Shown one piece after another: positions 1 to 30,591 of a DNA stretch of 30,591 nt. Numbering within the stretch: the stretch's first letter is position 1; each line of letters opens with the position of its first letter. This DNA is from a virus. The notes below the pieces were generated by a model, which was given only the letters and a program-made list of their open reading frames with translations, did not search any database and was not told where the DNA came from. The translations under genes were made by a program, and so were the position numbers. The stretch is from positions 1 to 30,591 of IMG/VR virus record IMGVR_UViG_3300035698_004683, one strand, 5' to 3'.

Positions 1-936
1 GCGGTTCAGGTTGCTTCATTGTCATATTTAGGCGTTTTACAAACTGACGGAGAAATCACCGTTGACGGAACAGGAACAAGCACAGTTGCGAGTATTTTAG
101 AAGTGGCAAACCGAGTGGAAATCAAACTAGCCTCGCCTCAATTATGGTTCAATGAAACCGATCAAGCCTTGCCCGTTGGATTGTTCAGATGGGTGGGGTC
201 AGGGGGGAGTTTATTACTTCAACGAAACACAGCGGTTGCGGGTAATTTTACAACTGCGTCAACTTCTTTAACGGTAGGAACGGACGACAGGCTTTCAGTT
301 GGGGGTCATGTAAAGGTCGCAGCAACGAAACGGTTTCAGGGTGGGCAAGATAGTTTCGGGCTTTTAGAAGGGGATACCGAAATTTACCTAGACATGGACA
401 ATGACAATGACGGAACAGGTCACGTTTATATGAGAAATGGAACGGATTCTAATGTTGTTACCATTTTTGAAACGGGGAATATTACGACTATCGGCGACAT
501 CGCTGTTGATGGTGGAGATTTAACAGTCGGCGCAACTTCCTCTTATTCAGACGGCGATGCAGATTGGACGGTTTCAAGTCATAGCAAATTCAAGCGCAAT
601 ATCGAAACGGTAACTGTAAACCCCCAGATATTAGAACGATTCGCTCAAATAAAACTTTCTGACTACCAATACAAACAGGAATATATCGAAAGCGTCGTCG
701 ATCTAGTCGAAGATGAAGAACAGAACAAAAAGCGACAATCTAAAGTTAAAGCGATTGCCGACAAGCAACGGCGCGGATACTTGGCAGACGAATTCAATCC
801 TCTATTTGGCAGAGATCCAAACTCAGACAAACTTTACATGGGCGATGTTGACAATGCCCAAACAATGGCAATCCAAGCATTGATTAAATTGGTCAATGAA
901 CAGGGTGAAAGAATAAAACTTTTAGAAAGGAAATAA
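1..936 (+). CDS. Tail fibre/tail spike C-terminal part with S74-like chaperone domain (partial, 5' end outside window)
   Basis: The reading frame is open from base 1, so the N-terminus lies outside the window; the TTG at 19 is probably internal. The visible first two thirds are Gly/Thr/Asp-rich and beta-prone, as in phage fibre shafts. The last ~110 residues resemble the intramolecular chaperone (peptidase S74) domain: a Ser-rich stretch followed by SKFKRNIETV matches the family's 'S..LK.NI' segment, which holds the Ser-Lys self-cleavage dyad, and GYLADEFNP corresponds to the family's 'GfiAQEve'. The end (LIKLVNEQGERIKLLERK) is a helical coiled coil, also typical. Known S74 domains help fibres trimerise and then cut themselves off. 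It is followed at once by small baseplate-like genes and terminators, so it ends the structural operon. Receptor binding is inferred. Confidence 0.8.
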   Translation, partial: AVQVASLSYLGVLQTDGEITVDGTGTSTVASILEVANRVEIKLASPQLWFNETDQALPVGLFRWVGSGGSLLLQRNTAVAGNFTTASTSLTVGTDDRLSVGGHVKVAATKRFQGGQDSFGLLEGDTEIYLDMDNDNDGTGHVYMRNGTDSNVVTIFETGNITTIGDIAVDGGDLTVGATSSYSDGDADWTVSSHSKFKRNIETVTVNPQILERFAQIKLSDYQYKQEYIESVVDLVEDEEQNKKRQSKVKAIADKQRRGYLADEFNPLFGRDPNSDKLYMGDVDNAQTMAIQALIKLVNEQGERIKLLERK

Positions 937-937
937 A

Positions 938-1312
938 ATGTCTACACCAGCAGAAATAGTAAATTTACCGCTTAATGATTCGATTAAAATATCAATCACG
1001 AGCATCACCGATATTGACGGCAACACGGTTACTGATTTGACGGGATGGAAACTTCTTTTTACGGTTAAGCCAACACAAACAACGATTGTTGACACGACCG
1101 CAATATATAAGGCAAACACGGCAAATTGGACAATACTAGCGGGGCAGGCAACGCTTATATTTAAATCAGCTACGACAACCACAGCGATGGTCGTTGGAAC
1201 AACCTATTACGGGGATGTTAAACTCGTTGATGCTTCGGGTAGAAACGCGATTGTTAAGTCTTATGACTTCTTAATTACACCGGCGATAACAATTAGAAAC
1301 GTGGCACCATAA
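938..1312 (+). CDS. Small beta-rich structural protein, baseplate upper protein (BppU)-like
   Basis: 124 residues, starting one base after the fibre stop with AAAGGAAATAAA as ribosome site. The pattern 'I.ITSITDIDGNTVTDLTGWKLLFTVKP' followed later by 'YYGDVKLVDASGRN' and 'YDFLITPAITI' is an Ig-like beta sandwich resembling the N-terminal domain of phage baseplate upper proteins and small fibre-associated proteins. There are no cysteines and no signal peptide. The position directly after the tail fibre fits a virion or fibre-attachment role. The family assignment rests on fold-like pattern and context, so it is tentative. Confidence 0.6.
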   Translation: MSTPAEIVNLPLNDSIKISITSITDIDGNTVTDLTGWKLLFTVKPTQTTIVDTTAIYKANTANWTILAGQATLIFKSATTTTAMVVGTTYYGDVKLVDASGRNAIVKSYDFLITPAITIRNVAP

Positions 1313-1458
1313 TGGCCGAACCATTTGCAACAGCAGAATTTACAGAAACACAGATAACCGCGTCTGTGTCGAATAATTCTATTGCAGCGACAGTGACAGA
1401 AAACGTTATCAGCGCAGTTGTTACATTGCGCGGAAACTTGGATCTTATTGAGCAATAA
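1312..1458 (+). CDS. 48-residue protein closing the tail operon, unknown function
   Basis: ATG at 1312 overlaps the TAA of the upstream gene (TAATG), implying translational coupling. The product begins MAEPFATAEFTE, is Thr/Ala/Ser-rich without cysteines or membrane segment, and ends ...RGNLDLIEQ. Composition matches the preceding structural proteins. The terminator at 1516 follows about 60 bases later, so this is the last gene of the transcript. Small proteins of this size often follow baseplate or fibre genes in phages; no function can be assigned. Confidence 0.55.
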   Translation: MAEPFATAEFTETQITASVSNNSIAATVTENVISAVVTLRGNLDLIEQ

Positions 1459-1515
1459 CACCATAACAAAATTTCCTTGGAAGGTTTCGCCTTTCCTTCC
1501 TTCTGGGGAATGTTT

Positions 1516-1536
1516 GGGGGGCTTCGGCCCTCCTTT
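1516..1536 (+). terminator. Rho-independent terminator of the tail fibre operon
   Basis: A seven-base-pair stem, GGGGGGC with GCCCTCC (one G-T wobble), is closed by a TTCG tetraloop (C(UUCG)G, very stable) and followed by TTTCATTCTCTT. It lies 58 bases after the 1458 stop codon. The downstream T run is short (three Ts, then T-rich). Confidence 0.75.
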
Positions 1537-1595
1537 CATTCTCTTGTTGCAATGATTTAAATAATGTGCATGAATGATCGAGATAATAATTTAGA

Positions 1596-1661
1596 AGACT
1601 TTGCGCCCATGTGGCGCGTCTCAGTCCAGTCCTAAAAATCGGCAGGGGAGAAATCCGTGCC
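1596..1661 (+). ncRNA. Possible structured RNA between two terminators
   Basis: Two hairpins lie in a row. The first is AGAC-TTT-GCGCC-CATGT-GGCGC-GTCT (1596-1621), a nine-pair stem with a three-base bulge. The second is GGCA...TGCC with inner GG/CC (1641-1661) and loop GAGAAAT. A CAGTCCAGTCC tandem lies just after the first, and a terminator follows directly. No known RNA family was recognised and no good promoter was found upstream, so it could be processed 3' UTR of read-through transcripts rather than a separate RNA. Confidence 0.3.
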
Positions 1662-1664
1662 GTA

Positions 1665-1697
1665 GGCCCGTTGCCTTTGCTCAGGCGCGGGCCTTTT
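1665..1697 (+). terminator. Rho-independent terminator
   Basis: GGCCCG (1665-1670) pairs with CGGGCC (1688-1693), continued inward by GCC/GGC, and is followed by TTTT then CTTTGGG. Stem GC content and the T run fit an intrinsic terminator. It is the second terminator before the early promoter and probably catches read-through or ends the possible RNA before it. Confidence 0.7.
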
Positions 1698-1760
1698 CTT
1701 TGGGTAGATTGGTCGGGAAAATCTTTTTTCAATTATTTTCGATTATTTTCAAAAAAGGCG

Positions 1761-1789
1761 TTGACATGATTAAATAATATCACAATACT
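1761..1789 (+). promoter_or_regulatory. Sigma70-like promoter for the early small-gene block
   Basis: TTGACA (1761-1766, perfect -35), 17-base spacer, AATACT (1784-1789, four of six matches). An AT-rich tract with a tandem (A/G)ATTATTTTC lies just upstream and may act as an UP element. The -35 and spacer (TTGAC, GATTAA, ATAATATCA) recur almost unchanged at 15327. Predicted start is about 1796, giving a leader of about 38 bases to the ATG at 1834. Confidence 0.6.
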
Positions 1790-1833
1790 CCAACCATAAC
1801 CTTAAAAACCCTCAATCACCAATTGAAAATACA

Positions 1834-2034
1834 ATGCCACAGAATACCAAAAAAGATCTAAACGAATCAATGACAAACGGCCACTTCCGGGCAGTCGCAC
1901 TTCTCAACCAAATCAAAGAATCTCTATTTGATATGCCCGCCCCGGATTCAGATGACCTCGACTGGGGGCATGTTGGATCTTTGCACCATGTCATTTGCGA
2001 ATTGCAAGACATCAGAAATTTCATCAGTCGCTAA
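1834..2034 (+). CDS. Small phage protein, unknown function (66 aa)
   Basis: First gene behind the 1761 promoter. The product is acidic and helical, with the pattern 'AVALLNQIKESLFDMPAPDSDDLDWGHVG' and then 'VICELQDIRNFI', a layout seen in unassigned early proteins of other tailed phages. No cysteine cluster, membrane helix or catalytic motif. The ribosome site before the ATG is weak (only TTGAAAATACA). Function unknown. Confidence 0.6.
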   Translation: MPQNTKKDLNESMTNGHFRAVALLNQIKESLFDMPAPDSDDLDWGHVGSLHHVICELQDIRNFISR

Positions 2035-2082
2035 TATCCGCAATTCAATTTCCAAGTAATCAACCAAGGAGAACAAAGACAG

Positions 2083-2271
2083 ATGAACCAGCAAGTAATT
2101 AAAAAAATGAAACGTCTTTGCAAAAAGTTCCACGATGATTTACAAGAGCTTTTTGAATCAACTGATCAAGAAACCTATGAGATGAGCAATACCGCACAGA
2201 CCGCTGTTATTGCCCAAGGATATGCAATTGATGCGGCAGAAACAGAAGAACAATCTGAAGGAGAACAATAA
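2083..2271 (+). CDS. Small acidic helical protein, unknown function (62 aa)
   Basis: AAGGAGAACAAAGACAG precedes the ATG, a clear ribosome site. The N-terminal third is basic (QQVIKKMKRLCKKFHDD) and the C-terminal half acidic and Gln/Glu-rich (AETEEQSEGEQ). It is predicted helical throughout, with no recognisable domain. The next gene starts three bases after its stop and its ribosome site lies inside this gene's end, so both are likely co-translated. Confidence 0.55.
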   Translation: MNQQVIKKMKRLCKKFHDDLQELFESTDQETYEMSNTAQTAVIAQGYAIDAAETEEQSEGEQ

Positions 2272-2274
2272 ATC

Positions 2275-2469
2275 ATGGCAACACAGAAAGTTAAATCATC
2301 GGGCAAGCGTTCACGGCGAGGAACGCCGAAGCGCAACACCCAGAACCAACGGACATTTTCAAACGTCAAGAAACGGCGGGCCCTCCACAAAAAGCGTTTT
2401 CCAAATGACGTGAATTCACTGGAACTGGCGAAGCGTTGGGTTACTCCACCGACAAGCAAGGCAGCCTAG
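2275..2469 (+). CDS. Very basic small protein, possible nucleic-acid binder (64 aa)
   Basis: 19 Lys/Arg against two acidic residues, with clusters such as SGKRSRRGTPKR and KKRRALHKKR. No fold is recognised; the N-terminal half looks disordered. The composition suggests binding to DNA or RNA but this is inference from charge only. The ribosome site AAGGAGAACAATAAATC overlaps the end of the upstream gene. An 89-base gap with only a small GCC/GGC hairpin follows. Confidence 0.55.
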   Translation: MATQKVKSSGKRSRRGTPKRNTQNQRTFSNVKKRRALHKKRFPNDVNSLELAKRWVTPPTSKAA

Positions 2470-2558
2470 AAATCGTTTTTATGCTCAATCTGTACTAGGC
2501 TATGGGTTGGGCAGACTAAACGCCTTTGAGGCACAAATAACAAGGAAGGACCACAGAC

Positions 2559-2855
2559 ATGAAGCACACAAAAGAACCTTGGAAGATAAATAGGCGACAT
2601 ATTACCACGCCGTTGATTGAACCCTTTAGTATTGGACTCGCATATTGCCGCAGCGTCGGTGAAGACGAGGCGCTAGCAAACGGCGCAAGAATCGTTCAAT
2701 GTGTAAACGATTGTGCCGGGGTCCCAGACCCAAAGAAGGCGTTTGAGCTGTTAAAAGAGATAGGGGATGATCTCGATTCAGAACAATTAAAAACAGGCGA
2801 TTATCCTTTTATGGCTGATCGTATTTGGGAAATATTCAAGGACAACAAATCATGA
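2559..2855 (+). CDS. Conserved phage hypothetical protein (98 aa)
   Basis: Starts MKHTKEPWK, and carries 'ANGARIVQCVNDCAGVPDP', a combination recognised from a widespread family of unassigned phage early proteins (pattern 'HTPEPW...ANA.RIVACVNACEGI'). GGAAGGACC provides the ribosome site. The C-terminus (FMADRIWEIFKD) is amphipathic. The family has no known activity. The stop overlaps the next start (ATGA). Confidence 0.7.
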   Translation: MKHTKEPWKINRRHITTPLIEPFSIGLAYCRSVGEDEALANGARIVQCVNDCAGVPDPKKAFELLKEIGDDLDSEQLKTGDYPFMADRIWEIFKDNKS

Positions 2856-3094
2856 AAGACTTGAACGCGGCACTCGCTCCAATCCACAAACATTGCGACC
2901 GGTGGAAACTTTTTCAACCCGACGAGCAGGAAGAGCCAGAAATCGAGCCAAATGAGGACAGCGATTTTGACATGGCTCTTTGCCATTTAATTGACATGAT
3001 TGACAGCGCGCTATTGCGACGGGTTGACCCGGAAGAAATGCTCAAAGAGATCCGTCAATACTGCATCAACGAAAGACCAACTGAAAGCGATTAA
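2852..3094 (+). CDS. Small acidic protein, unknown function (80 aa)
   Basis: ATG at 2852 overlaps the preceding TGA, so this start is preferred to one at 2825. The N-terminal part (LNAALAPIHKHCDRW) is followed by an acidic linker (DEQEEPEIEPNEDSD) and a helical C-terminal part ending near 'EEMLKEIRQYCINER'. No domain recognised. It sits between an unassigned protein and a ribbon-helix-helix protein. Confidence 0.55.
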   Translation: MKDLNAALAPIHKHCDRWKLFQPDEQEEPEIEPNEDSDFDMALCHLIDMIDSALLRRVDPEEMLKEIRQYCINERPTESD

Positions 3095-3286
3095 ATGAAT
3101 AAAAACAATCACGGCGGAAAGCGTTCCGGGGCTGGCAGGCCATTTGGATGTATCTCAATCACAAAAAGTCTTTTGATTCGATTGACGCCAGAGTTAAAAG
3201 CCAGATTAAAACAAGAATCAATCCAAAGGTGCCAAACCATGAACGGAGTGATTATTGATGCACTGGAAAGTTTTTTACAAAATTAA
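3095..3286 (+). CDS. Ribbon-helix-helix-like DNA-binding protein (63 aa)
   Basis: The N-terminus GGKRSGAGRPFG resembles an AT-hook or the basic 'GRP' arm seen in front of many small phage DNA binders. Residues ~24-62 (SLLIRLTPELKARLKQES... MNGVIIDALESFL) have the strand-helix-turn-helix pattern of CopG/Arc proteins, with the 'IRLTPELKARL' strand-helix start. These proteins act as dimers on operators. It begins directly after the preceding stop. It is a candidate regulator of the early block; target unknown. Confidence 0.65.
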   Translation: MNKNNHGGKRSGAGRPFGCISITKSLLIRLTPELKARLKQESIQRCQTMNGVIIDALESFLQN

Positions 3287-3290
3287 CACA

Positions 3291-3545
3291 ATGAAAATAC
3301 CAGACTATTACCGCACATCAAAGAGAATAAAATTTGCCACCGACGACTGGGGAGGGGATGGTTCTGCTACCCATATAGAGATTGATTGGCAGGGGGAGAC
3401 GTTAATGGTTGATATAAAAGACGACCATATCCACATATGCGGACCGATAATGGCCGTTAAACAAACGAGCATAAATGCCTGTGATATTGTGCCGAACGAC
3501 CAAAATAAAAGCACCGAAATAGACCGAGACTTAACTAGAAATTAA
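3291..3545 (+). CDS. Hypothetical protein (84 aa)
   Basis: ATG at 3291 lies just after the ribbon-helix-helix gene. The preceding sequence AAAATTAACACA is a poor ribosome site, so translation may depend on coupling to the upstream stop. The middle (ATHIEIDWQGETLMVDIKDDHIHICG) is an alternating beta-strand pattern, ending in a charged tail. No motif recognised. Confidence 0.55.
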   Translation: MKIPDYYRTSKRIKFATDDWGGDGSATHIEIDWQGETLMVDIKDDHIHICGPIMAVKQTSINACDIVPNDQNKSTEIDRDLTRN

Positions 3546-3549
3546 CACA

Positions 3550-3822
3550 ATGAAAACATTGACACAACGATATTACGAAAACGAAGAACTAACCAAAGAA
3601 GAACGGGTGATTATCCACGCTGGGAACATCAGGATTAACCAAGCTAAGTGCCTTATATGTGGGGAAACCGTCCAGAGCAAACACCGGCACGATTTTGTTA
3701 CGTGCTCTTGTGGGGGCTTATCGGTTGACGGTGGTTCCTGGTATGCAAAGCGCGGTGCGAAAGACTTTGATATGGTCGAGGAACGAAGCATTTTTTACAC
3801 TGATGCACCTGGTCAAGAATAA
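3550..3822 (+). CDS. Zinc-ribbon phage protein, DUF7695-like (90 aa)
   Basis: Four cysteines, C34-x2-C37 and C52-x-C54, flank 'ETVQSKHRHDFVTC', followed by 'SVDGGSWYAKRG'. This is the signature of a common phage/bacterial domain of unknown function ('IeSkhRHDfv.C.CG.i.VDGG..Y.RR'). A zinc-binding fold is likely; biochemical role unknown. It stands in the early region next to another zinc protein. Confidence 0.65.
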   Translation: MKTLTQRYYENEELTKEERVIIHAGNIRINQAKCLICGETVQSKHRHDFVTCSCGGLSVDGGSWYAKRGAKDFDMVEERSIFYTDAPGQE

Positions 3823-3909
3823 TTGTCTTTACAATTTAAACAGATTTGTATTAGAATGCAATTTCACATTAAAAAAATGATTCATAAATCACGCAGCAGG
3901 GTAGGCGGA

Positions 3910-4104
3910 ATGAATATGTGTTTTGCAGAGGCACACCCAATAAAGGAGTGTCGGCACGGGGTTACATATTACTGCCCGATTTGCGGATTTGAACAACACT
4001 TTGAAAAGCACGACAAAGAAGACCATCGGTGTATTGTTTGTCATGGTGCTGGAATAAATGCAGCAACTGGCGAAATATGCGCGGTATGTCATGGCGAAGG
4101 ATAA
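3910..4104 (+). CDS. Small zinc-finger protein with DnaJ-like CxxCxGxG motifs (64 aa)
   Basis: Three CxxC pairs: C22-PI-C25, C41-IV-C44-HGAG and C57-AV-C60-HGEG. The last two match the DnaJ-type 'CxxCxGxG' zinc repeat. The start is uncertain: ATG at 3910 has AGGG eight bases upstream and removes a basic, low-quality N-terminal stretch; ATGs at 3856 and 3877 are in frame and would add 18 or 11 residues. Likely a small metal-binding accessory protein; partner unknown. Confidence 0.55.
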   Translation: MNMCFAEAHPIKECRHGVTYYCPICGFEQHFEKHDKEDHRCIVCHGAGINAATGEICAVCHGEG

Positions 4105-4205
4105 TTTATTTTAGAGAGCACGAATAAAACAGGCTTTAAACAAGATTAAGTCTGGAAAATTTAACAATACAGGAATTAACCTGAATTAAACCAAGGACCG
4201 AGAAA

Positions 4206-5099
4206 ATGAGCGAACAAGAAAAACCAACTCCAATCGGAGTGATTAAAGAACACTTGGCTGTTGGGACAGTCGTTGGAAGAGTTGAGGCAATTATTGACTA
4301 TATCAACGAACGCAAATCCGGCATTGTCGAAAAAGAAGGCACGATGAAGGGCAAGGAATGGTCAATCCAGAATATCCTTGTTGTTGATCGACTCAACCGG
4401 GAAGAGAAAATCTTTCTGTCTTTGCATGGCCGTCCCGAAGTAGGACTGTCAGAAAAAGACAAGCCTGTTGAACTTGTGGCATATCGAAGCCCGCAGCATG
4501 GGTTGGGCGGTCTGTATGTTGATTCATACGAAAAAGAGGGAGTGGTAAATAAAACTTTGAAAATGACTAAATCCGGTGCGTTCTTAATTGACGGCCGCGA
4601 GTTGTCGGAACAACCAGATGAAACGAGCCAATCAACGCCGCTGGTTACACCACAGACGCCCGCAACGACTCCACCTGCTCAATCTACCGTGCAGGCGCCG
4701 CCGGATGATTCTCGGCCAAAGCCACAGAAGGTTTTTGGGGCGACGGTGGGAATGGCGATCAATAACGCGGTTCAGTTATTAATCGCAGAACCGGACACCG
4801 GCGCCACAAGAAAGCAGCGCTCGAAATTCATTTATGAGCACGCTTCAGATATTATTAAAATATCTCACATGCTCGAAAGTGGAAAACTGGCACACGTTGA
4901 TGGATACGAAAAACCTGAAACACCGCCGGAAACAGCGAGGCCAGAACCAACGGAACCGTTGCCAGAAGAACCGCCTCAGACTCAGGCTCGATCTGTTGAC
5001 GATGCAATGGGCGGGACAACTGAGCGCAAGGCCCCGCCACCGGGATATGAACACGACGCAGGCGGCAATCTGGTTGAACTAGATGACGTTCCATTTTAA
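4206..5099 (+). CDS. Single-stranded DNA-binding protein-like, OB fold with SSB-type DDVPF tail
   Basis: 297 residues. Residues ~15-130 alternate strands (TVVGRVEAI, WSIQNILVVD, IFLSLHG, PVELVAYRS, GGLYVDSY) as in an OB fold. A Pro/Thr-rich linker (~135-175) leads to a short helical domain (~176-228, FGATVGMAINNAVQLL ... FIYEHASDIIKISHML). A second Pro/Glu-rich linker ends in VELDDVPF. The acidic tail with terminal Pro-Phe is the hallmark by which bacterial SSB recruits repair and replication partners. It heads the DNA-metabolism block, with AAGGACCGAGAAA as ribosome site, and a strong terminator follows. The general role is well supported; exact family is not. Confidence 0.7.
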   Translation: MSEQEKPTPIGVIKEHLAVGTVVGRVEAIIDYINERKSGIVEKEGTMKGKEWSIQNILVVDRLNREEKIFLSLHGRPEVGLSEKDKPVELVAYRSPQHGLGGLYVDSYEKEGVVNKTLKMTKSGAFLIDGRELSEQPDETSQSTPLVTPQTPATTPPAQSTVQAPPDDSRPKPQKVFGATVGMAINNAVQLLIAEPDTGATRKQRSKFIYEHASDIIKISHMLESGKLAHVDGYEKPETPPETARPEPTEPLPEEPPQTQARSVDDAMGGTTERKAPPPGYEHDAGGNLVELDDVPF

Positions 5100-5113
5100 T
5101 TAAATTTGGTTTG

Positions 5114-5171
5114 GCCGGATCTCCGGGCGTTTGGTTAGCGCTGGTTACTGTTCAACGGGGGTCCGGCTTTT
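5114..5171 (+). terminator. Rho-independent terminator after the SSB-like gene
   Basis: GCCGGATCTCC (5114-5124) pairs over 11 positions (two G-T) with GGGGGTCCGGC (5157-5167), and TTTTATTTTT follows. The 32-base loop is unusually long and may fold further (GCGTTTGGTTAGCGC). It ends the transcript started at 1761 or attenuates it before the next promoter. Confidence 0.75.
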
Positions 5172-5177
5172 ATTTTT

Positions 5178-5230
5178 AATCACAAATATGTGACATTTTG
5201 ATTGACTGAGCAAACCGGACCGAACATAAT
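5178..5230 (+). promoter_or_regulatory. Promoter with adjacent inverted repeat
   Basis: TTGACT (5202-5207), 17-base spacer, CATAAT (5225-5230) form a good sigma70-type promoter. Eight bases upstream of the -35 lies TCACA-AATA-TGTGA (5180-5193), an inverted repeat whose left half extends to AATCACA. The predicted start near 5237 gives a 26-base leader with AAAAAAGGACTGAGAG before the ATG at 5263. The repeat is a candidate operator or activator site for the SMC/helicase operon. Confidence 0.6.
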
Positions 5231-5262
5231 TGCGGTCTAAAATCTTAAAAAAGGACTGAGAG

Positions 5263-5697
5263 ATGAAGACAAATAACGAGCAAATAATAAAGACTATTCA
5301 GGATATGGGATACCGTGTGAGCATTTACCATTTCAGAAATGTATTCGACGGGAACAGGAATAGACTTGTCAGAAAATACATCGTCAAGGGCGACGACAAC
5401 GCAACCATTCGAGCAAAGGGCGGCGAAACTCACGCCTTGGCAATAAAGGGGGAACCGGCCGATCCTGACTCCGAAAACCTGATTGGAATAGCGCATTGTT
5501 CAGAAAAGGACGGATACAATCGCAAGGTTGGCGCGGCAATCGCTCTGGGACGGCTTTATAAAAAATTACTCCATTACAATATGTGTCCAGAAGAACGCGC
5601 TTTGGTTAATGCGTTCTCGAAGCTTGGCAAAGCTGCGAGCGAGTCAATGGGAGACTTTTTGAATAAAGATTTGAGAAAACAACCGAAAAAGGACTGA
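5263..5697 (+). CDS. Conserved phage protein of unknown function (144 aa)
   Basis: The core 'GGETHALAI...NLIGIAHCSEKDGYNRKVGAAIALGRLYK' matches a recurring unassigned phage family with the pattern 'GG.T.........A.Cs..D.fnrk.G...AlgRL'. The N-terminal helix is followed by a beta segment; the C-terminal 50 residues are helical. First gene behind the 5202 promoter, directly upstream of the Rad50-like ATPase, so it may belong to the same process. Its last codons (Lys-Lys-Asp-stop) provide the ribosome site of the next gene. Confidence 0.65.
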   Translation: MKTNNEQIIKTIQDMGYRVSIYHFRNVFDGNRNRLVRKYIVKGDDNATIRAKGGETHALAIKGEPADPDSENLIGIAHCSEKDGYNRKVGAAIALGRLYKKLLHYNMCPEERALVNAFSKLGKAASESMGDFLNKDLRKQPKKD

Positions 5698-5701
5698 GCA
5701 A

Positions 5702-7708
5702 ATGAGAGCAACAAATATAAGCGGGCGCAATATAAAGGGCGTTCTTAATTTTAATCACGATCTGGATTCACTGAATCTGTTTACTGGGAAAAACCATCTT
5801 GGGAAAACGGCGAGACTAGACGCGCTTAAACTGGCGTTGCTTCAGTTTCATCCCGACTTTTCAAATTCGGAAAACAGCCACGCGGCACATTTTCAACTCT
5901 CGTCGGGCGCAAGCATGGAATGCGGCGTCGTAGTTGAGGACGAAACCGGCAAGCATAGCGGGCGGGTTAATCTATCTCAGAAAAAGATTAATGGGCCAAT
6001 CGAGCACGACAACCACCCGCTGCCAGAACATATTTTTAACGGGAAAATTGGCGGCGTTTGCTTAGATCCGCTTTCATATTTCGCACTAGGGCCAACAGAC
6101 AGGATGAGATATGTATTCGAACGCGCCACAATGCCGGAGGGGTTTACGGCTGAGAAGATCAAAGAGAGATTAGAAAAGATCGAGATTGATGGCCATGATG
6201 GCGAATTAGCAAAGAAGCATATTTTTGGCGGAGTAGTATATTTTCAAATCGGACAGACAACTGGAATGGATGATCTTTCCGGATGGATCTACGAAGGCAC
6301 AGAAAACCTGACAGATCCAACAGAATTTATTGAGAGAGTCATTTCCAATATGTCGGATTGTGCGAAGTCGGTTAAAGAAGAGACAGAAGTGGAAGAGAAA
6401 TACATCAAGAAGCTGGCTGCGGAAATGATTGGCGACATAAGCGGCAGCAACGCCGAAAGGCTCCAGAAAGAGCTTTTACAAGTCAATGCAGGCCGAGACA
6501 CGGCTATTTCAAACAAAGCCCGCCTGGAGGCGTCTGGCACGGTCCAGGAATACATCGAAGCACAGAATACAATTGCGGAACTTGAAAACCGGCTTGGGCA
6601 GTATCCGCCGGTTAACATTGCCGCGATTAAAGCCGAACTCAGAGAACTTGAATCTTCCATTGATGAAAACCGTTATGCGGAATTGTGCAAAAAGAATTCT
6701 GAGCTAACAGATTTAACCATCGCCGGGGGAAAACTAAAACATGAATGTGAGTTTATCCGGCAAGACATTTCTACACTGAATACACAGCTCAAAGAACTTG
6801 ATGAGGCAGATTCTTGCGAGTTTTGCGGGGCAAGTGAAGCCGGGTGGAAACTAAAAAACAGCACAGCAATCAGGAATAAAATTATCAAGCTTTCTGCCGA
6901 TCTGAAACCGCTTTCTATCGAGAGATGCGAAAAGCAAACAGAATACAAGGCACTTAAAAAAGAGGCGGATCTGGCACAGGTCGAGAACGAGAAAACCGAA
7001 CAGAAAAGAATCCGCGTTAGGAAAGTTTCGGAAAAGATTCTTGAGATCGAACGCAACGAACTGAAGCGCGATCGGATCTGGAAAGAGATTGAGGACGAAA
7101 AAAAGACCACCTTACCGGACGTAGAAAAGATTCAATCCATTGATGAAAACATACAAAAACATTCATCAAGGCAAACAGAAATAAACGAGAGCTTGAGGCT
7201 TATTGAAGTTGCCAAGAACAACCAAGCGAACGCGACAAAAGCGAACGACAAGCTAAACGTCATTGTCTATCGCCACACGTTGGTCGAGATGATCCGAAAA
7301 GAGTTGAAGGTGATTCAATCAGAAATGGTCAAGGCGGTATTTGATAGTGTATTGAAGCCGGCCAATGACATTGCAAAGGATTTCTTCAAAGGAAGGATTG
7401 AATATCGGGCGGGCGAGATTGGATATGTCCACCCAAGCGGCAAATTCATCATTGCAAAACTATGGAGCGGGACAGAAAAGGCCGTTGGATTTGCAGCGAT
7501 CGGAATTGGATTGGCATCAACGAGCAAATTTAGATTGCTTGTCATAGATGAATTACTTAGGCTTCATCCTGATTCTTTAAATGACATATTGGAGAAAATC
7601 GAGCAAGCACTTGAATCTGGACTGATTGACCAATTTATCGGCATAGCGCCGACACTGGACAATATTAACGTATCAAACAAATTCAAAATAATTGAGGTGA
7701 CAGAATGA
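5702..7708 (+). CDS. SMC/Rad50-like (SbcC-like) ATPase with zinc-hook CxxC
   Basis: 668 residues with the ABC-ATPase halves at the two ends. Walker A is GKNHLGKT (29-36); near the C-terminus are a signature-like WSGTEKA (588-594, in place of LSGGE) and Walker B RLLVIDE (611-617). The middle (~210-545) is mostly charged coiled coil broken at its centre by C372-EF-C375, positioned like the Rad50 zinc hook that joins two coils. It is shorter than SbcC (~1000) and so has a shorter coil. Rad50 proteins tether and process DNA ends with a nuclease partner; none is adjacent here. It lies between the SSB-like and UvrD-like genes, consistent with phage recombination or end processing. Confidence 0.8.
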   Translation: MRATNISGRNIKGVLNFNHDLDSLNLFTGKNHLGKTARLDALKLALLQFHPDFSNSENSHAAHFQLSSGASMECGVVVEDETGKHSGRVNLSQKKINGPIEHDNHPLPEHIFNGKIGGVCLDPLSYFALGPTDRMRYVFERATMPEGFTAEKIKERLEKIEIDGHDGELAKKHIFGGVVYFQIGQTTGMDDLSGWIYEGTENLTDPTEFIERVISNMSDCAKSVKEETEVEEKYIKKLAAEMIGDISGSNAERLQKELLQVNAGRDTAISNKARLEASGTVQEYIEAQNTIAELENRLGQYPPVNIAAIKAELRELESSIDENRYAELCKKNSELTDLTIAGGKLKHECEFIRQDISTLNTQLKELDEADSCEFCGASEAGWKLKNSTAIRNKIIKLSADLKPLSIERCEKQTEYKALKKEADLAQVENEKTEQKRIRVRKVSEKILEIERNELKRDRIWKEIEDEKKTTLPDVEKIQSIDENIQKHSSRQTEINESLRLIEVAKNNQANATKANDKLNVIVYRHTLVEMIRKELKVIQSEMVKAVFDSVLKPANDIAKDFFKGRIEYRAGEIGYVHPSGKFIIAKLWSGTEKAVGFAAIGIGLASTSKFRLLVIDELLRLHPDSLNDILEKIEQALESGLIDQFIGIAPTLDNINVSNKFKIIEVTE

Positions 7709-7911
7709 AAACCGAATACGAAAAACTTTACTTTGATGTCCATGACATCAAGCGGCCAAAGAAGAGCAGCTACAAAACGCAGAAGAAAAACGACACAAAG
7801 CGAATACGATATTTACTGGCACATTGTCGGATCTTGACACGAACGGGCGAGGAGATAAAATCGCGGCCAGAGATTGACATTTTAATTGAACTGGAAAAAA
7901 GAAAGGGCTGA
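7705..7911 (+). CDS. Small basic hypothetical protein (68 aa)
   Basis: ATG overlaps the stop of the Rad50-like gene (ATGA), so it is probably translated with it. The sequence is Lys/Arg-rich (SSYKTQKKNDTKRIRYLLAHCR) with a helical C-terminus (EIDILIELEKRK). No domain is recognised. It may be an accessory of the ATPase, by position only. Confidence 0.55.
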   Translation: MKTEYEKLYFDVHDIKRPKKSSYKTQKKNDTKRIRYLLAHCRILTRTGEEIKSRPEIDILIELEKRKG

Positions 7912-7912
7912 G

Positions 7913-8104
7913 ATGAGAAACTTTGATTATAAAATCGTTTATGGATTGGTCGCGAAAAACTTGATTTGGATTAGGTTCTTTTTAGGCCATTGGGGAATTT
8001 GCATCAAGCGAACGCCTCTCGTTTTTAGCGAAAGATACGGCTACAAAAAATATATTCCACTTCCCGGAGGATGGAGAATAGGATTTTTAAAGGCTTCAAA
8101 ATAA
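7913..8104 (+). CDS. Small conserved phage hypothetical (63 aa)
   Basis: The ATG at 7913 with AAAGGGCTGAG just before it is preferred to an upstream in-frame start at 7886. The body 'IRFFLGHWGICIKRTPLVFSERYGYKK' and 'GGWRIGFLK' resembles an unassigned phage family characterised by a 'LFSER.G' segment. It is basic and aromatic-rich and not clearly a membrane protein. Function unknown. Confidence 0.55.
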   Translation: MRNFDYKIVYGLVAKNLIWIRFFLGHWGICIKRTPLVFSERYGYKKYIPLPGGWRIGFLKASK

Positions 8105-8195
8105 AAACGAAGGCGAGGACTGAGGCACGAGCAACGCCAAAAGATTCAGCCTCAAATGAGTTTTTCAATGATTTCTTTAAAAACAAAGGGCTGAA

Positions 8196-8408
8196 ATGAA
8201 TCATCCATCAGTAAGCGCAAACGTCGATCAGATCATTGTCCAAAAAGGCGAAGTTCTGACCGTATATCTAAACAAAGCCGATCGACATCAATTAGATTCA
8301 CAGCAAATTGAGCTTCGGGTTTTGAGCGATGGCACACAACAGATGTTTGTTTGCAAATCTTTTATGAAGAATATCAAAACATTTAATAATTGGGATAAGG
8401 GCGAATGA
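8196..8408 (+). CDS. Hypothetical protein (70 aa)
   Basis: AAAGGGCTGAA precedes the ATG. The pattern is beta-rich (DQIIVQKGEVLTVYLNKADR, QIELRVLSDGTQQMFVC) with no catalytic or zinc motif. The stop overlaps the helicase start (ATGA), so it is co-translated with the helicase. The 91 bases before it hold no gene. Confidence 0.5.
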   Translation: MNHPSVSANVDQIIVQKGEVLTVYLNKADRHQLDSQQIELRVLSDGTQQMFVCKSFMKNIKTFNNWDKGE

Positions 8409-10060
8409 CACCAAACACAAACCAAACATCAGCAATACAGAGTGAGCACAAAAAGACTCTGGTTGTAGCGGGTCCGGGATCTGGGAAAACGTTCGTTCTC
8501 TGTTCGCGAATAATGAATCTGATTGAAAACGGAATTCCGCCCGAGCAGATTATTTGTATTACATTTACTAATGCAGCGGCCGGGGAAATCAATCGTCGCG
8601 TTGGTCAAAAGATTGGCTATGTCGGGACAATTCACGGATTCTGTTTAAATGAACTCAGGCGATATTCATCCAATCCGATTTTGAGCATATTTCCAGAGGA
8701 CGAAAAGGAATATTTTATTGGTCAATTAATCGAGAGATTACACCTTCAAAGAAAGACCACGGCTTCAAAAGTATTGAAAGCGATTGACAAGCCCGTAAGG
8801 CAACCACCGACAACTGAACAGATCGTCATTGGACACTATTACAAGGCGCTGAGAGAGGCCGGGAGCATAGACTTTGACCAAATGCTTAACCGGGCATTAG
8901 TTCTATTCTGTGTCGATAGAATACGGGAGGCCGTCAAGGAAAGATTTTCTCATTTACTGGTGGATGAGGTCCAGGACTGCAACGACATAGACTTTGACAT
9001 TTTCACTGTTATGGACATTGAAAACAATTTTTGCGTTGGAGATCCAGACCAATCAATTTTCGCTTTCAGGGGAAGCAACGTTGATAATATTGTAGCGTTA
9101 TCCAATTCAGAATATTGGCATACAATCACACTGGAAGACAACTACCGGAGCACTCCACAAATATGTGAAGCCGCGCAAAAACTAATTCATTTTAACATGA
9201 ACCGAATCGAAAAAGAAACGGTTTCTGTGCGGGATGGAGTAAAGTTTTACAATCCAGGGATTAAAAAATATCGAAACATGCAAGAAGAACAAAAATCTAT
9301 ATTGTTCGACATCAAAACATTTCTTGCAGACTTTGAACCAGAAGAAATGGCAATCCTGTTTCGGACAAACTATGCGCTTGAACGATATGACGAGTTTCTA
9401 AAACGTGAAGGAATTCCGACACGGCGCAAAACGCACGCGGATCAAGTTGACGGATTCGGGCTTGCAAAATTGGTCATAGACTGGATGGCAAACCCCCAAT
9501 CGGATGTTGTCACACAAATTCTTTTAAAACGCCTTCACGGCGAAGAGAAGGCCGCTCAATTCGCAAGAGAAGCAGCAAGTAAGATGTGCTCGATCAAGTC
9601 AGTGGCGTTTGTGGGCATGGCAGACGAATTTGTGATTGATGGTCTCCCGTTTATGCTGAGTGCTTTAAAAGTTTCACCGGAAGCAAGAAAACTGGTTTAT
9701 TCACAACTCGAACGCTTCAAAGAATCCGGCGGCACCGACATTGCAGATTTTTCAGTCTATCTAAGAATGGCCGAATCCGAGCAAGACAACGCCAAAGGAA
9801 TAAACCTCTTGACAATGCACGGCGCAAAAGGTTTAGAATTTAAAGTTGTATTCTTGCCGGGATTAAATCAAGTTACTATCCCGGCAGGAAAAAAGGATCT
9901 GGAGGCAATTGAGGAAGAAAGGCGTTTACTATACGTTGCGATGACGCGAGCAAAGGACTATTTAATAATGAGCAGCAGCGACTTTACTGACCTTGCATGG
10001 CGGAAAGGCGTGATGACACGACCAAGCATTTTTCTGAGAGAAATTAAAGGAGAGATTTAA
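8405..10060 (+). CDS. UvrD/PcrA/Rep-type superfamily 1A DNA helicase
   Basis: 551 residues with the full SF1A motif set: I AGPGSGKT (22-29), Ia CITFTNAAAGE (51-61), Ib TIHGF (75-79), II LLVDEVQD (184-191), III VGDPDQSIFAFRG (211-223), IV/IVa around ILFRTNYALE, V NLLTMHGAKGLEF, VI LLYVAMTRAKDY. These helicases move 3'-5' on single strands and remodel replication and recombination structures. It is shorter than UvrD/PcrA (650-750), mainly because the 2B region and the C-terminal tail are reduced. The start overlaps the upstream stop. It probably works with the SSB-like and Rad50-like proteins. Confidence 0.93.
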   Translation: MTPNTNQTSAIQSEHKKTLVVAGPGSGKTFVLCSRIMNLIENGIPPEQIICITFTNAAAGEINRRVGQKIGYVGTIHGFCLNELRRYSSNPILSIFPEDEKEYFIGQLIERLHLQRKTTASKVLKAIDKPVRQPPTTEQIVIGHYYKALREAGSIDFDQMLNRALVLFCVDRIREAVKERFSHLLVDEVQDCNDIDFDIFTVMDIENNFCVGDPDQSIFAFRGSNVDNIVALSNSEYWHTITLEDNYRSTPQICEAAQKLIHFNMNRIEKETVSVRDGVKFYNPGIKKYRNMQEEQKSILFDIKTFLADFEPEEMAILFRTNYALERYDEFLKREGIPTRRKTHADQVDGFGLAKLVIDWMANPQSDVVTQILLKRLHGEEKAAQFAREAASKMCSIKSVAFVGMADEFVIDGLPFMLSALKVSPEARKLVYSQLERFKESGGTDIADFSVYLRMAESEQDNAKGINLLTMHGAKGLEFKVVFLPGLNQVTIPAGKKDLEAIEEERRLLYVAMTRAKDYLIMSSSDFTDLAWRKGVMTRPSIFLREIKGEI

Positions 10061-10065
10061 GCATG

Positions 10066-10099
10066 ATTAATATTAATGTGATTTTACTTGACAATCACA
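10066..10099 (+). promoter_or_regulatory. Inverted repeats before the ribbon-helix-helix gene, candidate operator
   Basis: A perfect 12-base palindrome ATTAATATTAAT (10066-10077) is followed by TGTGATT (10077-10083) and its inverted copy AATCACA (10093-10099), nine bases apart. The second repeat encloses TTGACA (10088-10093), a possible -35; a -10 (TAGAAA at 10110) would leave almost no leader, so the promoter is doubtful. Ribbon-helix-helix proteins often repress their own genes through such repeats. AATCACA also occurs in the repeat at 5178. Confidence 0.4.
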
Positions 10100-10121
10100 C
10101 AAACATACATAGAAAGGAGAA

Positions 10122-10286
10122 ATGAAAATGGAAGAAGGATTTGTTAATCTTACCATCAGAATGAAAAAAGAGTTGATGGAAAAAATCGACTCAGCACGGT
10201 TTAAGGTCGCTGAAGGCTTTGAAATTAAGAAAGCCGAATTTGTGCGTCGGGCGATAGAAAAATTCATCAAAGAATTGGAAAAATGA
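10122..10286 (+). CDS. Ribbon-helix-helix (CopG/Arc-type) DNA-binding protein (54 aa)
   Basis: The short strand FVNLTIRMKKEL is followed by helix A (MEKIDSARFKVAEG) and helix B after the turn (IKKAEFVRRAIEKFIKEL), the classic RHH layout in which paired strands contact the major groove. A strong AGAAAGGAG ribosome site lies seven to nine bases before the ATG. It sits between the helicase and the replication initiator, directly behind inverted repeats, and so is a likely autoregulator of the replication operon. Its length is typical of Arc/CopG. Confidence 0.7.
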   Translation: MKMEEGFVNLTIRMKKELMEKIDSARFKVAEGFEIKKAEFVRRAIEKFIKELEK

Positions 10287-10351
10287 ATAAAAAAACCTAT
10301 GAAGAGTTAATAAAGATACCGGGAATCAGAGGGACACCCCAAGCGCTTTAA
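10283..10351 (+). CDS. Possible 22-residue leader peptide or microprotein
   Basis: ATG overlaps the TGA of the ribbon-helix-helix gene (ATGA) and the frame ends three bases before the initiator ATG, so ribosomes could pass from one to the next. The product runs from MNKKTYEELIKIPGI to a terminal TPQAL. It may serve only to couple translation of the initiator. No independent evidence that the peptide works. Confidence 0.3.
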   Translation: MNKKTYEELIKIPGIRGTPQAL

Positions 10352-10354
10352 ACG

Positions 10355-11044
10355 ATGCACCTTGGTTACATATCCCTTTACAGGAAGCTGTTGGACAACC
10401 CGAGGATAAAAGATCCTGATTGGTTGGCTGTATGGATCTATCTCCTGCTTAATGCCACTCATGCTGAATATGATGTTGTCTGGAATGGTGAACGAATTAC
10501 GCTAAGGCCCGGTCAGCTTATTACTGGAAGGCACGAAATATCAAAAAAAATGGGGGTGAATGGTTCAAAAGTATATAGATTACTAAAAAGGCTCGAAAGC
10601 GAACAACAAATTGAACAACAAACCTGCAACGTAAACTCCTTAATATCAATAACTAACTGGAAAGAATACCAGTTCACTGAACAGCATAGCGAACAACAAG
10701 TGAACAACGGGCGAACAACGGGTGAACATCCAGTGAACACTAACAATAATGTTAAGAATAATAATAATGGAAATAAGGATACCCCCATACCCCCTAAAAA
10801 AACAGTAAGGAAGAATTTTACAAAACCGGACACAAGCGAAACATTAATACTTTCAAGAGAGATGAACGTCCCAGATCAGGTTTGTTATGACTGTTACGAA
10901 TATTATGAATCGAACGGATGGAGGGTTGGAAGGAATCCGATGAAGGATTGGAAGGCAGCATTTAGAAGGTGGTTCAGGAAATACAAAGAAGACAACGGAA
11001 TGAATCGCACACAAACCACAACGGACTACTCAAAAGGATTTTAA
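10355..11044 (+). CDS. Replication initiator/primosome protein (lambda O / DnaD-like role)
   Basis: 229 residues. The N-terminal ~105 residues form a winged-helix domain; ITGRHEISKKMGVNGSKVYR (57-76) is its helix-turn-helix. An Asn/Gln-rich linker (109-141, incl. NNNVKNNNNGN) follows. The C-terminal part (157-212) holds 'CYEYYESNGWR...NPMKDWKAAFRRWFRKY', a segment common to DnaD/DnaT-like phage replication proteins. The linker-coding DNA contains the GAACAAC repeats described separately, as in lambda O. The DnaC-like gene follows four bases later, so the pair probably recruits host DnaB to the origin. There is no ribosome site beyond the preceding coupled frame. Confidence 0.75.
   Translation: MHLGYISLYRKLLDNPRIKDPDWLAVWIYLLLNATHAEYDVVWNGERITLRPGQLITGRHEISKKMGVNGSKVYRLLKRLESEQQIEQQTCNVNSLISITNWKEYQFTEQHSEQQVNNGRTTGEHPVNTNNNVKNNNNGNKDTPIPPKKTVRKNFTKPDTSETLILSREMNVPDQVCYDCYEYYESNGWRVGRNPMKDWKAAFRRWFRKYKEDNGMNRTQTTTDYSKGF
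10601..10778 (+). repeat. Iteron cluster plus AT-rich tract: putative replication origin inside the initiator gene
   Basis: Copies of GAACAAC(A/G)(A/G) start at 10601, 10613, 10679 (GAACAGCAT), 10691, 10702, 10713, 10724 (GAACATCCA) and 10735 (GAACACTAA). Spacing is 12, then 12, 11, 11, 11, 11 bases, close to one helical turn. Because 11 is not a multiple of three, the copies are read in different frames (Glu-Gln-Gln, Val-Asn-Asn, Arg-Thr-Thr, Glu-His-Pro), so the protein cannot explain the repetition. Right after the last copy comes an AT-rich stretch (~10740-10778, TAACAATAATGTTAAGAATA and on), a candidate unwinding element. The layout parallels ori lambda. Confidence 0.7.
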
Positions 11045-11047
11045 GCT

Positions 11048-11821
11048 ATGGACGAATTCAAAAAAATATCAGTTCCACACACCGGCTCGCCCGACCACCC
11101 GACTGGAGGGAAGTGCAAGATTTGCAAATGCGTTCTCCCTGAACCTTGGGGCGATCCTGAATCAATTGCGTTGAAGAAAAGGCTTGGGTTGATGATTCCG
11201 ATTACAACTTGCGACAAGTGCTATCGAGACTTGGCAGAAAACGAGATGAATAAAGCAAGCGAACAGGCGATGAAAGCAAGCGCCGATCAATGGGGAAGAG
11301 TATGCCCCGATGAATACAAAAAAGAGATCACGCTATCCATGATTGACTCAAAATCATATCATGAATCAGTTAAATGGCAATACAACTCAAGGGGACTTCT
11401 CCTTATCGGACCATCAGGAGAGGGCAAGACAAGGACGGTATGGAAAATCCTTAAACGGCAGTATCAGAACGGCAAGAGCTTCGAGTTTTATTCAGGCAAT
11501 GACTTTGGTAAGGTTGCCGCTCATGCAGCCCGCGAGGGTCAAGAGAGGGAGTTTACGCGCAACTTGACACATTACGTGGATATTCTTGTATTAGACGACC
11601 TTGGCAATGGGAAGATGACGCCTTTAATTGAATCAGAGTTGTTTGATATTATCGACAAGAGAATGAGCAATCATCGCCCGACCTTCGTAACAACTCAGTA
11701 TAATTCTGAATCACTGGCAGCGCGATTCCGGCTATCTCCAGAAATGACAGAAGCAATCACACGAAGGCTAAGAGAGAGTAGCAACGTGATTATATTTGGC
11801 AAGAGAACAACGAAGAGATAA
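11048..11821 (+). CDS. DnaC-like helicase loader ATPase
   Basis: 257 residues. The N-terminal region carries C23-x2-C26-x-C28 and C55-x2-C58, a probable zinc site. The AAA+ core has Walker A GPSGEGKT (121-128), Walker B DILVLDD (178-184) and a sensor I segment PTFVTTQYN; 'ITRRLRESS' near the end suits the arginine finger/sensor II region. DnaC/DnaI-type loaders open the DnaB ring and place it on the origin. It directly follows the initiator, the usual phage order. No phage DnaB-like helicase is present here, so it probably loads the host helicase. Confidence 0.85.
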   Translation: MDEFKKISVPHTGSPDHPTGGKCKICKCVLPEPWGDPESIALKKRLGLMIPITTCDKCYRDLAENEMNKASEQAMKASADQWGRVCPDEYKKEITLSMIDSKSYHESVKWQYNSRGLLLIGPSGEGKTRTVWKILKRQYQNGKSFEFYSGNDFGKVAAHAAREGQEREFTRNLTHYVDILVLDDLGNGKMTPLIESELFDIIDKRMSNHRPTFVTTQYNSESLAARFRLSPEMTEAITRRLRESSNVIIFGKRTTKR

Positions 11822-11855
11822 AGCGACTAACCCAAATAATAAAGGAGATGAGCAA

Positions 11856-12068
11856 ATGAAAATGAACGAAGAAAAGGCACGGGAGATATTGGGCAGCAAG
11901 GGGATTGTCATAAATTCAAACGATGATCTTGAAAAAAACGAAGCAGCCGACGATTTCGTGTGTTGGTACCCTATAAGCCAATCCGTTTACCTGTCTTCCA
12001 ATTTCACCCCTGACGAACTCGAAGCAATTGCATGGTGGATGCGGAATAAGAAGAAATCCGACAAATGA
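11856..12068 (+). CDS. Hypothetical protein (70 aa)
   Basis: ATG at 11856 with AAAGGAG about ten bases before it; an ATG at 11848 opens only a two-codon frame. The first helix (NEEKAREILGSKGIVI) is followed by 'DDFVCWYPISQSVYLSSNFTPDELEAIAWWM', an aromatic-rich segment. No known motif. The stop overlaps the next start (ATGA). Confidence 0.6.
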   Translation: MKMNEEKAREILGSKGIVINSNDDLEKNEAADDFVCWYPISQSVYLSSNFTPDELEAIAWWMRNKKKSDK

Positions 12069-12229
12069 CGACAATATTTTTAATTTTGATGTGGTGTATA
12101 ATCGGCGGGCCATATGATGTTGATTTTATCGGGCCTATTCAAGTAGAACAATGCTGGGTTACAATCACGGCAGATCCGGTGCCGAGCATTCGACCGGAGC
12201 GCAAAACAAACAGACCAATTGACGATTAA
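12065..12229 (+). CDS. 54-residue protein with hydrophobic N-terminus
   Basis: ATG at 12065 overlaps the preceding TGA. Residues 4-14 (IFLILMWCIIG) are hydrophobic, like a short membrane anchor or signal peptide but without the usual basic start. The rest is polar and ends Arg/Pro-rich (IRPERKTNRPIDD). It may be membrane-associated. Function unknown. Confidence 0.45.
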   Translation: MTTIFLILMWCIIGGPYDVDFIGPIQVEQCWVTITADPVPSIRPERKTNRPIDD

Positions 12230-12239
12230 CAAAGCGAGC

Positions 12240-12482
12240 ATGACAACACAAAAAGAGTATAATAAATTAAAAAGTGTAACAATTAATAAGGTTGTAAGAA
12301 ATTGCGGGTTTGTGTATCAGGTTGGATATTATGACCCGAAGAACTCCGGTCAAATTATAAATGAAATTGTCCCACACTTGGCAGATGACGGAAGTTTGAG
12401 CTTGAGGTGTATGTCGGCAGGCCACACATTGATTGCCGATATAGATGCAAAATATATTGCGTCGATACATCCCGTGAAATAA
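12240..12482 (+). CDS. Hypothetical protein (80 aa)
   Basis: The ATG at 12240 lies 11 bases after the previous stop with AAAGCGAG before it; an in-frame TTG at 12219 would overlap the upstream gene and is less likely. Beta-rich (TINKVVRNCGFVYQVGYYD ... LSLRCMSAGHTLIADI). No domain recognised. Confidence 0.5.
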   Translation: MTTQKEYNKLKSVTINKVVRNCGFVYQVGYYDPKNSGQIINEIVPHLADDGSLSLRCMSAGHTLIADIDAKYIASIHPVK

Positions 12483-12508
12483 AACCTTGATTAACAAAAG
12501 GAAATAAA

Positions 12509-12820
12509 ATGAGCGGAGGACACTTTCAATATATGGATTCAAACTTTTCGCTAGTAGCAGACGAGATCGATGAATTGATTGAACAAAACGACAGCACAGT
12601 GAAAATTACTTTGTGGGGGGATGAACTTGGCAACCACTATTCCAAAGAAACGATTGATAAGTTTCGGCAAGCGTCAGCGGCTTGCAAGATGGCCGGGAGG
12701 ATGACACGGCGAATAGACTGGCTTGTTTCTGGTGATGACGGTGAAAACAGCTTTCATTCACGGTGGGATAAGGAAGCACGGCAGCAAAAACTTAGAGCGA
12801 ACAATAAAAAAGGAAATTAA
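12509..12820 (+). CDS. Conserved phage hypothetical, MSGGHF family (103 aa)
   Basis: It begins MSGGHFQYMDSNFSLVADEIDELI and later has 'MAGRMTRRIDWLVSGDDGENSFHSR', a signature recognised from a widespread unassigned family in phages and prophages (MSGGHFdY... RiDWLlSGDdGE.sF). Mostly helical; activity unknown. It ends one base before the next gene's ATG, whose ribosome site AAAAAAGGAAATTAA lies at its 3' end. Confidence 0.7.
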   Translation: MSGGHFQYMDSNFSLVADEIDELIEQNDSTVKITLWGDELGNHYSKETIDKFRQASAACKMAGRMTRRIDWLVSGDDGENSFHSRWDKEARQQKLRANNKKGN

Positions 12821-13996
12821 ATGACAAAAAACAAATTAGAAAAAGACTATCCAATGGGAGCGATCCTGCACGTCGGAGAAAAAGATGAACTGCATAAATT
12901 ATATGAGGTTTTTGGTTGGGACGGTGAAAAAGGAATTGTCCACGGGGCCGAAGTCGGCGGAAATGAGAAGCGAGAAATTAAGCCGCTTGAGATTCATTTT
13001 GTTGAAACCGCCGAGCATATGGACAAAATGCCGGACATTCCGGAACCGCGAAAGATTGAGACAGCCGATCAAATGCGAGTGCGGTTAATCGAGAATGAAA
13101 ACCTAGTTAAAGGCCTTCAGGGCAAGATTCAGGCATACACCAAAGAGAACCCATATCTTGTTTCTGTTGACCTTGTCCGCGAGGTTGAGGAGTTTTCCAA
13201 GCATTGTGTTTCAGGCGACAACAGCGACACAGACGAACTTATCAGCCATTTCTTATCGTATATCAGAATGCTTTTACCAAGGCTTGCCACGGCCATGCAG
13301 AAGGGCTGGGTAGTCGCTGACGCAATCGAACAAGCGAAGCCGGAGGATAGCGAAACAAAGGGGACAATTTCGGTATCAGTTCCGGTTTCATTTGAAAATT
13401 TGAGCATGGTCGGATTTGATAAAGGCAGCTTCGGAATTAAGCTTATCGTCAAACAGGCAAACGGAATTGAAAACACAGAGGCCGCGAAGATTCCTATTCC
13501 CGGAACGATCGAAGACGTGGCACAAACAAAATTTCCATACGATCCGGATTACAAACCAGAAGATAATGTAATTGCCTTTGATGATTCACGGGGGCCAACG
13601 TCTGAGGGAATTGTTGAGTTTCTAAACTCCGAGCGATGCCGGGACGTTACGGCGAGATGTGAAGCAATTGGGTTTGACATTCCGAGTGAAATACTATTGC
13701 CGGTTAGTGTTGGGAATATTACGCGGCTTTTGGATTGGTTGGATTACCGGGAAGCACAAGAAAACGGGGAGGCACCAGACAAAACAGTTTTTAAACCTGA
13801 TTGGATTGGTGAGCACGAGATGAAAAGAGTTGACTCAGGCGACGAAACGGAAAAGCTCAGCCCAACAGAAGAGGCTTACGAAATAGGCATTGCATTTGCA
13901 AAGGCTGGAAAAGCATTGACTGACAATCCATACGTAAAGGACGACCCACTGCGAGAACTATGGATTGATGGATTCTCTTCACATATTTCGGGTTAA
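12821..13996 (+). CDS. Multi-domain early protein with RMF-like C-terminus (391 aa)
   Basis: No single known family covers it. The N-terminal ~70 residues (GAILHVGEKDELHKLYEVFGWDGEKGIVHG) look beta-rich; ~75-170 is helical; ~180-235 again beta-rich; two short helical segments follow. The last ~45 residues, 'EEAYEIGIAFAKAGKALTDNPY...LRELWIDGF', match the ribosome modulation factor pattern 'G..A...G....nPY......W..G', also found at the ends of other phage proteins. In E. coli RMF dimerises ribosomes in stationary phase; whether this copy binds ribosomes is unknown. The SWIM protein gene overlaps its end. Confidence 0.6.
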   Translation: MTKNKLEKDYPMGAILHVGEKDELHKLYEVFGWDGEKGIVHGAEVGGNEKREIKPLEIHFVETAEHMDKMPDIPEPRKIETADQMRVRLIENENLVKGLQGKIQAYTKENPYLVSVDLVREVEEFSKHCVSGDNSDTDELISHFLSYIRMLLPRLATAMQKGWVVADAIEQAKPEDSETKGTISVSVPVSFENLSMVGFDKGSFGIKLIVKQANGIENTEAAKIPIPGTIEDVAQTKFPYDPDYKPEDNVIAFDDSRGPTSEGIVEFLNSERCRDVTARCEAIGFDIPSEILLPVSVGNITRLLDWLDYREAQENGEAPDKTVFKPDWIGEHEMKRVDSGDETEKLSPTEEAYEIGIAFAKAGKALTDNPYVKDDPLRELWIDGFSSHISG

Positions 13997-14339
13997 TCAG
14001 GTGAAAGGCATTTACGCAGAGATCCACGAGGGCGACCCACTTAGCTTTTATGTTCCAAGTGACAGCAAAGCGGGCGAGGCGCATTTAGTTCGACTGAATC
14101 ATAACATTGATTCGGGTGGAGTGGAATTTAACGGGGAATGCGATTGTCCTGACTTCTCGTGTAGGTGTTTGCCCAACTTCAACAAAACAAAAGCAGTCAG
14201 TTTAAGCACACACAAAGACCACAGAACGCGCTGCAAACACATCAGGCGGGCACTGAGGGAGTTTAACAGACTAATGGTGCTGGGAGTATCAAGGGACAGG
14301 GTAAGGCGAAACGTCAAGCAAAGGGAAGCCGCAAAATGA
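13968..14339 (+). CDS. SWIM-type zinc-finger protein (123 aa)
   Basis: C58-x-C60, then a long insertion with C65 and C67, then C89-x-H91 gives the CxCx(n)CxH arrangement of SWIM fingers, which bind DNA or proteins. 'FYVPSDSKAGEAHLVRLN' before it matches small phage SWIM proteins (pattern 'F.V.S.s....YlV'). The start is uncertain: ATG 13968 overlaps the upstream gene by 29 bases, and GTG at 14001 is an alternative four bases after its stop; neither has a strong ribosome site. The end overlaps the next gene (ATGA). Confidence 0.65.
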   Translation: MDSLHIFRVNQVKGIYAEIHEGDPLSFYVPSDSKAGEAHLVRLNHNIDSGGVEFNGECDCPDFSCRCLPNFNKTKAVSLSTHKDHRTRCKHIRRALREFNRLMVLGVSRDRVRRNVKQREAAK

Positions 14340-14524
14340 AAGACGGATCAAAAATGACAATCATCCAAGGCAAGCTCCAGATGAAAGACGGATCAAGCGT
14401 AGAAAAATATCTAGCAGACTGGCAAAAGCAAAAAGGCCACGAGGACGGAACGCCAATCAGGTTGATGACACAAAAACAATATAGACGCACATTGGATCTA
14501 TATTCGATGTTTGGAATAGGATAA
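14336..14524 (+). CDS. Small hypothetical protein with duplicated N-terminus (62 aa)
   Basis: ATG overlaps the preceding stop. The 16-base sequence ATGAAAGACGGATCAA occurs at 14336 and again in frame at 14381, so the protein reads MKDGS...MKDGSSVEKYLADWQ. The second copy could serve as an internal start giving a 47-residue product. The rest (TPIRLMTQKQYRRTLDLYSMF) is helical with no known domain. The resolvase starts at the last base of its stop. Confidence 0.55.
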   Translation: MKDGSKMTIIQGKLQMKDGSSVEKYLADWQKQKGHEDGTPIRLMTQKQYRRTLDLYSMFGIG

Positions 14525-15000
14525 TGAGACGCCGCAGCAACGCCACAAACACCGGCAAAGGCACAGAAAGCCTAATACAAACGATTTGCGATGAGTATGA
14601 GAGGCAAGGCATAGCATTAATAAAGAAAGTCGATCCTCCTGTAAGAATAGCTGGCAAAAGGATTATCTTTCTGGCGAATCCATTCCTGGACTATACGGGG
14701 TGTGTAAAAGGGAGACGAATAGACTTTGAGGCAAAGAGCACACAAAAGCACAGGCTGCCAATTAATCGACCAAAGGGCGGAGTTACGGAAAAACAATTCA
14801 CGAACCTCAGAAAATGGCACAGGGCCGGAAGCATTGTATTTGTATTGTGGGAGCACCAGAACGAATTGAGGTTGTTGACGATTGAAGACCTTGCCGGAGT
14901 GGTCGCTCGTGGTGAAAAGAGCATTATATGGGACGCAGCAAAGCAGATCAAAAAAGGCAACGGATTCCTGATATATGACTTTTTGAAAGAAATATTATGA
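14524..15000 (+). CDS. recU: RecU-like Holliday junction resolvase
   Basis: 158 residues following the RecU pattern: 'NTGKGTESLIQTICDEY' with E15, 'KVDPPVRI', 'NPFLDYTGCVKGRRIDFEAKST' with D56 and E69-x-K71, and Q91 in 'TEKQFTNLRKWHRAGSIVFVLW'. RecU enzymes fold like restriction endonucleases and cut four-way junctions with Mg2+; the D...ExK set is the active site. This phage would use it to clear junctions before packaging, together with the UvrD-like and Rad50-like proteins. RecU is best known from Firmicutes and their phages but occurs more widely in viruses. Confidence 0.82.
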   Translation: MRRRSNATNTGKGTESLIQTICDEYERQGIALIKKVDPPVRIAGKRIIFLANPFLDYTGCVKGRRIDFEAKSTQKHRLPINRPKGGVTEKQFTNLRKWHRAGSIVFVLWEHQNELRLLTIEDLAGVVARGEKSIIWDAAKQIKKGNGFLIYDFLKEIL

Positions 15001-15299
15001 AGACTATAACAAAAGCAATTAATATAACTAGATGGTGGTGGCATGAATTAGCCCGGAGAAGAAAGACAATGGGTTTTTACACGTGGATGGTCAGGCGGCA
15101 CGGCGACCCCGTGTATTCTTGCGGGGCTTGGGAGTGGAGAGTAAACGGCATACTCTGTTCTTTGTGGATTGGTCCGGTCAGACTTAAGGTTTACTGCGCG
15201 GGCGGAAAACAAACGACTTGCTTTGAATTGCCTCAAAAGACAGACAATAAACGGGCACGGCAGGAGATCGAGAAACTAAGCAAAATAATTATAATTTAG
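14997..15299 (+). CDS. Hypothetical protein, Trp/Arg-rich (100 aa)
   Basis: ATG overlaps the resolvase stop (ATGA). The sequence is basic and tryptophan-rich (ITRWWWHELARRRK, CGAWEWRVNGILCSLWIGPVR) and likely beta-rich in the middle. No membrane segment and no known motif. Possible nucleic-acid binder by charge, only inference. Confidence 0.5.
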   Translation: MKTITKAINITRWWWHELARRRKTMGFYTWMVRRHGDPVYSCGAWEWRVNGILCSLWIGPVRLKVYCAGGKQTTCFELPQKTDNKRARQEIEKLSKIIII

Positions 15300-15312
15300 A
15301 CAGCGAGAAAAT

Positions 15313-15355
15313 AACACAAATTTGTGTTGACGCGATTAAGATAATATCATTTTAT
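15313..15355 (+). promoter_or_regulatory. Promoter overlapped by a perfect 16-bp palindromic operator
   Basis: AACACAAATTTGTGTT (15313-15328) is a perfect palindrome. Its last two bases form the start of the -35 TTGACG (15327-15332); a 17-base spacer leads to TTTTAT (15350-15355). The spacer repeats that of the 1761 promoter (GATTAA, ATAATATCA). A dimeric regulator on the palindrome would block or alter polymerase binding. Predicted start about 15362, with AGAAAGGACTGATAAAATT before the ATG at 15381. Confidence 0.6.
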
Positions 15356-15380
15356 TTAACGAGAAAGGACTGATAAAATT

Positions 15381-15647
15381 ATGAAAATAAAAGAGAAAAG
15401 ACTATTAGACATGGCGGGGGAGCTTGACATATTGGCGTTTAGGGCCGAGAAAGCCTTTGACGAAATCAAGGAAATGCGCGGCGAAAGCAAAGCCATTTTC
15501 GGAACGGCGAGCGCCTATAAATCTGCGGCATACATTCACCTTTGTGACACGATGGACGCCTTGAAAGAGGCTGGCGTAAAGCTTGGTGAGGCGGCAAGGC
15601 ACATTGACCAAGCAAGAATAAAAAACAACATAGACGCAGAGCTATGA
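15381..15647 (+). CDS. Small helical protein, unknown function (88 aa)
   Basis: First gene behind the palindrome-controlled promoter, with AAAGGACTGA as ribosome site. Almost entirely helical with heptad-like spacing (LLDMAGELDILAFRAEKAFDEI, TMDALKEAGVKLGEAARHIDQA), so probably a coiled-coil or helical bundle. No known domain. The stop overlaps the next start. Confidence 0.6.
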   Translation: MKIKEKRLLDMAGELDILAFRAEKAFDEIKEMRGESKAIFGTASAYKSAAYIHLCDTMDALKEAGVKLGEAARHIDQARIKNNIDAEL

Positions 15648-15844
15648 GCGAGCAATGCCTAACCCAAAGAGGCGGAGTGATTCGCGTTCCCGGTGGATTC
15701 TGCTTTGTCGAAGGACGGCGAGAAGAATTTATCGGCGGTGAATATTCATCAAGTAGTTTAGACTTTTTCGCGAAAACACGCGGACCAATCAGGGAAAGGA
15801 AAAACGATGAAGCGGATGCTGAATTCATACGACCGGCTAATTGA
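15644..15844 (+). CDS. Small hypothetical protein (66 aa)
   Basis: ATG overlaps the preceding stop (ATGA). The N-terminal half is beta-prone (QRGGVIRVPGGFCFVEGRREEFI), the C-terminal half charged and probably disordered. No motif recognised. Its 3' end carries the GGAAAGGAAA ribosome site of the next gene, which overlaps it by 38 bases. Confidence 0.5.
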   Translation: MSEQCLTQRGGVIRVPGGFCFVEGRREEFIGGEYSSSSLDFFAKTRGPIRERKNDEADAEFIRPAN

Positions 15845-16244
15845 ACCGCTTTGCGTATATTTTTCTGAGAACAAATCAAAGCGGCGAGAACTAGCGCACT
15901 TTATCGAAGAAAGATACGGAAGGCCATTGAGGACAGACGAGATCAATAGATGGTTTCATCCTAACCCCACGAAGCGCATAAAGATGGCATTTGACATTGG
16001 GGTAATGGTTATGTTCTGGTTTTGCTTTGTCGCGGAGAAAGAGGAGACAAGAAAGCGCAATAATAACCAGGCCCATATGTGGAAAACAGACCAAGAACGC
16101 CGGTATAAGAGACAAGACTTAATTGACGCGTTGGAAGACTTCAGAACTTGCGACAAAAACTTGCGACAGATAGCAAAGGAGCGCGGGATCAACGAGAATA
16201 CCCTTTACGCATTCAAGCGAGCGATGGAAATAAACGGGAAATAA
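15807..16244 (+). CDS. Helix-turn-helix protein with two HTH segments, candidate regulator (145 aa)
   Basis: Residues ~24-65 (KSKRRELAHFIEERYGRP... INRWFHPNPTKRIKMAFDIGVMV) resemble an atypical Cro/CI-type HTH. Residues ~115-142 (NLRQIAKERGINENTLYAFKRAM) form a second, resolvase-like HTH with 'IA...GIN.NTLY'. The arrangement suggests a DNA-binding regulator and it lies ~450 bases behind the palindromic operator at 15313, a plausible self-regulated target. AGGAAAAACG precedes the ATG. No enzyme domain. Confidence 0.55.
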   Translation: MKRMLNSYDRLIEPLCVYFSENKSKRRELAHFIEERYGRPLRTDEINRWFHPNPTKRIKMAFDIGVMVMFWFCFVAEKEETRKRNNNQAHMWKTDQERRYKRQDLIDALEDFRTCDKNLRQIAKERGINENTLYAFKRAMEINGK

Positions 16245-16246
16245 TT

Positions 16247-16429
16247 ATGAAAGCAAGTGATATAACTGGACGGATCAGGCAATGCGAATCTAACTTTGTA
16301 GCGGCTGTAAATCGCGGTGACGAAACTGCGCAAGACGAATACATAAACAGAACAAAAGAATTGCGATACTTGCGAAAAGTTTACGGCGGAAACAAGACCG
16401 ATAAGCCAAGCGAGGACACAGAACAATGA
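16247..16429 (+). CDS. Small hypothetical protein (60 aa)
   Basis: ATG at 16247 is two bases after the previous stop; upstream in-frame starts would overlap the HTH gene. Helical and charged (DITGRIRQCESNFVAAVNRGDETAQDE), ending in a polar tail. No domain recognised. The stop overlaps the next start (ATGA). Confidence 0.5.
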   Translation: MKASDITGRIRQCESNFVAAVNRGDETAQDEYINRTKELRYLRKVYGGNKTDKPSEDTEQ

Positions 16430-16578
16430 GCAAAGAAGAATTCTACGAAGATGGCCCGCCGCCGGACCAATCGGGAGAAAAGAAACTAGCAGACGATCCG
16501 GAACGGCTAACTGATTTCAACGAAATGCTTAAAAAATACAACCAGACCAAAGACCGGGAGAAAGCCAATGAGCAGTAA
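16426..16578 (+). CDS. 50-residue acidic protein, unknown function
   Basis: ATG overlaps the upstream TGA. Sequence rich in Asp/Glu/Pro/Lys (EDGPPPDQSGEKKLADDPE, NEMLKKYNQTKDREKANEQ), likely disordered then helical. Support comes from tight packing between coupled genes on both sides; the next gene overlaps by 11 bases. No function suggested. Confidence 0.45.
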   Translation: MSKEEFYEDGPPPDQSGEKKLADDPERLTDFNEMLKKYNQTKDREKANEQ

Positions 16579-16756
16579 GAACCAAGACAAAGAGCGAGAA
16601 GACCGCCTTGCCCATGCGGAAAACATACTCGGCGACCTGACAACCGGATATTGGCAATGTATTTTAAACGACAATGACGATCCGGTTAAAGAGCCGATGG
16701 GCGATCGTGTTCAGAATTACTGGAAGCGGTTCACAAAACAGGATGGAGCAGAATAA
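16568..16756 (+). CDS. Small hypothetical protein (62 aa)
   Basis: The start lies 11 bases inside the previous gene, with GGGAGAAAGCCA as ribosome site. The N-terminus is charged and helical (NQDKEREDRLAHAENILGDL), then 'GYWQCILNDNDDPVKE' and 'YWKRFTKQD'. No domain recognised. The stop shares its last base with the next ATG (TAATG). Confidence 0.5.
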   Translation: MSSKNQDKEREDRLAHAENILGDLTTGYWQCILNDNDDPVKEPMGDRVQNYWKRFTKQDGAE

Positions 16757-17328
16757 TGAGCAATAAAATACCAATCTACCCAACGCCCGAGCAGATCAAG
16801 GGCTTCCTTGACGGGAGCATCACCGCTTTCAGTGTGCCGATACCTGCCGATTGTGAGATAAGTTCAATACCGTATTATGCAAACAACTGTCTCAAATACC
16901 CCGTCGGAACGATCCTTGTTTGCAGGGAGAAGTGGAGGGTGGATTCTTTATTCAGCCCCAATATTGCTGAAATTGAATATAGCGACGGCAAAATAACGCG
17001 GTTTGAGGTTTATGGTAAATTATATAATACCTGTATTGAATGTTGGACAATAGCCGACGTTTGGCAGAACCCGACCCACATGCCCTACGCCTTCAGCCGG
17101 TGCAAGCTTGGGGTCATCTCCAATAAGGTCGAACGGTATCGAGACAGATGCCCACGGTGTATGAGTTTTAAGGCTTTAAGGTGGCCTAGAAATCACGACT
17201 TTTATTGTGAACATTGCGGATGGCCCGGTGCTTTCATGAATCCCGAGCCTCCCTCTTTCGATCAAGGCTCATGGAAAAGAAACCTGTATGTCGAGAGAAC
17301 AACCGTTAAACTGAGGAATAAATTATGA
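16756..17328 (+). CDS. ASCH-like phage protein with zinc ribbon (190 aa)
   Basis: 'YPTPEQIKGFLDGSITAFSVPI' followed by 'CLKYPVGTILVCREKWRVD' fits a common phage family related to ASCH/PUA-like domains (pattern 'F...M..ai..G.Kt.trR...pyG..GD.LwVrE.W'). An inserted zinc ribbon has C132-x2-C135 and C151-x2-C154. ASCH folds usually bind RNA or modified nucleosides; this family's activity is unknown. It is coupled by overlap with its neighbours. A shorter ASCH protein occurs at 19784. Confidence 0.55.
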   Translation: MSNKIPIYPTPEQIKGFLDGSITAFSVPIPADCEISSIPYYANNCLKYPVGTILVCREKWRVDSLFSPNIAEIEYSDGKITRFEVYGKLYNTCIECWTIADVWQNPTHMPYAFSRCKLGVISNKVERYRDRCPRCMSFKALRWPRNHDFYCEHCGWPGAFMNPEPPSFDQGSWKRNLYVERTTVKLRNKL

Positions 17329-17534
17329 GCGACGAAAGAACAACAAATCTTATTGAAGACGCAAAAGAACACTTCGAGCAGTCGAGCAACCAATTGGTTT
17401 TGGCTGCACGGTCTTTAGATATGGCCGATCGGCAGTGTTTTGAGAAAACAATTAAACAAGTTAAGGAAACCGTTGGAGACATCCAGTTTTCGATTTTTAT
17501 CATTAATGATTATTTAAACCGTCAGGAGGATTAA
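17325..17534 (+). CDS. Small helical hypothetical protein (69 aa)
   Basis: ATG overlaps the preceding TGA. Amphipathic helices throughout (LIEDAKEHFEQSSNQLVLAA, FEKTIKQVKETVGDIQFSIF). No cysteine pair motif, no membrane segment. Unknown function. The AGGAGG at its end (17524-17529) is the ribosome site for the next gene. Confidence 0.5.
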   Translation: MSDERTTNLIEDAKEHFEQSSNQLVLAARSLDMADRQCFEKTIKQVKETVGDIQFSIFIINDYLNRQED

Positions 17535-17537
17535 AGA

Positions 17538-17783
17538 ATGACCCGCAAAGAGAAGAAAGCGCTTGCCCAACAGAAGCGAAGTGATATTATGATTGAGTTG
17601 TGTGACTTTGTTGACGATTCGATCAATCAGGGTTATGGCACGCGGGAGTCTTTAGAAAAACTTCCGAGATGGCTATTGAATCACACGAGAAAGAACCCGC
17701 AAGAAAAGCACTTATACGAAGAATGTATGGTTAATTTTTGCAACGGATTATTGAAAGACGTAAAACAGGAGACTGGACGATGA
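17538..17783 (+). CDS. Hypothetical protein, MTRKEKK start (81 aa)
   Basis: A strong AGGAGG lies nine bases before the ATG. The N-terminus MTRKEKK is repeated in the next gene with nearly identical DNA, suggesting duplication. The body is helical (SDIMIELCDFVDDSINQGYG, LPRWLLNHTRKN). No domain recognised. Confidence 0.55.
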   Translation: MTRKEKKALAQQKRSDIMIELCDFVDDSINQGYGTRESLEKLPRWLLNHTRKNPQEKHLYEECMVNFCNGLLKDVKQETGR

Positions 17784-17998
17784 CTCGCAAAGAGAAGAAA
17801 ATTATTCAATCTGCAATTGAAGACATCCATTCAGAAGACGGAAGTTATGAGCGCGGAATTGGGAATTTATGCAAGCTTGTTGGCTGGTGCTATCCCGCTT
17901 CAGAGATTGATTCATCCACCCGCGTCACTCTTAGCGAAATAGCAAACCGCAAACCAGACTTGGAACTAACCAATGATAGCGACACAAGAAACATTTAA
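17780..17998 (+). CDS. Hypothetical protein, second MTRKEKK start (72 aa)
   Basis: ATG overlaps the upstream TGA; an in-frame start at 17738 would lie inside the previous gene and is not needed. MTRKEKK repeats the upstream gene's start. After it the sequences diverge: 'IIQSAIEDIHSEDGSYERGIG' and 'LGWCYP'-like region (KLVGWCYPASEI). No known domain. The next gene overlaps its last 26 bases. Confidence 0.5.
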   Translation: MTRKEKKIIQSAIEDIHSEDGSYERGIGNLCKLVGWCYPASEIDSSTRVTLSEIANRKPDLELTNDSDTRNI

Positions 17999-18344
17999 CT
18001 ACAGCAAAGAGCCGAACCACGCGAGACGGGATGATTCAGAAAGGATCAAGAAACATTTGGCCGGGCGCGGCTGGGTTTCGGTTCGAGAAATCTTGCAGAA
18101 GCTACACATCGACCGGCGGCGCTCACGGCTTGCGAGACAATTTGCCAACACACAAATAATAAGCGGAAACAAAGGATACAAACTAATGAGAGAAGCAACA
18201 ATAGAAGAGATCCACCATTCAGCGAACAGGCGGGAGTCACAGGGAAAGCAAATGATAGCTGATTCAGTCGAGATGAGAGCGGCCTACCATAGATTTCACC
18301 CAAGTGCGGAAATGACAATTTCAACAGAAAACGAAAAGGAGTAA
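17973..18344 (+). CDS. Winged-helix DNA-binding phage protein (123 aa)
   Basis: Residues ~20-75 (DDSERIKKHLAGRGWVSVRE ... KLHIDRRRSRLARQF) read as a winged helix whose wing is 'TQIISGNKGYKLM', followed by 'TIEEIHHSANRRESQGKQM', an arrangement known from small phage proteins tested as wHTH by similarity. Likely DNA-binding; target unknown. The start overlaps the preceding gene by 26 bases with few alternatives. Confidence 0.6.
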   Translation: MIATQETFNYSKEPNHARRDDSERIKKHLAGRGWVSVREILQKLHIDRRRSRLARQFANTQIISGNKGYKLMREATIEEIHHSANRRESQGKQMIADSVEMRAAYHRFHPSAEMTISTENEKE

Positions 18345-18348
18345 AGCG

Positions 18349-18528
18349 ATGAAATACATAATAAGATGGGAATCGGGAACGGGCGAAAAATACGACGAGG
18401 TTGAGGCAGACAGTAAAATCTTTGCCCAGAACATGGCCTATCAACGCTGGATAGACGACGCAGACCCGGACAAGATATGCAGCGTAGTCGGAGAATCAAC
18501 CGAAGAACTGAGAGACGAACTATTATAA
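18349..18528 (+). CDS. Small acidic hypothetical protein (59 aa)
   Basis: GAAAAGGAG lies just upstream of the ATG at 18349, four bases after the previous stop. 'MKYIIRWESGTGEKYDEVEADS' is beta-beta, then a helix (FAQNMAYQRWID) and a beta-strand-like 'ICSVVGES'. Acidic C-terminus. No known family. Confidence 0.55.
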   Translation: MKYIIRWESGTGEKYDEVEADSKIFAQNMAYQRWIDDADPDKICSVVGESTEELRDELL

Positions 18529-18560
18529 CGTAATAACAAAAAACTGAAAGGACGACAAAG

Positions 18561-18758
18561 GTGAAAACAGGGAACATTTTGACTACAAAAATAGTGGTTC
18601 ACGCTATCGTTGGAGGCAATCTCGCAAGCTGCATAAGGGAGGCGTTATGGCTTGCTGTTGACAAATGGGAGAATGTAGAATTAACGCACAGTGAAAAGGT
18701 TTACCGTATAAACGTGAATGATCTGATTTTATGTGCAAAAGAAATCAAGAAAAACTGA
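18561..18758 (+). CDS. Small hypothetical protein, GTG start (65 aa)
   Basis: GAAAGGACGACAAAG precedes a GTG codon, making this the likely start. Sequence 'ILTTKIVVHAIVGGNLASCI' then 'ALWLAVDKWENVELTHSEK' and 'INVNDLILCAKEIKKN'. Mixed alpha-beta; no membrane helix and no motif. Confidence 0.5.
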   Translation: MKTGNILTTKIVVHAIVGGNLASCIREALWLAVDKWENVELTHSEKVYRINVNDLILCAKEIKKN

Positions 18759-18768
18759 AAGGAATGGA

Positions 18769-19305
18769 ATGAAAATTGAAGTTGATACAATCGGAATGGA
18801 GTGTGCTGAAGAATCTATTCCTGAATATGGATGGATCATCGAGCAAATAGGGCCACTAATGGATGGGGGGTTAAAGCTGACACTGGTGCGGCATGAAGTT
18901 TGCAGACGCGGCCGCGAAAAGCCAATGCTAGAAAGGCGAGACGGCGAAACACTAACACAAGCCCGACACCGCGCATACGTAACAGACCCAGCCATGAGGA
19001 TGGCCCCAGACCCAACAATATTTTCATGGGACTCAGCTCTCAGAACAGCAAACGAAATGGTAAACCAATCAACAGAACTAACAAAAGAGGAAAGCAAAAT
19101 GAAACTAAGCAAAGACGAGATCAGAGAAGCGAAACAGATAGTAAAAAACCTACGGAAAGAAGCAGTTTTCGACCGGGCTGTTAAAATAATTGAAGAGCAT
19201 GACAATGAGGTCAGGGCGCTCAAGGCGTCAGTTATTAACACCGAGACAGCATTGAAGACCGCCAAGGCAGACAGAAAGAAAGCCATCAAAAAGCTAGGGA
19301 AGTAG
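18769..19305 (+). CDS. Hypothetical protein with coiled-coil C-terminus (178 aa)
   Basis: ATG 18769 follows GAAAGGAATGG. The N-terminal ~100 residues contain 'GWIIEQIGPLMDGGLKLTLVRHEVC' and a charged stretch; the C-terminal ~75 are a Lys/Glu/Ala coiled coil (DEIREAKQIVKNLRKEAVFD, KASVINTETALKTAKADR). A GAGGAAAGCAAA ribosome-like site before the in-frame ATG at 19099 could give a separate 68-residue coiled-coil protein. No known family. Confidence 0.55.
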   Translation: MKIEVDTIGMECAEESIPEYGWIIEQIGPLMDGGLKLTLVRHEVCRRGREKPMLERRDGETLTQARHRAYVTDPAMRMAPDPTIFSWDSALRTANEMVNQSTELTKEESKMKLSKDEIREAKQIVKNLRKEAVFDRAVKIIEEHDNEVRALKASVINTETALKTAKADRKKAIKKLGK

Positions 19306-19332
19306 ACTAACTCAGATTTGTATTGATATAAT
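19303..19332 (+). promoter_or_regulatory. Extended -10 promoter before the HNH gene
   Basis: A perfect TATAAT (19327-19332) is preceded by TGA in the TGn position of extended -10 promoters; TAGACT (19303-19308) lies 18 bases upstream as a partial -35 and overlaps the stop of the previous gene. Predicted start about 19339, 30 bases before the ATG at 19369, which lacks a clear ribosome site. Confidence 0.55.
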
Positions 19333-19368
19333 AATTTTTGAGATTAATGTGGTTGATTTTTATAGCTA

Positions 19369-19782
19369 ATGGCAAACAACGATAATGATATTTGTGTCTG
19401 CGGGCACAAGAGAATTGACCATCATAATCGGAGTGAGCAATGCCGGGAGTGTGCTTTTGTTTTCGGCATTAAAACAGTGACGCGTTGCCCTAAGTTCAGG
19501 AAGAAGCCGAAACCAAGGCAAAGGGTCAACCCAGTATCAAAGAGGCGCATAGCGGCCAACAGGATCTATTCCCGGTTGAAGAGAGAATACCTAGAAGAGC
19601 ATCCTGTTTGTCAGGTTCGCTGGTGCCGACTAAGGTCAAACCAGATCCACCACATGAAAAAGCCTAGGGCGAAATACCTGAATGACACGGATACATTTTT
19701 GGCGACATGCCATTACTGCCACACAAAAATTGAGCTAAACAAAACATGGGCGAGAGAACAAGGATACTTGGAGAACATATAA
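19369..19782 (+). CDS. HNH endonuclease with N-terminal zinc-binding segment
   Basis: 137 residues. The C-terminal half holds C81-x4-C86, 'NQIHHMKKPRAKYLND' (H94, H95) and 'LATCHYCHTKIE' (C114, C117, H118) ahead of 'WAREQGY', the layout of small phage HNH nucleases related to NinG-like recombination proteins. The N-terminus has CxCGHxxxxH and CxxC (C9, C11, C25, C28), a second probable zinc site. HNH enzymes nick or cut DNA; next to terminase genes they often assist packaging or cos cleavage. It lies 0.8 kb before the terminase genes. Confidence 0.72.
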   Translation: MANNDNDICVCGHKRIDHHNRSEQCRECAFVFGIKTVTRCPKFRKKPKPRQRVNPVSKRRIAANRIYSRLKREYLEEHPVCQVRWCRLRSNQIHHMKKPRAKYLNDTDTFLATCHYCHTKIELNKTWAREQGYLENI

Positions 19783-19783
19783 A

Positions 19784-20164
19784 ATGAGCGAAACAAGCCA
19801 GAGAAAATTTGTGCGTCTGTTTCAGCCAAGATTTGCCGAGCTGGTGCAATCCGGAACGAAGCGCCAGACAATCCGCAAGACTCCAAAGAGAATGCCCAAA
19901 GCCGGCGACTTGATAGACTGCCGGATGTGGTCGGGAAAACCATACCGAAGCAAACAACATCACATTCGGGTTGACGAGATCCTAGAAGTTGTGACGGTTA
20001 AAATATCCGAAGGAACATCATATATCAATGGGATTTCGATGCCTTCTTTTCACCATGAAGATATTTTTGCAGAACAAGATGGGTTTTATGATTTCTGTGA
20101 CTTACTAGATTGGTTCAAAGAAAACCATTCACTGCCATTTGAGGGCATTTTGATACGCTGGTAA
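19784..20164 (+). CDS. ASCH-domain protein (126 aa)
   Basis: 'FQPRFAELVQSGTKRQTIRKTPKRMPKAGDLIDCRMWSG' matches the ASCH signature (F...F...v..G.K.qTiR......p..GD.i....). The rest alternates strands and ends with 'LPFEGILIRW', also typical. ASCH/YqfB-like proteins bind RNA or act on modified nucleosides; the activity of phage members is not established. GGAGAACATATAAA before the ATG is the ribosome site. Confidence 0.7.
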   Translation: MSETSQRKFVRLFQPRFAELVQSGTKRQTIRKTPKRMPKAGDLIDCRMWSGKPYRSKQHHIRVDEILEVVTVKISEGTSYINGISMPSFHHEDIFAEQDGFYDFCDLLDWFKENHSLPFEGILIRW

Positions 20165-20181
20165 AAAAGGAGAACAATAAA

Positions 20182-20406
20182 ATGGAATGGATATATGCTT
20201 ATTTTGCGGTGGGACTGTTTATGATGCTTGTCGTAATTGACGACAACCGGAAGAACGGCAAGAGTCTACAAAGTCTTGGCGGATGGTTCTTTATTTTGAT
20301 GATAATTTTCTGCGCCATCTGGCCAATTCCACTTATCTGGCAACCAATAAAAAACCTGTCAAAGCTACTATTGAAAGAGCGTTCTTTTGACAGAGACGAG
20401 GATTAA
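20182..20406 (+). CDS. Small membrane protein with two transmembrane helices (74 aa)
   Basis: Helix 1 at ~4-20 (IYAYFAVGLFMMLVVID) and helix 2 at ~34-55 (GWFFILMIIFCAIWPIPLIW) are joined by a basic loop (DNRKNGKS); the tail is charged (ERSFDRDED). AAAAAAGGAGAACAATAAA gives a strong ribosome site. Two-helix topology and charged C-terminus would suit a class II holin, but no endolysin is nearby, so the role stays open. Confidence 0.6.
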   Translation: MEWIYAYFAVGLFMMLVVIDDNRKNGKSLQSLGGWFFILMIIFCAIWPIPLIWQPIKNLSKLLLKERSFDRDED

Positions 20407-20409
20407 TTG

Positions 20410-20500
20410 TTGACACCATCCCCAAAACAATTTAAGTATTTAACCGTTCAGCAATGAACATTGTTCAAACCCTCTTTGGGAATAGGCTTTTAGATGAGCC
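20410..20500 (+). promoter_or_regulatory. Promoter and folded leader, or short RNA, upstream of the terminase operon
   Basis: TTGACA (20410-20415) is a perfect -35 whose -10 (TAAGTA, 20433-20438) is weak. Downstream, GTTCA-GCAA-TGAAC overlaps TGAACA-T-TGTTCA (20455-20467), so two hairpins exclude each other. GGCT...AGCC (20486-20500) forms a further hairpin before the terminator. The region could be an ~100-base RNA or an attenuator; GAACA also echoes the iterons at 10601. Confidence 0.4.
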
Positions 20501-20506
20501 AAAACA

Positions 20507-20544
20507 GATCCCCCCTTCACTGCGACCGGGGGATCAAGTTTTTT
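20507..20544 (+). terminator. Rho-independent terminator before the terminase genes
   Basis: GATCCCCC (20507-20514) pairs perfectly with GGGGGATC (20528-20535); AAG and six Ts follow. Loop of 13 bases. It closes the transcript containing the HNH/ASCH/membrane-protein genes and insulates the packaging operon. Confidence 0.8.
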
Positions 20545-20547
20545 AAA

Positions 20548-20578
20548 GATTGACTGAGCATCAAAATGGGCATAGACA
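20548..20578 (+). promoter_or_regulatory. Possible promoter for the terminase operon
   Basis: TTGACT (20550-20555) plus a 17-base spacer leads to TAGACA (20573-20578), a weak -10. The 13-mer GATTGACTGAGCA (20548-20560) is also found at the 5202 promoter, in the same place just after a terminator. The leader would be short, with GAAAGTTAATAA as a weak ribosome site before the ATG at 20600. Confidence 0.35.
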
Positions 20579-20599
20579 AATAATAACGAAAGTTAATAA

Positions 20600-21358
20600 A
20601 TGAAATGGTCAGATGAAAACTATGTAGAAGCTTACAGGTTATCACTTACGGGGATGACAGATAACAAGATAGGGCACGCCATAGGGGTCACGGCTGCCAC
20701 GTTTGTCAGTTGGAAGAAGAAATATCCGGCACTTAAAAAAGCGATAACACTTGCCCGCACCAAAAAGTCAAAGGCCGGAACCCGTGACGGCGGAATCACC
20801 CTTGATGAATTTATATTCGATAAGCTAGAACCCGAAACAAAAAAGACTTGGGACGAAATTAGCAAATATGACAAAGAGCCAAATGCAAAATATAAGCTGC
20901 GTGAGGTTTACGGAAACATGGCGATTGCGACACGCCAACACCTTTTTTTATATGCCCTTTATGCCTCTAATTTTCATGTTACAGAGGCTTGCAAAAAGGT
21001 AAACATATCAAGGGGCACATACGATAACTGGCGCTTCAATGACAAAAACTTCGATGCGCTGGTAAAAGAGATCGAGCAAATCAAAAAGGACTTTTTCGAG
21101 AATGGGCTGGTTGAGTTAGTAGACAAGGGCCACGCGCCGGCCGTGATATTTGCAAATCGAACCTACAATAAGGACCGGGGATACGGTGACAAGTTAGAGA
21201 TTGAGCACGGCGGAAGCATAGACCACCGCCATGTTGTTTCGATGAAGGAGCTTGATTTACCGCTGGCTACACGTCGTGTGATATTGGACGCAATGCGAAA
21301 GATCAGAGTGCAAGACATGGAACCCAGCGAAAACAGAATTGGAACACTGGCGAATTAA
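20600..21358 (+). CDS. terS: Terminase small subunit-like DNA-binding protein
   Basis: 252 residues with two helix-turn-helix segments: ~8-40 (EAYRLSLTGMTDNKIGHAIG ... TFVSWKKKYP) and ~112-140 (NFHVTEACKKVNISRGTYDN). Both read like the terminase small subunit pattern '...a..ig.s..t...W'. 'APAVIFANRTYNKDRGYGDK' matches a C-terminal motif seen in many such proteins ('FlLKn..p..y+dk'). It lies two genes before the large subunit. It would recognise the packaging site and feed DNA to the motor. A role as another DNA-binding packaging protein is possible. Confidence 0.75.
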   Translation: MKWSDENYVEAYRLSLTGMTDNKIGHAIGVTAATFVSWKKKYPALKKAITLARTKKSKAGTRDGGITLDEFIFDKLEPETKKTWDEISKYDKEPNAKYKLREVYGNMAIATRQHLFLYALYASNFHVTEACKKVNISRGTYDNWRFNDKNFDALVKEIEQIKKDFFENGLVELVDKGHAPAVIFANRTYNKDRGYGDKLEIEHGGSIDHRHVVSMKELDLPLATRRVILDAMRKIRVQDMEPSENRIGTLAN

Positions 21359-21375
21359 ACAAAAAAGGATAAATT

Positions 21376-21594
21376 ATGGACGAGAAAACAATGATTGATA
21401 AATTTGAAATAGCAAAGCTGAAATTGGAACCGGACGAAGTATTGGTTTTCAAGACACCGGACTTACTCGACGAAGATGAAATAGATAAATTTTGCGAAAC
21501 ACTCAGAGAGGTTCTGCCGGACTGTATGAGTGAAAGCTGTCTTATCTTAAACGGAGACATTGAAATTTCTATAATATCTAAAACAGCAGATTAA
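21376..21594 (+). CDS. Small acidic hypothetical protein between terminase genes (72 aa)
   Basis: AAAAAAGGATAAATT precedes the ATG. 'LKLEPDEVLVFKTPDLLDED' then 'EIDKFCETLREVLPD' and 'SCLILNGDIEISII' gives a beta-alpha-beta pattern resembling a recurring small phage family ('gd.vv.k.p..ls.e....l...l......lvl..g.d'). Function unknown. Confidence 0.6.
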   Translation: MDEKTMIDKFEIAKLKLEPDEVLVFKTPDLLDEDEIDKFCETLREVLPDCMSESCLILNGDIEISIISKTAD

Positions 21595-21602
21595 TCATTA
21601 AT

Positions 21603-23042
21603 ATGGCCGGGGAATCAGACATAAGATTTGACGAGATAGAGTTGATTCGATCTGTCTGCCATGAAAGCTTTTATGATTTTGTTGTCGAGTTTTGGGATGT
21701 AGTGATTCCGGATGACCCTGTTTGGAATTGGCACATTGAATATTTATGCAGCGAGATCCAGATTGCGGTAGAGAGGGTATTTCGACGCGAACCAAAACTT
21801 TATGATCTGGTGATAAACGTTCCGCCCGGATCGACCAAAAGCACGATAGTCTCAAGAATGTTGCTGCCTTGGTGTTGGACCCGCAAGCCTTGGATCAGGA
21901 TGATTAACTCGTCTTATGAGTGGACGCTGGCAGCCGGATTTTCAAGACACGCACGGGACATTATTACCTGTCCAAAGTATCAGTCTGCATTTGGGCCGAT
22001 GATTCTGAGAGAGGACCAGAATACAAAAGACCACTTCATAAATGACAAAAAGGGCGAAAGAATCGCAACCGGAACGAGGGGGGCACTAGGCAGGCACGGC
22101 GACATTTTGGGCATTGACGATCCCATTGACCCGAAAGGCGTAAAGAGTGAAGCGCTAATCAACGCAGCAAACACATTTATATTTGAAACGCTATTTAACC
22201 GAAAAACAAACTCAGCGGTATCGCTCGTCATACTGGTTCAACAAAGACTTCATCAAAATGATGCTACGGGGCAAATGCTCGAACGGATGAAGGGCAACGT
22301 AAAACACATATGCTTGCCTGCCGAAGTTGAGGACGGACCCAAACCCGCACGGCTCAGGAGAAAATACAGAGATGGTTTGCTAGATCCGATTAGGTTATCA
22401 AGGAAAATACTTGCTCAGAAAATGGACGCGTTGAAAGAATACGGATACGCGGCACAATACCGACAAAGCCCGGTCCCTCCCGGCGGTGGAATGTTCAAGG
22501 TTGATAGGATGATTGCCGACACTTCGCCTATCCCGCCGTTGTCATGGCTTGAGATTACACGGTATTGGGATAAGGCCGGAACTGACGGTGGCGGAGACTA
22601 CACGGTCGGGGCCAAAATGGGAAAAGATGTTAATGGCCGTTATTGGGTTCTTGACATTATTCGTGACCAGTGGGATAGTGCGGAAAGGGAAAGTATTATA
22701 AAGTCAACAGCGGAGGCAGACGGCAGAAAAGTAGTGGTCGGGGTAGAACAGGAACCGGGAAGCGGCGGCAAGGAAAGCGCACAGAACACGGTGAACAATT
22801 TAGCGGGGTGGAAATGTTATATCGACAAGGTTGTGATGAACAAGCCCGATAAGGCCGACCCGTTCTCAACTCAAGTCAATGCAGGAAACGTAAGATATGA
22901 AGCAAAAAGAGAATGGATTCCAAAGCTCATTGATGAAATGCGCTTTTTCCCGTTCTCGACAAACGATGACCAGGTTGACGCTTTATCAGGTGGATTTAAT
23001 TACTTAACAAGGCCGAAAAAATTAGTCGGCGCATTATTTTAA
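21603..23042 (+). CDS. terL: Terminase large subunit (packaging ATPase/nuclease)
   Basis: 479 residues. ATPase half: variant Walker A VPPGSTKST (73-81, in the position of the usual PPRHGKS), Walker B ILGIDD (168-173), coupling motif LVQQRLHQNDATG (211-223). Nuclease half (RNase H-like): D323 in 'RYWDKAGT', E382 region in 'VEQEPGSGG', and D456/D459 in 'NDDQVDALSG'. This is the motor that cuts concatemers and pumps DNA into the head through the portal, which follows. The order terS-terL-portal-MuF is canonical. No strong ribosome site precedes the ATG at 21603. Confidence 0.93.
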   Translation: MAGESDIRFDEIELIRSVCHESFYDFVVEFWDVVIPDDPVWNWHIEYLCSEIQIAVERVFRREPKLYDLVINVPPGSTKSTIVSRMLLPWCWTRKPWIRMINSSYEWTLAAGFSRHARDIITCPKYQSAFGPMILREDQNTKDHFINDKKGERIATGTRGALGRHGDILGIDDPIDPKGVKSEALINAANTFIFETLFNRKTNSAVSLVILVQQRLHQNDATGQMLERMKGNVKHICLPAEVEDGPKPARLRRKYRDGLLDPIRLSRKILAQKMDALKEYGYAAQYRQSPVPPGGGMFKVDRMIADTSPIPPLSWLEITRYWDKAGTDGGGDYTVGAKMGKDVNGRYWVLDIIRDQWDSAERESIIKSTAEADGRKVVVGVEQEPGSGGKESAQNTVNNLAGWKCYIDKVVMNKPDKADPFSTQVNAGNVRYEAKREWIPKLIDEMRFFPFSTNDDQVDALSGGFNYLTRPKKLVGALF

Positions 23043-23056
23043 AAAAAAGAAATAAC

Positions 23057-24499
23057 ATGAGTGACAAAGAAAAAACAGACAAACAAGATTTATTGCTGCA
23101 AAACATGGCACATAGGCTTATTGATAATGCTATTACGACACGATCAGAGCTATTGAAAAAGCTGATTGATAAGAAGCGCGACATTGACCAAGAGGCGGGG
23201 TATCCATCCACGCTTGATCTGTCGGATTATCAGATAATTTATGACCGTGAAGGAATTGGGACGCGGGTAGTTGACTTTTTCCCGGAGGAAAGCTGGCAGG
23301 ATGACCCTGAAATATTCGAGACAGAAGACCCAAAGGACGAAACAAAATTTGAAAATGATTGGGAGGAATTTGAGAAAGCCCGAAACGCCTATCATTTTTT
23401 ATGGCGGATTGATATGCTTTCGGGAATTGGCAGGTTTGGAATATTATTGATTGGATTTGACGACGGGGCAGACCTAAGTAAGCCGGTTGACGGGATTGAC
23501 GGGCAAGGGAAAAGGAAAGAGGGATCAAAAAAAGAGCATAAAGTTCTCTTCTTAAAGCCATATCAGGAAACATTTGTAAAAGTAAAAACACGAGAGAAGG
23601 ACATAAAAAACCCTCGTTACGGAATGCCCACCGCATACACATTGAATCAAGAAACCGTTACAACCGACGCAGTAATCGCCGGAACAACAAAGCAGACAGA
23701 AACCATTGTTCACTGGCACAGAGTTTTACACGTAGCAGACAATCGGAAGAACTCTGACATTTACGGCATTCCCAGAATGCAAACCGTATTCAACAGGCTG
23801 TATGATTTAAGAAAGATATTGGGCGGCGCGGGTGAAATGTTCTGGCTAGGCGGCTTTCCGGGAATCTCATTTGAAACACAGGCGGGGGCCGAGGGCGCAA
23901 CGATCGACTCTGATGCAATGCAAGAGGTGATTGACAAATACATGAACACAATGCAGCGTTATATTGCAACGTCTGGATTGACGGCGAAATCCCTTGCTCC
24001 AAACATTGTCGGCCCGGCTGAACATTATGATACAAATATCAAAGCAATAGCATTATCAATTGGTGTGCCATATCGAGTATTTGCCGGAACTGAAGAGGGA
24101 AAGCTAGCGGGCGGCCAAGACTTAAAAGGGCTCCAGCAGAGAATTAAAAAGCGCAACAACAGATATGTAACGCCGCTGATTATCAGGTCATTTATTGATC
24201 GACTGATTGCAGCCGGAACACTCACCGAACCGGCAGAAGAAAACGGCTATACGGTTAAATGGCCAGATCGAGAAGTCACAAGTGACCTAGAACGCGCCGA
24301 AGTTGCAGCCAAGATAACCGACGCGATGGCAAAATATGTTACGACTGGTGCGGATGCGTTAATGGTCCCAATGGATTACTTAACAAAGATAATCGGGTTG
24401 TCCGACAGCGAAGCAAAGGCAATCGTGAAAGCGACGGGCGCAATGATTAAAGAAGAGGTCGATGAAATAATTGACGTTGAAGTAGAAATCGAAGAATAA
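23057..24499 (+). CDS. Portal protein (DUF1073 type)
   Basis: 480 residues starting after terL. Features of the DUF1073 portal group: 'YQIIYDREGIGTRVVDFFPEESW', 'WRIDMLSGIGRFGILLIGF', 'HWHRVLHVADN', 'LGGAGEMFWLGGFPGISFE', and 'ALSIGVPYRVFAGTEEGKLA' followed by the C-terminal stem helices. It forms the dodecameric channel at one head vertex. The C-terminus is very acidic. Proteins of this group are sometimes labelled 'anti-CBASS Acb1 family' in databases, but the paired HxT motifs of the phosphodiesterase are not visible here. Confidence 0.85.
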   Translation: MSDKEKTDKQDLLLQNMAHRLIDNAITTRSELLKKLIDKKRDIDQEAGYPSTLDLSDYQIIYDREGIGTRVVDFFPEESWQDDPEIFETEDPKDETKFENDWEEFEKARNAYHFLWRIDMLSGIGRFGILLIGFDDGADLSKPVDGIDGQGKRKEGSKKEHKVLFLKPYQETFVKVKTREKDIKNPRYGMPTAYTLNQETVTTDAVIAGTTKQTETIVHWHRVLHVADNRKNSDIYGIPRMQTVFNRLYDLRKILGGAGEMFWLGGFPGISFETQAGAEGATIDSDAMQEVIDKYMNTMQRYIATSGLTAKSLAPNIVGPAEHYDTNIKAIALSIGVPYRVFAGTEEGKLAGGQDLKGLQQRIKKRNNRYVTPLIIRSFIDRLIAAGTLTEPAEENGYTVKWPDREVTSDLERAEVAAKITDAMAKYVTTGADALMVPMDYLTKIIGLSDSEAKAIVKATGAMIKEEVDEIIDVEVEIEE

Positions 24500-24518
24500 A
24501 AAATGAAAGGACTAGAAA

Positions 24519-24797
24519 ATGTTAGGCGATAAAGAAAAAACGGAGGCAGAATATCCAGCGTTTCCGTGTGAAACCAGAACAAATGACGGAGGATACAGTA
24601 TGTTCTCTGGCATGACGCTATTAGATTATTTCGCGGCGCAAGCATTGCAGGGAATATTAAGCTCTGATGTGATTGTGAAAGAAATGACAGGCGATGAATT
24701 AAGGAACGAGCCGATATGTGAACACGCGGCAGCAACGGCATACAACATGGCCGAGAGAATGATAATCGAAAAACTAAAAAGGGAAGAAACAAAATGA
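24519..24797 (+). CDS. Conserved phage hypothetical, 'GMTLLDYFAAQAL' family (92 aa)
   Basis: 'GGYSMFSGMTLLDYFAAQALQGIL' and 'AATAYNMAERMIIEKLK' are the two halves of a widespread small phage protein (pattern 'GMtlRDyFAaqaL... AY..AdaMl..R'). The family is unassigned. GAAAGGACTAGAAA is the ribosome site. It is usually an early-type gene; here it is in the head module. The stop overlaps the lipoprotein start (ATGA). Confidence 0.65.
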   Translation: MLGDKEKTEAEYPAFPCETRTNDGGYSMFSGMTLLDYFAAQALQGILSSDVIVKEMTGDELRNEPICEHAAATAYNMAERMIIEKLKREETK

Positions 24798-25267
24798 AAA
24801 ATAGATTAATGATAGTTATGGCGACCATCGCCGCAATGATGCTTGGCTGTGCCACGCTACAATCACCAGAGGCAAAGGTAATCGGCAAAATAGTTTTGCG
24901 CCGCGCGGTGTTTGAGCTTGTTCACAATAACCCGACAATAAAGGCACCTATCGCACTGATGGCAGCGACATTGGATGTAATTGATGACTTCACCCCGACC
25001 GGGCTGGATAATGCGCTCAAGGCCGTTTTGTCAGATTTGGTTTTAACCAGTCGAGACAGGCGCGACTTGCGAGACATTAAAGACCTTATTGTATCGGGAT
25101 ACGCGAGGGTATTCCCAAGTATAAGCCCGCACGTATCAGACGCGGCGGCAGTAGTCAGTGCTTTATCCGATGCTCTAAAAGACGGAATCTCAGAAGTTCC
25201 GGCCTCCGGTCCATCAGGCAAAGGCTTTGAAGTTGAAGTCAATGGCGGTGTAATTGTAATCGAATAA
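24794..25267 (+). CDS. Phage lipoprotein with signal peptide (157 aa)
   Basis: Basic start (MKNR), hydrophobic core (LMIVMATIAAMM) and lipobox MLGC with Cys19 give a clear lipoprotein signal peptide; the mature part begins CATLQSPEAK. The rest is mostly helical (IVLRRAVFELVHNNP, LDVIDDFTPTGLDNALKAVL), and ends in a short beta segment (FEVEVNGGVIVIE). Signal peptidase II would anchor it in a membrane of the infected cell. Phage lipoproteins are known as superinfection-exclusion or spanin components, but nothing here picks one. It sits oddly between portal and head morphogenesis genes. Confidence 0.7.
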   Translation: MKNRLMIVMATIAAMMLGCATLQSPEAKVIGKIVLRRAVFELVHNNPTIKAPIALMAATLDVIDDFTPTGLDNALKAVLSDLVLTSRDRRDLRDIKDLIVSGYARVFPSISPHVSDAAAVVSALSDALKDGISEVPASGPSGKGFEVEVNGGVIVIE

Positions 25268-25268
25268 T

Positions 25269-26147
25269 ATGCCAACTGCATTACAATTTGACCCGTCGAG
25301 AACGACCACGCTGAGGCGTCAGTTTATGGCTGACGTCCAGCGTCGTTCAAAACGGCTGAGAAAGGACGTTAAGAACGCGGTTGACAAACTGGACGTATTC
25401 GGATTGAAACCGCGCCCGTTGCTTAAATTTAACTCCTTAACGCTCAATCTTGAGTCAAAGCAATACGAGTTTGACACAGATGCTAGAAAGATAACCTCTT
25501 TCAACGCATGGATAAAAGAACAATCAGATAAAAGAATGCTTCGCGTTGTCGATGTAGCGGGCCAACCTATTTCACTTGAATCACCCTACGATAAATACAT
25601 TGAGTCAGCTTACAAGCGGGGGCTGGTTCGCGGATATACTGATTCTAAGATTGGGCTGTTGCTCGATCATCCAGAATTTTATGAGGCGAGCAAAGAAGAG
25701 TTTTTGCGTTCTGCCTTCACTGCGGGAGAATCATTTTCAAAGGTTCAATTGCTGGCAACTCGTGTATTTGAGGACATGCAGGGATTCACCTCTGCCGTAT
25801 CTCAAGACGCGAATAGAATTTTATCAGAGGGATTAATTCGCGGCGACGGAGCGCTGGAAATTTCACGAGCACTTGACAAGCAGATTAATTTCAGAACAAA
25901 GCAACGGGCGCTGGCAATTGCCCGAACGGAAACAATCAGGGCACACGCCGAGGGACAGCTGGACGCCTTTGAAAGATTGGGCGTGGCTCAAGTAGGATTG
26001 ATGGCCGAATTTTTAACGGCGGGGGACGATCGAGTATGTCAGGTTTGCCAAAGTCTTGAAGGCCAAGTATTTACGGTTGAAGAGGCGCGCGGGATTATTC
26101 CAGTCCACCCAAATTGTCGTTGCGCGTGGATACCATTCATCAAATAA
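25269..26147 (+). CDS. Phage head morphogenesis protein (SPP1 gp7 / MuF type)
   Basis: 292 residues. The C-terminal domain has 'FRTKQRALAIARTETIRAHAEG', then 'AGDDRVCQVCQSLEGQVFTV' (C257, C260) and 'IPVHPNCRCAWIPF' (H280, C283, C285), the signature of the phage Mu F/SPP1 gp7 family. These minor head proteins bind the portal and some are carried into the cell with DNA. The N-terminal half is helical with a coiled portion. The position just downstream of the portal is the usual one. Confidence 0.88.
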   Translation: MPTALQFDPSRTTTLRRQFMADVQRRSKRLRKDVKNAVDKLDVFGLKPRPLLKFNSLTLNLESKQYEFDTDARKITSFNAWIKEQSDKRMLRVVDVAGQPISLESPYDKYIESAYKRGLVRGYTDSKIGLLLDHPEFYEASKEEFLRSAFTAGESFSKVQLLATRVFEDMQGFTSAVSQDANRILSEGLIRGDGALEISRALDKQINFRTKQRALAIARTETIRAHAEGQLDAFERLGVAQVGLMAEFLTAGDDRVCQVCQSLEGQVFTVEEARGIIPVHPNCRCAWIPFIK

Positions 26148-26192
26148 CAATTTTTTCGACAGAAACAAAATCCGAACCTAAACAAAAAACAT

Positions 26193-27233
26193 ATGGATAC
26201 CAATGAACGCCGAAAAAGAGTAGCAGAAATTAAAAAAACAAATCCAGATTGGGGAAGGCAAAGAATATCAGAACATCTAGGGGCGCCACCATCCAACATA
26301 CAAAGAGATTTAGAATGGCTTAAAAAACAGAAGGAAGAAGAGGAAAAGACTGAGAGCGAATTTGAACTTACTGATTTTATACCAGATCGAGAGGTTTCTG
26401 TTGAGAAAATTGTTGCGATTAGGAAGGCTGAATTTGCACAGAGAATGGTTGCGGAAGAGGCTAGAAAACTTGTCAATATCCGCGTAAAAATAGACGGGCC
26501 AATTGGCATTTGTCATTTTGGAGATCCACACATTGATGATCCTGGCTGTGATATTGCAAAGATTGAAAGTGTTGCAAGGATTGTCAGAGAGACACCGGGA
26601 TTATTTGCCTCTAATATAGGCGATATGAACAATAACTGGATTGGTCGATTGTCGGCACTTCACGCAAAGCAAAGCACGACCGCAAAAATGGCGTGGAAAC
26701 TGGTCGAGTGGATGTTTGGATTGTGCGATTGGCTTTATTTAGTCGGCGGCAATCACGACGCATGGAGCGGGGACAGGAACATTTTAGACTGGATGGCTGC
26801 GGGACAGGCGGGGTTTTACGATGAAAGGCAGGTCAGGGTATGTCTCAACTTTCCCAATGGCCATAGTGTGCGAATTAACGCCCGTCACAACTGGAAGGGA
26901 TACTCTATCTACAATGACATTCACGGCCAATTAAGGGCCGCAAAGTTTGGGTGGAGAGATCATTTATTGGTTGGGGGCCATAAGCATATTTCAGGATATG
27001 GATTGCTTAAAGACCCAATGACCGGGTTGATTTCCCATTTGTTGCAGGTCGCGTCATTTAAGACGTATGATGATTACGCCGCAACGATCGGCGCGGACGA
27101 TAAGAATTTTTCATGTTGTCCGGTTACGGTGATAAATCCGAAACTGCCAGAAACCGACGCCGATATGATTCACGTATTTTACGGGCCAGAACAAGCCGCC
27201 GAGTATCTAACATGGGCGAGAAGTCGAAAATGA
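26193..27233 (+). CDS. Helix-turn-helix fused to calcineurin-like metallophosphoesterase
   Basis: 346 residues. Residues ~1-45 form an HTH (KRVAEIKKTNPDWGRQRISE ... PSNIQRDLEWL), then a charged linker, then a metallophosphoesterase from ~100: D111-x-H113 (GDPHIDD), D144 (NIGDMNNN), N187-H188-D189 (GGNHDAW), H231 (ARHNW) and G-G-H263-K-H265 (GGHKHISGY). All metal ligands are present, so it should be active, probably on DNA, RNA or a nucleotide. It lies in the head module after the MuF gene without a good ribosome site. The substrate is unknown; the HTH points to nucleic acid. Confidence 0.85.
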   Translation: MDTNERRKRVAEIKKTNPDWGRQRISEHLGAPPSNIQRDLEWLKKQKEEEEKTESEFELTDFIPDREVSVEKIVAIRKAEFAQRMVAEEARKLVNIRVKIDGPIGICHFGDPHIDDPGCDIAKIESVARIVRETPGLFASNIGDMNNNWIGRLSALHAKQSTTAKMAWKLVEWMFGLCDWLYLVGGNHDAWSGDRNILDWMAAGQAGFYDERQVRVCLNFPNGHSVRINARHNWKGYSIYNDIHGQLRAAKFGWRDHLLVGGHKHISGYGLLKDPMTGLISHLLQVASFKTYDDYAATIGADDKNFSCCPVTVINPKLPETDADMIHVFYGPEQAAEYLTWARSRK

Positions 27234-27394
27234 AACCACCGCCGACAGACCATCTAAACGGAGGTGTATTTTTTGACAAAGACCCGCCGATTGAGGTGAG
27301 TATATTCAAAGTGCCGGTGTTTTGGATTGGTTTTATATGCGGGGCAACAAGTTTGGCAATTGTAGTGTTGACATTCAAGGCACTTTTAACCTAG
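27230..27394 (+). CDS. Small single-pass membrane protein (54 aa)
   Basis: ATG at 27230 overlaps the phosphoesterase stop (ATGA); an in-frame ATG at 27212 would add six residues. A polar N-terminus (PPPTDHLNGG) is followed by one transmembrane helix at ~29-50 (PVFWIGFICGATSLAIVVLT). The tail is only a few residues. Its next neighbour is another tiny membrane protein, so the two may form a pair, perhaps a pinholin or superinfection-type system; this is conjecture. Confidence 0.55.
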   Translation: MKPPPTDHLNGGVFFDKDPPIEVSIFKVPVFWIGFICGATSLAIVVLTFKALLT

Positions 27395-27416
27395 ATTATA
27401 ATTCAGGACACGAGCA

Positions 27417-27548
27417 ATGGAAATAACAATTGAAGCGGCGGCTATTATATTCTGGTTTGCTATGCTTTTTTCAGTCGCTGCGGTCGGCATTTGGAGGCTT
27501 GCTAAAAACTGGATGAGAAATAAAATAGACGAGATTATTTGGCGATGA
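27417..27548 (+). CDS. Small single-pass membrane protein (43 aa)
   Basis: One transmembrane helix at ~7-28 (AAAIIFWFAMLFSVAAVGIW) follows an acidic N-terminus, and a basic/amphipathic tail (RLAKNWMRNKIDEI) follows it. Positively charged residues after the helix predict the N-terminus outside. The end overlaps the next start (ATGA). CACGAGCA precedes the ATG, a poor ribosome site. Function unknown; see neighbour. Confidence 0.5.
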   Translation: MEITIEAAAIIFWFAMLFSVAAVGIWRLAKNWMRNKIDEIIWR

Positions 27549-27775
27549 AAGCAGCGCTAGAATTTGATTTACCCGAAGAACAAAACGAGCACTTGAACGC
27601 CGTTCACGGGACAGAATGGGCACTGGTAGCAATGGAAATTAACAATGAAATTGGAAGCATGTTGCATAATGGCCATAGTTACAAACGATCGGCACACGTA
27701 TTGCAGCATTTGCAGGACAAAATGTTTGAGCTAATGGACCGGCACGAACTAAATTTTAACTGGATTGAACACTAA
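27545..27775 (+). CDS. Conserved phage hypothetical, 'DLPEE' family (76 aa)
   Basis: The ATG at 27545 overlaps the preceding TGA and is preferred to TTG at 27539. 'ALEFDLPEEQNEHLNAVHGTEWALVAMEINNEI' and the His-rich helix after it resemble a common small phage family (pattern 'f.LPEe..e...a..g......l.e......+...K'). Function unknown. Confidence 0.6.
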   Translation: MKAALEFDLPEEQNEHLNAVHGTEWALVAMEINNEIGSMLHNGHSYKRSAHVLQHLQDKMFELMDRHELNFNWIEH

Positions 27776-27788
27776 AAGGACTGATACA

Positions 27789-28100
27789 ATGAAGCAAATC
27801 GAAATTAGAACACCCGGAAGCGAGCGGGCGAGATCCGTTTTCTATCAGCATTGCCCGTTAATGACGTTTAGCGGAGCGGCTTGGTTTTGCGCCATAAATA
27901 AATGTTATTGTCCATTTGATGGGGAGAGAGATCCGCCAGAGGATTGCCCGCTTCCGCTTGAAATTTCAGCAGTAGCCAACATCGACACCAATCAACCGAG
28001 TCCCGAAGATTCGGGCAAGATCCGTTATGAGGTTACGGAGTCATACTCGGATACAGAACCCGAAGAAACACAAACAGACAAAACTTGCGATAATTGTTAG
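27789..28100 (+). CDS. Hypothetical Cys-containing protein (103 aa)
   Basis: AAAGGACTGATACA precedes the ATG at 27789. 'ARSVFYQHCPLMTFSGAAWF' and 'CAINKCYCPFDGERDPPEDC' place several cysteines close together, a possible metal site; the C-terminal 45 residues are acidic and likely disordered, ending CDNC. No known family. Confidence 0.55.
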   Translation: MKQIEIRTPGSERARSVFYQHCPLMTFSGAAWFCAINKCYCPFDGERDPPEDCPLPLEISAVANIDTNQPSPEDSGKIRYEVTESYSDTEPEETQTDKTCDNC

Positions 28101-28111
28101 GACTAAAATAA

Positions 28112-28732
28112 ATGGCAATATACGGACACACAAAGAAAATAGTTGAGAAAGAGCTTGCAAAATACGCCAAGCACAACGGCGAAATTGAAACGGTAATTTT
28201 GCTCGGCGTTCCCGAGATCGAGGGATTCACAGATTGGCGGAAGTTCTTTGAACCATATGCACAGAGAGTCATCACGATTGACGCGGTCGACTGGGAGGGG
28301 TGCGATGCAGTTGTCGATCTGAATAAGCCCGTTGAGCCTATCTTCTCAAGTGAGGCTGACTTTGTAATCGACCACGGCACGATAGAGCATGTTTTTAACG
28401 CCGCAGAGGCCGTCAGGGGCGTTTATAAAATGCTAAAGGCCGGAGGGGTCGCAATTCACCACCACCCGCTTAACTGGCTCAATCACGGCTATCATAATTT
28501 CTCGCCTTGTTTCTTGCGCGAATTCTATGAGGATAATGGATGTGAGGTTCAATCATATCGGAGGCAGGGCATAAGCTGTGAGTTGTGGAATCCCAAACCA
28601 AAGCTGACCGTTATTCCAGGACCAAGCAGAGAACTTTTAGTGACGGTTGCAAAAAAGATTGCGGGTGTATCAGATCCCGTCTATCCAATGCAACGCCGTT
28701 ACACACAAGGACAATGGAAAGGCAAACAATGA
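28112..28732 (+). CDS. Class I SAM-dependent methyltransferase-like protein (206 aa)
   Basis: 'ETVILLGVPEIEGFTDW' takes the place of motif I, 'RVITIDAVDWEGCDAVVDLN' of motif II, 'ADFVIDHGTIEHVFNAAEAV' of the Methyltransf_11-type motif ('fDvv....leHv.d......'), and 'YKMLKAGGVAIHHHP' of motif III. The C-terminal part (HGYHNFSPCFLREFYEDNGC) also fits. The glycine-rich loop is modified (only one clear Gly), so activity should be tested. Substrate unknown. It overlaps the next gene (ATGA) and starts a run of modification-type genes. Confidence 0.7.
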   Translation: MAIYGHTKKIVEKELAKYAKHNGEIETVILLGVPEIEGFTDWRKFFEPYAQRVITIDAVDWEGCDAVVDLNKPVEPIFSSEADFVIDHGTIEHVFNAAEAVRGVYKMLKAGGVAIHHHPLNWLNHGYHNFSPCFLREFYEDNGCEVQSYRRQGISCELWNPKPKLTVIPGPSRELLVTVAKKIAGVSDPVYPMQRRYTQGQWKGKQ

Positions 28733-29259
28733 GCAATATAACAAAATGTGAAGTATGCGACAAAGACGCAGTTGGATACACGCTTGACGACGTTGGCCTT
28801 TGCAAAGACCATGCCCCAAATGGGCCATATGATACGAGCGAGAAACACAAGGAATTAACAAAGGCATTTAAGCGGCTTATGGATTTCGGTTCGCCGTGGT
28901 CTATTACGTCAAGACGCAGTGGATTTTCTGTTGACGTTTGGCCGGGAGTAGATGTTTCTTATGAAGGCGTTTCAAAAGACAGAGAATACGGAATTGATCA
29001 TGAAGACTCGCTTGCAAAAACGATAAACGCAGTATTGGATAAACTACGCCCGCAAGCCGCAATGAAAAAAGATGAAGGCGGCACGAACCACGCCGAACTC
29101 ATGTGCAAAGAATGCGGGCAAGTATGCACGGGTAGTTTTGATCTAGCAACCGGCAAATGGATTATTGGTGTATGCAGGTGCAAAAACAGCAAAGAGATAA
29201 AACGAAAACTTTTAATACAGCTTGGTGTCCCGATTAACAAGGCACAAGGAAAGATATAA
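28729..29259 (+). CDS. Zinc-binding hypothetical protein (176 aa)
   Basis: The ATG at 28729 overlaps the methyltransferase stop. C7-x2-C10 and C25-x2-H28 make a small N-terminal zinc site (KCEVCDKDA, GLCKDH); near the C-terminus there is 'MCKECGQVCTG' and 'VCRCK', a second one. The middle (SVDVWPGVDVSYEGVSKDRE) is beta-rich. No known family. It is translated with the methyltransferase and may support it. Confidence 0.55.
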   Translation: MSNITKCEVCDKDAVGYTLDDVGLCKDHAPNGPYDTSEKHKELTKAFKRLMDFGSPWSITSRRSGFSVDVWPGVDVSYEGVSKDREYGIDHEDSLAKTINAVLDKLRPQAAMKKDEGGTNHAELMCKECGQVCTGSFDLATGKWIIGVCRCKNSKEIKRKLLIQLGVPINKAQGKI

Positions 29260-29278
29260 AAACAAAAAAGGGAATAAA

Positions 29279-29533
29279 ATGAAACCGTGGGAAGAAAAGT
29301 TCGAGGCTGGAGAATTATTAGAAAAAACAATACCGATGACAGCTTCGCTTATTGCGTTGTTGGTAAAGATATATTCAAGAGAACCATTAACCGATTATGT
29401 CGGAATTGAAAAGGATATTACTTACTTGGCAGATGAATGGCTAATCGAAAGAGAGTGGGCGACAACTAGCAGAGGAGATACCTTTTCAAAAATAATTATT
29501 GACCGCGAAAAACGAGAGAAAGGAAAGAAATAA
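29279..29533 (+). CDS. Small hypothetical protein (84 aa)
   Basis: The ATG at 29279 follows AAAAGGGAATAAA. Helical with hydrophobic face (TASLIALLVKIYSREPLTDY, IEKDITYLADEWLIEREW); basic C-terminus that contains the ribosome site of the next gene (AAAGGAAAGAAATAAA). No motif recognised. Confidence 0.5.
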   Translation: MKPWEEKFEAGELLEKTIPMTASLIALLVKIYSREPLTDYVGIEKDITYLADEWLIEREWATTSRGDTFSKIIIDREKREKGKK

Positions 29534-29534
29534 A

Positions 29535-30128
29535 ATGGCAGTAATGGAAACAGATAGATTATTAAAGCTTCTTAAAACCGTTGAGAACGTCAAGGGCGAC
29601 TTTGCCGAGATCGGCGTGTTCCGGGGGCATACATTTAAGCGCCTTTCAATATTTGCAAAGCGACAGGGCAAGGTTGCCCACGGCTTCGACAGCTTCGAGG
29701 GCATGGACGATCCCACAGACCACGATTGCGGATTCTATGAAAAGGGGCGGTTGGCTTGCAGTTTTGACGATTTTCTAAAAGGGATGAACGAAGCAAACAT
29801 TGACCCGGACGCATACGAGCTATTTCAAGGATTCATTCCACATTGCTTTGATGACATTAAGCCAGCCCAGAGGTATTCCTACGCCCTTGTTGACGTTGAC
29901 CAATACAAACCCACGGCGACATCATTAAAGTGGATCTGGCAGCGTTTAAATCTTCGCGGGTTGCTGGTGGTGGATGATTATTTCAAAAATCGAAAACGGC
30001 TTGCAACAAAGGCAATTGACGAGTGGTTGAAAACTCTCCACCCGCTAGACTTCAGATTTATCGAACTGAGTGATTCAATGCTTGTGATCCGAAAGCAACA
30101 CATCCCGGATAATTTAGAGGACAAGTAA
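29535..30128 (+). CDS. TylF/macrocin O-methyltransferase-like enzyme (197 aa)
   Basis: Motif I is 'GDFAEIGVFRGHTFKRL' (E25, G27, G31); 'AHGFDSFEGM' is motif II, with the acidic residue that binds SAM. Metal-binding aspartates are plausible at 'ALVDVDQYKPT' (D120, D122) and 'LVVDDYFKN' (D147, D148). This matches the TylF family, Mg2+-dependent O-methyltransferases of sugar hydroxyls and some other small molecules, common in surface-polysaccharide and phage accessory loci. The sulfotransferase start shares the last base of its stop (TAATG). Confidence 0.8.
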   Translation: MAVMETDRLLKLLKTVENVKGDFAEIGVFRGHTFKRLSIFAKRQGKVAHGFDSFEGMDDPTDHDCGFYEKGRLACSFDDFLKGMNEANIDPDAYELFQGFIPHCFDDIKPAQRYSYALVDVDQYKPTATSLKWIWQRLNLRGLLVVDDYFKNRKRLATKAIDEWLKTLHPLDFRFIELSDSMLVIRKQHIPDNLEDK

Positions 30129-30591
30129 TGGTTATATTAGATAAGCAAAAACTTGTCTGGGTGAGTATCCCGAAAAGCGGCACTCATACAATGATTGTAA
30201 TTCTCGTTGACCAATTTGGCGGCACGAGAATAAACCCGCCATTTCATCCAAGGAACATCCCGCCGCGTTGCTCTGGTTATAAAACATTTGCCGTAGTGCG
30301 GAATCCATACGAAAGGGCAATCAGTATATGGTATCATTTACTATATCGGACCGCTCAGCCGGATAGTTCGATAAAGGCCTACGGGGAAACATGGGGGCCA
30401 ATCATCTCCCAATCTGCCGAAGTGGAAATTGACGATCTCACCATAGAACATGTTTTCCGCTTTATAGTAGACGGGGGATGTAAAAAGTATAGGGAAAGCG
30501 GCTGGCAGGCATCATTGTCTCAAAGCGAATGGCTCAAAAATGTTAAAATTGACAATTGGATTAAAATTGAAAACCTTGAGGCCGAAATGAA
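30128..30591 (+). CDS. Sulfotransferase (partial, 3' end outside window)
   Basis: The first 154 residues are visible. The 5'-phosphosulfate loop is 'WVSIPKSGTHTM' (11-22) and the 3'-phosphate loop is 'FAVVRNPYERAISIWYHLLYR' minus its last base pair of residues (R58 and S66 are the usual contacts); 'WIKIENLEAEM' fits the late motif of the sulfotransferase family 2 type. These enzymes move sulfate from PAPS to hydroxyls of carbohydrates or other acceptors. It is coupled to the TylF-like gene by the TAATG overlap, which suggests both act on the same acceptor. Confidence 0.82.
   Translation, partial: MVILDKQKLVWVSIPKSGTHTMIVILVDQFGGTRINPPFHPRNIPPRCSGYKTFAVVRNPYERAISIWYHLLYRTAQPDSSIKAYGETWGPIISQSAEVEIDDLTIEHVFRFIVDGGCKKYRESGWQASLSQSEWLKNVKIDNWIKIENLEAEM

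Follow-up and report, generated by a model that had tools for sequence, protein, structure and literature searches.

A putative iteron origin within a phage replication initiator gene, with repeats that co-vary with the predicted recognition helix of the encoded protein

The replication initiator gene of the tailed phage considered here carries eight GAACAAC-type repeats, which are conserved in register among relatives, change in concert in all three reading frames, are linked to the N-terminal domain of the initiator, and co-vary with its predicted recognition helix. With a probability of roughly 0.86, we consider this array to be an intragenic iteron origin that is bound by the protein it encodes, a reading based on sequence comparison and on kinship with described phages. 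The array is very probably the binding site of the initiator; that it also acts as an origin, as its architecture and kinship suggest, is likely. The DNA analyzed, hereafter the window, is a viral record of 30,591 bases in the form of a linear contig. It contains genes typical of tailed phages, encoding a terminase (phrog_38), a portal protein (phrog_146), and a Mu-F-like head protein.

The iteron array and its surroundings

The eight copies are located between positions 10601 and 10741 inside the initiator gene (Table 1), and successive gaps measure 12, 66, 12, 11, 11, 11, and 11 bp. A recount thus bore out the preliminary description, which had reported eight copies with gaps of 11 or 12 bases and one 66-base gap splitting the array 2+6. 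Five copies are exact, two have one mismatch, and the last one has two. They lie in frames 0, 0, 0, 0, 2, 1, 0, and 2, respectively, so that the earlier statement that they occupy different reading frames and encode different residues (EQQ, VNN, RTT, EHP, and VNT) also holds, all three frames being used. Tandem Repeats Finder independently detected an 11-bp array at 10678-10739. The copies had been assigned to the code for the linker of the protein, which is correct for six of them, but copies 1 and 2 lie in the code for the wing of the winged-helix domain.

The array stops at 10741 and is directly followed by an A+T-rich stretch, as had been noted before. In 122 relatives, the 44 bp after the array have a mean A+T content of 76% vs. 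62% for the gene, and exceed the gene value in 112 cases. At the edge of this stretch, a perfect double copy of ATACCCCC is found (10779-10794).

Table 1. Features of the initiator gene and its neighborhood in the window.
Feature	Position	Strand	Remarks
Initiator gene	10355..11044	+	229 residues; phrog_2514 (E 1.8e-36) and phrog_186 (E 5e-18), both 'DnaD-like helicase loader'
Initiator domains (AlphaFold)			Predicted N-terminal winged helix, residues ~15-106; disordered linker, ~107-155; C-terminal helical domain, ~157-213
Code for predicted recognition helix	10562..10600	+	Residues 70-82; DSSP on AlphaFold model
Codon for residue 74	10574-10576	+	Tyr in the window; co-varies with iteron position 3
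Iteron 1, GAACAAC	10601..10607	+	Frame 0, EQQ, residues 83-85; wing code; same position in relatives
Iteron 2, GAACAAC	10613..10619	+	Frame 0, EQQ, residues 87-89; first wing strand; co-changes with the array in relatives
Iteron 3, GAACAGC	10679..10685	+	Frame 0, EQH
Iteron 4, GAACAAC	10691..10697	+	Frame 0, EQQ
Iteron 5, GAACAAC	10702..10708	+	Frame 2, VNN
Iteron 6, GAACAAC	10713..10719	+	Frame 1, RTT
Iteron 7, GAACATC	10724..10730	+	Frame 0, EHP
Iteron 8, GAACACT	10735..10741	+	Degenerate; frame 2, VNT; in relatives GAACACA/T, GACCACA/T, GCACACT
A+T-rich stretch, candidate unwinding element	10742..10785	.	75% A+T; 98th percentile of the window's 44-bp stretches
DnaC-like helicase loader, AAA+ ATPase	11048..11821	+	phrog_50 (E 2.9e-22); phrog_3277 (E 1.7e-17); IstB-like PF01695 (E 4e-13)

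The gene for a DnaC-like loader, which had been proposed to come next, is indeed present immediately downstream, as recognized by both phrog profiles and PF01695. Tandem direct repeats within the initiator gene, an A+T-rich tract beside the iterons, and an adjoining helicase or loader gene are all features of origins of the lambda O or P22/L gp18 type, and all three are found here. The repeat unit of ~11 bp, however, does not correspond to the 18-bp iteron of the lambda O type. A switch in GC skew at the initiator gene, which had been suggested as a check, was not found, the skew being positive nearly throughout positions 1-30591; this result is uninformative, since the recognizable genes are all located on the + strand.

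Upstream of the initiator gene, a short gene (10122-10286) encodes a 54-residue product that resembles ribbon-helix-helix regulators and is a possible regulator of the replication operon. A 22-residue reading frame, MNKKTYEELIKIPGIRGTPQAL (10283-10351), overlaps the end of this gene and directly precedes the initiator start.

The initiator protein

The match of the phrog_2514 profile spans residues 3-167, i.e., the N-terminal winged helix plus the linker, and places the initiator in the DnaD-like family. In the AlphaFold model, the block-mean pLDDT is 95-98 for residues 21-100 and ~50 in the linker, and the wing strands are formed by residues 86-90 and 95-99. Residues 83-89, which are encoded by copies 1 and 2 of the array, close the recognition-helix segment and include the first strand of the wing. 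The closest solved folds to the winged helix are the DNA-binding domains of the CAP type (Z 10.5, rmsd 1.7 over 68 residues), and fold searches led to the general winged-helix class, with CAP as the nearest member. Comparison with the Pfam family Phage_rep_org_N (PF09681) yielded 12.4 bits, which is under the curated cut-off of 23.3, while a search of NCBIfam gave no match and searches of solved structures by sequence gave no convincing relative.

The steps by which the array would work as an origin, from binding of the initiator to opening of the strands and recruitment of the loader, are inferred to be as follows. The N-terminal winged helix of the initiator would bind the GAACAAC iterons with one molecule per helical turn, residues 70-75 of the recognition helix, above all residue 74, reading positions 2-4 of the core. 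The eight bound initiators would line up along one side of the double helix, and the A+T-rich stretch next to them would open. The C-terminal domain of the initiator would recruit the DnaC-like loader that the neighboring gene encodes, and this loader would deliver the host DnaB-type helicase.

Chance and codon usage in the window

When up to one mismatch is allowed, the whole window contains 120 matches to GAACAAC, vs. 114.6 expected. As such words are not enriched window-wide, the signal lies in their clustering. The longest chain at a spacing of 11 or 12 bp has five members on the + strand, found in the initiator gene only, and one on the - strand, whereas 60 dinucleotide-shuffled versions of the entire window contain no such chain with more than two members. 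Shuffling of synonymous codons, by which the protein is kept, gave a different picture, with chains of at least five in 808 of 5000 shuffles (16%). In a second score, in which the spacer bases were counted as well, the array reached 38, whereas 25 codon shuffles averaged 23.8 and did not exceed 34. The window sequence by itself is therefore suggestive of DNA-level selection on the array, but not decisive. In the preliminary description, it was stated that selection must act on the DNA; given the 16% of codon shuffles that match the chain, this cannot be deduced from the window alone, but it does hold when relatives are compared (see below). Given the protein, the repeats are unsurprising, and what needs to be explained is why the protein has such a sequence.

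One answer would be that a Gln/Asn/Thr-rich linker is selected as such and that the repeats are a by-product without any function as DNA. Such linkers are common in this class of proteins and, as just described, 16% of the codon-preserving shuffles attain the same chain length. A repeat in the protein, however, cannot give an 11-bp period, and the comparison of relatives described below makes this explanation scarcely credible.

Conservation of the array among relatives

In a first scan with the N-terminal domain, in which the peptide EQQIEQQT, encoded by iterons 1 and 2, was among the seeds, 56 viral loci were collected, nearly all of which carry the array in the same register. This seed biases the sample toward repeat-bearing relatives, and the scan was redone in genome contigs and viral contigs with seeds located outside the array. 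In 97 of the 136 distinct genes of relatives, the linker array scores above all 25 codon shuffles of the gene itself, and the dominant pattern of gaps is 12, 11, 11, 11, 11. The core GAACAAC is also found in phage C996, and GAACAGC in Pseudomonas phage KLEP17-4. Several other named phages that are related by tblastn, i.e., TEM123, Pookie, phiAT3, PVL, Listeria phage 293, Sf6, and ST160, have one-turn arrays with other cores.

The copies within each gene change jointly, producing genes of the types GAACAAC, GAACAGC, GAGCAAC, GACCAAC, GACCAGC, GACCGGC, GACGGAC, GATAAAC, GCACAAC, and GGACAAC. A substitution of A by C at position 3, for example, as in L226 compared with the common type, converts EQQ, VNN, and RTT into DQQ, VTN, and RPT, respectively. 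In 18 of 89 register-identical genes, position 3 is occupied by one and the same base other than A in all four copies compared, which lie in three frames; when copies were shuffled among the 89 genes, a mean of 0.04 and a maximum of 2 such genes were obtained. Thus, the prediction that homologs would keep the spacing while the encoded residues change was borne out. Spacer bases also agree above the level of shuffles, but less strongly, which fits relatedness plus some homogenization. The converse case, in which the Gln/Asn sequence of the protein is kept without the repeats and which was named earlier as one that would argue against a role of the DNA, was not encountered among the relatives examined: genes that lack copies also lack the residues encoded by them. 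The comparison of relatives thus shows that the repeats are conserved as DNA rather than as protein.

These data bear directly on the possibility of a selected linker. A single base change that occurs in all copies turns Glu into Asp, Asn into Thr, and Thr into Pro in different frames. In view of such concerted changes and of the many arrays that score above their own codon shuffles, selection on the linker protein was rejected as the main cause of the repeats.

The array travels with the N-terminal domain and not with the C-terminal domain: the 116 genes with a GAACAAC-type array share one type of N-domain but span 36 sequence clusters of the C-terminal domain. An earlier study reported that winged-helix domains are shuffled among the replication initiators of phages (PMC10684548). 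Relatives found via the C-terminal domain of the window's initiator mostly have other N-domains, several of them with other arrays at 10-12-bp spacing; with their different N-domains and repeats, these relatives do not test GAACAAC itself. Two of them, L046 and L078, have linkers coded by 5-base units (AGAAC and AAGAT types) with a 10-base period (z > 5 vs. codon shuffles), which possibly represent another type of origin on a different N-domain. In the linker of L052, the repeat is 22 bases long and its two halves mirror each other (GGTGAAAA / TTTTCACC-like), so that it looks palindromic, as opposed to the directional iterons of the window.

Co-variation of the recognition helix and the iterons

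The mutual information between iteron position 3 and all positions of the N-domain was highest for residue 74 (z 8.8), the next position reaching 4.2. The core ACC is combined with Lys or Arg at residue 74 in 12 of 12 genes, AGC with Asp or Glu in 5 of 5, and GAC with Glu in 9 of 9, while with AAC residue 74 is mainly Gln (48), Glu (14), or Tyr (9, including the window). The idea of a code arose from the first batch of relatives, and all genes with ACC, AGC, or GAC cores that were found later fit it, although several of them are close kin.

Co-change was evaluated on a tree from which column 74 and the wing columns were left out. This tree is poorly resolved, with 10 of 107 inner branches starred, and an independent-pairs test on strongly supported branches offered only one or two usable pairs; therefore, parsimony was applied to the best tree and to 40 bootstrap trees. 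On the best tree, position 3 switches to C eight times, each time on a branch on which residue 74 changes to Lys or Arg (0.29 expected, P ~5e-5), vs. two co-changes for the best of 31 control positions. In the bootstrap trees, every switch of position 3 to C coincides with one of residue 74 (5 to 10 per tree), the best control reaching at most 4. For the pairing of G with Asp or Glu, the tree gave no significant result (P 0.2), since GAAC cores can be accompanied by Glu as well, and iteron position 6 showed no association with the presence of Asp or Glu at residue 74. Pairings that are usual between proteins and DNA are those of Arg with G, Gln with A, and Glu or Asp with C, taken across both strands. 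The data suggest a candidate code in which Gln and other residues go with A, Lys or Arg with C, and probably Asp or Glu with G at positions 2-3.

Two pairs of sister or near-sister initiators have different iteron cores and matching residues 74. In the pair L297/L295, these are R with GACC and E with GAGC, and in the pair L130/L133, of which the proteins are 84% identical, E with GGAC and D with GAGC.

The wing copies take part in these changes. In C-type genes of the window's family, the switch of the array extends to one or both of the wing copies, and in G-type (GAG) genes mostly to both. This behavior and that of residue 74 are relevant to the suggestion that slippage or recombination merely homogenizes the copies and that the repeats are retained chiefly as sites of crossover at which the C-terminal domain is swapped. 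In favor of such swaps, 36 C-terminal clusters are joined just past the array and initiator-domain shuffling is documented in phages (PMC10684548). However, homogenization leaves unexplained why changes of residue 74, which is not part of the array, fall on the same branches and why the wing copies follow the array. On these two grounds, it was rejected as the main cause and is considered very unlikely to account for the array, although it may act in addition to an origin function.

On balance, we lean toward the view that the binding site co-writes its reader, the array determining part of the wing and three frames of linker code and changing together with residue 74. On this view, helix and array would switch together and so give rise to new origin specificities, with the C-terminal domain being exchanged freely.

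Comparison with known origins

Intragenic iteron origins are already known from a few model phages. The closest precedent is gene 18 of the P22-like Salmonella phage L, which contains iterons of the type TGTCCAACGGA with 11-bp spacing inside the initiator gene and of which the repeat region was called a likely origin (PMC8022706). By tblastn, the initiator of phage L is related to the N-domain of the window's initiator. Copies of TGTCCAACG in phage L (locus L407, 1522-1607) start at 1522, 1533, 1544, 1588, and 1599, with gaps of 11, 11, 44, and 11 bp. The 66-bp gap of the window and the 44-bp gap of phage L are both multiples of 11 and would keep two groups of iterons in helical phase, although the coding length also fixes the gap. 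Unlike in the window, the core of phage L is different, the next gene encodes a DnaB-like helicase rather than a loader, and the C-terminal domain differs. Gene 43 of Shigella phage Sf6, of which the product is a relative of the N-domain as well, has an annotated repeat region in the initiator gene that is described as 'reminiscent of the phage lambda origin' and consists of 11-bp repeats of the GTCCAACGGTT type. Again, the core differs from that of the window, and the array of Sf6 is located entirely in the linker. In the records of both phages, putative origins are annotated at the 11-bp repeats. Sf6 and ST160, which are close relatives of phage L, lack iterons in the wing code, and it is by having such iterons that the window departs most clearly in structure from the examples described so far.

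In lambda O, the N-terminal domain binds the iterons and the C-terminal domain recruits. The origin in lambda gene O resembles the window in having iterons followed by an A+T-rich tract in the initiator gene and a loader gene downstream (PMC3349717; PMC7466680). It consists of four 18-bp iterons and a 38-bp A+T tract, as opposed to eight units of ~11 bp, one turn apart, in the window. Hence, the earlier proposal of a lambda-style intragenic iteron origin is, as judged from the relatives, the best-supported reading, but the closest precedent is provided by the 11-bp iterons of phage L gene 18 and Sf6 gene 43 and not by lambda.

In staphylococcal phage 80alpha, the initiator gene (ORF20) with its embedded origin adjoins a gene for a DnaC-like loader (ORF21), as in the window. 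Deletion of the 80alpha initiator gene could not be complemented in trans, and initiator and loader genes together suffice for autonomous replication (PMC5499656). Since its N-domain belongs to a different sequence family and its repeat measures 15/30 bp, unlike in the window, the genetics of 80alpha support the architecture but not the GAACAAC array. Within the annotated putative origin of 80alpha (L138, 1750-1871), 30-base repeats with TGGAAAAACCGTTAA units are found beside a TAA-rich tract. SPP1 is similar to the window by description: gene 38 holds its own origin, oriL (PMC5499656). A helicase of its own is also encoded by SPP1.

Binding of the array by the initiator could also serve autoregulation, in which the occupied repeats would stop or adjust transcription as it passes along the replication operon, with the origin located elsewhere. 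Concerted change and helix co-variation indeed point to co-evolution that is consistent with binding, without bearing on origin activity as such. Nevertheless, this alternative is unlikely: the sites are located mid-gene and not at a promoter, the A+T-rich tract comes after the array, putative origins are annotated in relatives that share this design, the initiator gene of 80alpha behaves as if it contains the origin, and the window contains no second GAACAAC chain.

A literature search, with subscription papers largely outside its coverage, yielded no description of the GAACAAC array or of an iteron-helix code. What appears to be new is the location of two iterons inside the code for the DNA-binding domain and the candidate recognition code between iterons and helix.

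Implications

The design of an intragenic iteron array, in which a single gene holds both the site and its reader, can be traced over more than 100 viral contigs. Therefore, each sequence reports a matched pair of protein and DNA, and such pairs make the specificity of winged-helix initiators directly testable by residue swaps. Origins of uncultured phages can also be annotated from the linker sequence, and the gene is an example of protein-coding DNA in which the requirements of DNA binding seem to dictate the amino acids in three frames simultaneously. If the proposed co-writing of site and reader is true, coupled switches of helix and array would generate mutually independent replicons, whilst swaps of the C-terminal domain would suit different helicase partners.
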